In this document: positions 1-64,000 of the stretch, in pieces
How the letters are laid out: the number at the start of each line of letters is the position of its first letter
How positions within the stretch are numbered: the first letter of the stretch is position 1
Assembly: GCA_022578965.1 (NCBI GenBank)
Contig: MU400572.1
Span: 1 to 64,000, forward strand
From: Xylaria sp. FL1777
Taxonomy: Eukaryota; Ascomycota; Sordariomycetes; Xylariales; Xylariaceae
Direction: 5' to 3'
Length of the DNA: 64,000 bases
The notes under the pieces: model-generated
Databases searched by the model: none
The model's input: only the letters and a program-made list of their open reading frames with translations
Told to the model about the DNA's origin: nothing
Position numbers and translations under genes: made by a program

Positions 1-3
1 CCG

Positions 4-84
<81 letters not shown>
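4..84. repeat. Poly-C homopolymer at the window edge
   Basis: An uninterrupted run of about 81 C residues. It lies where the first intron of the ARF6-like gene should continue. It does not resemble the fungal telomere repeat (CCCTAA). A run this long next to ordinary intron sequence is more likely a contig end, a sequencing artefact or a collapsed low-complexity tract than a functional element. Confidence 0.9.
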
Positions 85-123
85 AGGAGCAGGGCAAGAC
101 AGGGAATAATTGGCATCGCTGAC

Positions 124-373
124 CACTGAAGTAATGCCTCCACAAAGGCCGGATCTTGTCCTGGCCACCGACATCCCAGACGTTGAACTTGACGTTCTTG
201 TAGGTGACGGTCTCAACGTTGAAGCCGACGGTAGGGATGGTAGTAACGTCCTGTCCCAGCTTTAACTTGTAGAGGATGGTCGTCTTTCCGGCGGCATCGA
301 GACCGAGCATCAGCAGGCGCATTTCCTTGGATCCGAAGATCTTGCCCATCATTTTGGAGAGCTGGCCCCCCAT
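124..373 (-). CDS. ARF6-type small GTPase, 5' exon only (partial)
   Basis: This exon encodes the first 83 or so residues of an ADP-ribosylation factor, a myristoylated GTP switch of vesicle traffic and cortical membrane or endocytic events. The start [14 protein letters not shown] carries Gly2 for N-myristoylation. GLDAAGKTT is the P-loop, [16 protein letters not shown] covers switch I and the interswitch, and [16 protein letters not shown] is switch II. The [14 protein letters not shown] form and the short N-terminus fit ARF6 (Aspergillus ArfB) better than ARF1. The exon ends in a GT donor at 123-122 after the Phe-Ser codons, where other ARFs continue with Gly-Thr-Gln-Gly. The rest of the gene lies beyond the window or behind the poly-C run. 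The start is the only upstream ATG that gives the myristoylation site. Confidence 0.93.
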
Positions 374-1713
374 GGTTGCGTTACGTTGCGTTGCGTTGCG
401 CCTGTGGTTTATCGTCGAAGCAGCTATGTCGAGGAGGTGGTGTGTTGGTTGTGTACCGTGTATGCTGTATGCTGTATGCCGTATGGCGCAGGGTGTGTAT
501 ATGTATGAAGTATCGTGTATCGTGTATCACGCGCGTGTACGGAGTATCGTAGGCAGATTACCCGGCAGATAGTTTGAATGCTAGCTCGGGTAGTTGGGCA
601 ACTAGTGGTCGCAAGTTCGTCAAGCGGCCAATTGGGTATTGAAAAAGAGGTCGGCGGAAGTCTGAACCAACGGTGGCAGCGGAAAAAGAGAACGAAGATT
701 GGCTGGTCGGTGTCGGTAAATGTACAATCAACGTTATACGGTGATGAATAGGAATACGTATTTATTACGCGTGTGTGTCCGTCTATCCGTCTGGATGTCT
801 TAGTCTTGTATAAGCGCACTGGGTTGGTAACTAGTATACGTGTTCGACAAGAAAAAAAAAATCATACAGGTACGGGAGTATAAGCAATCGACGACCAAAC
901 AACCAAAGCGCTTCAAACGAGCACCAGACGTTGATATTGTGGTGAAAGGGGCAACAAGACAGGGGACAATGCTAGCATCTCGATTGACGAGACGGGTCAA
1001 AGACACCTTGGAAAAGTTAACGGAACCTCGCAGTAGGTACAACAGAACCGGCTCACAGCCTTAGCCAGATTAAGTTAGAGAACCCGGCGCTAGGTACAGT
1101 TTTAATATTCTTATACTACACTGTACGCAAGTAATTATGCAGAGGCTAAGATTACCTACCATGTACGTATATGCGTACTTAAGTACCTTAGGTAGGTAGG
1201 TACTATAGCTTCTCTACACCGGTACACTACATACCTACAGTACTTATCTAAGTACAGCAAACAGCTTACCTAAGGTATGGAGATATGCTAAGTAAGTAGG
1301 TATACTACCTAGGTAGGTAGTAGGTATGAGTGACTACCTATGCATGTGCTAGGTCCCCTGAAATTGTTAATTAGCCTCTAACTTTACATGCCGGGGAGCA
1401 TGCTAAAGTCTACACTACACTCAAAAGATAGATCTCGTAGGAAAAGGGGTATCTCATATGTCAACCTACGCATAAGATAGGTTCTACTAGGTAAGTATCT
1501 AGGTATGTAATCTACCTAGCTATGTACGCAAAACAGCCAGCCTTAGTTCTGTACATGCGTAGTTGCAGGTACATGTCTGAACTGCTGATTACATCTTAAG
1601 ATAGGTTCGCTTGAATCAGACCTACCGCCGTAAGCCATCCAAAGAATGGAGGCGATAGGCTTAAACAAAGAGGAACGATTACAGGCAATGCTGCAAAGTA
1701 AGATAGCTTGCAC
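374..1713. other. Intergenic: ARF6 upstream region and repeat-rich spacer
   Basis: No gene seen. Positions 376-403 hold a CGTTG-type pentamer repeat in the ARF6 leader. Positions 455-560 hold degenerate heptamers related to TGTATGC and GTATCGT. From about 1140 to 1530 the DNA is dominated by TAGGTA/TACCTA words. Short open frames here lack coding character. Confidence 0.6.
1158..1346. repeat. TAGGTA/TACCTA palindromic word cluster
   Basis: Dense, imperfect iterations of AGGTA and TACCT in both orientations, forming many small palindromes such as CCTAGG within ACCTAGGT. The same words recur in most other intergenic gaps of the window, and I did not see them clustered in any exon. Confidence 0.7.
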
Positions 1714-2786
1714 TCAAGCTCGATATTCAACGACGTGACGACGGGTGACAGCTTGCATGGTATTGCTGCTCTCTTCGCCCTCGAATTTGAGGTTGACCTT
1801 TTCGCTCCCATCCATGCCCATCACCTCCGCTTTGTAGAACGTCGTCGTATTGGGATATAGAGCTAAAACAACCTTGCCTTCATCCAGTGGTGGCAGCACG
1901 GTGCCTTCTTTGGGGATGAGGATCATACTACTTGCACTGGTTCTGAAATCTTTTTGATGATGATTCTGGTTTTCGTCGAAATCGGCATCGAGGACCCTAT
2001 ATCTTCGGGATTTACCCTCGCCACGTACTTCCTGAACGATACCGAGGATCCAATCCGTCTGCTCGTTGCCCGTCGGCTTAGGTTTAAACGCTACCTCGTC
2101 GTCCTTGGCAAAGATCTGCTTGGTGCGAATTGGATTGGTAGCAGGGCCAGGCTGTGGCTCAGCACTACCAGCTTTGGCAGCTGGTGTTGACCTATCCGGA
2201 AATTTAGGAGGCACAGAATCGCTGCGATCCCCCTTGTTGCTACCTCCACCGCCACCTCCCATGCGTCGTGACACGCTGGGGTTGGGCGAAGGCATAGGTG
2301 AGTCGTCCGGATTGAAGTCCCACGGGTCTTTGCGCTGCCCCCCTAAGCGGGAAGTGGTCCCTTCCTGGTTTTCCTCGTTGTGCTTTGCAATGGCACGTAG
2401 TACCCTGATTTTCTCCATTTTCTCTTTGAAAGCCTGCGCTGTCGCTTCATTGGACTTGACCCCTTGGCGTGAAAGTTGATCAAGCTTGTCAAGGTCGTCC
2501 TGTGTCAGAGCTAGTTGTCGTAGTTGGCACGACTGATACAACATGATATGACACAGCATAGTGTGAGGGGTGACGTTATGGTGCACTTACTATTATTCTT
2601 CTTTTTTTCGGCACATAACTTATCCTGCTCGTATATAGCGGCCGTATTGGCAGAGCTCTGGTTGAACATGTCGATGAGTCCAGGCAACTGATCTTTAATT
2701 TCTTTCCAGGCGGCAAGCTCCTCGCCATGCTGGCTTATCTCACTATTGCGATTCGGCCCCCTACGCTGATTCACGCGTGATGACAT
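1714..2786 (-). CDS. SGF29: SAGA-associated factor 29 (SGF29), tandem Tudor protein
   Basis: Predicted 330 aa. SGF29 is a SAGA/ADA histone acetyltransferase subunit that reads H3K4 methylation through a C-terminal double Tudor domain. Exon 1 is 2591-2786 and exon 2 is 1714-2510, with an 80-nt intron (GTAAGT donor, CTAG acceptor) and a phase-1 junction. The N-terminal third is charged and helical, as in the family. A Ser/Pro/Gly-rich linker includes a run of six glycines. The Tudor region begins near DDEVAFKPKP and continues through DWILGIVQEV and RYRVLDAD to VLALYPNTTTFYKAEV and KFEGEE, the latter two supplying the usual aromatic cage residues. The start is the first ATG of the frame (2786); a longer reading would need a TTG. 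The gene is divergent from the phosphomannose isomerase gene. Confidence 0.9.
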
Positions 2787-2944
2787 GGTCACTACAGGTG
2801 ACGCAGACGATACCAAGGTTGGTATGAGCCCGTTCTAACAGATTAATAGACGAGTCCTTGTCCTATTGTTAGTATGTCTGTCTTTTTCTCGGTATACCTA
2901 GGGATAGATTGGGAAAAGTAGAACACATTTAGTACGACAATAAC

Positions 2945-2974
2945 GATGATGATGATAATAATAATAATAATAAT
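2945..2974. repeat. GAT/AAT trinucleotide microsatellite
   Basis: Four GAT-type units followed by about seven AAT units in the SGF29 upstream region. Confidence 0.85.
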
Positions 2975-3892
2975 GAGAGGATCTAGATTAAACAGAAACA
3001 AATGAATAGAAGAAGCCATAGAGTGCTAAGAGTTAAATAGATACTAGCATATTGTCCAGAGCAACCAATGAAAGTACTCACAACAAATTAAGCGGATTGG
3101 TATGTAATGGAATGGGTTGGTCAAGTTAGAAGGGCCCGAAACAATTATGACTTCCTGCTATAGACGAACTAGAGCACAAGACAGACACGATAGGAGGTAG
3201 AGGTAGGCGCTTGGATAAGAGGCGAGTATCCAGGAGGGCACAGGTGGACGAAGCTTTCTCAGCACGTAGTCTGGGTTGGCTAATTCCAGCGTGGAGGCAG
3301 CGTAGGGGAGACGGAATCAAAAAATTAGAGGAATCAATTATCGTCAGGTAAGGAGCTCATTTTGTAGCAGGAGCAAGAGAGGAGAGAGCCAGCTACTACC
3401 CAAGTAGTCTTTCGTTAGTATTCTCAAAGATCTAACGGAGGAAACAAAGCTTATGGTAATCGACACTATGATAGACAGCGAGTTTCCGCCGACGACAGAT
3501 GATCACATGATAGAGCGATCAGCACGGAAGGACACGGGTTGAACTTAAAAGGTGTATGCGTAAGAAGAAAGTACTGCTAGGGTTCCAAACATCAAAGAGA
3601 ATCTTGGAAGAGAGTGGTGTAAACCGGATGTGTAGATAAGCAAGTACCTACATGAGAAGGTTATGTATCTTTGGTGGTGTTTTGTTTTGTTGCTGATATG
3701 ACAATATCTCCAGTTCCATCCCAAATTGGCTAAGAGCGGTAAAGAGGAAAAGCCCGGCAGAACATATTTACGCAGCACAGTGCCTTGGTTTAATAAGGTA
3801 GAGCTGTCGCCAAATTAGGAAATATACTTTCCAATGACGTGGGGAGGTCTTGGACACGTGCAAAGCTGCCCCACTACCTATAGGCTCTACCT

Positions 3893-3990
3893 ACTTTACC
3901 CCTCGGTCCACAGGTACCTAAGTACATGCATACTCAAGTATGTACATATAGGTAGCTACCTTTATGTAGGTACCTATGTAGGTAACCAAC
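3893..3990. repeat. TAGGTA/TACCTA word cluster
   Basis: Several ACCTA and TAGGT units in alternating orientation, including GGTACCTA and TATGTAGGTA forms, between SGF29 and PMI. Confidence 0.65.
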
Positions 3991-4499
3991 CAACATGCAA
4001 TGGTGAACACGATGGCGGGGTAGGTGAGCCTGTAGCTACACACAACTTCAACCTCTGCTACGCCCCTTTCTCATATATCCCACATCACATCAACTAGTAC
4101 AGAAATATACCACCACACATTCCTTTTGCCGATAGTGTTTTCTGTCTTGTTTCTCTTCTGCAAACTTAGATCGTCCCTGTTCTATACAGTCCATCGCGCT
4201 AGGACCACAAAAGGACGGCAATCACCTATCGGTCAACCAATCGCGCTGAGTACACACAAAGTTGCCAGTGCATTGGATTGCTTGAGCTGGTACCGTACTG
4301 AAGAGAGGTTCCTTGTGTGTTTCCACCTCTCTCCGGATTGGCTGGGCTCTCATTAGTTTACTCTCGCCATATTTGCTAGACTTTTATTTCGACACAGTCC
4401 AACACCTATCTTGACAGGACCTCGTTCTCTTCCGAGCATTGCGTCAGCCGCACACGTTACCCAACGCGGCAAGAGAACAAAAGAAGCATCACTTCGACC

Positions 4500-5965
4500 A
4501 TGGTTCTACCAGTCCCCTTGCTCCGCCTTCAGTGTGGCGTGAATTCATACGACTGGGGCAAGATTGGCTCTGACTCGGCTGCCGCCAAGTTCGCTGCCGC
4601 TACACCCTCAGATAATCTGACTATCGAGTCTGAGAAGCCTTATGCGGAGGTGCGTCTCTCATACCTATGCAACTCTGCTTCCCCTAATCTATTCTGTTAA
4701 AACCTTGGGCATTGTCGGGTGAGAACACAGGCTGATGTAGAATTGGTGTGCAGTTATGGATGGGAACTCATCCCTCCAACCCTTCGAAAGATCTCGAGTC
4801 CGGCCGAAATCTCCTTGATCTTGTTGAGTCCAATGCCATGCTCCTGGGCCCGTCTGTCAAGGCGCGATATGGTCCCAAACTTCCCTTCCTTTTCAAGGTG
4901 CTCTCCATCAACAAGGCCCTCTCCATTCAAGCACATCCCAACAAGAAGCTCGCAGAACAGCTGCACGCCAACGACCCCAGGAATTACCCCGATGATAACC
5001 ACAAACCCGAGATGGCCATTGCCATCACCGACTTCGAGGGTTTATGTGGCTTTCGCCCTCTCGGCGAGATCGCCCATTTCCTAGCTAGTGTTCCCGCCCT
5101 CCGTCGGCTTGTCGGCGAGGACGTGTCACAGGGTTTCATCAGTACTGTTCGGGACCAGGAAACCGATGACGCGTCCAAAGAACAAAACAAACGTGCCCTT
5201 CGGTCCGCTTTTTCCGCTTTGATGCAGTCTTCGCCCGATGAAGTGGCATCTGCCGCCAAGTCTCTCGTCTCTGAAGCGGACAGCAAAGGCGCCGAATTTG
5301 CTAATCAGGGTACTCAGTCTACAAGCGGCGAGACCATGGCTCGGCTCATTGCTAGACTCAACCAGCAATTCCCCAACGACATCGGTCTATTTGTCCTCTT
5401 TTTCCTCAACTATGTCACATTATCTCCCGGTGAGGCACTATTTTTGAAAGCCGACGACATCCACGCCTACGTCTCCGGTGACATCATTGAATGCATGGCC
5501 GCGAGCGACAATGTGGTGCGGGCAGGCTTTACCCCCAAGTTCAAGGATGTCCAAAACTTGGTTAACATGCTGACATATAACTACGCGCCGATCGAGGAAC
5601 AAAAGATGTCACCCACGGAATATCCTTATGCAGTTCTGAACCGCGCCGCATATAGCTCAGGGTCCGAGGCGACATTATATAACCCCCCTATTGAAGAGTT
5701 TAGCGTTATTAGGTCTGTCCTAAAGGGGAATGGCTCCAAAGTAACTTTCGATCCGATTGACGGCCCGAGTATTGTTATTTGCACTGGCGGTAAGGGTAGT
5801 ATTTCAGTCGGATCCAAGACCGAGGAAATCAAGGAAGGCTATGTGTTCTTCGTCGGGGCCACGGCAGAACTGGTCATGGAATCAGAAGGCGAGCAGAACG
5901 ATGAATTTATCACTTTCAAAGCGTTCTGCGAAGTGGAAGATCATAGTAATGGGGCAGCGGACTAA
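4500..5965 (+). CDS. Mannose-6-phosphate isomerase, type I (phosphomannose isomerase)
   Basis: Predicted 453 aa. The enzyme interconverts fructose-6-phosphate and mannose-6-phosphate in the cytosol and feeds GDP-mannose for glycosylation and cell-wall mannan. Exon 1 is 4500-4649 and exon 2 is 4754-5965; the 104-nt intron has a GTGCGT donor and TGCAG acceptor, phase 0. The type I zinc ligands are all visible: Gln109 and His111 in QAHPNKK, Glu136 in HKPEMAIAI, and His285 in [10 protein letters not shown]. Arg304 in VVRAGFTPK is the catalytic arginine; the last two match the Candida numbering. The length is slightly above the yeast Pmi40 length because of an internal Ala/Ser-rich insert around residues 185-240. 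The start has a good Kozak context (ACCATGG). Equivalent to yeast PMI40. Confidence 0.96.
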
Positions 5966-6533
5966 TTTGCGGGCTTCAAAAAACGGACACTATTTGAGAG
6001 GATGACCTTATCTTGCGATTTATGGACATCTAAGATTACGTTCGTAGCGAAGGTATCAGTGAGTGACTTGCTGATATCTACGGAGTTCTAGAACACTTCG
6101 GAGTTAGTATCGTCATGAGCGTGATACATGGATGTTTCACAAGTATTGAAAGCCTCAGGACCTAATGCGAACGGCCCCTCCATTCTTAAGGCAGATAGAA
6201 AAAGTAGCATAGATATAACAGCGAGCTCTACCGACGAAGGTGGTGTAGTTTCTGCATCATAACTGGCAGCCTGCCCATGTCGTGGATGTACGTGTGTGCA
6301 AGTGTGCAAGTGTGCAAGCGTGCAAGCCTGTACCTGTTTATATGAGTCCAGAAATCTCTCTCGGTCTCTCTTTCTCTCTCTTCAAGCCCTCCGAGGCGAG
6401 TAGTCGCCCAGGTCCAACCCGAACGCCAAACTCCCCACTCTCTCTACACCCCCAATACTCTGTATTCCATGCATAAATAGTTAAAAAAATCAAGAGGTAT
6501 CAAGCCGTATCATCATCATCGCAACCGAGTAAA
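5966..6533. other. Convergent intergenic spacer
   Basis: Spacer between the 3' ends of the PMI gene (+) and the small secreted protein gene (-). It holds a GTGCAAGT-type repeat at 6296-6330 and a CT-rich tract at about 6355-6385. No gene seen. Confidence 0.6.
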
Positions 6534-7016
6534 TTAAAGCCCAAGCACAAGCGCCCCAACAATAAAGACAAAGCTAGTCATTAAAGCAACACTTCCTCCC
6601 CTGACTCTCGTATTCGCAGCGCTTGTATCAAGAATCGGCTGGTGCCACCCACAATGCGTCTCCTTATCGAATGTTGCGCAGGCCCAATACGTAGTCTGAA
6701 TAAATTTCTGTCCTTGGCTATCAAGATCAAGATCAAAGACGGGTGCGGCCGTAGTTTCAGGATTGCTTGTATGCATCATGCCAGTGTCAAAGTTACAGGG
6801 CGTCTCTTCTGGGGTGTGCGTAATGCTCGTTGTTGACATCGCCGGTAACACAGTTGTAGCAGTGGGCGTATTGGTAGGAACCGGCTCGACGAAAACATGT
6901 CCAGAGAGCAAACCTGGAGTCTCGGTCCTAGGCGCTTTGATGACGAGGCCTGCATCTGCTCGGCCGAAGAGGGCTATGGCTAGTACCGCCACTGTCTTGA
7001 TGACCCGAATCATCAT
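6534..7016 (-). CDS. Small secreted, Thr/Ser-rich protein, probable GPI anchor
   Basis: A single-exon frame of 160 aa starting at the first of two adjacent ATGs. Residues 1-22 form a signal peptide (hydrophobic VAVLAIALFG core, cut probably after ADA). The body is rich in Thr, Pro and Ser, with three cysteines in CNFDTG, YWACATF and HCGWHQ contexts. The last 20 or so residues form a second hydrophobic segment preceded by a small-residue stretch (TSAANTRVRGG), the arrangement of a GPI-attachment signal. This suggests a cell-surface or wall protein. I do not recognise a catalytic domain or named family. The upstream DNA is pyrimidine-rich in the gene direction, with TATA-like and CCAAT-like words about 110-135 nt before the start. 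Confidence 0.72.
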   Translation of the reverse strand: MMIRVIKTVAVLAIALFGRADAGLVIKAPRTETPGLLSGHVFVEPVPTNTPTATTVLPAMSTTSITHTPEETPCNFDTGMMHTSNPETTAAPVFDLDLDSQGQKFIQTTYWACATFDKETHCGWHQPILDTSAANTRVRGGSVALMTSFVFIVGALVLGL

Positions 7017-9077
7017 CTTGTCTTGTTGGTCCTATTTCTTCGTTTAAGCGGGAAATAGGCTGGGAGTATGATAAGGGGTGGTGGTATACAATGTAGCGGG
7101 CTCAAAAAGAACGGGTGTCGCGCAGATATAAATGAATAAATAATTGGGTTCCAGCCCCGAAAATGATTAAATAAGTCTATAGGGTCGTCTCTGCCTCGTA
7201 TTATAGTAAACGAAGGAGAAGAAGACCGGTGGTAAAAGATTCTTAAACGGAGCGACCTGGCAATATAGCAAACAAAAGAATAGAAAATATAGGACAAAAA
7301 ATGAAGTACAGAGCAATATAGTGAGAAAGAAATAGAAGAGTTGAGAATGGTATAAACATGGGAGATGAAATAGGGTCAGGTCTTCGCTCAAGAAGAAAAG
7401 GAAGATACCAACGCTTCTACCTACCTATAGTCTATCTACAAAGTGACTAGGCGCCAAGGTACAATTATCCTACATCGACGTCGGTCAGCCACTAGGATCC
7501 ATCCACAATTGGATATTCACTCCATCTTCTCTAAGCCTCGTTGCATTGTTTGTTACCTGAGTCGATTGGGAGGGCGAAGAGAGGTCATCGGTCGCTGTAT
7601 AAAAGACAAGTGTGTAGGCAAAAATCGCGTCTATCAGCCAGCCATTCGTCCACGCGTAAAATACATCTGCGCTTCGATTCTAGATTGGAGGGAGGGATAG
7701 GGTCTAATGGCTACATGGGAGAATCTCGAAGTTTAGATAACCCTCTCGACACCGAGAATGACTGGCTGCGATGTCAAGTGCATCATCAAGACGGGGAACG
7801 TGTCAGAACGTAGACAGTTGGATTTGGCTAACGGGTGTTGATTGGTGTTTGAGGTAGCATATGCCGGGCGAAGGGGCTAAAGTGGTCTTGGCATAGTGAA
7901 CTGTCATGAGGATAGGTCGACAGCTTGGTATGCTTCACAATAGTGGACCATCTTGCCGATCTCTAAGTTTGTTGAAATGGGTCGAAATAGATTCCAACCA
8001 TCCATAGACGACTTCCCATTTTAGGATTATTAGAATTATCATTATACGAGTGGTTCTTAATAGCTTGGACTACTACGTAGAGATAAGTGCAAAGTGCGAG
8101 AGATAGCAGTGAAAAGATTGCAGGTATTGGCTAGGTAATGAATGCGCAGAAGTCGGCGAGTGTAACTTCATTTGCTCGATATAATATGCTCACATTGAAG
8201 GCATATAGGTAGGGTAGTCGCAAAGCTTCTAATGAGTTAAGGAGAATCCTCGAAATTAAATACGTGCTGTTGTGGTCGGATTCTGAAGCCTGCGTCGTGA
8301 CTTTAACAAATCAATTCTTTTAGGGTCTAATTCATGAGTTCACATCTGCCTTGTTGCTGTATAGTGCTATTGAGCCTTGGCATCATAGCTCTATGAAATT
8401 TGCCATGGTAACTGATAGCGTGTAGCTTCCTCACAAGTAATCCACCTTGACAGCTTTAATGTCGCTTCTCCGAATACATGATATCGAGAACACTAGCAAC
8501 AATAAAGGCGATACATAGCTTCGAGAAACTCGGCATCCGCCTCACGAGTCCTTGACCCTTACAACTTTCTTCACTATTCATTATAAGGGATTCAAGTCCA
8601 ATCATTCAGTCCCGATTCCTACATTAAGAGCCATATACTGGAAAACGGCAAGTGAGTTATATCATTAAAAGCAATGCGTCTCAGGGATCTCTGACTTCAT
8701 ATATGATTAGCTGCCATATATTCCTTCCGAGGAGCCTGAGGCTGCCAATTTGAGGCAAACAAGACACAGATAGGAGCGCCATCAGCGCCACAGGTTTGTC
8801 GGATTTCCATTACCTAGGATTATACAGAGCGGCTTTTAAGTGTTCGGCGGCTGCCTCTAATTTTGATCGAATGGAGGGGTATTCAAGGTGCTATTGCGCC
8901 TGTCTACAAAAATGTGTAGAAGAGTGAAGCAAGAGAATTTCTTGGGGGGGCGAGGTGGTCATACGCCTGTACAGAACTCATCTAGATAAAGGAATAGGTT
9001 CTTAACGATGCCTCAGGCATTCTCAGACTAATGCTTAAAGAACCAAGGAAAGAGAGTATACTTACAATACGTTAGAA
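7017..9077. other. Intergenic, no gene recognised
   Basis: The first 400 bases are purine-rich on the + strand, so pyrimidine-rich in the direction of the secreted-protein gene, and probably hold its promoter. Two overlapping open frames around 7443-7813 show no coding features. From about 8000 to 9077 the sequence is AT-rich with frequent stops in all frames. Confidence 0.5.
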
Positions 9078-10422
9078 TTAGAAGGCGTTGGAAAGTCCTC
9101 CAATATGACCATTTACTTCGCCACTACAACCTAGAGATTGATCGTTGGTATGCTTCGTGAAGACGCCTGGTCGCTCTACTTTCCATTCTGTGGTCTCGGT
9201 GCGCTCGAAAAATTGGACGTCCATTTCCCAAGCCTTGCTGTCAACAACGTCACCGCTTTCGAAGACTCGCAATAGTCTCCAATTGGTTCGAGAAGTAGCC
9301 GACAGCTTTAGTTGACGTATTAGGCCGGTGTAGGACGTCTCCCGTTGGTGCCACAATTCGCTAAGATCAATGTGTTTCATCTCATCGCTGTTTTCGAGAA
9401 TACTACTCTCCGGCTTGGGCGTGAGTTGCACGAACAAGCGGTCGATCCTAGGTAAGTGCTCTAACAGGATGCTAAAATGTGATGAGAGAGGGAATATCGC
9501 AATATAATTAAAGTCTACCATAGTCCGAGGAATAAGAGACACATTGTTGGGATATTCTTCACATCCTAGTAAAGCGCCTAATATGGATGGCGGTCTACGC
9601 AGATAGAACTCGTCCATGAGATAAACCTTATCAAGTCAGTCATCTCCTTACTAGCTTGCTGGTTCTCAGTGGTGATACCTTAGCAGATGAGCCTTCGTTG
9701 AGGAGAAGTGAAGTCCAAGGTCGAACTGTGAAAAGTGGACATGAAGCTACCGCTCTCGGTATGGAGGTGGAAGACGAAGCAAGACGGCGCGATGTAGGTA
9801 AGATAGACGGTGTGGCAGGCTGAATATCTGAGGACGTGTTTATAGATGGTCTGTCACTTTTAGTGCTGCTTTGACGAGTAGTCCTAGAAATGGAGAGTAT
9901 ATGATATGGAATATCAAATGACCCAGCATCATTGAGATAGAGCATGCATGACAGCAGCGACGCCAGAGTGGTAGGGCGAGCGAGGATGGTAAACCTTAAA
10001 GGGTCGATGACGGAGAATAGTTGATCCCATAGCCATTCAAGATCGACAGACCGTATTCGGGGAGCGACCTGATCAAATATAGGGACCGGATCATAGAAGT
10101 CAATGGCGAGAGTGAAGGTCATGACATTATGCGCCAGGTGGTTCTCGGTGAGAAACCGTAGTAGCGGGAGAGGGTTGAGGGTGAAGGCGCTCAAAGAATA
10201 GACACGAGGCTTCCATAAGATGTGGCGAAATAGACGCGGCATTATCAAAGAACGCCAGAACCTCGAGACAAGGGAGGCCGTCTTGAGGTAGGGTGTTGGG
10301 CGTCCAGCCTTGTTTGCGAGCAAATCGATGCTCGGTTCGTCATGAAGACGAACATCAGATGGGGCAGGTCCATCAATATATTTGAATATATGAAGAAGTA
10401 TCTCAGGAGGTACGACGTCCAT
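9078..10422 (-). CDS. F-box domain protein, putative
   Basis: Predicted 430 aa. The N-terminus PPEILLHIFKYI is an F-box core and KTASLVSRFWRSLIMPRLFR is its continuation. F-box proteins act as substrate receptors of SCF ubiquitin ligases by binding Skp1. The rest resembles the long leucine-rich tails of the expanded mould F-box families. Exon 1 is 9679-10422 and exon 2 is 9078-9626, joined by a 52-nt intron (GTATCA donor, GATAAG acceptor, ACTGAC branch-like word), phase 0. Without this intron the locus looks like two broken frames; with it, EGSSAK runs into VYLMDEFYLRRPP in frame. The start is the first ATG; upstream frame extends only from a TTG. The target substrate is unknown. Confidence 0.78.
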
Positions 10423-11272
10423 TGTTCCCGTGCCACCACTGGTAACTGGTGAAATGTGAATCAAGTACGTGGCCGAGCTAATGGACGCGACGACAACAAT
10501 GACGAGGACAGGTTCAGGAGAGGTATATAGGTGAGCAAGCAGGTAGGTGTAGTAAGTAACGTTAGGAAGATACAGTGAAAGGTTATGGAATAAAATAAAA
10601 CGAAATAAATTAAAACGAAAGAGAACGATGTACCTAGCATTACCTGAGTTGGTGAGGCAGTATACTTATTCTGAGGTGATGTTTGAGATGTGATAGAAAA
10701 AAAAGGAAAGGCAGGCTGTTTTGCTGGGCGTGCTCGGCGTAGATAGACTGACTACATACTGAGGTACGTAAGTAGTAGTACCTCTTGGAAGTGTAACTGG
10801 TCTAGTGCCCCTACTTTATACCTACCTACCTAGGTACATATGTACCTATCTAGGTACCTACTTGCATACATACCTCCAGGTACTTACTTCTACCCAGCAT
10901 ATTGCACCGTCTTGAATACATAACATGATGTCGTAAAACTGGCTAAGTATGGCATCCCCCTAGTATTATGATGGATTTCATACAAATAGATATAGGTAGG
11001 TATACTTTGTTGCTTTAGACTGACCCTAACCTAACCTAAGATGTATGCTAAGCTACGGCAACTTCTACAGTGCAAAATTGAGGCGGGGACTGGGGTCTTA
11101 CTGACTATTAGGTACTGTTGCACTACTGTTGTTGAGGTAGACTCAGATGTTTAGTTTTTCCTTTCGTTCGAAATACTTTATGTTTATTTACTTTATTTCA
11201 TGATTCATTTTACTCGTAGGCATTTACGTTAGCATATAGTTTTCTACGTAACCGTATCCTTCCGTCTGTCAG
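10423..11272. other. Intergenic region upstream of the F-box gene
   Basis: Purine-rich on the + strand next to the F-box start (its probable promoter), followed by TAGGTA words and a short CCCTAACCTAACC stretch at about 11024-11036 that resembles a degenerate telomere unit. No gene seen. Confidence 0.5.
10817..10888. repeat. TAGGTA/TACCTA word cluster
   Basis: Three consecutive TACC units followed by alternating ACCTA/TAGGT words with internal GGTACC and CATATG palindromes. Confidence 0.65.
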
Positions 11273-12382
11273 ATGGATCCAGCATCGATTGCCCCAATCG
11301 TTAGAACAGCCGCCTCTTCGGGTGACGCGGTTGTCAAATGCGTGACACTTTGAGAAGCAGTCAAGACCGAAAGCCGGGTCGCCTATCGTCCCGGACAGCT
11401 CACAGAGATTCTCAATTCTTAGGACCCCAGAAAGCTGCAAAACCACGATACTAGAGCGATTTAAGCCAGCTATGGAAGGAGGCCTGACCCAAGAAAAAAA
11501 CGGCCGTTGTTTGAGACAGTCATTTGCTCTGATGTCGCGACGGGCACTCGGGAGGTTTTAGAGTATAGGAAGCATGGAGATGCCTTCTCCCTGACCAAAG
11601 GAACGAATACCATGTTCAGACCACCTATATGCCACCTGTTGTAACCGAAATAATTCCAACATTGGAAGTTATCAAGCCCATCTCAAGTCTTTGGCTTAAC
11701 GAAGGATTTCAAAGCGTATATACGAAAAGAAGTCAATGCGAGTTAAACAACAGCATCGCATACTGCGCTGAAGGCATTCAAAAGCTCAATGTGCCAGGAT
11801 ACATGCTAGCCGATGAAGACGTGCTTTAGGCCAGGTTGGAGTGGTCTTTGGATGCAACTTTGCTTGGGTCTCCCAGTGCTTGTTCTGGGAAGTGGGAGGG
11901 GTGAGAAGCGAGAGAAGAAAATGCATCCATACATTTCCGAGAACCTCTGTGATGCTGTTCAGCGTTGAGAAAACAGTATACGGCAAAACATGTTTCGGTA
12001 ACTATTACACCGGTGGAATGGCGGAGGAAATAGCCATATTCAGAGAGGTCATAAACAGTGGTTAACTTACCAGGACCAAGATTATCTTAATATTCATGAG
12101 AGTGGATATGGTTGAGGAGTCACTGCGAAGGGAGCCTCCAGGAAAATGTTTCCTTAGCTATTCTTATCGACGTCTTCAATTCCTATTAGTGGTTGAATCC
12201 AATGAAACCGCCGCACGTATCAGGATCATCCGAAGTAACCTCGCGCAAAGACATGGTGTCGAATATTTCAACCCGACTGAACGATCCTTATATAGAATAA
12301 CACCTTCACCACTCCGCTCGCGATGTTGCAAGATAGAGCTCCGCGAGACATAATCCCTCTAAAGAACCGGTCAAACATCCTT
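11273..12382 (+). pseudogene. Decayed heterotrimeric G-protein alpha-subunit-like gene
   Basis: Successive + strand frames line up, in order, with a fungal G-alpha-like protein. An N-terminal segment starts at ATG 11273 (MDPASIAP). A degraded P-loop (TPESCKTTILE, about 11424-11456) has lost the glycines of GxGESGKST. A helical-domain segment includes SLWLNEGFQSVYTKRS and ELNNSIAYCAE with DEDVL (11629-11826). Switch II reads WEVGGVRSERRKCIH (11886-11930). A degenerate base-recognition region reads TKIILIFMRVDM. The C-terminal FTTPLAML and DIIPLKNRS follow. Stops interrupt it: TGA 11351-11353, TAG 11827-11829 (where Arg is expected) and TAA 12063-12065 (where Trp is expected). Frame changes occur near 11405, 11500, 11627, 11840 and 12290; some could be introns, but not the stops. 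It would not make a working GTPase as it stands. The family assignment rests on motif order, not a database search. Confidence 0.75.
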
Positions 12383-15235
12383 ACTCTTTTGACTATCTCC
12401 TTCAGGGAGTTGCATGTCGCCCCTAGGGGTTGGGGCCTTGTGATCAGAGTGCTTCATGAACCCCGGCGAATCTTTTTAAGGGGGATATGTCGATTAGTAA
12501 CCTCTATCTTGCCTTGACCGCGCTAGCTGATCATCATCATTCCCGCTGAACAGATCCCGTTGATGCTTATTATACTCACTACTTGCATTCACAACACCCT
12601 CTTTGAGCACTGTTGCCTTCCCTCCATTTAATTATGTCTTCTCTTCTTCAATGGGATTCAGTCAGTTCAGGTTCATTCTGAAAAGCCGATGGTCTCCGAT
12701 GACTCTAGTGAGGACTACCCTAGGCTCAAACTAACGTGTGACTTGGAGGCTTCAAGCAAGGCACCAGGACGATTAATTGGAAGAACAAATGTCCCCGGGT
12801 ACTCAAGAGTCCTTGAAAATATTGGGATGAATTACTGTAAGAGATCGAAGCTAGGACACGAGGGTAATAGAGACTTAGTGAAACTTTTCGTACCTGCAGC
12901 GATGGCATTTCTCGAAAATTAACATCATTCTCCTGTCTTCGAGTCTCCCGGTTTCCCCTGGCCGGATCGAGCACCGGATCTCACCTTTATCAACGAATTA
13001 GATAGCTTGCTGTGCCGTGTCTAAGGGAACAAGGTTAACTCGCTATGCTTACTTATCTCAAGAGCTACTTCGTCAACTACTTTCTAAGTCTGTGTTTTAC
13101 TGCATTCTCAACGGTATTTCTTTTTCCGAAACGAGTCATCTGGCCTGGAAAGACGGCTTAGATTACCTTGTGGGGTGTTGTGAGACTTCTGATATCCAGT
13201 GAGAAATATGTGGATCTTCGGTCAGAAAACCAGGCACCGACTACGCCAACGGATGTTTAACGTAGGTCAGGACTGGAGGATAGCGGGGATTTAGATATAG
13301 AAGAATCTGGTAAGTGTTATGGCGAAGGGTCGGCGATGTTAAAATCATGGGTTCATCATTGAAACAATCTATGAAGAAAATCAAAACCGTGTGCTGCATC
13401 TCCTTGATTAGGAGTGACTTATACATGTAAGACGAGGACTATGTATGTCTGTGGCGTTGACCTTTAAGCTGGAGCTAGGCGTAACCGAGGGATACAAACG
13501 GGATCTTACAGCTTCACTAAACCTACATAGAGGTATCCACGTAAGGTACATGTACTGGTTGGTATATTACCCCTCACAGTGGGTTCCATGCCAACGATCT
13601 CCATCGCAATATCACTACCTACAGTACTTATTATTACCTACCTACCAAGGTATGAAGCAAGTTTTTGAGGCCCACTATTACATCTCCTAAGCCTGTACTG
13701 TACTGTACATTCACTAATAGATGGGCTCTTTATTCCGGCACTTGTCACATACCTACTTATGGGCAAAAAGCGGAAGACGGGAAAGCCTCCCCTTATTAAT
13801 CCCCGCACAGTAGCCAGCCTGCAGCTAGAACAACATGTGGTAGAGTTGATCCAGGGTTGATCAACACTATACAGTATACCTACTACCCTACCTACAGTAA
13901 GTATGAGAACCACACTGAGTACCTACTTATACATACCTTACATAAGCACATACTATATAGTACGGGCGACCCCGCAATTTCTAGAACTCGTCGAAATGCC
14001 GTCTCCATTCATCCATCCCTTACCGAAAGCAGGCAAGCACTTCGATCGGGGAGGGAGTGAAGCGTTGCGTTGCATCACTTATCCAACCGGCCGGAGGGGA
14101 CTCCACGTGGGAGAGCTGCCCGCACCGCAGCAGACAATGTGAGGTGAAGTGAGGTGAGGTGAGGTGAGGCACTTTCTGACCCCTCCGGACGGCTTCTACG
14201 TCACGACCTTTGAAGTAATAGTGTAATCGGCCGGCTTATCTCGAATGCCTCCACCACAGCAGTCATACGTAGCTGAGCATTGTCTGACGACGGGCGAATC
14301 CATGGCACTCGAGACAGGTATCCATCAGCATCCGTCAATTGTAACTACCGGATAATGGGCGGCGATTCGTCTAACGCGGTTACGTGTCAGGCAATGCAAG
14401 TCCATGGTCAAGTCAGCATTGACAAAGGCGGGGCTAGCAGGGATATTGGGGGTTAGTTCGCCAACCTCACCGTTGCTCGAGGCGGATGACTTAGTGGCAA
14501 GCCACTCCTGTCACGAGAAGTGTGCCCCAGCTTTAGACCGTCTGCTGTGAACAGCGCCGTTGGCCGGTGTCCGTCTGGTAAAATAGAGGAACGTCAGGTT
14601 TCTCGATAGGCCCGTGCCCGGAAACATGTGAGACATACCGTGCAGAGCTGGCAAGCTCTCTCATTGGAGTAATTACCGATGTTGGCTGTTGCTAAACATC
14701 TTGCCTAAGTACCCAGATTGCATATCACTACCTCATGCAAGCTCTTCGACATCCCCTCAATTCGAGTGGGTGCTACTGTTGGTGGTAGTGGTAGGCGATT
14801 GTCATAGCTTGCCGGGGCTCTTGTGCCTCCTCGGTTTGCACTTTCTTCGTCTAGGATGATCATCCGAGATCGTGACTCTCCAGTCGCTTATACCCACGCT
14901 AGGCACACACAGCAGCTACAATAGCAGTAGGTGTCCACACTATCCCTTTTGGCTCTCGGTTATCTTGGGCTGACCGAAGTCATGTCCCACGGTAAACGTG
15001 GCCAGGGAGTTAATCCAGTTAGTATCCACGCAAAGAGGGATTTCCTTTCATATTTCTATATAAAGTCCTGACCCCTCCCCTTTTCAACCCCTTTAAGCGT
15101 GCCGTCTCAACAGTCAGAAGGGCATCGTGTGTAATATCATCCTGCTACACGACCTTCCCACTACGGAAACTCTAGCCCGTTAGATAGGCACGCACACGCA
15201 TACATATACAAGGTCTACCTTACTGTAAGAAAAGG
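12383..15235. other. Intergenic, mostly degenerate sequence
   Basis: Short open frames (for example 12689-12922) carry no family signature. TACCTA words occur at about 13615-13655 and 13875-13935. A GAGGT-type pentamer repeat lies at 14142-14168. The final 600 bases probably hold the promoter of the MetE-like gene. Confidence 0.5.
15054..15065 (+). promoter_or_regulatory. TATA box of the MetE-like gene
   Basis: CTATATAAAG followed by a pyrimidine-rich stretch, about 175 nt before the ATG at 15236. Confidence 0.5.
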
Positions 15236-16649
15236 ATGGCGGGCAACAAGCAGCGACCACCTTTTCGAGCTGAGCACCTAGGATCGCTCCTGCGCCCTAA
15301 GGAATTAACCGAGAGACGGGTTCAACTCGATGATAGCAAGGCTCTCGATATTGCCCAGGATGAGAAATTGCATGAAATCGAGGATAAGGCCATCAATGAG
15401 ATCGTCAAGTTACAGTTAGACCTGGGGTTTCACGCTATCAACGACGGAGAGTACCGCCGCCACCAGTTTTGGGGCACGTTCTTTCCAAATCTCGAGGGTT
15501 TTGAGGAGATCATTGCTCCGGACTGGAGTATGTTTCGCATGTATGTCCCAGACATTGCTGCCTTTAGTAAGTTACTCTTATCTATGTGTATATTGTGAAC
15601 GATATGCTGATAATCCCCTTCTATCTATAGCCGAGTCAGGGCATAAACCAGGCGAGTCCATCGTCTGCACTGGCAAGATTAAACATGTCGGCAGCAGCTA
15701 CCTGTCGGACTGGAACTATCTCAAGAACCTGGTCCCTGCCGATCGTGTTAAGGATTTGAAGATCACACTCGCTGCCCCAGAATGGTGAGGATCATCGCTC
15801 ATTCTGAATGTCTCTGTCTCTTGATTATATGGTATCCAATGCTCCAAGGCTAAAGAGAACTAGGTATCACTTACGCTATAAGAAGGGAATGGCTTACCCC
15901 GAGAGTATATATGCGAACGATGCCGAATATTTCAAAGACATTGCCGGGGCGTACGCAACGGAGCTCCAAGTCCTGTATGACAATGGATGTCGAAACGTCA
16001 CTATCGACGACCCGAACCTAGCATGTAAGGCCAGCTAAATCCTCTCCAGCGCTTCAGCCACTGACGAGACACTTTCCTCCTCACAGATTTTTGCTCGGAG
16101 AAGATGATCGCGGGGTTTAAGGCAGACGGCGAGGACCCCGATCAGCTACTGGATTCATATGTTAAACTATACAATGACTGCATCACTTCCCGACCATCCG
16201 ACATGCATCTCGGCATCCATCTTTGCCGAGGCAACTTCGCATATAGCAAGCACTTCTCGGAAGGTGGATATGATCGGATCGCAACCAAGCTATTCCAGGA
16301 GATCAACGCCGACACGTATTTTCTAGAATACGACACAAGCAGAGCAGGGACTTTCGAGCCGCTCAAGGAACTTCCGCCAAACAAGAACGTAGTGTTGGGC
16401 GTTATCACTAGCAAGTTTCCGGAGCTTGAGGATGTCGATGAGATGAGAGGACGCGTGTTTTCAGCTGCCGACATCATCGCGGGAGGCTCGGGGCAGACGC
16501 GCGAGGAAGCGTTAAAGAGAATCAGTGTTAGCCCTCAATGTGGGTTTGCGAGCCATCATCTCGGAAACTCGGTGACGAGGGATGATATGGTCGCCAAGCT
16601 CAAGCTCGTTAGACAGCTTGCTGACTCGATCTGGCCAGGCGAGCCCTAA
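15236..16649 (+). CDS. Cobalamin-independent methionine synthase-like (MetE C-domain/UROD-like) protein
   Basis: Predicted 402 aa in four exons: 15236-15566, 15631-15784, 15864-16024 and 16087-16649. Introns are 64, 79 and 62 nt, with GTAAGT or GTGAGG-type donors. The protein is a single TIM-barrel copy of the MetE C-terminal domain, about half the length of true MetE. The zinc-site motifs are present as HLCRGNF (His-x-Cys) and SVSPQCGFAS (Cys), and the substrate region reads IDDPNLAYFC. The N-terminus RAEHLGSLLRP is typical of the stand-alone family. In fungi these proteins sit beside genuine MetE and their methyl donor and acceptor are not settled. A thiol methyltransferase role is inference from the zinc ligands. 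There is no signal peptide, so it is probably cytosolic. Confidence 0.9.
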
Positions 16650-17670
16650 GAGGAAGCGATAGCAGACATGGTCATGTCATGGACGAACAAGGGTACTTTC
16701 GCTAAGATACACTCAACTGTAGCCACGACGGGTAGCCAGATGATGATGATGCATATAGTTGGATATACCAGCAAGTAATAAGATACACGTCGAGAAGAGG
16801 CGATATGTTTAATTCGATGGCTCTTTATATGTTGTAACGTGAGCTTCGAGCAGAGGGGCAATGTAACCCGGTTCTGGCATTGTCTACATTTCAGCTCCCG
16901 ATTATCCCCTATATCCTCTGTAAGGATGTCTTCAGCATTTACCCATCTATGTAATTCAGAGTTGAAGCAGATAAAGAAAAAAATCTAGGGAGGTTAATGT
17001 ATGTAGGTAGTAGGTAAGTAGGGTATTATTGGTGGTGGTTGATTGGTTCGATGTTGCTAGGTACTTAATTTACCATCGGATAGTGACCTACCTAAGCTCA
17101 ATAATAAAGCTACCTGTATACATACCGATATCAAGGAATACAACCGGTTGGTCAGACTAGTTGACTGGTGCCAGCACAAACATTACACTACATGTACAGT
17201 AGGTAGGTACCTGGAGCAGATACCTTTCAAGGCTAGGATTGGCTCAGAAATCCGAATGTTTTTACAAGTGGTCTCTTGAGACAACTATACGTACGGTAGA
17301 AGCCCTTTCAACTAGCTGCAGGTACTGCAAGGGGTATTTGGGTACCCACATAGGTAGCTATGCCCGATGTTCGATTGGATTGGCTTGGTACCTGAATGAT
17401 ATCTGGATATCACCAGGGCTTACGGTGCATGACCCTCCTTCTCGCCGATTACCTATCGATTATGGTAGATAGGATAGGTACAGGTAAAGTACTTAAGTAT
17501 ACAACAGTACAAAAGGCATCCTGCCTCCTAAGCTTGACCGCCAACATTACCCAAGCACTATCATTAATTGTAAGAGTCGGGATTATTAACACGACCTCTT
17601 TTCCACTTGCTTCAGGAGTATTCTACTCTTTCAGAAGTTCATCACTCCCTTATCACGCGCACAGAACGCC
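16650..17670. other. Intergenic between two + strand genes
   Basis: Contains TAGGTA/TACCTA words at about 17000-17025, 17085-17110 and 17195-17215, and a GATGATGAT tract near 16740. The 5'-nucleotidase promoter should lie in the right half; no clear TATA box. No gene seen. Confidence 0.5.
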
Positions 17671-20328
17671 ATGCCTGACAGAAAGAATCCACCGCCAAAT
17701 GAATCCGTCACCTACAGCTCAGGCTCTGGGAATGGAGAAGCTCCTGATCTCCGGATCCTTCATTACAATGATGTCTATCACGTCGATTCATCCTCGAGTG
17801 AGCCAGTTGGCGGTGCCGCGAGGTTCATGAGTCTTATACAGCATTACCGGGAGGGGGCACAGTTCAGAGGACAGCCTAACCTACTCACCTTCTTTTCCGG
17901 TGACGCATTCAATCCGAGCTTGGAGAGTTCGGTAACGAAAGGTACGCCTTATCGATGAAACGTGTAGCCCATTTGAAGTTTATAGAGTGATGTATAGAGT
18001 GTAGAATTGCACGCGTTGGTCCACTCAAACCCCACGGCTAACCGTCGAACCGACCAGGCGATCATATGATTCCATTGTTAAACAATATTGGGACAGATGC
18101 AGCAGCTTTGGGGGTGTGTATATCGTCAGCCCTCTTTTTACCTTGAATAGTTGCTGACCAGTCCCCTAGAATCACGATCTCGACTTTGGTGTCCCCAAGT
18201 TTAGACATCTGGCTTCGAAGTGTAAATTCCCAGTATGCTTTCCAGAATATTTCATCTATCGCTCTCCTACAATTTTTATGGCTCGTTATATCCACATTCA
18301 CGAGGTCCTACTAAGAATTCTACTATGTCGCCATTACTGACTCCTCATGTTGAGTAGTGGCTCATTGCAAATGTGTTAGAGTACGATCTTTAACCCTCTC
18401 TTCCTTTAGTTTGGGCACCGTCTACCTCAGGATCACATCGGATTAATCGTATGTTTACTATACTCTACCTATCAATTACTGACTTTCAATTCTCTTAGCC
18501 CGGCATTGGGAGACGGCATACCCATTGGGAACTGTAAAAAGACGCATATGATCACGTCGTCGACTGGCATCAAGATCGGGCTTATCGGCCTGGGTGAAAG
18601 AGAGTGGCTAGCCACGATTAATAGCTTACCGCCCGATCTCATTTACAGATCAGCGAGCGAGACTGCCAAGGAACTTGTCCCGCAACTCCGGGAAGAGGGC
18701 GCCGACATAGTCATCGCCCTGACCCACATGCGCGAGCCCAACGACAACAAACTAGCCGAGCAAACTGATGGTATAATCGACATCATTCTCGGCGGCCATG
18801 ACCATTACTATAACCATAGCTTGATCAAAGGCACTCATGTATTGCGATCGGGCACTGACTTCAAGCAGCTGAGTTACATTGAAGCCAGAAGAAGACCCGA
18901 CGGCTCAGGAAGATGGAATATCGACATCACGCGCAGAGACATCACATCGGAAATCCCGCAACATAGCCCTACATTAGAACTAGTGGACGGGTTGACGGCT
19001 AACATTAAAACGAAGCTTCAAAAGCCCATAGGTTACACAGCTGCGCCCCTAGATGCTCGATTTAGAACTGTTAGATTACAGGAGAGTAACATTGCCAACT
19101 TTGTCTGCGATATCATGCGTCACTACTATTCTGGAGACTGCAGCCTAATGGCATCTGGTACAGTCCGTGGTGACCAAATATATCCGCCCGGCCCCATCTT
19201 ACTAAAAGACATTATGAGCTGTTTTCCATTTGAGGATCCGGTGGTGGTTATCCGGGTCCTTGGACAAGCGATATGGGATGCTCTCGAGAACGGGGTATCC
19301 CAGGTCAGTAGTTACTAGAGCCCTTTATTCCCCGTCTTAGCATGTCCCAGGGTGTCAAATCACGTCAGTGGGCATGTTCTGCTCTTCTGCTCCTACAAGC
19401 TCCCGAATCTCTGAATAATTCCTAGCATATACGGACATTACTAACTCTAGCAATCTAAATAGTACCCCGCCCTCGAAGGACGCTTCCCCCAGGTATCCAA
19501 CATCAAGTTCGAATTCGATGGGAGGAAACCATCCGGCTCTCGTATCATTTTTGCTTCCATCGGTGGCGAGCCAATAGACAGGAGTAAGAAGTATGTCCTT
19601 GTGACTCGTGGCTACATGGCGCGAGGCAAGGACGGCTACGATAGCCTGCTTGTGGAACCGGAGGGTGGCATAGCCGAAGAAATCGTCTCCGAAGAAAACG
19701 GTATATTGATATCAATGATGCTACGCCAGTATTTTATGTCTCTCAAGGCTGTCGGCCAGTGGAGGCATTGGGGTGTCAGCAGTATGTACACACTGAAGTC
19801 ATTTCTTCCCCTTTCTAGTAACCTGAGGACTCCCAACATGTCTCGGGAGCATGCATCAGGGGATAGTATTCACCCAAAAAGTAATTACTGACTCCAGCGA
19901 GCATAGTGGGCCGGCACTGGGATAGGGTAACAAGCAAAGTGTGCGCGAATCACCCACACTACATGGCAACCTCGCCTACAACGCGAGCAGGTAGGCCGAT
20001 CTCATCACAGAACAGCGGCTGGGATGATTGGAAACCAGAGAGAATCCGAGAGCGTCGTGCTAGCCTTACGAATCCAATCGACGAGTCAGACAGCGAGAGC
20101 GAAAGCGAAAGCGAAAGCGAAAGCGCCAGACGCAGAGAGAGCGATATCGAGCACCTTGACTATCAGATGCAGACTATGCGCCGTGTATTTAGCAAGTGGG
20201 CACGTATCGCGGGAGTAGAATGCAAGGCCGGCGACGAGCTAAAAGCCGACGAGTTTGAAGTCGATTGGACGCGAACTATCGCGCCGCGAGTCGAGGGACG
20301 CATCGTGCATGTTGATGGTGCTCGATAG
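17671..20328 (+). CDS. 5'-nucleotidase / UshA-type metallophosphatase
   Basis: Predicted 655 aa in seven exons: 17671-17941, 18058-18113, 18170-18232, 18358-18380, 18499-19303, 19463-19781 and 19898-20328. The model keeps one frame throughout. Metal-binding motifs of the calcineurin-like superfamily appear in order: LHYNDVYH, FFSGDAF, GNHDLDFG, THMREPND and GGHDHYY. The C-terminal nucleotidase domain follows, with NFVCDIMRHYYSGD, GTVRGDQIYPPG, FPFEDPVVVIRV and TRGYMARGKDGYDS. It should hydrolyse nucleoside monophosphates or related phosphoesters using two metals. There is no signal peptide or GPI tail, so it is likely intracellular, unlike bacterial UshA or animal CD73. The tail has a Ser-Glu repeat and a final basic/acidic helix. 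Exon 4 is only 23 nt. Confidence 0.9.
20095..20124 (+). repeat. GAAAGC hexamer repeat encoding Glu-Ser units
   Basis: Five near-identical hexamers in the last exon of the 5'-nucleotidase gene, giving an acidic Glu-Ser stretch in the C-terminal tail. Hexamer units preserve frame, so repeat number can vary without breaking the protein. Confidence 0.85.
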
Positions 20329-21246
20329 ATAGTCAAGAAAAAGACAATAGTCAACTTTTTGTCCTCAATAACAAAGATTAGGCCAATGAAGGAAAACCTT
20401 GGATAGAAAAGACAAGGAGGGAAATGATGATCTTCACGAGCAATGACGACGTTATGACTACCATCTCAAGAAAATATTGAATCGTAATCCATGAGTATCT
20501 AAAACACACTGACCTTGGTAAAAAGACTACCATGTGTTCTAAGCATTGGGATAGGCTATAACTTGGAAGGCGATTCCATTGCCTGCGTTGGCATGCCATA
20601 CTAATACACTTGCAAAGAGTACGCGGCGGCCGAATAGGAGTTAAGGTAATAGTTATGCCCGATATAGGCAACATGACACTGCACAATTCACATCTCGAGA
20701 AGCCCGGGACAAGTACCCAGACAAAAGTAAAATCCCCAAGATCAAGAGCAACTAATCACTTCCGTATGGATATAACACGATGATCGCCCGTTCTTCGAAT
20801 TGCCAGGGCAGGAAGTAAGGAAGTAAGGTATCTAACCGGCACAATAGCGTATCACAAAAGATCAGAGTCATTACAGCCCAAACCCAGTAGCCGAATCATA
20901 GAGTGTAGTATTAAGGCAGGCCGATAATGCTGTGTTACACGCCCTTTCTATTCCGAATACACCTCGTCAGATAGACACCTTACGAAGATAGGGATGAAAA
21001 GATACGAGGCAAAATACCTAACAGAGGATAGAAAAGGGCTAGCATCATAATATATATTCTTCCTCGAATACTAATATATGCGGAAGCGGGCACGTGTAGC
21101 GCTCGTTATCCGGCCGGCCAGACAAATATGTGAAAAAAGGAGATCTACTTTATATACAAAATAAGAGTTGGGACAAATCTGCGCGAGCAGACCATGATTC
21201 TAATGACTGGCCGGGCAGGCAGCCGTTACATTAATCAACCGCCAGA
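20329..21246. other. Convergent intergenic spacer
   Basis: 3' regions of the 5'-nucleotidase (+) and the transporter (-). A GGAAGTAA unit is duplicated at 20812-20829. No gene seen. Confidence 0.55.
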
Positions 21247-22939
21247 TCAGTCGGATGCATCGTCACTATCCCAATCGACAGGTGCCTCAACATAGGCCGT
21301 CTTGCTCGCGGACTCCTCCTCAGTCATCTCGCGCCAAGTGCTCCAGCTCAGAACTAAGAAAGCGACAATGATCATGGCCCCCCCAGCGAGGGCAGCGAAG
21401 GAGGGGGCTTCCCCAGTGACCACCCAGTCGGCAATAGCGACGATGAAGATGGTCAAGAGGGCAGCGACTGAGCTGAGCACGGGACTCGTAAGTGAGATAA
21501 GCACGAGGAAGCTGCCTGCGAAGGTAGCGTTTGTAATGACGCTAATCCACAGATACAGAGCCGTACGAGCAGGGGGGAACTCGAAGGGTTCCCAACCGAG
21601 GACGTGGAGGACTGGTAACGGAATCCAAAGGACGAGGAGAGTGAACAGACCTACGCAAGAGCCAAACGTGTTGGCGAAGACGACGCCGCGGGTCGCATCG
21701 ACACCGTCTGGCGGGCAGGCATACCGCTTGTACAAGACCTCATAGAGGCCATAGAGGACACTGCCGACGCCAATGATGAGGTTTCCGAGTAGCCTAGTGG
21801 CAGCGTCCGGGGCGTGGTCTGGATCGCTAGAGTCACCGTACGCGACGACGAACACGCCAATAATGGCGACGAGCACAGCGAGCGACTTGTCTAGTCGTAG
21901 TTTCTCCTTCAGCAGCGGGACGCTGAATGCGTAGGCGAAGAAAGTAGAGCAGTTGTAGATGGCAGTAAGGTTGCTCGGGCTGGTCATGTTGACGGCGACG
22001 TACCACGTCAGACCGGCGACTGTAAGACAGCTCGTAATACCGGCAGTGGTGCGCGCCATGTACAGCACGGGGCTATGCTGAAGGACGTGGCGTGGGATAT
22101 CGAGCCGCTGTTCGGCGACCATGTGCGCGGTGGAGCGGAGGAGTTCCTTATGGCGGCGCCAGAAGGTAGCCCAGGGTAGCTGGCGACTCCTCCATCGCAG
22201 GACGAGCAGCTGGGCAGGCCAGAGAAGCACCCACGAGCCGTGAGTGAGGTACAACATGCAATAGGCCTTGTTCCAGCCGAGTTCATGCTGGACGTAGCGG
22301 CCAAGCTCGGCCTGAACGACAAAGGACACGAGACACACGACGAGGAAGAGGGCGGCGAGCATGTATTTCTTGCGAGCCGCAGCGTGGGTGGTGGCTTCGA
22401 GCGAGCGTGGCGGCACGTTCGACGCACGGGAAAACAACGGCGGCCGCGCAGCAGTAGCAGAAGACGTCGAAACGATGGGGGCAGACGGAGCTGACGTGGA
22501 CCGGGAGTCGAGGGCGTCGAATGGCTCGGGACGGCGGGAACGGCCGCGCTCTCGATCGTCGGCCTTCTCTAGCAGGGGCATGTCCGAGTGGCCCTCTGCA
22601 GGATGGCTGAGGGAAAGTCTGCCGCTCTCGGACGCCATCTTGTCGGGGTGTTCCTCGTCCGAGTCGTCGTAGTGGCCCCCCTTTATCTCATCAAAGGTGG
22701 AAGAGTTAGAAGTGTGGTAGTGAGAGACATCTAAAGGGTAGCCATCGGGGAATGTTAGCGACAGATGAAGAAGTGGCTTGTACGTGCGGCATGCATAATA
22801 AACGCGATGGTTCGTTTATTGACTTACCGCCTGGTGGCGTAGAACAGCCATTGGCCCTGGAATCGAGGGATGCTGTTCGCAAATGTGAACGGGTCTCGGT
22901 TGAAAGGCTGGACAGGCGGATGTTGTCATTTGGATGCAT
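21247..22939 (-). CDS. EamA/SLC35F-type ten-helix membrane transporter
   Basis: Predicted 531 aa. Exon 1 is 22828-22939 (ATG at 22939) and exon 2 is 21247-22730. The 97-nt intron has a GTAAGT donor, CTAAC branch word and CCCTTTAG acceptor, phase 1. The 463-aa core starting at ATG 22638 has ten hydrophobic segments, from YMLAALFLVVCLVSF to MIIVAFLVLSWSTW, in the drug/metabolite transporter pattern. YNCSTFFAYAFSVPLLKEKL is the conserved fourth-helix region. It is closest in type to yeast YML018C/vacuolar and SLC35F5-like proteins; the substrate is unknown. The N-terminal 110 residues are polar, Ser/Arg-rich and acidic, hence cytosolic. I prefer the upstream start because the frame stays clearly coding (SNSSTFDEIKGGHYDDSDEE) up to a good acceptor. 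The gene is GC-rich compared with its surroundings. Confidence 0.85.
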
Positions 22940-25644
22940 CACATGGGGTATGATAAACCTGGACAACACAAGTTTGAATAAATATAAAGGGGGGGAGGAT
23001 AGGACTACATGTACCACCTATAGATACCTATACTCCATCTCTCATCAGCGAAACTTAAGTAATGTACAGATAGTGTAAGGTAGGTAAGAGATAAGACACG
23101 AGGGTGAGCGAGAATGGAAGTCTTGGGTCAGTGGGTCAGATGTTGGATTTCGCATGTATCTAATGTATCCAGTGTACAAGTAGCGTAGGTAGCATAAGCC
23201 AACATGACTTATGCATAGGTACTTAGTGCAGGTAGACAGAGGACCTGAGGCAGAAGAGCGATTCAAGCGGTGGGGGCCAGACGTCAAAGTGTCAGATATC
23301 AGATATCAGATCTCAGAGGTGTTTCCCTATGTGTATGTGTATGTATAATTGCCGTGTAGGTACCACGGTACATCCACACAACGTGGGTATTACAGAGCAT
23401 ATTAGGTTTTCCAAAATAGTATAGTATTGAGTTACTTCGATGTCTGTTGATAGTCGTACATGTAATAAAAGAAATGCGCGAAAGTATGTGATGTTCCTTG
23501 ATGTAGGTATCTAAAGTTGTATTCTGTAGTTACACGTTTCGAGATCCCATGACAAGGTTAAAGAACCCATTACCGTGGATCAGATGCTGCACAATTGACG
23601 TACTGCACATACGCTCCTGTACACTTCAACATGTCATCAGGGGGGCTGTTCAAGAAAGGACGAGAGTTGGAACCGCCAAGCCGCTCCCGTAGCTTGTGTA
23701 CGACCCACCACTCTAACCCCACCAGTTCCGTTCCGTAGACGTGATTTGGCAGGAGAATATGCCGGGCACAGATCCCTACATGCGCCTTAATAGGTACAGC
23801 ATATCCATATAGCAGTACCTACAGTTAGTAGTAGGTAGTACCCAGTACCTACCGGTACTCTCTTACACACACACACACACACACACATTTATGCTGGCTT
23901 CATCCCTATTAGGTAGGTATTCATTAAATCTGTCTGCCTCATGGGGATTTTATTGCAATGAAATGCTATAAATGAGTCTTCTTCTAATTAAACCATCTTA
24001 GCAAAGGGCCGGAAGGATCACCTAAGTATGAGTACTGGTTTACTCGTGATTCCCCTTTTGAGGTCGAGCTACACACACATCATCACATAACGTGTAGAGT
24101 ATGCGTGGGTATATAAGCTTGGGTAACATTTTACGACAAGCACATCTTAAATACTTAACTACCTACTGCTATAGGTGTTTTATTTAGAGACTGGCGAATC
24201 GACCACCCGCGGCAATCTCGGCAATAAGTACACAAAGTATGCCAACCCGACTTGACTGGCAATATGAGATGTCATTTGGTGTGCTATTCGCTTGCGCACT
24301 AACACAGGTCGATTGTCGATTGTCAACACGATCGATACGATCAATAGATACTACGTGGTGCCGGTCAAGCATGCGAAAGCGTAGCATTCCGCCGAACCTG
24401 CACGATACTCATATTTCCACATGTGTCATGCAGGATGCGTCTGGCACCGACCCATCTCAAGTGGTTTGGGTTAGGTAGGTAAAAGTCTATGATAGGTACA
24501 GATAGCTATCAGTCTAGTTGTTAGTTATGTATGCATTTTTATGATGCGCTTAAAGTCTTGTGACTATCAGATGATATGTCTCAACATTCATTCCGGCAGG
24601 CAAGCTACGTTGATATATTCGAGCGGAGCGTTGAGCCTCAAGTGGTCGACTCAACAACCACGGAAGCCTACCTAATACCGGGCTCACTCTCTCCGAGATG
24701 TGGCGGTACCGCAAGAGCATCAACGTACAAATAAGCCTACCCGAACCGCAGCGTGGGCGAAGGGTTTCCCGAGCTTTCCAAACCCGGCATTTACCCATGA
24801 TACTAAGAAGCGATTCGCACAAGAAACTTTAGACCTCGAGACCTTTCTCCAGCTCTGCCCACGACAAACGCCAGACGGATTCTTGATGTGAGACAACAGG
24901 CATGACCCGCGGAGAAGTGTGCCAGCCAGCAATTCATGCAGCCAGGGTTTAGGTGTGCTGTGGCATGTTTGTGGCACAAGCGGCAGCATCTACACCATAC
25001 GCATAGTAATAACCTCACACAATAGGTATCGACCTTTAATCAGGGCCAACAGTGACGAGAATTAGGTCTTGGTTTGCTGAATAGCCGCCCTAGCCTTCAT
25101 CCCCTTGACGCTGCTTCCGTACACGGTCCCTCCTACATGCTCGACTGACTACTTAAGGCATCGTAGACGAAGTAACGAGCTGCGCAGCGTACCCTAAGCA
25201 AACATAGAGCTCAAAACGCGCTGAATAAGAAGGGTCGAGAAGCGTACAGTCTTTATAATTATAGTAAGCTTTCCCCTTGTTGCTCCTGGTCACTCCCGGT
25301 CAAAATTGGTCCTACAGGGAAATCTGTATCTATTGGTAATAAGTAGGCCTCCTCCTCTCAAAGACCAATTTTCCATTATCCAATTACTATAACAGGCGAC
25401 TTCTACAAATATCCCACAAGATCGGTTAGGATGGAAGATCCGGGACACACAGGTAAGGTTATACCAACTATGCAAGATGAACAATCATAGATGCAGGCTC
25501 TCATATCATGAATATATGCCTATCTATTATTACCCATCACAAAAGCACGGCATATGCCAGTCGACGAATACTATCACGGAAAGCACTCCTTTCTCAACCG
25601 TGCTCTTGAGGCATATATATATATACTGTTACCTTGTAGACGAT
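22940..25644. other. Intergenic, no gene recognised
   Basis: Includes the transporter promoter, a CAGATAT triplication near 23293-23318, a CA microsatellite and TAGGTA words at 23812-23855. Open frames around 24184-25018 overlap on both strands and lack family motifs. Confidence 0.5.
23865..23887. repeat. AC dinucleotide microsatellite
   Basis: About eleven AC units next to TACCTA words. Confidence 0.9.
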
Positions 25645-27152
25645 CTACTTAGCCCCAGCCTCAAAGAGCACCTTCTGAGTATCATACTTGTACACCAAGT
25701 CCTTATGCCAATAATTCGGAGCATCCGCCTTGCAGATCATCCAAGCCTCGTCGAGGGCTTGTACAACGTCATCAGGCAAGGGTCCCTTCTCAAGACTGTC
25801 CAGATTCCCGTCAAGCTGATCATAAGATGAGATGCCAATTAAAATGCCATCGCCGCCGCCATTCTTGACACGCAGTTGGCTATGATGCACGGTCCAGCGT
25901 AGGGCGGTCTCGATCATGGTGAGACCGGGGTGCTTTTCTACTGCGCGTTCGATGGTTTGCAACGCGCGGAACGTGCTATCCTTGAAGTAGCGTTTCCGGT
26001 AGTTGGCGCTCGTCGGATTTTTAGAGCCGAAACGTCCATCTTCTATCTCCATGTCTGCGCTCTTAATTTTGCCGCTAAACAAACCACCCGCAACTATACA
26101 ATATCAAAGTCAGTCTAGGAATTCTACAAAAAACCAGCACGGTTCTCGATCAGGGTTCGGAAGGTGGATTCGGAAAAAAGGGGGGAGGGTTGGACAGCTT
26201 CAAAAGTGTCAAAGAGGGAGAGACAATGTCAGGTTGCGTACTAGGGTTGTAAACGACCACCTCTATTCCGTACCGGTGACAGGTAGGGATCAACTCGGGC
26301 TCAATGCCTCGGGTAATGGCATTATACATAGCCTCTGTGACAGCAAAGCATTAGTAATTGCCACGGCATCATAAAATAACAGACTGATCAGTTCCAATTT
26401 GCGCTTCACTCTCACAAATGTATAGTCATCGACCGAAGAAGCGACAGCAGCGCAACATAACTTCAAGGGTCAACTCACGATAGATGGTAGGCCGAACCCA
26501 GCCGTTATACTTGCAGATCATGGTGACCTCGGCAACCTCTGCAGCCGTGAAGTTAGAGAGACCCAGCCGGACAAACTTGCCAGCCTTATGCAACTTATCT
26601 ACAGCCTCAAGGGTTTCAGCAAAAGGCGTGGCCCTATCCGCGGCGTGAAGATAACAGATCTGGGGTCAGTGCATATTAGTGTGTTGCCGTCTCTGCGCTT
26701 TAAGGATTTTGAACTACGACATAAAAAGAGTGAAGGAAAAAAAAGTTGAAAAGATGGAGAAGTAGAAAGACCGCAACAAAGAACAGCACGCCAATCCAGC
26801 CCACTGGAAATAAACTCACATCGACACAGTCGGTGCCGAGCTCGGCAAGACTGGTCCCCAAGCTCTCGACGACTTTCGCGGGGGCATTATCGCCGTCGCC
26901 AGGGTACTGAAACTTAGTAGCGAGGGTCAACCCGCGTTCTTTCCAGCCAGCCTGGCGGGTGAAGGCCTCCTGTTTGCGGGCGGCGTAGACGCGGGCAGTA
27001 TCGACCTCGTTGTAGCCGCGTTCCTGGAATCGGTCGAGGCAACGGCGGAACTCGTCGATGTCCGTGATGCGGGCACCGGCTTCGGCGTCCGGGCCGAAGG
27101 TCATGAGACCTAGGATGATGCGGTCTCTTGGAGAAGAGGGGATGAGTGGCAT
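25645..27152 (-). CDS. Aldo-keto reductase, AKR7 (aflatoxin aldehyde reductase)-like
   Basis: Predicted 351 aa in four exons: 26820-27152, 26479-26659, 26242-26334 and 25645-26093. Introns of 160, 144 and 148 nt all leave the frame intact. It reduces aldehydes or ketones with NADPH in a TIM barrel. The AKR tetrad is visible: Asp51 and Tyr56 in EVDTARVYA, Lys80 in TLATKFQY, and His116 in ICYLHAAD. The AKR7 pattern GLMTFGPDAEAGARI at the N-terminus and VVVYNPIAGGLFSG in the barrel support the subfamily. SQLRVKNGGGDGILIGISSY matches the cofactor-clamp region. The length is normal for the family. The physiological substrate is unknown. The start is the first ATG in frame. Confidence 0.93.
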
Positions 27153-28210
27153 TTTGACTGGGGATTTTTGTCCTTTGAACCAGCAGATTAGTGGGTGAAA
27201 AACACCGCAATTTAGGAGGAATCAGGACGTGGGCAACCAAACAAGACGTAGGCAAAGAAATGGTCGCTGGTGGAATGCCCACAACAGAAGCTAGGAAGTT
27301 CAGGATTCAATCAACTTCTTTGTGCATAGAAGACTTGGATCTAGTTATCTAGTTATATAGATGGGCCGTGAGTCAAGAAGCTACCTGCCTATACTATTAC
27401 GTACCCAATAACGATAGCATCTGTTTATCTAGCTGGGTAGGTACCTACTAAGTAGGTAGGCACACTATTCCCAAGGTACCTCCTTACCTACCTAGGTATG
27501 TAGGTATGTACGCAGTAGTAGGTATGTAGGGGGGAAGGTTACAGTCGGCACGGTAATAGCAGCAACGGGGTACGGGTATAGAGTGTAGAGTCCAAATTCT
27601 CTCTGACTGACCAACTTACATCATGACGTCGCAGCTCTCGGCCGTGAAATCGTTATTTCCCACACCCCACTATAGGCATCCTTTATAGTAATAGGTAGAT
27701 AGGAAGTAGGTACCTAGGTAGGTACCTACCTCAATACACATGTGCACCCTCTCGTCTAAACGCCGAAAGCCGATCAACTTATTTACAGTTTGATATGTAC
27801 TTAAGTAGGCGTTACTACGTAATAACCGACAGCTGCATCACAGGGGATGCAGGAAGGTGGAGTAGGTACCTAAGTAACTATGGTGCTTAGTTCATCAACG
27901 TCTATCTGTTTCCAAAGATAAGTCTTCCCTCTCTCGTTTTTCCGAAGGGAAAGAGAAAAGAAATACAGACTTATATATAAGCCATGGGCAAAGAAATCAA
28001 GAATCAATTCTCTAATTTTTTTCTAAATCTCCTTGTCTCTCTCTCTCTGTCTGTGGAAGTCATTGTCAAAGACTTTATAACAGATCACACACACTACCTA
28101 GGTAGGCAGTTCTGAATATTACAACCGACTTTTCCCTGGCCCCAGGATTTCCTCAATGTTGTATTAAGTCAGTTGTAAACGCCGCTGATGTAAGCTAAGA
28201 ACCATGCGTT
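27153..28210. other. Intergenic, repeat-rich
   Basis: AKR promoter side on the left and the glycyl-tRNA synthetase 3' region on the right. TAGGTA/TACCTA clusters lie at 27434-27526, 27690-27732 and 27863-27880. A CT microsatellite lies at about 28030-28050. No gene seen. Confidence 0.55.
27434..27526. repeat. TAGGTA/TACCTA word cluster
   Basis: Alternating GGTACCTAC, AAGTAGGTAGG and CTACCTAGGTATG words in both orientations. Confidence 0.65.
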
Positions 28211-30541
28211 TTATCGAACAGCAACCTCAGTCTCTTGTCCAACGAAAGCTGGTAGCTCAGACTCAATATCCTGCCAAGTTTTATCGCCATCTACTATAGA
28301 ACGGATGGCGGCAAGGATTTTATCCTCACTAGCTCGGACCTGCTTCGTTGAATCTCTGTCTCTTAAGGTGACTGTCTTATCTTGAACAGTCTGGAAATCG
28401 ATCGTGATGCCTAGTGGTGTACCAAGTTCATCGTTACGGCTGTAACGCTTGCCAATAGATGCCGAAGAATCGTCAATGCGGTTAGAGATTCCAATCTTGC
28501 GGAGCTTTTGGGATAGCTCGTAGCAAAATGGCCGGAAGGCATCGCTGTTAGAGAGGGGCGCAATGATGACCTTGGTTGGCGCAACAGGAGGAGGGAACGA
28601 CAGAACCTGATACATGATAAGTGGAAAGAATTATGTAGGGTAAAGCCGTGATACTTACACCGCGGGCCTCGTCACCACCCTCGCTAGCGCGCGTCCAGTA
28701 GCAATGTTCCATGAGCGCGCTGGGAGTCAAGGCTTAGTAAACCATTTTAACATCCAGACGGGGTTCAATGAAAGAACTTACTAGAGTATTCTTCCGATGC
28801 CAAACGAGGGCTCAATCACATTGGGAACAAATTCCCGGATATTCTCTGTTCTCGTCCGCTTCTCGATCTTGATAACTTCCTTGGGCACAGACACCTTGCC
28901 ATCGCCAACGCCAGCAACTTCAATGATGAAAGAGCCGGCAGTGTCCAGGGCATTCGCAAGTTCTTCTCTCTGCGATTGGGTAGTCGCAATCAAAGCGGCC
29001 TCCACAACTCTGCCGTCTTTCTTGAAATGTGGCCCGAATTTCTTTCTGTCTAAATCTACCTCCCACTCTGTCACCTTAATTGGTTCAGGGAGGCGCTCAC
29101 GAACAATGAGTGAGGCACCCGTCTTCTTTGCATGTACGCTCAGGTCATATGCGCTGCGGTCTGCACAACCCACACATTCAATCCAGCCAAACGAGGTCAG
29201 TAATTCAGCGTCCCACTAGAGAACAAGGGCTAGATTAGTATCCGTCATCCTGAGAAATTGCGAAAGCGGTCTTGTAGGGAAGTAGCCCCCCCAGAACCGA
29301 GTATCCAGCATTTGGGAAGGGGGAATCTCATGATATGGATGATAGGGTAAGCCACTCACACAGTCGGCAGCATAATGGGCCATCTCATTTGCCATATGCT
29401 GTCTGAAACGAATCTTGGATTGGTCCACGCCGATCTTCTCAAGGAAGAGGTGGATGCGAGCCAAAAAATAACCAAGAGTCTCGTTATCCACGGTGCCATT
29501 TGCCACGGCTTGGCCAATAGTGACCTTTTGAACATCCGTCTTTCCAGAAAGCTGAGTTTCTTTATTGAGGAGCACCAGTTCAATATCTTTGACTTGGTTA
29601 AACCGCGGATGCTTCTTGCCTCCATGGGGATCTACAAAGTGCTCAATCTCCGCCATAAGGAACTCCCGTACGCGCAATAAGCCAGACCTGGGCGAGATTT
29701 CGTTTCGGTAGGATCTGCCAATCGAAGCAGAAGCGAAGGGCATCTGTTGCTGATTGAACTCGAGCAGCTTAGAGAAATTCAAGAACTGACCCTGGGCTGT
29801 CTCGGGGCGTAAGTAGCCCCGAAGATTACTACTCGGGCCAATGCTTGTCCCAAACATGAGATTGAAGTCAACCGGCGGCAATGGTAGAACCCCGGTCTCC
29901 GGGTTCTTAATGTTGTACTTCTGGATCAGCTCGCCGAGCTCTTGCGTGTTGTAATTGTCTATTTTGGCCAGGACTTCCTCATATTCTTGGACTACGGCAT
30001 CATCGAGCTTGAAAACCACAGCAGCGCCCTTGGTCTTGCGCTTCTTCTTGGGGTCATCTTCCTTTTGCTCTGTCTTTTGGCCACGCGCCACCTTGTCACC
30101 TTTGAGCCGGTTCTCAAGAATCTCCTCGATGAAGTGGTCGGCACGGAATATCTCGCCATTCTTAGGGTCTTTGCACATGGAATCGGCAAACTTGTCGACA
30201 TGGCCGCTCGTCTTTAGCACATCGTGGGGGGTCAGGACAGTGCAGTCGACCTCGAGCATGTCTTCCTCGAGGATGAAATGTTTGCGCCAGACATCGATAA
30301 CGCCTTGTTGGAGAGCGCAGCCGGGAGGGCCGTAGTCGTAGAGGCCAGAAACACCACCGTAAATCTATAGACGGCAATGTCAGGTTCTCGTGGTATGCCA
30401 GAGGGACAGACTAGGGACTAACGGCCGCATAGTGGTGCATACCTCAAAGCTCGGTGTATAGAACATGCGCCGCCTCAGCATAGCATCCAATATGGTGCGA
30501 TCGAGGGGCTGACCCTTCAGGGTGGTGGCCGTGGTCGTCAT
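28211..30541 (-). CDS. GRS1: Glycyl-tRNA synthetase (class II)
   Basis: Predicted 664 aa from ATG 30541, in five exons: 30443-30541, 29360-30364, 28782-29215, 28659-28719 and 28211-28606. Introns are 78, 144, 62 and 52 nt. It charges tRNA-Gly with glycine. Class II signatures are clear: [15 protein letters not shown] in the glycine pocket, [16 protein letters not shown] as motif 2, and [10 protein letters not shown] as motif 3. The anticodon-binding domain begins near [13 protein letters not shown] Lys-rich insert ([15 protein letters not shown]) sits between motif 1 and the pocket, as in other eukaryotic forms. The length agrees with yeast Grs1. The reading frame stays open upstream to another ATG at 30727, described separately. 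The gene is divergent from the MBP1-type gene. Confidence 0.96.
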
Positions 30542-30727
30542 GGCTGGGGAGAGGTTCTTGGACGATTTGGCGTACAGGCGGAGAGGAATGATAGATGGAG
30601 GAGGACAGAATGCGACGGATAGTTTTAGGGTGGATGACGATCTGGGTTGCCCGATGTGATCTAGGTAGTGATGATAGCTTTTACGACCAACTAATGAGGG
30701 TCGGGAAACGATGCGAAAGACCCGCAT
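30542..30727 (-). CDS. In-frame N-terminal extension of GRS1, putative mitochondrial presequence
   Basis: Sixty-two codons run without a stop from ATG 30727 into the cytosolic start at 30541. The extension begins MRVFRIVSRPSLVGRK and is rich in Arg, Lys, Ser and Leu, with a single acidic residue, the composition of a matrix-targeting signal. Yeast GRS1 makes cytosolic and mitochondrial enzyme from one gene by alternative starts; a similar arrangement is inferred here, but with a true ATG upstream. I saw no second glycyl-tRNA synthetase gene in this window. Confidence 0.6.
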
Positions 30728-31709
30728 CAACTCGACGGAACATCTGCAGAAGAGAGGGACAGATATTGGTAGGGCGGCAAAATCAACAAAAAAACAGGTA
30801 TACCAATGGAGGGGCACCGGTCGGGTACAATATCGGACTTTGTGCAGCTGCAAACCGTTTCTTGACTCATCTACATAGATACATCTGCCTACCAAATTCT
30901 GGATTGGCCAGTGGGTCTTTACTTGTAGCGCAGTGTACTAGGATTGGCTGATGCAGCAGCACACGTGACAGGCGCTAAACTTACTGTGGGTAGACCAGGT
31001 ACCCCGCCATTAGCGTGAGTGCTGTGCTTGCTTAATAAGGAGGGGTACTGGAAACCCGGTCGGGGGATGTACTGTACTAGATCCTAATGGGGTATGCATA
31101 TAACCGTCCGGACCGGATCTGATACCTGCATGTCATTTTCCCCAACCGGACTAGAACGGACTGTCTGCCAGCCGTTCCCTTTTCGGCATGAAACATCCCT
31201 GGCCGCTGGCCCCACCTGGTGGTACCTGGCAACGAACCCTGCTTCACGCCAAAGGCCGTCTTAAGTAAAGTTCTACTCATTAACGCGTGTTACGGTCGCG
31301 TCTCGGGTCGCTCACCAACTTCTCTCACCTCACTCTGAATTGGCTCACGGGTCGCGTTCTTGCTGACCCAAACTACCAAGTCACAATAGCGTCAGCCGAA
31401 CGTTGATTAGCAGAGGCACACAGCATGCAACTCCATCCTCCATAATTCCAGTCGCAATTGAGCAATACCAGTTAAATTGACAGCACTATCTCCTTCTGCA
31501 GGCCCCTGTTCATTTCTTCTATACCCAGCCTGGCCGCCCTCAATTGTCCCACGTCTGTTCTTGTTCTAATTTTACGGCCTCCTTCGAGCACAGTGTTACG
31601 TTTCTTTCATGCATATCTCCGGTTCATCAATCCAAGTAGCAGCGCACATACACACGCGCGCACACGTCTATATACACCGACAGAGCGAGAGACAGACAAT
31701 ACCGCCAGC
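30728..31709. promoter_or_regulatory. Divergent promoter region of GRS1 and the MBP1-type gene
   Basis: About 980 bp between opposed start codons. An ACGCGT hexamer (MCB, the site of Mbp1-type APSES factors in yeast) lies at 31283-31288, about 420 nt before the MBP1-type start, with further GTCGCGT-like words at about 31294-31301 and 31350-31358. CCAAT-like words (as ATTGG) occur near 30901-30905 and 30951-30955. ACGCGT also occurs at several other places in the window, so this assignment is weak. Confidence 0.4.
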
Positions 31710-33899
31710 ATGGTTCAGTCAGCTGCTGCTGCGAAACCTGCTGCCGAGCCTGGCATATATGGTGCCACATACAGCGGTGTAAGTTGGTATTCCTTGATCT
31801 TGCTCCTGCACTCCCTCGTCTGCTCATATGGGTCTATCCTGAACCGGCCATGACGTCCGGCTAATCACGGATGTGTGTGTTCAGATACCTGTGTACGAAT
31901 ACCAATTCGGCCCAGAGCTTAAGGAACATGTAATGCGCCGGAGGGCAGACAATTGGATCAACGCCACCCATATCCTCAAGTGTGCCGGCTTCGACAAGCC
32001 TGCCCGCACTCGCATTCTCGAGCGCGAAGTCCAGAAAGATGTCCATGAGAAGATCCAAGGTGGTTATGGCAAGTACCAGGGCACATGGATACCCTTAGAG
32101 GTAGGAGAACAGCTTGCCCAGAGGAATAATATCTACGACCGCCTCCGACCTATCTTCGAGTACACCCCAGGTGGAGAGAGCCCGCCGCCCGCTCCTCGCC
32201 ATACAAGCAAGCCCAAGGCACCTCGGAAACCTGCGGTGCCAAAGTGGAATAATAGTACGTGTCTGTCCGACGCTCATGATGAACGCTATTTCACGAGTCA
32301 AGCACCTCTAATATGATTGCGATAGACCCTCCACCCCCTCCACCGCAACCGCCGAGAGAAGAATTCGAGGCCCATAGTCAACCAGTCAACGAAGATGATA
32401 CACCCGACAATGTTACTGTCGCTTCCATGTCCTACATGGCGGAAGACGACCGCCACGACCTGTCGCATTTTTCAACCGGCCATCGCAAGAGAAATCGGGA
32501 CGAGACTATCCAGGACCTCACTGAACAACAGCATTCCGTCTATGGTGACGAGCTTCTTGATTACTTCCTCCTTTCCCGCCAAGAGGAGCCCACTTTCCGA
32601 CCCGAACCTCCCCCAAACTTCCAACCCGACTGGTATATTGACTCTGAAAGGCATAGCGCTCTCCATTGGGCAAGCGCCATGGGGGATGTGGATGTCATCA
32701 AGCAGTTGAAGCGATTTGGGGCAAATCTAGGAGCTCAAAACTGTCGAGGCGAGACGCCCTTCATGCGGTCTGTTAATTTCACCAATTGTTACGAGAAGCA
32801 AACGTTTCCTGCCGTGATGAAAGAACTCTTTGACACAATCAGCATCCGAGATGACACGGGGTGTACTATCATTCACCACGCGGCCATCATGAAGAGTGGC
32901 CGTATGCAAAGCCAGTCGTGTTCCCGTTATTACCTAGACAGCATCTTGAACAGGCTTCAGGAAACTCACGATGCCAACTATGTCCACAAGCTGTTGGACA
33001 TACAGGATCAAAACGGCAACACTGCCCTACACCTGGCTGCCAAGGTAAAGGCAAGGAAATGTGTGCGCGCTCTTCTTGGTCGTGGGGCTGCTTCAGACAT
33101 TCCTAATGTGGAGGGTATCCGTGCCGATGAACTTATCAAGGAGTTAAATGCGACCAGAAATATGAGAGAGCGAGTTCCACAGCAGCGGTCTTCATCACCT
33201 TTTGCTCCGGACTCTCAGCGCCATGTTTCGTTTCGCGACGCGTTGTCCGATTCCGCCACTAAGCTTGCTGTATCATATAACTCAGAAGCTGCTAACACTA
33301 TCCAAAATAGGATCACACCTTTGGTTTTTGAGAAATTTCAGGATTTAGCTCGCAATTATGAGGAGGAGTGGAAGGACAAAATCGAAGCCGAGAACGAAGC
33401 CCGTCGGTTATTAGGCAACACACAGAACGAATTATCTGTCGTGCGTCAGCACATAGCAGATCTTGAGGCCGGCCTGGAGACACCAGAGGAAGCCGCGAAA
33501 GCAGTCAGTGATTCCGTTATAGCTCAGGATCAAGTCTTGTCTCTACTAGCGAGCCAGAGCCGATACCACATACAGGCCTCGGTGGAGCAGAGCCTGGCGC
33601 TTATGAATGGGGATCAAGGTGAAGACTCGTATGAGGATAGGCTCAGGCTTGCCCACGAACTCAACGAGCTCCTTCACAGGCAAAGGCAAGCAGAACAAGA
33701 ATATGTTAATGCGCTGGGCCATTCCGGTACTGGCGAGAAGATTGACAAGTATCGTCGACTATTAAAGCAGTGTCTAGATCGTCAAGATGCAGAGAACCTC
33801 GACGCAAACTTGGATGACCTGATCGATATGATGGAGGAGGAGCGGAGTGAAGGAGCGGTAGCACTACCTGATCAAGGAGAGCCTATGATGCTGTGTTAG
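31710..33899 (+). CDS. APSES transcription factor, Mbp1-type (MBF subunit) with ankyrin repeats
   Basis: Predicted 670 aa in three exons: 31710-31778, 31885-32254 and 32326-33899. It corresponds to the DNA-binding subunit of the MBF complex that drives G1/S genes through MCB elements. The APSES/KilA-N domain spans residues 24 to about 125, with [29 protein letters not shown] and the [14 protein letters not shown] wing. A polyproline linker and a bipartite basic HRKRNRD patch follow. Ankyrin repeats lie near residues 253-290 ([19 protein letters not shown]) and 367-402 ([20 protein letters not shown]). A long coiled coil with heptad-like spacing (about 470-620) probably pairs with a Swi6-type partner. 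The order of domains and length match Mbp1/Res family members. The APSES sequence fits Mbp1 better than Swi6, which lacks DNA binding. The upstream frame opens only from GTG, so ATG 31710 is used. Confidence 0.95.
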
Positions 33900-36800
33900 G
33901 CCATTGAGGGTCTTCGTGCAATTTTATGAAAGTGTCTTGTCTCTGTGGCACATAGCAAGCTTGATTGTATATATAATGAGCATGGCTGTCTTGATTCCAG
34001 CACGTGTAGTCTGCGTTCTGCAAGCAACAGTACTTGCCTGAGGTAGACAAGAAAGGACTTATGATATGACGTCTTCTACAATTATCTACACTAATTACAA
34101 ATGTAACCAACATCTCGAAACGTTCAATTTGGGCTGACACTGTGGGTGTGTTGATCAAGCAGATTTAAATATCGGGCAGTATAGACCAGCGCAAGATCGT
34201 TCACGTTGGCACCAGATCAAAAATGCCCATCACTTTGTTGTATCTATCCCTTGAGCACAGATCTTATATACAGATCTTCCCGAAGTATCACACAAAGAAG
34301 TGAACAAAGCACGACTGCACTAGCTCTCTATATGCATGTCAAAAAGATCTAAATAATGAAGCGCAATTTTCTTAATGCCTAATTAACACATTTCAAAATT
34401 GCAAGTGCAGTGCAATCTCTACAAAATACTACCTCATCTAATGTAATTCTTTATGGTTCAATGCTGGGGCAAGGAGTGTTGCCTCTAGTACGCTAGGCCT
34501 CCTTTTAAAAAAGTAGAAAAGAACGAATTGCGAACACGGCCAGTCAGCCTGCTACTACTATGTTGAACAACGCGAGCGAAGGCGCACGGGAAGCAACCCA
34601 AAGACACCACCGCCTGATCATATAGCCTTGTCACCAATCAACAGAACACAGTACACGACCCCCAACAAGACAAATTAAGTCACATACGATCACCATTCTC
34701 CTCTCCTCTTCCTTGTCCCCCCAAAGCCGAATTGTTACCCCCTAAAATTGGTACTACGGTATTTCCGACCGTAGTGAAACGCATTGTAGAATTTGCCAAG
34801 GGACAAAAATTGTCTGCGCTATCCAGTGGTCTCTTCCCGGATGTTCTCTTCCATAAACACAAAAGACAAGGAAAAGTAGCATATGGAGTTAATGAAAAAG
34901 AAATAATTGATGGGCAGTGCAGTACAATGTGGCTATGCACAACGCATGATTGAGGGTAAGATGGTCCCAGTAGACGAAGATTTACGGTGGGTAGGTAGAT
35001 AGACACAGCAGGTATAATGGGGGTGGCATGGCCTCGGTTCTGTGTATTTAGCGTATACACCAGGTACGCGATATACTTCGGGGGGGATAAAGTTCATGGT
35101 CTTGAGCCAGAGATGAAGACAGTCCCCGGAGAGTGGAGGGAGTCTTATGGCGCTCTTTTCTAGGTCTCTCACTGCATGTGAGATGGGCGAGACTTCTTCA
35201 AATCCTGGTTTGCAACTAAAGTAGGTGGGAATAGCCCTCTTAGGTTAGTTAATGTGAGAACCGAAGATAGTTCCCAATGTAGGCACAGTCTCTAGTAGAT
35301 TGAATTGATCTTGAGAGAACTATACGAAACATACGGTGTTAAAGAGCAAGAAGTCCAAGAAGCTAACCATGTGAATTCAAGGAGGAGAGCATGGCTCACT
35401 ATATTTAATGTCCACGCCTCAGCGCGTTGTCACGATCCGATTCAGGGGCTAAGACTTGAAGCCCTACACCCTTTGATTAGCGAAAACCTACCTTTAGGGT
35501 ATTATTTTATTAACACGTACCACTTGATCCCACCTGTTGTTGACCAGAGACACTGTGAACCATTGTTGGTGATATCCACGAGGCTGCTCGCTAGCATAAT
35601 ATACGGTAGGGTGCCATGAGCTCAACTGTAGACAACGTTATCGCCACGGCCCGATTTAACACTAAGTGATATAATGGTATGAGAGAAATCTTACCTACGA
35701 CTAAAAACACAACCCTTTTTTTATTAAGTTAGTTTTACAAGAATAAGTAATGTTGATTAAGAAAAAGCTAGTTAGGGAGTATCTCTGCTCAATCGTTTCT
35801 ACAGGGGAGCATACCTATTACTCCTAAAACATGATCTTAAAAATTTTGGTACAGTCAGAATGCTTAAGGCCGGAGAGCAATCCTATGACTCTTAGCGTCA
35901 GCTATTCTCAAAGTTCATCTAACAATCCGTCTTAAATCCATGATATGTAATGCTAACCTGCTACACGAGGGTGGCTTGTTCGTGCAAGGAGAGAAGACGT
36001 TTGTTAGTTTGATGTTAAGCTCATGCGACGTAATATTGTGACAATCTAGTGACTGCTTCGCCTCACAAGAGCCTTCTATCTAGCGTACCCGTGAATGTAA
36101 TGCCATCCCATCATGAAGTGCTGACGCGGGCAGATGATCGTACAGGGGTGTATACTGACAAAGGTACTCACTTACCCGGCCGAGGTTATCGCCAACCAAA
36201 AAACCCAATAATCAAGGTGTAAGCCATATGATTCATCGCCCGGCAAATTCGGCTTCTGCAAATTTGAAATATTTTGGGCATATATCAGTAGTGATATCAA
36301 ACCTGACTCAGCAGAAGTATTTCTCGCGAAGATCTCCGCCGCCGTAGCACATTGGAGAAAAAAAATAATGAAAATTCCTATGGATCAACTGACACCGCAC
36401 CGGAAAGCCGCGCGCTAGTGATTTTGGCATTTTCAAATTCGTGTTCACAACGACGGGGCGCTGAATACTTCTATGCATTAGTCAGGTACGAATTCCGTGA
36501 CAATAATGATAGAAGAGGGAGTCAGACAAGTTACAAAGCAGGAGTCGAAAGACACATACTGGATGATGTAAGCGGAAGGGGTTATCAAAAGAGATAATCT
36601 TTCGGACATAGATACTCAGACGTTGTCAACAGAGAGATGGGACAGAGTGAATGATGGCAGACACCGAAAGTCCTACCACGCTGACAACCTCGTGTGTTGG
36701 CTCACATAACTCACTGCAAGTCAAAACTAGTCAGAGTAGGGCAGATTCTTAGGCATGCGGAGTAGACGTTGCATCGTTATACTCCACCAGGGGGGTAGCT

Positions 36801-38414
36801 ACTGATCGTATGCCGGTCCCTATCCCAGGGTATTTGCGCGGTCGTGGTCCGTTCTTCTTATTTTACTAACAAAACTAGCTTGTTAGTATGGCGGCGGTTC
36901 TAGTAGCATTAACAGCGTAACAAGTCGACGGTCATATTCAACTTCTCGACTTGCCTGTGCTGTGCATAGAAAGCGTAGTGTCGGGCAAGGACAAAAAGAA
37001 GGACAAGTATCATTTGTCATATCTGCGGGCAGTTCTCGCGACGAGGTTGGGTTGCAATGTCCACTGGCTTGATGTGACACTTACCACCTCAGGTCAAAGT
37101 GGACAAACACAGCACTAAGAACTCTAGCATCCGCCCAGCGGCCAAATTGTTTTGTACATTGCCTATCGAGTCGATTTGAACTCGACTGGCTTTTCATTAT
37201 GATAAGATTCACATGTGAACAAGGTGGATCAGAAAGCGCCAGGACGGGTCTCAACAGCGCAACAAATTGTTACCCGGCGATTGGACTGGACGAAGCGATA
37301 GCGTGATCTGCGTGTTACAAATATATGAACCAGGGGTGGCTGGGGCTCAGATCTCGTAGGGCTGAAAGGACACCACCAAGGCAGTATAGTCCTGGACGAT
37401 CATTGGCGAGCTATCACTGTTACGGTGCCATCTCGCATGCGTCAGCGCATTCGAGTGCATGGTCGTGGAGCCACGTATGTCGGTCAGCGTTGGGGGCGCC
37501 AATAACAACGGCAACCAAAGGCAATAAGCAGCCATTGTTGATGCCTTCAGGATACCCACGAACAAGGTGCTGAAAGAGGATCAGCAGCTAATCATATCTC
37601 GTACCAGCGTCCTGGTGACGCTCGTATCAACCGCGTCGTTTAATAAAGCCGGCTTGGCACGGGCACAGAAACAAGCTACTTGTACTTCCCAGCAAGTGAC
37701 AGCTAGTAGTTGGTGGCATTGCAGGTAAATCTGTCGCGAATTGTGACCAGTCGAGCTGGCCGCCAGAGGATAAAACACAAAACAAGAAACCATGTTCCCC
37801 CACACCATCAGCTGATAGTTGACAACACCTATTTACATACAGTACCTATTCCATGCCGGGCGCTGATCGGCTTGCGACCGACCCAAGGCAAGTCGGACTA
37901 ACTATTGGAGGGGTCATGGGGGCGCAGTCGTGAAGATCTGACTAGCGAGGAGCCGAAAGACCAGTTACCAAGCTTCCTCCTTAGGCGCTGGCCGAGTATC
38001 GCCCTCCCTATTCTCCGGAAAGATGGACGCTGTTGATGAATTGCACCACCTCCACGCACGTATACAACAGGTAATTAACGCAGGCGAAGGCAAGACAGAC
38101 CAAGGATAAGGATGCCAAGAATGTACTTATACCGGTACTAGCACACATATAGTAGGTAGGTAGTTGGTACCGTACCCCATGGTATGCATGGCGTCTGCCC
38201 CAAGATACGCCAGCCTACGATGCGAGATGATGCGGTTGGCGCTCCAACAGCCGGCTGACTACCGACTGCCGACTCTTGTGCAACAAGCCTCCAGCTCGAG
38301 ATAACAATGACTGGAAACGGGTAAGGCTTTGTCTTGGTCTCTAGGTATTAGGTATACTATGTCGCCATGTTGGTGTTGTCCTGTCGTAGGGCTGCGGCGG
38401 AAAAAAAACCAAGG

Positions 38415-38444
<30 letters not shown>
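38415..38444. repeat. Poly-A tract
   Basis: Thirty uninterrupted A residues, preceded by a shorter A run at about 38400-38408. This could be simple slippage or the tail of an old retroposed insertion; nothing upstream decides. Confidence 0.85.
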
Positions 38445-38446
<2 letters not shown>

Positions 38447-39111
38447 TAGGTATTTTGCATAAGCCCCCAATCTAATAGCCAGCCGTCGTCACCAACTGCT
38501 CCTTTCTTGGACCATTCGACAGGCATCATTACTCTGGGAAGCGGTGAGGCGGAGATGGACGTCGACCTCATCCACCAATAAGTGTAGCCTCACGTTGCGC
38601 GGCGAGAAAATAGGAAGCTCGGATTCATTTTATTGGCCTCGGTTGCTGACGAAACGTACCTGCCGGCAAGACTCGGCATCCCGGGCTCGGTTCGGGTACA
38701 ATACTTATGCTAATACCTACTGTCTGTCAGACGAAGGACTCAAGAACTGCATTACCGGCAGGTATAAGTAGGTACGTATACTAGGTAGTTAGTAGTAGTG
38801 ATGTAGGTATGCGACATCGGCGGCTAATCTGCGTCTGACAGCAATTTTCGAGATTCCTCATTCGCCGTGATGGCGCACTGGCTACCTAGACTATGAAGTG
38901 ATATCACCTGATGAACGACGGTTACATACACTACCTATGCGTATGTGTCGGGTATCGTGTAGTAATAAGACAGCTGATCTCATGTTCCGTCCTACATGTG
39001 TTGTGTCCCATGCGACATCCACATTCTGCAGCTTGAAAGGTCTCATGTGGCCGCATGTGCATGATCACTTCAGCTTTGGCCTGTCCTAGAAGCTGGGGAA
39101 AAGAGGTACTA

Positions 39112-39500
39112 TCGACTACCTTGGTACCTACCTAGCCCCGGCATTATTACTTAAGGCTGAGGTGAAACTTTGGTGTACAGTATGTGTACTTCCCTAGTGC
39201 ACACACAGATACCCGTATCCATTGGATGTAGGTAGTAGTAGTATCTTTCAATAAATGCTATTTATACGGTGTGGAAGACTATTGAGGTACCTGCTAGCCT
39301 ATTGAGTAGGTACACTAGCCGATACTACACTAACAGGTATACCTGATCGATTAGTACTGGCAATACCTATACTTAATTGGTGGGATAGAGCCTCACGCAT
39401 TCATATAAGGTATGTAGGTAGTGGAAAACAGGTAGTATAGTATGTAGGAACTCAAGTACTGGAACTTACCCAGGTACATAGTATACCTATATACTACATA
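39112..39500. repeat. Extended TAGGTA/TACCTA word cluster
   Basis: About 390 bp in which GGTACCTACC, TAGGTAGTAG and GTATACCTA-type words recur in both orientations. This is the longest such cluster in the window. Confidence 0.65.
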
Positions 39501-40512
39501 TACATGTAGTAATTTATCAACGCTCAACTATTAAGAGGGAGGTACATTATGTCGAGACGGTTTGTATGTCTATCTCAACAGGTACAGTACGCGTCACATC
39601 AGTCAACTTTGCCACAAAGTCGCTAACCAACCAATCTCATGCAGCGCACACATGAATTTGATAATTTAAAGTACTTGAGACAGGCTTTACCAAACCTATC
39701 TACTACAGTAAGGTGCTTCTGTGATTTCCCGTATTGAGGTAGTATTCAGGTACGGTTGGCCCATTGCCCATGTCAGTTCAGCTTATGATCAGCGGGATCC
39801 TCGGGACCCTGAATCCTTCCAAGAGTTTTTGTTGTTGTTTTTTTCCCCATTTCCTTTCCCGCGAAATTGGTACTAGCATATAGGGATGTCTAATCTACCT
39901 ATCATATATGCGTATTTACCCTATCTAGGCATTACCTATCTAGGTAACTAGGGACCTATTGAGCCTTGTCATCAGAGGATGATTGCCTCCGCATTATTGG
40001 TCACCAGCTTCAAACGCATCTACACGCCCGCCGTCCATGTCCTTGGGAAAGACGACGATTCGGAATCCGATACCACGGCATTCCGGTCCACGTCCGGTTG
40101 ATGAAGACCTGTGCCCATGATGTGCATATGCAGGTATATCGAGACATCTCCGCATTGTGGACACAAAACCCGCTCTCAGTTGACAAGATCCGAGTTTAAG
40201 GTTATCAGCGCGTATCAGGTATCAGGTATCAGTTCTCAACAAACGTCCTTGCATGATACCCTCGCCTAGGTATTGCCTTTTTACCTATTGCCTATTGCCT
40301 ACATGTGGTACATCACCTAATAGCACACCAATTCTTGTAGTGCCGTAGGTAATGGCTTGCATACTGCGCGCCTGTTTGTCATTGTGTAGTAGCCCCCATT
40401 CCGATGATCGTTACCGTTGTCGTCGCTGTCGTCGCCGCCGTCGTCAGTGCGTGCACAGCTTGTTACAGTGCGAGCTACTGTATTCGATTAGGTAGGTATT
40501 CGGTGTCGGATC

Positions 40513-40728
40513 ATGGCATCTCAGCTGGTCTTCTTACCTCCCCAAACCCCTACTCAAGCGAGTGGCGTGAATTTGCCGGTCCAAGCAAACACGCGAGCGC
40601 AAAAGGACCGCGCTTCTAGCACTGCTCGTGCTCCGGACTGGGGAGACAGAAAGAGGCTGCTGGCGCAGATGGATCCAGTTCAGATCTTGCATCTTGTTCC
40701 CCTGGTACGTCATCCACAACGTACGTAG
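40513..40728 (+). CDS. Small hypothetical open frame, doubtful
   Basis: An ATG-started frame of 71 codons whose middle (APDWGDRKRLLAQMDPVQ) reads like ordinary protein. A GTACGT that could act as a donor follows LHLVPL. No family recognised and no convincing downstream exon found. It may be chance, or the first exon of an unrecognised gene. Confidence 0.18.
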   Translation: MASQLVFLPPQTPTQASGVNLPVQANTRAQKDRASSTARAPDWGDRKRLLAQMDPVQILHLVPLVRHPQRT

Positions 40729-42712
40729 GGCAGAGCCACAGGGTACTACGCCCTACGCTATCGGAGGAAAATCGTGCGCTACTCATACATGTAGTGTAGT
40801 AGCGTATACAGTATACTACATATGCTACTAGTACGTGTACAACATTGGTGCCCTCACCTCCTTTGCCAACTGCCTGCCCCGTCTCAGCCTCTTGTGTCAC
40901 GGCTTCGCAACACTCGCTGGTGATACGCCAACTTGCGTAACAAGTGCGTCGAGGCAAGCTTTGTTTCCATCTACCTATCCCTGCCAATGGAGGGACCGAG
41001 AGGGCGCCAAAAGAGGGCGCCAACGAAGGCAGCTTGACGCTCTCGTGTAAATCTCTACTACCTAGGTATTCACTCCTAGCTTTATTTGCTGCCGTTTCTG
41101 TTGTAACGTACCTATATGTACTGAGAAGACTGAGAAGTGTACCTACATACTTGTGCGTAGGTAGCAGTACCCAGGCCTCCCACTTGGCTAGGCCATTTTT
41201 GCACTTCTACATCTCTCCACAATTTGAACCATGTCTTCTGCACTGCAACGCTGAGTTGCCTCGTCTGGGCCAGGGACGAGCAAGACGAGGCAGGGGTTGT
41301 TATTTGTTTGTCAGTTATCGTACCTATGGGCGCCGTATTGTTTATTGTTGCTGTTTTGCAGTAGGTATGCTGCTCCCTTATTTGCCACAGCAGTTTTCCT
41401 ATCATCTTCACAGTTCCGCTGTCCATCTTTCGCCCTGCTTTACCTGTCCAATTTACCCCCACTGGATGATGAATAGTTCTAGACTAAGGCACCTGCTATT
41501 ATTGTCAAGGACTACCCCCTCTCGACTCTTCAAGCGCACCGCCAGATAAGCGAGGCAGTCTGCCATGTCTTAGTGTATGTACTACCTTTGCGTGGTTTGT
41601 GATCCATTGCTTATTTCTTGCCCGGTCACTTCTTGTCATTTTCTACTAATTTCCGATCGACGAGGATGTTTGTGTCCTCCTCCTTTATAAGCGCCCTCGG
41701 CTTGTGATCATTTCAATCCGTGACCCAGCGCGCTTATAGTATACCTGGTTCTCATCGATCGTGGCGTTTCTTCGTGATTACCAATCCCATGACAGCCGCC
41801 ATTCGCCATTCGCCATGTACCGGTACCAGTTATGTCTGCGTGGGCTAGTGTCGGCCGTTGAGGCTGACTGAGAATGACGGCCCTGCAAGGTGACTTGCGG
41901 AAGAAGCCAAACCCACAACCTCTCCACTTGAATCCACATCCCTACACTACTCAAGCTTGTCGACGGGTCTTAGGCCCTTTTGGCCTGACTCCGGCTCGTT
42001 TAGGCTTGCTTTGATGCCCTTGTGCTCTCGGATTGGCTACTCGGTAACATGGCCGTTCATCGGTAGTGTGGTGTAAGTAGGTAGATCATGGCCATGGTCA
42101 TGGATCTGGGATGCGCTCATATAATTGCTTAGCCGCCCTACATAATCATGCCTCCCCTCCTTGTCTTCTCGTCTCTACCTCGATTCATATTACCGGGCAG
42201 GCATTGAGAAGAGGGGGAATCGGGCGGCCGCTCATTAATACAATATCGATTGTGGCTAGATCTAGGACTCTTGCTTGGCTGAGATTATGTTTCCTCCCTC
42301 TTCTTGGGAAGCCTCTGAAGTCACTTGGTCTATCCGTGCCACCCTACAGCGATAAATTGTCAGCCAAGCTGTGTTAGTTCAGTCCTGGCCACGAGGTGAC
42401 CATAACGTTTCCTTGCGCCACATATTTACATCAGCTTCCCTCCAATTTCTGCAAATCCGGCCACCTCCCATCCACGTAGGCCTGACGCCTCTTCCGAGGT
42501 GTCGTTGCACTGCTTCCCGCTGGTCAAACCCCCTTGTTCGGCCCCCCTCAAAGCTCCTCGATCGACAAGCTAGCCTGTCATCCCCGATTCGTGGTCTAAG
42601 TCTCGGGACAATACTTGTCAGGCTTCAAACATTGTACCAGTTTCCTGAATCAGAAAGATGCCCGTTGCCTCTCCCTGTTCAAGGAATCTATAGCGTTATC
42701 CGCTCGGGGTTT

Positions 42713-42856
42713 ATGCTTCCTGAGCAGATACAGATTTTACTCACTTTCGCCGCCGCCCTCGTGGGGCCAATCACTCTTCTAGTGTTGGCCGTGTCTTTCG
42801 GTACAACATATATAAGACATCGTCCTGCCCCGTTCTACTTAGAGTGTGCTCTATGA
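42713..42856 (+). CDS. Upstream open frame with one membrane segment, doubtful
   Basis: A 47-codon ATG frame starting MLPEQIQILLTFAAALVG, mostly one hydrophobic segment followed by a basic stretch (IRHRPAP). Its TGA stop at 42854-42856 is in the same frame as the conserved gene starting at 42917, with no other stop between. It may be a separate upstream ORF, a first exon removed from its stop by splicing, or chance. A TATA-like TATATAAG at 42809-42816 lies inside it, which would instead place it upstream of the transcript start. Confidence 0.3.
   Translation: MLPEQIQILLTFAAALVGPITLLVLAVSFGTTYIRHRPAPFYLECAL
42809..42816 (+). promoter_or_regulatory. Possible TATA box
   Basis: TATATAAG about 100 nt before the ATG at 42917. 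If functional, the transcript would start near 42840 and exclude the upstream ORF at 42713-42856. Confidence 0.35.
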
Positions 42857-42916
42857 GGACCACAACAGAGCCGCCCTCAAAGCAGCTACGTGAACTCAAC
42901 CCCAGGGAGGATCATC

Positions 42917-43621
42917 ATGTCCGCCAGAAGACAATCAGATTTCTCCTCCTCAGGGACTCATGGGGCCCTTGATAAAGATGGCCTCGGTGGAAGGCATGAT
43001 CAATCTCAAAATCCTAGTAGCAGACAAAAATACCAGGAAGAGCTAGGGACGGTGAAGGGTAAACCGGACGAAAGGCGGAACCTCAAGGCCCGACCTCCGC
43101 CGCCTATGCCTTTCACTCCACTTGTGCCATCTACCACATTCTTCTCCCTTCAAGATCGTCGCTTAAGTGTGGCAGCATCTACTCATAATGATTTCGACCC
43201 AACTCTTGCTTACGGAGCGAGCTCGGATATTAATTCTCCCGAGTCAACAACCACTATAATCCCAGACGTCAGGGCTTCATCTCCAATGTCATCACGGAGG
43301 TCTTACACCAAGATACTTCCTCTTGATCCGCTTCAGCCGAGTTCCTCGGCTGATGCAGGATTGGATGATACTTCTTCGACATTCGCCCCTAGCTCATTCC
43401 CATCGTCTAGTCCGATCTTACCTCTCGCACCACACGCGGCCCTTCATTCGAGAGAAATTGATATTACGGGAGAGATTATCTCGGCAACGGACGACTCAGG
43501 GGCCGGCTGGAAACGCCACACACGCGTATACGGCGGAGGCGTATGTCTAGCGTGTCTGGCATCAGGCGGCCACGATGGGGGCTTCTACGGCGAGAACGTA
43601 CCATTGGATCAGCGACGATAA
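42917..43621 (+). CDS. Conserved fungal protein of unknown function with GGGVCLAC motif
   Basis: Single-exon frame of 234 aa from the first ATG (the upstream frame continues to 42857 but only with GTG). The N-terminal three quarters are polar and low in complexity, with FSSSGTHGALDKDGLGG, proline runs and many serines. The C-terminus is dense and looks structured: ITGEIISATDDSGAGWKRH, TRVYGGGVCLACLASGG and GGFYGENV. From memory this tail is typical of a filamentous-ascomycete family without known function. The two cysteines in CLAC could bind metal or be redox-active, but there is no evidence. No signal peptide in this version. A membrane-spanning N-terminal exon is possible (see 42713-42856). 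Confidence 0.75.
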   Translation: MSARRQSDFSSSGTHGALDKDGLGGRHDQSQNPSSRQKYQEELGTVKGKPDERRNLKARPPPPMPFTPLVPSTTFFSLQDRRLSVAASTHNDFDPTLAYGASSDINSPESTTTIIPDVRASSPMSSRRSYTKILPLDPLQPSSSADAGLDDTSSTFAPSSFPSSSPILPLAPHAALHSREIDITGEIISATDDSGAGWKRHTRVYGGGVCLACLASGGHDGGFYGENVPLDQRR

Positions 43622-44468
43622 CACGCACTGTTCTTGTTGTGAGCCTACACTAGAGTCTAAGATTCTAGGCTAGGATCCGACTAGCAAAGCACGGACAGCT
43701 GTGCTGATGGGGGTCGCACCCACAGCCCACGATCCCCCTGTCCTATACCTGGGGAGTGTTGACACCGGGGGCTTTGTCGTTAATTGGCGAATGACTGGAA
43801 AGAAAAGAACGCACGTTTATCTGAATATTAGAGATAGGTGCTTAAATCAGCCTCATCCCACGCCTTCAGTGCATTACGCCGGCAATCCCCGAATTTCGGA
43901 TCATCCTGGGTGTACTAGGGTGATAAACCTCGGAGGAGAATGTGTGTAATGATTTAGAGCAGACTAGACGGGCGCCGGCTACCTGGATGTGAATCCTGCA
44001 CGGTTTGTGAATTCGGAATGGCAGGCACGGTATTTGTATTCCTTTCCTTTCTACCTTCTCCGGATCTACTATCCATGTCATCATCAAATGGGCGGGTGAA
44101 GCTGGGGATAGCCACTTGTATATGTATATCATGGTTGTTACGATTTATGACCGAATTAACGAAGTTTCTTTAGTATGAGGGACGTATGTTTCATAGACGT
44201 ATGTGGTACTATCAGTCGTGTGCTCCGTCTATTCCGCGAACAGCAAAAAGCGTGGCGTCGGCCTTGCCGATCAATATAGACCTCCAACGCTATTAAGTCG
44301 CGATCCTACATACAGGTTACGGAGTACCGGTATGTGGAAATTATGGTTAAAGCCCGCAAGTAAACCGGGAGCAACGGTCATGGCAAGGGAATGTGCGATA
44401 CTTTTCTGTTGTTGGGTGTCGAATTAGCCAATGCAGCAGAAGTACGGGCGTGGTGCTATGTAGTGTGA

Positions 44469-44711
44469 TCTAAGAGTGCTCCGTCCGTTATCATACCAAG
44501 GGACTTTGCGAACCGAGAAAGAAAACTCGTGAACTTTGGGAAATCCTGAAAAGACCCCAGACAACTTGAAGACCCGTTTAAAACCAATGAAGAACTAACG
44601 AAGGCTTGGCGCGCGAAGGAGCTGGAGCAAAAGCTGGCCGAATCCACCCGTAAGGCTGCTGCTGACTGCCCAATTTGTCAATCCTCCTACTTACACGTGG
44701 GTGTGTTGTAA
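44469..44711 (+). pseudogene. Possible gene relic with a CPxC motif
   Basis: One frame reads like protein on both sides of a single in-frame TGA (44547-44549). It runs from SAPSVIIPRDFANRERKLVN before it to EELTKAWRAKELEQKLAEST and AADCPICQ after it, ending at TAA 44709-44711. The charged helical run followed by Cys-Pro-x-Cys recalls a zinc-binding tail. I do not recognise the family. It could equally be the last exon of an unrecognised gene, with the TGA inside an intron. Confidence 0.3.
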
Positions 44712-46295
44712 GTAGTGTACATGGCACAGTCGTATGCGCAAACGGCGGTACTGTAGATGGCGTGTGTCTTGATGAAGACTCAACACAAATACCGGTATCT
44801 TGACATCTGGACCTTCTTGTTTGGTAGATATAACACCAGATATAACACCAGATATTGCGTACCGGCCGGATTTACATCCTACATTTGATAAACAATAACC
44901 GGCAAGTCAGGGGCTGAATACCCTGGCGGCTTTCAAGGCTCTTGTAAGCCAGTACCATCTAAAAAGGGAAAGCGATGCACATAGGAGACGGCACAGCTTA
45001 CACTACTATACACGCTACTATCTATAGTCCCAGTACTGTGAATACCAAAAACATACGAGGGGGAAGACTGCATCAACATTCAATCGTCAGCATTTCATAC
45101 AGACTCTCTAGATATGATCATCCTAGAACTCAGAACATCACTCGAGTGATTTGACGCCTACGCAGTAGATAGCTCAACGCAGTATGTAGGCAGTATACGT
45201 AGTATACGTATCCTTGAATTGTAAATCTTGGCAGGGCCACTACCCTTTTAAGGGCCTCGCCGACCAATCAGATGTCCATCGCAAAAGACAGATTCTCACG
45301 TCATCATCTCCATTTACATGCGCGAAGTTGGGTGAATACGATGCAAGATTTACTCAGTAATTCTCCTGCCGACAACTACCGAGACGCGAGCATTCCGCGG
45401 ACAGAAGACGTACACCTACTTATATGCTTCCTGCAAACTCATGCACCTTCCGTCTAAGGATCCCGGAGCCTCTCCGCGAGCCCAAGCCCCTACATGTAGG
45501 GAGGCGTAGACCACGCAGTTATAGGTCTTGGTATGTATTCGCATATCCCGGAATAGTGCCCGGAAGCGCCTCAATCACAATGACAGAACGCAATCCGTCA
45601 CCGTTGTCCGAAGGTCGCCGAGAAGCGAGTGCGAGACCATCAGAGAGAAGCAGGATCACCACCCACATACCATATTAACATACATGTAAGCGCCTTCACT
45701 GATGGGGTCTGTTGCTAATAAGCCAGAAAAACATACAAGGACTGCTTGTCCCTCTTCTTTGAAATTATAGTATAGCAGCGACCCTTCTGATCCCTCGACA
45801 AAACATGTATCGTGTTATTATGGTCCGAAGCATGCCCGTATTCTCTGCGCCAATCCAATTTAATCCATCGCCCGACGTCTCGTCACCAAAACATTGTGTT
45901 TTGACAAAGATATGCAATGCAAGGACTATAGTCTAAGAGCGGGCACTGATGGGAGTTCGTATGCTTATGGCAGAGGAACAGCAATTTGGGCGGAGCCTCT
46001 TGTTCTACCAGGGTTCTGGGCGTGTACCAGTAGCCCGTCGATTAAGGTCTCTATGACAGCCCGACAATCGGCCATTTTATCGACGTAAGGTGTATCTTAG
46101 GTTAACGTGGCGAATGCGGATTTACGGGTTTTTGGATGGTTTAATAATAGGTATGATATGTACTGCTCTCAGTGCTAACTCGAAGTTTAGGAACGGTATA
46201 TTCTAAAGATGAAGATCACGGATGATGAGGGTTCGTATCGGACGATCGAGTTTATCAGCTCAAAGAGAGAGAGGAGAAGGGGAACTAATGCTGGA

Positions 46296-46322
46296 AGGAG
46301 AGAGAGAGAGAGAGAGAGAGAG
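46296..46322. repeat. GA dinucleotide microsatellite
   Basis: About thirteen GA units in the gene-poor region. Confidence 0.9.
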
Positions 46323-49300
46323 CCAGATGAGTGAGGTTTCTCTCTCAGCGTCGGCGTGGTTGTCGAGACTTCACCTGCGTAAGTAGCCCCACCATTCGGC
46401 CTCTTGTCCACAACTAGAATACCCAGAGCGGTATTCTCACCGATAAATATCATCAATAATAAAGTCAGCAAGTTTTTTCGCCTTTCATCCTCGACGCCGG
46501 CCGAATTCATACCAGTGGCGAACCGGGACCGGTTCAGCACCTATTGCGTATGTCATCAGCTACATCCCACTACAATCAATTCCAGTGATAATCTGATTAG
46601 AGGCCATGTAGATATAATAGATATAACTTTCGGTTGGCTGTCTCGTAGAACCGCCTGCATATTGCATTCCAGAAGGTCATGCCAACAAGGTGTGATGTTA
46701 GGTTCTCAATACCTACATAGCTACTCTCTAGCCGTACGAGTGTCTTATCCGGACCAGCTCTTCCCAAGAACGCCGAGGACAGAGAAAAGCCCGCATATTA
46801 TGCGAATAATATTACGTTTGCCGCTAATTCAAGGGACGCCAACAGATATATACGCAGATTAGTTGTATCAAAGTAGATTGAACGCGCGCCTAGAGTCTCG
46901 ATACCCTCACAACACCTTAAGGCTTTTTATCCGGTAGTCACGTCCCTGCAGTTATCCCAAGAATAGATGATCAACATACACGAAATCTAAGAGGATACTA
47001 TTCAGCACGATGAACTCAGGGCAGGTATAGGTATAGAATAGATGATGTCGCCATTCCTTCTCCGTTCTTTTATGAATACTGCCCTGGGAACAGCGGGGTT
47101 GAGAAGTAAGCGTTTGATTACAATATGCTTGGGACACCACGTTTGAAGGTTGTGAACATTTAGGGTCGAATATAGAATGCAGTTTTCTCTCGTGCACCAA
47201 GTCTAGAGCTAGGTCGAGCTCGTGAACTGTTTAGTAAAGTTTCGCTGCTGAAGCTTCGACTAACACAAAGACAACAGGACCGACATCTAAGCGCTGCGAC
47301 GTACATATGCTTATGACCACCTAGTTGCTACATACATCATCTGGTATTCTTATCCGCTATGAAGGTCCCAGGACAGGAGAGGAACGGGTCAAAGATTCCT
47401 ATACTGTGACGAAGAAGAATTGCTAGGTTATAGAAGTCATATAATATACTATGCTTACATCATATGAAATAATCACGAAATTATACGTTAACTACTTGCA
47501 GCATAATATAAGGGACCGTCTGATAAAGCGGCAAGGGTGTCTTCAACAGAGGAATTTTTCGAAAGAAGGTTTGTGACATCGGGGTATCGAAGTAGGTTAA
47601 GTTTGACATTGGCGCAGTTGGAATCTACGCTTGCAGGCCTTCATATCAAGTGGCAGCATTTAGGATATTCTGGTTGTCAGCTTCTTCTAAGAAGAAGGGG
47701 TTGAGGACCGTTGAGCTGTTCAAACACTGTAACGCCTCAGTATCTCTAGTGATAGCGATGGCCGAGAGGGCGACCAAGAAACAACTGGGTAATAAGTTTT
47801 CGCCGGTTGAAAACGCATGTCATGTTCGAGAGTGAGACCGGATACTACGGGAGACTAACCCCCTGAGAAAATAATGAACGACTGACCGCTCCGTTAAGCC
47901 TATGCTATAACGATTCTACTGATAGAAAGTAATTTCTATTCGTTTCGTGATTTCTTCCCTTCCACGTCGGCGACATGTAGCTCCTCACGATTACAGGCGA
48001 GGTTTATAGCATACCGCAATGCCATATAACTCATCCGTCTTCGTCTCTTCGCACCCTACCCGGAAAACCTAGAGTCTACATCTCCAGGCCCAAAAACCAC
48101 CACCTCAGAGTGTGTGGGTACATTTCTGTGTCCCTATGCCTTTTCAAATGAGAGTCTACGATTGGCGGTTGGTCCATTGGATTCTTCTTTATCTTATTCT
48201 AGGTGCTGGCACCATTATCTCGGTATCAGTGAGCTCGACTCTTATGGCTTTATATGAGCACGAGAAAACGCATGACTGGGCGTTAGTTGATTGTTTAAGA
48301 TCATGGCCTAGTCGTTTCACGTGACGTGGTACTGGGCATAATAAGGGGCGTATGAGGCGATGGTATCAAACCTTACGAGATATAAAGAGTGAGGAATATA
48401 TGATATGAGCTCTGTATAAGTATGTATTGGAATGCTGTAGCCCCGAAGGGTAGTAGCCTTGCTTTTATATATAGATATAGGCTTTAATATACGCCAGTAA
48501 ATGGATTGATCATCGAATGTATAAGGGGGTTGGTGGGCTAGATGAGATGCTATAGAGATTTCTCGAGATATATGCCAATTAAGTATGTGTAAGCAAGAAA
48601 AGCTGTTGCAAGAGTGTATGTAAATCCCAGAACTTGAGGTGTTTTCTATATTTGGGTTACTCTTCCATACTTCTATTAGTTCCTCACGCGATCCACGTCG
48701 GTAGATATTAAGAAAGGAGTCTAAGTTGTGTTGCTTTCACTATCCCGATTCAGTAAGTAGTGAAAATAGACTCTCGTCCTTTAACCTAGAAATAGTACGG
48801 AAGCATATGTAAGACCTCTCGAATGAAAGCGGAAAATGCGAGATAGCGGCAGGTCTTCACGGTGAAGGCGCTGCTGGACACTCCAACTAAGGTTGCTCTT
48901 TGTTAGGATAAACTCCGAAGAGAGGAAGCTCTAATACGGCCAAGAGCGCTCAGGCGAAAGTAGATTGCAAAGCCAAGGCGACCGAAGATTCGCTAGCTGA
49001 TCTTGTCTCTTCACTGCTTACAAGGTCCCCAAAATGTCTTATGAAGATTGGACCGTCTGGACGTAAACTTCTCGACTAGTTCTGACTAAGAGTATGTATG
49101 CTGTTTACTATGTTGTTTTCTGCGGTATCTACTTATCTGGCATCCAAACTGCTAGATATCGTGTCTGTTGAAAGAGTAATTATTGCTTCTAGGCGTCCGC
49201 GTTGACCCTAGGGACATGATGTAAATGTCCCTTATGCTAACAAGGGTATTGTGCCCGTTGTATGTTCCGTTTGGATTGGTGTCTAGATAACAAGACTTAA

Positions 49301-52300
49301 CATAGCTGCGGAACCTATAGTACTGCGTAGGTACCGGTGCTCGGAAGACGAAGCCGGACTAAACAGGATGGCTGCATCACGTGTTTGGTATACACTGCGG
49401 AAAGGAGGTATATAGTTTTGTATTGATACTAGGTTGTGTACACGGTTGGTTAGTACATGTAGTTAGCGAGTCATAGTTGAAGTGGCGTGTGACGAACTGA
49501 CGTCAATGCCATGCGCAATGAACCACAGTCAATAGTTCATACGAATGAGGAAATAGTAAAGAACAAAAAAGCAAAGCGGTGGCTGGGAGGAGCGATCATG
49601 AGCTGCGCCGCCGGTGACACAGGCAGAGCACATGGACGGTGTGTCTAATACTGAGTACCAATACCTACAGATAAGATACCTACCTACCCATGTATCCAAT
49701 TGCGCCGTTTCCCGGGACACACACCTATCTATTACTTACAGGACTTATAGGACCAACTTACTCACTCACTTCCTTACTGAACTACCTGCCCATCAATCAA
49801 TTCGCTCTGAGGGAATCACCATTGGCCACCCTCGTCGAGAGATAAGCCATTCTAGAAGAGTGAGACAAGATTTTCTGCAGCGAGGCGTTGGCAGCGTGAC
49901 CAAGATCTGCCTCGCAAGCTACATTAGACTAGATGGTGTAGCAAATGAGATGAAAGGGATGGAAGGAAGGCTGCTGACGGTTGGAAATGGTGCCACGTTA
50001 AGGATGCTCTAGTAGAAAGTAGTGTGGGAAAAGGAAAAAGGCCTACTTACGCCTCTGCCGGACTACCTACTAATACTGTGTGTGTACTGTACATGCTTCT
50101 CAGTAATACAGTACGCTTGTGAGTAGGTACATCGTACACACCAGTGGCGCTTAGAGGCGAATCAGAACTAGGATATGTATGTTAAGCGCCGTCTATGATT
50201 AGCCATGGTTTGTTCGTTTTGCCGTTCTGCCCTTTTGCATGCAGCCTGCAGATCGGCTGCAGTCGTGCGACAACGAAGATGTGCCCCGACTTACATGTAC
50301 GTAGTAAACCTATTATATCCGCCCTATAGAATATAGTACCGGTAGTCGAGGGGTTGCGCTAGGAGTCATGCCAAGCAACACTACCTAATTTGTACGATAA
50401 GCCCCCTTTTCTACTGCGTAGTTTGTATACCAGTATGTTGGCGGTGCTTCACCATTTTGGCCCTCAACCTGAAATACGTTGGAACAGTGGCTTTCGGAGT
50501 GACAGTCTCATTGAATGGATTGTCTCACATTGTTTTTTTCCAACACGTACACAACGCGCGTTGATGGCTCGAGGCACACGTAAACCGAGACTGGCCTGCC
50601 CTGCTAGCTCGGGAATTAATTAGCAGTACATTTCTCCTCTTGGTAGTATTTATGGTGCTGTTGATCTACTAACATAATACGTGGGTATACAGATAGCTAC
50701 AGGCAAACAAGAAAGACCATCTCGGCCTACGTATATGTAAATACAAGATAGATTCACTACAGAAAACAAGGAACAGGAAACGGTACGAATTGTGAACGCT
50801 TAAACATGGTACTGCCTACTATGGTCGGATATACATAGTAAAGTCTGTAGTGGGACTACTACTCTGGACACTATCTGTCATACTCAGTATGCAGTATATA
50901 CTACATACTGTAGTGCTACATACCTACTATAGCGGAATTCAGAGACCCTTCCAGGACCTTTTACCCTTTCTAGAACTCTTGGCATATATATCTCGGGCAA
51001 GAAGGTACCTAAATGCTTCTTTCAATATGCATAAGCACGCAGAAATTAATGCATCTGCACAGCTTAAAGTACTATCTACAGGGCAAATATATCCTTGACT
51101 ACGCATACGCAGTAGGCAGGTGGGTGGATAATTTCACAGACATACGGCCAGGCTCTGTGGTATTTTGCTTGGTTGGATTAAAGTTTCAGCCTTCTTTAGA
51201 AAAGACCTGAAACTCTTAGGGGCAAGATTTCGCACAGACATTCCGTAACATATTCCAAGTAGGTACCTACAATGAATGTAGAGAATGTGACACAGAATAT
51301 AGACTCACGCTAGAACAGCCCCTGATTTTGACATTTACCTGGCGTACCGTACTGTTAGAGGAACACGTGTACATACACCAGGCACTTCAGTACATGTAGT
51401 TCTTGACCATTACAGCCTGTAAGTAGCCTGGGTCGTTAATCTTCCTACATATACGTGCACGCTGCACAGCGGGCGGCCAGAGTTCTAGCCCTGAGTCACT
51501 TCTGCAGGTTGATAGGTATCTATAGTAGGTTAACTTAGGTAGCCATGTTTCAATTAAGGTTGCATGCAATGAGCATCATATTTATGACGGCCTTACAGGG
51601 AATGAGTAGGTAGATATTGCAGTTATCAATTCATTGATTAAGAAAAACAAGTTCAAAGCCTGGTCTGGACAACGGTTCTACAATAGTGTAGTGATTCTTT
51701 ACCCAGAGAGTTGAAGGTTGCATTGTCACCTAGTCCTTGCCTGGTTTTGACATTGCACTCATCCTTACAACTCGTGATCTAGGTTTGATCTACGTACCTA
51801 CGGCTAGGTAGGATTAAAACAGGGGTAGCCCCATACCCACCAGCAGTGTACTACCGGTATCTCTACTATTGATACCTAGTAACACGCTTTCACACCGGAC
51901 CTAACTTTATCTTTTACCAGCTTAAGTATAAAAATTGTACTATAAACATAATCTTTTCTTACCGTTATCTGTAATAATGGCTACAAAAGTTAAAGGTCAT
52001 CGGTATTCCTCTATCTTGTGTCAAGGAGTTTCTAGGGTCCCTTCTCAGAAATGGAGCTTATAGCCGTTCTTGGTGTAGCGTAGGAAAAGCTTGTGGAGGT
52101 TGCAGGTGATTAAACTAGGTTGGGATAAAGAGGCATGAGAGGTTTGCACCCCTTTAAGGTATGCAAGTAGAAGTATAAACCTAAGTAAATATCATTAATG
52201 AGAGACATATATGTATATATACTACGAATTAATAATACATTACATACTCAGTAGTATAGCTAGACTTTCTTGCCTTTTCAATGTGCTATAACCTGTGTAT

Positions 52301-53003
52301 ACTTATCTATATTTATGAAAGATGAAAGATGAATACTGTAATACTCCGCAGGACAAATTATGGTGTTACACTGTGTGCTTTGCAGGTACCTGAGTATAGA
52401 TGATGGGAAGACGGTAGCGCCCTGAAAGGACTCCTCAAAATTTCTGTGAGATATGGTTGGTCATACTCATATGCCCCGCTACTTTCCGCTTAGCACATGG
52501 TCTTGATTGGCTGAATGTCAGTTCGACCCAATGCACACTCTTCGACAAGTCATCCAATGAGCATGGTTGGTTGGCCCCAAAATGTGCTCCGTGCAGCTAT
52601 CCTTGTCATCACAGCCCAATTCATGAATGCATAATCTACCCCTGGAGACAGTACGGATTCACACTGTATTTATTTCATTACCGCAGCCCAAATTAATAAT
52701 ACAGCGAGAATAACCATTGTTGATTCAACACCTCTAGAGCTTACGGTTGACTAGAACACAGTGTTGAAAACATGAAGCCTGACCTCCTTTCTCTTTTGGG
52801 GTACCAATTGCAATAGGGACCACTGGTTGTGGTGCGCCCATTTGCTACAGCACCCTCCACTAGCGTTGCTGCTCACTGGGGCCAGCATCTATTTTGGCCT
52901 TCGTCCCCATTCTCCAGCCTCCAGTCACTGCTCCGGCCTTGTACCGTAATACAGTCACTGGGTACCTGCCTAGGTACGCTACAGCACAGTAGGGGCCCAC
53001 ATG

Positions 53004-54653
53004 CTCTTTTTGTAGGGCAGTCCTTTCCGTCGGCGGGCGACCCAATTCATCGTCCACACAGCGGCGAAACCCTTCCATTTCTTTATCCAAATCTCCCAGG
53101 CCCTTCTTCTCCTTCCCATCCCCTCCTCCCACCGACCGCGCGACCCTGTTACCCATTTCTCTTGCCACAAACCCGCCCTTCCTTTATCCTCCCTCCTTCT
53201 CTCCCCTCTTCAACCTTCGGGTGCTATCCTTCTTAAGATTTCTTCTTTTGTGTGCCTGTGTGCCGTGGTGTGCGCGTGTGCTTGTGCCCTTGCCAGTCGT
53301 CCTTCACCGCCGTGTTGCCCATCGCAGCTGTTAATCGTTTCACCAACAAAAAACAAGACCAATTTCGTTGGCGGCTTCGCTTGATAACCTCGCAAGTACT
53401 ACCCATTGCCAACACGCTCCCAAGATTCCCACCTCGTCGCAACATCTAGAGACGAACCTCGTTATCGTTTTCGCCTTTCGACAGCCTAAGAAAAGAGGAA
53501 CACTTCGGCAGACCGAAGAAGAAAAAAAAAAGCCAGCAAGACTACATCACCATCCCAGGAGTTTCTGGACGACTCAATCCCTATATTTCACCACTTAATT
53601 CTTGTACAGTTTTCATCATTTCGACTTCTGTTTCTGTCATATTCGATTTACATTGCATTGCATCGCATTACTTGCCGTGTCGCACATACCAGTCCGTATT
53701 TTACAGCCTTTAATCTGCAAACGCGTCGTTGCCAACAGACAGACTACGCAAGCCGGAATACACCATCAACGACAACAAAGAGAAAGAGATAGAGAGTCGA
53801 GCCTGAGGGTTCATTGCGTCAAAGAAGGAAGAGGATCATACATCGTCACTATCCTTTTCTCTCCGAGACAACACTTCTGTACGACTACTTTGACCGAGGA
53901 CAAAGGGCAACTGACGAATCCGTTACTGTCCACCTCTTCGGTCGTTTCCCAGCCACGGTTCGCTGTTCTCAGGGAGCTCTCGAGCCAACCGGGAAACTTC
54001 GACCCTTTGATATCGTGCTCGCTCTGGACACACGATTCCCCGTCGTCACCGGTCGCTCTTTCTTCACGGTTGTTTCGATCCTGACAATCATACCGGCCTT
54101 CCTTACCTGGATCACTTGGTTGTTGTGTCTTCCTATCCTGCTTAAGGCGCAACAACAGTACCATCCTCGCTCATTCCGACATCGACCTGTTCGCCCCTGA
54201 TAGGCATCTTTTAATATCATCACCAGACAGTATTTTCGCTGCGCACTAACATTTGTCCGCCCCGATTGTCTTCTGTTTCTTGTCACAGCTTTCCCATCCT
54301 GGGCACGCCCGTCTGCTTTCTTGGATTCTTCGGATCGCATTTCCGAACCAACTACTACGTTTGATACGAGCATCGATCCCATTGAAAATCCTTAGGCTAC
54401 CATTGGAGCAGAAAAGCACTAGCTGCTTGACCATACTACTGCCCTAATTGTGCTACCGTAATTATCAACAGGCATTGTTTGGGTTTTACCTACCTCATTC
54501 CCACAACTTAGTTGATTGTAATATTCATCGATCGTCCCGTCATTGAGTGGCTGTCGTCCATTCATTCATTACTTAGATTTCACTTCTAATTCCCTCTTGA
54601 CCGCTTCGGCACGGCTGGAGGAGTTGCACAGATACTCTCTTCTCCCCTTGAGC
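53004..54653 (+). promoter_or_regulatory. Long ATG-free 5' leader and promoter of the Gln-rich protein gene
   Basis: Read line by line, these 1,650 nt contain no ATG on the + strand. The nearest upstream ATG is at 53001 and the next is the start codon at 54654. About 26 would be expected at even base composition, and the reverse-complement word CAT occurs about 40 times. The stretch from about 53090 to 53215 is strongly pyrimidine-rich and is the likely promoter or start-site region, so the leader may exceed 1.4 kb. The depletion is specific to the sense strand. That fits selection against upstream start codons in a scanned, largely unspliced leader. Confidence 0.7.
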
Positions 54654-56342
54654 ATGCACACCGGTGGTCTTGCTCAAATGTCGCACAACGATTTCACTCC
54701 CACAACCGGCCTGGGCATGCCTTCTGGAGGTCTGGCATCGCGCCGCGGTGGGCAGAACATCAAACCGCTCTCCTTTGACGCCATCAAGTCTTCAGCTGAC
54801 GTCCAGGATAATGGAGTTCCTACTCCGCGGACGAGCCGAGGTCACCTGCTTGCCGGCCTGAGGACGGCCCCCAAATCCGCTACTGCTACCACCTTCGCTA
54901 ATGCCGGCATGTCGCCTCACGTGTACGGTAGAAATAACGGCATGGCTGAGAACATGTATGGCGGCTCCAATCACATGTACAATGCGCCCAAGACGTCGCT
55001 TCCTCGCATGGCGACCCAGCAACAAGGAGCTTACAACATGGCGGGAATGTCGGGCATGGGTCATCAACATTACACTCCTGAACAGATTCTAGCGCCTCCT
55101 GAGTTTCACCTAGATGAGCAAGCTCAAGACCAGATGGATCCTGGTCTGTATGCTCAGTTGGTCACAGCTAATCTGTACCTGGCTCAGCAGCAGCAACGGC
55201 TCCAACAGCAGTTGCTCAATGTACAGGCGGCCGCTCAGCAATTCCAGGGCTTGAACTTGAACGGACAACCAACGTTGCAACACCAGATGGCGTTTCAGAA
55301 TCTTGTTCAACAACAGCAACAACTTCAGGCAATGCAACAATCGATCAAGGCACCTGTCTCTGTTTCGCAGAAACTGTTTACGTATTATGACCCCAACACT
55401 CGAATCACCTACCTTGTTGACCCGACTACTGGTCAGATGCAGCCTAGTTTCTACGAGAATCAGCCCAGCACCCCTCAAAATGCCTATTTCCAGCAACCGA
55501 ACCAAGGCACGCCGCGTGTGCAGGTGTCTCCCCCTCCTACGGAGAACACTGCACCGACCCAGCGCACAACCTCGCCTCCTAAGAAACCAGAGATGATGGT
55601 TGAGCCGACACCCCTGCCGCCTCCATCCGCCAACGCTTTTCGACGCGGCCACAAGAAATCGTCGTCATTGGCAAACGTCAACAAAGGTCTTACCGTTGCT
55701 TGTGACGAGCCACTTAACCCGGCCGGACCAAAGACTGCCTCATTACCGCTGACTCCTCTGCCCAACGGAGGCTATGGGCCGGGCCAAGCTCGTGCTGGTG
55801 AACATCCTATCCGTCAACCTCGTGGACCTCCTGCCCTTGACGAGCTCCGTGCCAAACCCACCGCCAAGCACGAAGGAAGCAAAAATTTTGCAGCACGGAC
55901 ACGCCGATCCGCCGTTCACAATCTCATGAAAGCTGGTGTCGTACGACGCAAGGGGACTGGCAGTAGTTGTGGTAGTATGAGCCCTGTCTCAGAGACAGCT
56001 GAGGAAGTGGGAACTCCACTCACCGACAACGAATCTGACTCTGGGCGTAGTGGCTCGGGTAGCTTGTCTGGCGATGCTGAACCTAGCCTTGCAAGCTCTC
56101 GAACCTCTGCAAGTGGCAGCTGGGGAGCTATCGGCTCAGATCGTCCCAGCTCACGCCAGAAATCGCGTAGGAGCGTTGACAGCCAAGCTAGTACTGGCGA
56201 AGGTGACAACAGTTTTGCCAGCGTCTTCAAGCACGGATCTCAGCGTCAAGCCAAAGTGGACGGTCAATCTGGGCAGCGGAAAGCCCCTAGGCTCGTGCTC
56301 ACGAGCGCAGAAAAGCGCAAAGGAGGGATCCCTGTGGCTTGA
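54654..56342 (+). CDS. Glutamine-rich low-complexity protein, unknown function
   Basis: Single-exon frame of 562 aa. ATG 54654 is the first ATG; a shorter start at 54678 (MSHNDFTPTT) is also possible. The N-terminus has NIKPLSFDAIKSSADVQ and a short TPRTSRGHLLAGLRTAPKS stretch, then a Met/Gly/Asn-rich part. A Gln-rich coiled region runs over about residues 175-245 (YLAQQQQRLQQQLLNVQAAA). A more ordered-looking LFTYYDPNTRITYLVDPTTG follows. Then come proline-rich segments and a basic ARTRRSAVHNLMKAGVVRRK, which could bind nucleic acid. The tail is Ser/Gly-rich. No catalytic domain. The composition suggests an RNA- or chromatin-associated regulator or condensate-forming protein, but that is inference. 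The very long ATG-free leader suggests translational control. Confidence 0.8.
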   Translation: MHTGGLAQMSHNDFTPTTGLGMPSGGLASRRGGQNIKPLSFDAIKSSADVQDNGVPTPRTSRGHLLAGLRTAPKSATATTFANAGMSPHVYGRNNGMAENMYGGSNHMYNAPKTSLPRMATQQQGAYNMAGMSGMGHQHYTPEQILAPPEFHLDEQAQDQMDPGLYAQLVTANLYLAQQQQRLQQQLLNVQAAAQQFQGLNLNGQPTLQHQMAFQNLVQQQQQLQAMQQSIKAPVSVSQKLFTYYDPNTRITYLVDPTTGQMQPSFYENQPSTPQNAYFQQPNQGTPRVQVSPPPTENTAPTQRTTSPPKKPEMMVEPTPLPPPSANAFRRGHKKSSSLANVNKGLTVACDEPLNPAGPKTASLPLTPLPNGGYGPGQARAGEHPIRQPRGPPALDELRAKPTAKHEGSKNFAARTRRSAVHNLMKAGVVRRKGTGSSCGSMSPVSETAEEVGTPLTDNESDSGRSGSGSLSGDAEPSLASSRTSASGSWGAIGSDRPSSRQKSRRSVDSQASTGEGDNSFASVFKHGSQRQAKVDGQSGQRKAPRLVLTSAEKRKGGIPVA

Positions 56343-57284
56343 TTTACGTTCTTCCCAAAGTCAACTTTACGCAATCACGACAGCACGCTTCCGATGTCTT
56401 TGCCTTTTCATGATTTCAACCCCAGAAAGGTAGATCTTCTCTGAGTGGTTCTTGATAGATGATGGATTGGACTGGACGGTATTGGACTCGGAAAATCGAG
56501 AACGGCTCTTTCCTTTCGTTTAGCAATATGATTTTGCTCTGAACCGAGTTTCTGGATTAACAAGCGAGAGACGTGCCCATGCGCGTCTGCTACGCTATGG
56601 ATATCGCTCCAGCCCTTGCTTCTGTAGCACATTCTTCAGTGGACGGACCCCTGGGGACTAAGGTCATCCTGGCGGGACCTTCTTACATACCCGCTCTATA
56701 CTTCATATCATTCCTTTACCAGGGGCTGTTTGTCTTTTCTCGGTTTATACGCGTTTGAGATAGAATGGTTATGGGGCATCGCACTGACGACTCTTGTGGA
56801 TGCGCTCATTGGCGTAGGTGTGCAACCGCTCAACGCCAATTCTATGCGCCTCTAACAGAGAGGTAGCTAGTATAAAATAGCTTAGGTAGTGATCAATGGC
56901 ATCGCACAAATTGCAAGCCAAAACAAACTATCCTGTGTACCGTGTCCCCTGTCCTCTATCCCCTGTCCTGTGTTCGGCGTCGGGAATCGGATTAGTCGTC
57001 TCAAGTCTAAAAGCTATCTCCGGAGTTTCTATTATTAGGTTACGACAGTACGCAATGACAATGTCGTTGAACCACATAATATGCCGCAGCTTGCTAGAAG
57101 AAGAACGGCTTGAGAAGTGGGTAAGTAGTTCGCGCGGAGATAAGAGCTTCTCGCGGCTAAATATTTGAAGTTTAAATTGTATATAGGAAAGCACCAACGT
57201 TACTGGTGCAAAGAGTCTCAACCACAAAACAATTCTTTCAAAGCCTTCAAGTTATTCCCGTCATCGAAAATAAAGTAGTCGACA
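56343..57284. other. Intergenic between two + strand genes
   Basis: 3' region of the Gln-rich gene and upstream region of the dehydrogenase. A CCCTGTCCT duplication lies at about 56945-56972. No gene seen. Confidence 0.55.
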
Positions 57285-58371
57285 ATGGGGTGGGAGTATA
57301 AGACGGTTCTCATGGTAGGCTGTACGGCCGGCCTCGGCGTAGCGATGGCTGAGCGCATGATCGAACATGGCAGTTTCGTGATCGCCGTGGGCCGTCGCAA
57401 GGACAAGCTCGACGACTTCGCTGCCAAACACGGTCCTAACAAGGTAGCGACGTCGCAATTTGACATCACAGATTTGGACGGGATCAAGTCATGGACTGAA
57501 GGGTGAGTCAGGTCATTCCGAAGCCACTTACATACAATTCATTCCTTTTTCATGTATACACACACACAGTGACATATATATGTGTGTATATCCAGGAGAA
57601 AGAGTCCGATAAAACCCAGCTAACCAGTACGTATCTCTAGGATCACCAAGGCTCACCCAACGCTCGACTGCGTGGTTCTGAACGCAGGAATCCAGCGCGG
57701 ACTCAACTTCACGCAGCCGGCGGCCATCGATCTGGCGCAGGTGCGCAAGGAGATTGACACGAACTACACGTCGTACGTGGCGCTGACGGCGGCCTTCCTC
57801 CCGCATCTACAAGCGCGGGCGCCAGCCGCGAGCGCACTCGTCGCCGTCTCGTCCGGTCTCGGACTCGTCCCGCTGCCGCGCTGCGCCAATTACTGCAGTA
57901 CCAAGGCCGCGCTGCACGCCCTCATGTGGTCGCTGCGCGCACAGCTTGCCGCAGACGACGCCAGCCGACATGTCAAGGTCATCGAGATTGTGCCGCCCGC
58001 TGTGCAGGTATGTTGTGCTACGCCCATGTCACATCCCGTCGTGTTTTCGTGCCTAGCGAGCATGCCTTCGCCCCCCTTTTTTTACCCCTTATACCCATCG
58101 ATATTCCTGCAGGTTCTTCCTAGACTAACCGCCATTCCCTCTCCAGACAGAGCTGCACGAGCTGCAGGACGACCTGCGCGAAGCCGGATACGCGAACATG
58201 GGTATCACGATCGAGGAGTACATGCGGGACTGCTGGGCAGGGCTGGAACAGGGCGACGAGGAGATCCTGGTCGGCCCCGTCAAGGAGAATTTCGCGAGGC
58301 TCGAGGACGGCCGACGCACTGCGTTCGGCCACTTCCTTGCTGCCATGGCGGCTGGGAAGTTGCCCAAGTGA
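57285..58371 (+). CDS. Short-chain dehydrogenase/reductase (classical SDR)
   Basis: Predicted 269 aa in three exons: 57285-57502, 57641-58007 and 58147-58371. Introns are 138 and 139 nt, with a CTAACC branch word in the first. It is an NAD(P)-dependent oxidoreductase with a Rossmann fold. The cofactor motif reads VGCTAGLGVAMAE, the structural motif VVLNAG replaces NNAG, and the catalytic residues are Ser143/144 (VAVSSGLG), Tyr157 and Lys161 (NYCSTK). It resembles the DltE-like group of uncharacterised cytosolic SDRs; the substrate cannot be predicted. The C-terminus (ILVGPVKENFARLEDGRRT) is typical of that group. Exons 2 and 3 are much more GC-rich, especially at third positions, than exon 1 and the neighbouring genes. 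Confidence 0.93.
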
Positions 58372-59077
58372 AATCAAACAAGCATTGGCTGACCCGTCTG
58401 TGTGAGTTGGTTTTCGTAAGGAGACAGTTCATCGCAGAGGAAGAACGGATGGTGAGGATAGTGTCATTCTGTTAGGATTCATGACCGTGGGTTCTTCGTT
58501 CTTTTGATCTTTTCTGAGGAAAAAAAAACATTCCTGTGTGGATAGGATTCATGGATCTTGCTTGAATTGAGGCCAGAGATTAGAAGTAGTAGAATATGCA
58601 TATAAGCGCTGAATGACTTGAGTGTTTCAACAAAGAATCCATGGGTATAGGTAGATCAACATGTAATTGTAGATACAGAGGCTAGTCGATATACGAGAAA
58701 TTGTGTGATCCTATGTATACGCAACATACATAGTGATTTGTATAATCCCGAGGATAGCGAAGTGAGGGTTGCATTAGAATCACATCTCTCTGAGATAGTA
58801 CAAGGAAAGATTAGAATCTGAGAAAGGTGCTCTACACTACATTACATTATTAGTTAATCACGGAGTACGGTCGAAAAGTCAAATTAGTGAGTAGTGAAAC
58901 TAACTCGCTAATCAGAATAGAGTAGGCAACATGCCACTATAATATTGGGTATACTTAAAATGTTATGATATAAGAATGTCAACTTTCATACAACGGCGCT
59001 CTACGCAATCGTATGTCCTCGGATATAGTCTCTCAAATACCTACCGAACCGCACGTCCTGCCCTGTTGTGTTATCCC
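58372..59077. other. Convergent intergenic spacer
   Basis: AT-rich 3' regions of the dehydrogenase (+) and the aspartic protease (-). No gene seen. Confidence 0.6.
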
Positions 59078-60367
59078 TTATAATTGCTTTTTGGCCCAAC
59101 CTAGTCGCGGTTGGTCAGGTGAGGCATCGAAGACCACAAAAGCAGCCTTAAGTGCGACGTCGCCAATGATAGAGAAACCGATACCCTCATCAGACTGGAG
59201 GCCACCGAAACAACTCCTACCAGTCGTATCTGTGGGGGCATAGTTGATGTATTTTCCAGGAATAGTGATCTTACCCTCACCGATACCCAGGACAAAGTTA
59301 GGCAGTTTGACCTGGCAAGGGAAAACGTAGCCTCCTTGGAAAGAATCGAGCTTGGCACCGGATACGGTTGCGTAGTAGTCTTTTACTACCTTTGCAGGTA
59401 GCATGACTAGAGTGGTGCCCGTATCTGCAATGCCCTGGAATTGAGCAGGCTTGAATGTTGAGTTGCCAACACCGTAGCCCGACATATCGAACATCCAGAA
59501 CCCATCGCTTGAGTTGACGTTGACGTATGAGATCTTTCCCGAATATTTTGACTTATCAATGACACCGAAGTCATATGTGCCAGCTAATTAATACGTTAGC
59601 CGAGCACGAACCAGGTAATCTTTAATTATAGGTGGCTTACCCTTGTGATATTTGAGATCTGCTGTCCATACGGGATGGTCAAGGGACTTAGCGGCATTGT
59701 CAAACCAGGTCAACTCCTGCTGGGGCTGAACCGTGTTCAGTGTGCTAAAGGCGAGACCGAGGAGACCATCGTTGTTGGCGTCTCTAGTGAACTGTGTAGA
59801 TACTGTGGTAGCAGCTTCGACACCTTGGCTTTGGATAGTAACATTCCCGACGGTGACAGTGTCATGATAAACAACACCGCCAGAAGAGCTTTGGTCACCG
59901 TAAGTGATCTTCCAGGACGCCCCCTTCACCGCTTTTGAAGTTTTACTCTTCTTGGGATCGTACAGGGCCTGTCCCTGGACCGAATTAGCTGGTGTCTCCG
60001 TGCTGAAAACCCAGAGGTCGGAAGAGCCAGAATCAAAATCAAGGTTGAGAGTCTGAGGCGGAGTGCCGATCTGGACGGGGGTGAGATACTGGATATCGTA
60101 TTGTTCAGGTTCAGTTTTGACGCTGCCCGAGGACCGTGCCGTGAGGCGGGCGGCGTCTAGGTTAGCCATATTACGGGCGAGGCCATCTGGCATCGAAACA
60201 CCATACTTGGATAACGTCTTGGCGAGTTGTGCGGGGCCATGAGCCTTGAAGTTGAGGTTTGCAACCTGGGAAACAGAAAAGGTTCCAACTTTGTGCTGCA
60301 CAGGCGAGGCTGATACAAACCCTGCCAGGGCCGCTGTGAGGGCGAGAGTGCTAGGGTGAGGAACCAT
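59078..60367 (-). CDS. Secreted pepsin-like aspartic protease
   Basis: Predicted 410 aa, family A1 (aspergillopepsin/endothiapepsin type), an acid endopeptidase for extracellular protein breakdown. Exon 1 is 59641-60367 and exon 2 is 59078-59583; the 57-nt intron (GTAAGC donor, ATTAG acceptor) is phase 1. Residues 1-20 are a signal peptide (LALTAALAGFVSASP), followed by a propeptide up to about residue 85. Catalytic aspartates are Asp112 in DFDSGSSDLW and Asp296 in IADTGTTLV. The flap is KITYGDQSSSGG with Tyr. The C-lobe disulfide pair is FPCQV and GRSCFGG. The first motif is DSG and not the commoner DTG, which is tolerated in the family. There is no GPI tail, so it is a soluble secreted enzyme. 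The start is the ATG at 60367; the frame upstream is not signal-like. Confidence 0.95.
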
Positions 60368-60547
60368 AGTGGTAAAGTGAAATAGAAGGCGGTACTTCAC
60401 ACAATGAATGAATAGAAACACACTGTAAGTGAGAGAATGGAAGTATGATCAAGAAAAAGGAGCGTGCTATAACCAGACGCAGAGAAGGGAAACGCCAGCG
60501 ACTTGTGTTTGCAGTTGCATCCTGAAGGCGGGCTATCGACACCTATA

Positions 60548-60557
60548 GTTATATATA
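60548..60557 (-). promoter_or_regulatory. Possible TATA box of the aspartic protease gene
   Basis: TATATATAAC on the gene strand, about 180 nt before the start codon. Confidence 0.4.
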
Positions 60558-63500
60558 CACCTTACGAAAAGTGTGACAAAGAACCAAAGAAAGAGCAACA
60601 GGGGTTGGTGGTTCACAAAGCAGTACACAGGGCATTCCCAGTTCTGGTTGGTAGGCGAGGCATAATGAGCAGCATGCCTACACAATACTATGCCTTGGCA
60701 GGTGGTGGAACATGAACATAGGAAAGGTGGGCGTGTGGAAAATGATATTCAGGAGCCGGCAACCAGAGGCCAACCAGAAGACACCATGCCTATGTGTACT
60801 TCCTACAATAGTCTAGATCAATCAAAATTCCCGAGATTGGGAGGCGGTAGCGCATCGGGTCCTGCATTGGGATCGACTCTGCATGGCTAGGAGCCTACAT
60901 GGGAGACAAACTGCTATGGACAAGATCTGGACAAGACAAGGCAGGTAGACGGACAGTCCGGCTGTCGGGACGACGAGTCGTGCAACGGCACGAATGGTTG
61001 CGAGTGGCCCGGCGGCGCATGTGTAGTGCAAGTGGCTGTCGATCCCTCCTGGATGCAGCCAACAGGCGGACCGGCCGGGTCAAGCCAGCCCCCCAGAGAA
61101 CACAGTCCACGGTTCGGCGGTTGGCTGAGGCGTTCTCGGCCGTTTGATGTTTGTGAGAGTCCAGATATAATAAGCAGCAGCTGGAATGCTGCCCGTTGCT
61201 CCCACCCACCGGCGACAGCATTGTGGGCAACGGCCCCTACATCAGCCTCCTGATTCATTCTCATATCTTACTCGGCATCACTTGCGTCGTATTTCTGCAA
61301 AGGTCCTCGCTCTCTTCCCTGTGTTGGGAATTGCCATTGTTCGGTCTCCTTGGTCTTGGTCATACGTGATGTCATTCGGGAAATATGTATCATGAAACGA
61401 GAAAAATCAGCATCGGAGAGAAAAAAAAAAGGAGAGCAAGGGATTCTCCTTGAGTGGGTGCTTTGCATAGCAGGTCATGATTTGCTGCTAGAAGATGAAA
61501 GGGATAGTAAAAGTAAAAAAAAAAAAAAAAAAAAGGGAGGAATGTTGTGCACATGTAACCTATCATTACCACCGAAGTCGACTTAGACACGCCACTACCT
61601 ACTTAAGGAGGTAAGTAGGGACCTCTAGTGTAGCTATGCACCAGTACGGGGAACGTTGCCGCAGGTGGTTCTAGACTGTATGTGGTGTTACAATATGCCC
61701 ATCGTTGACCTACCTAAGGTATCAAGCACAAGTTACATACTACCTAGTCGACATGCTTAAAATAAATAGGTATGTGCAAGCTTGAGTGTAAGCATACCTC
61801 ACATATGTAGCCCTCTCTCTTACTGAGTACTTAGATAATCCAGCTGCCACATGTGGGCCCGAGGTTTTGACATGTAAATACGACTTGTCTATGAGCATCT
61901 CGACAAGACTAGGTATGTACTTCTATCATACATAGTTAGGCAGGTAGGTAGACTAGGTATGCTACAAACTGTTCCCGTCTATTCCGCTTCCAGCCCCTGC
62001 ATGGGCTGATTACCGCTAATATGAGCTTGTGTTTCAGAAACAATCGCCCCGCACGTCAAGCCGACATACAGATACTACGTACCTACATGTATGCATACGT
62101 ACATGTATATTACGTACAGTACTTCGTAGTAGGGGAGCAATGGAGAACGATCGCAGTATTACAGTGTAATACCTATAGCTTATGGCGTGTTTTAGCTAGA
62201 CTTACTACCAAACAGATCACTGCAGTCTCCGAATGCTGTTTCTCTGCATCCTGAAGCGATATGACTGGAAGCACCAAGTTCTCAGGTTTCTAAGCAAGAC
62301 GGCTTGCAAATTGGATACACGTCTATTGAGACAAGATACCGGACAGGACGTTGGACGAGCAAGCTTTCCTCAGTCATCCTGGCCACTGATTGACTACTCC
62401 ACGGTTGTTCTTATTCAACTCACAAATCAGACCAGCATCTTGTTGGTAGATCGGGGATCTGCAATGGGTACAGCTACCTACACTTCCGGCAAGTCCCAGC
62501 ATTTACAACTCTCATTTCCTCCTTTGTTGATCGAATAACTTATAGGTAGCCATGAGAGTTTACCGTAGCGAGGAATGATTGGACGACCTCAACGCCTACC
62601 TATCGCAAGCGAGTTTCAAGGTTTCGACTAGGAATCCGCTTCGAGCATCCCTATATCAATTTTATGAGAGGGCCGATATACACGTGGTAGGTCTCTAGGA
62701 CCAGCAGCCAATAAACAAACAAAACTCTTCGAGCATCTTAATTCAGAACAGAAGGTACATTTCAAGACTGTCAGCCACGTCCACGTTATTCCATATTCTC
62801 ACACGATTCCTCATTGCCACCGACGTCATGACCATAGACAATCTCTACGAGGAATACCTGGTATCGCTCCAATGATATTTCGATACAGTATCGACAGCTA
62901 GAGACACCGACGAAGCGACTTGCTCCAGCCAAACACTGAACAAGTAACATCCATATTCTTACAATGAGAAAATCATCCCCATAGGCGTCAAAGATGGCGA
63001 TACGATGAAGCAGCGATAAGCGTATTGATGTCGAGGTCCCTAAGAGAATATACCCTCTAGGTTCTGTTCGGTCTCTTCACCTTCATATGATGCTAACCTA
63101 CCCTTCAAAGAGACGTGATGAGTAACTACCAGCTTCCTAGCTACCAATTGAGCAATAAATAGCCTCTGAGCCTAAAATCTCATCTAGCTGGTTCACTAGC
63201 GCCGTTTATTTCATTTCTACCACACTCTCGCATGCTACCAACAATGCCTTGAAGCATCTGGGTACTGCCTCTCACCTTGACTATTCGGCTGATATGGCTA
63301 ACGCGACTAGAAACGCGGTCCCAAACTGTTAAGGCTGATTCTGATATCAAGGCCATATTTTGCGAATATAGCTTGCCTTGAAAATTTAATCCTATTCCTT
63401 GAAAAGATCATATGAAGTTAAGAAATCAGTCATCATAGCATTGGTTCCGGGCTAGTCCACACAAATATTCTCTACATTTAGTAAGGTATCTAGAAAGATG

Positions 63501-63568
63501 GGAAAGCGCATGCCGTACTCGACCACCGCACAGTGAGTCAACCTATCATCTCGGTCGCTCCTAGACTA

Positions 63569-63640
63569 GATTGGGGTTTCCAAGTCCCGAATAGCAAAAT
63601 TATTCTCGATTCCGCAATCCTATGCGAGTATGTCTAAGCG
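63569..63640 (+). pseudogene. Fragment resembling a glutathione S-transferase N-domain
   Basis: One frame reads VPNSKIILDSAILCEYV and then stops. This recalls the VP...ES..I.EYL glutathione-binding segment of fungal GSTs, with Asp in place of the usual Glu before Ser. An AG acceptor lies just before it. No start, catalytic N-terminus or C-terminal helical domain was found around it, so if related it is a remnant. The match is short and from memory. Confidence 0.22.
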
Positions 63641-64000
63641 GGTTATATAGAAGTTATGAGAGCCATACTTTATGTAATTCTAACCCTACAAACCCTTTGT
63701 AGGAAGTAGAACACACTATCGTTACTGACCAATTTACCCAGTTTCCCACCGATACTGAGCATCGTTATCTATATTGCATAGCGGCTAGGTTAAAAGCTCG
63801 CGTGTCCAAGCAGTGAAGAATGCTAGTCATTGAGATGGCTTAGAAGATAGCGGTCAGTTTAGCACCACTAAAGCTGAAAATTTTGGCGAGGCAGATGCAT
63901 GTTGGAAGAAATCTCAACGTGGTTTGAGGAAGAGCGGCTTACCTTTTGCTCCTTGTTGTTTGTGGTGGAAGTATTTCTGCAAGCTCGTACTACTTACTCG

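Follow-up and report, generated by a model that had tools for sequence, protein, structure and literature searches.

Upstream of a single-frame gene of Xylaria sp. FL1777, 1,650 nt pass on the sense strand without one ATG, which raises the question of whether composition, hidden coding content, splicing or selection on a long mRNA leader accounts for this loss. The locus was analyzed within a window of 64 kb (the whole stretch of DNA under study) that opens contig C67 of an assembly of 58.7 Mb in 588 contigs. According to our evaluation, the stretch is probably for the most part the 5′ untranslated leader of the mRNA of this 562-aa gene, mostly unspliced and kept free of AUG for scanning.

ATG is missing from one strand only

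Direct counting on the plus strand between 53004 and 54653 returned 0 ATG and 41 CAT, in agreement with the earlier note on this DNA (no ATG, about 40 CAT). The ATGs at 53001 and 54654 flank the stretch, leaving a gap of 1,653 nt between them. Its composition is 31% C, 29% T, 22% A and 18% G, and because it is C/T-rich, the random expectation of about 26 ATG given in that note turned out too high: mononucleotide shuffles predict 19.2 (minimum 6, n = 2,000) and dinucleotide shuffles a mean of 15.6 (sd 3.2). Within 5,000 dinucleotide shuffles, a control that had been suggested along with the original observation, the minimum was 5 and zero was never reached. The proposed one-sided loss of ATG beyond base composition therefore stands, and dinucleotide composition fails to account for it as well. 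With a z score of −3.9 in these shuffles, ATG ranks lowest among the 64 trinucleotides, followed by CTC at −2.1. CAT lies slightly over its expectation (41 vs 32.3; 1.6% of the dinucleotide shuffles get there), near-cognate triplets are not purged (222 left in the stretch) and CTG is found at expectation (26 vs 23); the depletion is specific to AUG. Stop triplets on the same strand are low too (35 vs 50.6 expected, a value reached by 0.1% of 1,000 shuffles), which is not explained by AUG purging and counts against it.

The gap was ranked on both strands of a genome sample of 264 kb, made up of the window together with 100 kb from contig C1 and another 100 kb from C5, a control that also covers the selection of the stretch for being extreme. 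It was the longest of 9,325 ATG gaps, with a runner-up of 690 nt. The fewest ATG in any 1,650-nt stretch outside the target was 9 (10,362 overlapping stretches, plus-strand starts between 51300 and 54700 of the window left out), and the 92 composition-matched stretches (expectation 13 to 18) contained 17.7 on average, with the same minimum. In front of 46 ORFs (non-overlapping, ATG-started, at least 200 aa, introns ignored, target included), the ATG-free run had a median length of 56 nt (95th percentile, 190 nt); the longest apart from that of the 562-aa gene measured 218 nt. These controls confirm the ATG-free stretch as real and statistically extreme.

The stretch is single copy, as a DNA search of its own genome returned only the stretch itself. 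A repeat or transposon was rejected on this basis and on the lack of tandem repeats in 51500–57500. Searches for DNA relatives in viral and prokaryote contigs gave 10 and 29 pattern matches, respectively, with zero confirmed. Two local observations are recorded here. At 53655–53668 of the plus strand, three near-tandem GCAT units occur (GCATTGCATCGCAT), where GCATNGCAT has 2 overlapping matches vs 0.02 in shuffles. Outside the target, the most ATG-poor 1,650-nt stretch of the sample is located around 2551–4200 of locus L014 (C5:122551-124200, plus strand; 9 ATG vs 16.3 expected), and the 690-nt gap ends within it, at C5:123603.

The stretch ends at a start codon shared by homologues

That the ATG at 54654 directly opens the gene, as proposed, was verified: 562 codons follow up to the stop at 56342 (Table 1). 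A second in-frame ATG is present at 54678. The protein has 1,695 homologues at E 0.001 or better among 7,989 candidates scored. Among the 120 matches listed, the best named ones belong to Xylaria (94% identical), those of Colletotrichum, Fusarium and Verticillium are about 60% identical, and most of the names given read "hypothetical" or "uncharacterized" protein. The start Met was compared in 34 of these 120. It is the same in 28, lies two residues earlier in 2 and near the second Met in 4, and no N-terminal extension of more than two residues upstream was found in the 34. As the start Met is common to 28 of the 34 homologues, 54654 represents a sound start codon. The attribute "regulator-like" in the earlier note, derived from the Gln-rich composition alone, gained no support: the only Pfam match was far below the cut-off (E 0.37) and PDB sequences gave no match.

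Table 1. Coordinates of the ATG-free stretch, its predicted elements and the gene downstream (positions within the window)
Feature	Position	Strand	Reading	Basis
ATG-free stretch	53004..54653	+	probably mostly mRNA 5′ leader; 5′ end probably promoter	counts, shuffles, gap ranking
Pyrimidine-rich block	53101..53240	+	putative promoter/transcription-start edge	C/T runs
Predicted hairpin pair (lead only)	53892-53943, 53944-53997	+		folding z scores
Start codon of the 562-aa gene	54654..54656	+		A at position −3; 28/34 homologues start there
562-aa gene	54654..56342	+	uncharacterised Gln-rich protein, single frame	ORF, homologue search

A probable long leader kept free of AUG for scanning

The simplest account of these data would be cap-dependent scanning through an AUG-free leader. 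A new AUG within the leader would trap scanning 40S subunits ahead of 54654; selection would therefore purge AUGs from the sense strand only, leaving near-cognate codons and the opposite strand untouched. In favor of this reading we count 0 ATG vs 15.6 expected, the undepleted CAT and the remaining near-cognates, the end of the stretch exactly at the shared start Met, pyrimidine runs at its 5′ edge and the AUG-poor stretches in front of two further genes of the genome, one WOPR and one velvet. The most likely cause is an ordinary one, with selection acting against upstream AUGs in a leader of unusual length.

The extent of the leader can be bounded by summing the local expected ATG number from the 5′ side of the stretch. 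Since the absence of ATG can be put down to chance no further than 53581 (5%) or 53715 (1%), a leader shorter than approximately 1.07 kb or 0.94 kb, respectively, is unlikely. At the 5′ edge, C/T runs of at least 12 nt accumulate (27 overlapping matches vs 5.4 in shuffles; 14 positions are listed, at 53101–53119 and 53187–53193) and C+T amounts to 0.73 in 53150–53299. This pyrimidine-rich block may represent the promoter edge, and transcription would start in or just after it, with a best guess of 53200–53350. The resulting leader RNA, mostly unspliced, would probably span 1.3–1.45 kb.

The same ATG-free stretch could also yield a shorter mature leader, if a 5′-UTR intron took out much of it and happened to lack ATG by luck. 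An intron scan delivered candidates of 410 to 1,039 nt ending at 54288, with weak donors: the branch site at 54246 (CACTAAC), upstream of the acceptor at 54288, is a good one, the top-scored pairs join this acceptor to GTGTGC donors at 53250–53276 (1,013–1,039 nt), and a further pair joins it to a GTACGA donor at 53879 (410 nt). A canonical GTRNGT donor is absent from the stretch, which speaks against splicing and is a weak argument when taken alone, because only 1.2 are expected. Where about 3 ATG are expected, none may be present by chance, but an intron of 1 kb would be expected to carry approximately 8.5 (chance of zero about 2e-4) and the 410-nt one approximately 3.8 (about 0.02). We regard removal of much of the stretch by splicing as rather unlikely.

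Folding, RNA motifs and coding content

If the AUG-purged leader is accepted, it might still act as a translational switch, in which a regulated barrier, i.e., the hairpins at 53892–53997 or bound proteins, would set the number of 40S subunits reaching the start codon. Folding of 15 windows of 120 nt was ordinary except for 53884–54003 (z −3.61) and 54104–54223 (z −2.05), and a finer scan at the same length gave −3.27 at 53880 and −2.88 at 54060. Over the 161 nt of 53870–54030, however, the z score is just −2.26 (4 of 200 shuffles as good), and scores under −3 occur in 8 of 512 background windows across the 64 kb. The predicted hairpin pair is thus better treated as a lead than as a finding. 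If it forms, the predicted structured spot at 53884–54003 would hinder scanning, and it is counted against an AUG-purged leader. Elsewhere in the window, very strong folding is predicted on the plus strand at 10251–10370 (z −6.05) and 24251–24370 (z −5.23; 25 shuffles each).

Motifs for RNA-binding proteins of the Ssd1-like (CNYTCNYT), Puf and Whi3 types occur in the stretch at chance level only. No Rfam model matched 51000–57500 at E up to 1, and ARAGORN (bacterial code) found no tRNA in the 64-kb window. In support of a switch, one study describes the Candida UME6 and WOR1 leaders as lowering translation, possibly via structure (PMC6034079), and in Histoplasma long leaders are reported that go along with repressed translation and lack ribosome density (PMC4503680). 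Weighing these precedents against the modest z score over 161 nt, the background windows and the motif and Rfam results, a regulated barrier appears improbable. A broader version, in which an AUG-purged leader of 1.3–1.65 kb would serve as a uORF-free scanning switch via the hairpin pair or bound proteins, for a Gln-rich and possibly condensate-forming protein, and would be kept across Xylariales or wider, is a speculation that we rate as clearly unlikely.

Hidden coding content, be it an upstream ORF that initiates without AUG or additional residues at the N-terminus of the protein, could be suspected because two TTG-started frames stay open for 160 and 128 codons, stop triplets are fewer than in shuffles and the main frame remains open as far upstream as 54546. 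After training on 22 ORFs (30.5 kb), codon scoring gave values from 0.13 down to 0.0 in the CDS frame, none above zero for 300-nt windows of the stretch, and the best-scoring open piece in six frames reached 0.08 over 102 nt; the power of this test is modest, as the last part of the true CDS itself scores 0.0. The stretch is without clear coding signal. Near-cognate starts in good context (purine at −3, G at +4) are not in excess, which gives no indication of non-AUG uORF control: CTG 2, TTG 0, GTG 1 and ACG 2 were counted vs 1.6, 2.0, 0.9 and 1.5 by chance. Two protein searches with the leader frames yielded zero matches at E up to 10 among 5 and 85 candidates; their weight is low, since leader frames of this type seldom enter protein predictions. 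Together with homologues reaching at most two residues upstream, the codon scores and the two empty protein searches disfavor protein-coding or non-AUG uORF content, and we judge it very improbable. Taking composition into account brings the expected number of ATG down from 26 to 15.6; even so, the idea that a C/T-rich, G-poor stretch just happens to have no ATG is practically negligible in view of the minimum of 5 in the shuffles, of 9 in the 92 matched stretches and the 690-nt runner-up gap.

Regarding the earlier interpretation of a long, mostly unspliced and AUG-free leader acting as a possible translation-control system, the ATG loss beyond composition, the lack of a clear coding signal and the shared start Met agree with its first part. 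The translation-control system gains no support, with near-cognate starts and the three motifs at chance and ordinary folding over most of the leader.

AUG-poor upstream stretches of regulator genes in the same genome

For comparison, 25 loci (L023-L047, several of which overlap or repeat one gene) were collected from families chosen by us, namely KilA-N, WOPR, velvet, GATA and PUF. The WOPR and velvet leaders presented (L025, L028, L033, L034, L035) were picked after looking. Before the start of a WOPR gene (L034; C134:85800-89300, minus strand), 1,722 nt contain 3 ATG and 28 CAT, with 12.3 ATG expected. In front of a velvet gene (L035; C28:145500-148500, minus strand), 529 nt contain 0 ATG and 16 CAT with 7.7 ATG expected, the zero being by construction, because the edges were set at existing ATGs. 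Like the target, both genes are preceded by an AUG-poor stretch, but their ATG-free runs are shorter (580 and 532 nt, respectively). At the other 20 loci, for which gene starts were not located individually, the longest ATG gap on either strand ranged from 179 to 428 nt; at the velvet locus L030, two gaps measuring 421 and 325 nt adjoin each other on the strand that carries the match. If the WOPR rate held for long leaders of this genome in general, zero ATG in 1,650 nt would occur in about 1 of 18 cases, and the target may therefore sit at the far end of a class instead of standing alone.

At 31873–33899 on the plus strand, the window itself hosts a KilA-N/APSES-type DNA-binding match (31921–32136) in a short frame, followed by a 528-aa frame that we take to be ankyrin-containing, as in a cell-cycle regulator of the Mbp1/Res type. 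Frames at 28211–30895 on the minus strand presumably belong to a glycyl-tRNA synthetase split by introns.

Implications

If the leader is transcribed as a whole, it would provide a natural test of the distance that 40S subunits scan without AUG in a filamentous fungus. This contrasts with Neurospora, a studied species of the group, whose leaders are described as AUG-rich (PMC7049704). The data further suggest that, where a fungal genome lacks annotation, ATG loss restricted to one strand could point to long leaders and delimit transcription starts. Selection can be tested directly on the DNA of relatives: with 222 near-cognates being one change away from ATG, approximately 74 × d new ATGs are expected at a neutral divergence d, i.e., about 7 at 10% when equal rates are assumed.

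Comparison with known fungal leaders

Leaders of the GCN4 type are long, fungal and able to regulate, and they depend on upstream AUGs. The target has none, and a uORF-controlled leader was rejected, since it requires AUG-started upstream ORFs. In Candida, uORFs are common, with more than 1,200 potential uORFs reported in more than 400 genes (PMC7849906). Neurospora and Cryptococcus are described as having long leaders rich in AUG (PMC7049704), which speaks against purging as a general requirement. Predicted leaders in Histoplasma, also an ascomycete, range from 0 to 1,652 bp; the long ones are defined by RNA-seq, and some carry AUG and ribosome density (PMC4503680). With respect to scanning, yeast reporters indicate that the length of an unstructured leader matters only modestly, whereas structure inhibits strongly (PMC12415969).

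In terms of length, the target can be likened to the longer Candida leaders of UME6 (3,041 nt), WOR1 (2,978 nt) and CZF1 (2,071 nt), as listed in PMC6034079; this likeness of 2–3 kb leaders concerns length and not AUG content, and the lowered translation ascribed there to UME6 and WOR1 sets these two apart from the target. No fungal AUG-free leader of the target's length was recognised in the literature searched, and printed cases may exist. The closest counterpart is the Candida albicans EFG1 leader of approximately 1.1 kb, which lies ahead of a regulator gene and whose one AUG uORF is reported by the same source as absent in strain SC5314 (PMC6034079); in that strain it is apparently AUG-free, as judged from this statement. 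EFG1 resembles the target in this long and apparently AUG-free leader before the gene, and the ATG-free length of the target exceeds it. EFG1 differs in having mapped transcript ends and a measured effect of the leader on translation. Set beside these systems, the target looks like an extreme example of an established type of leader and not like a new mechanism.
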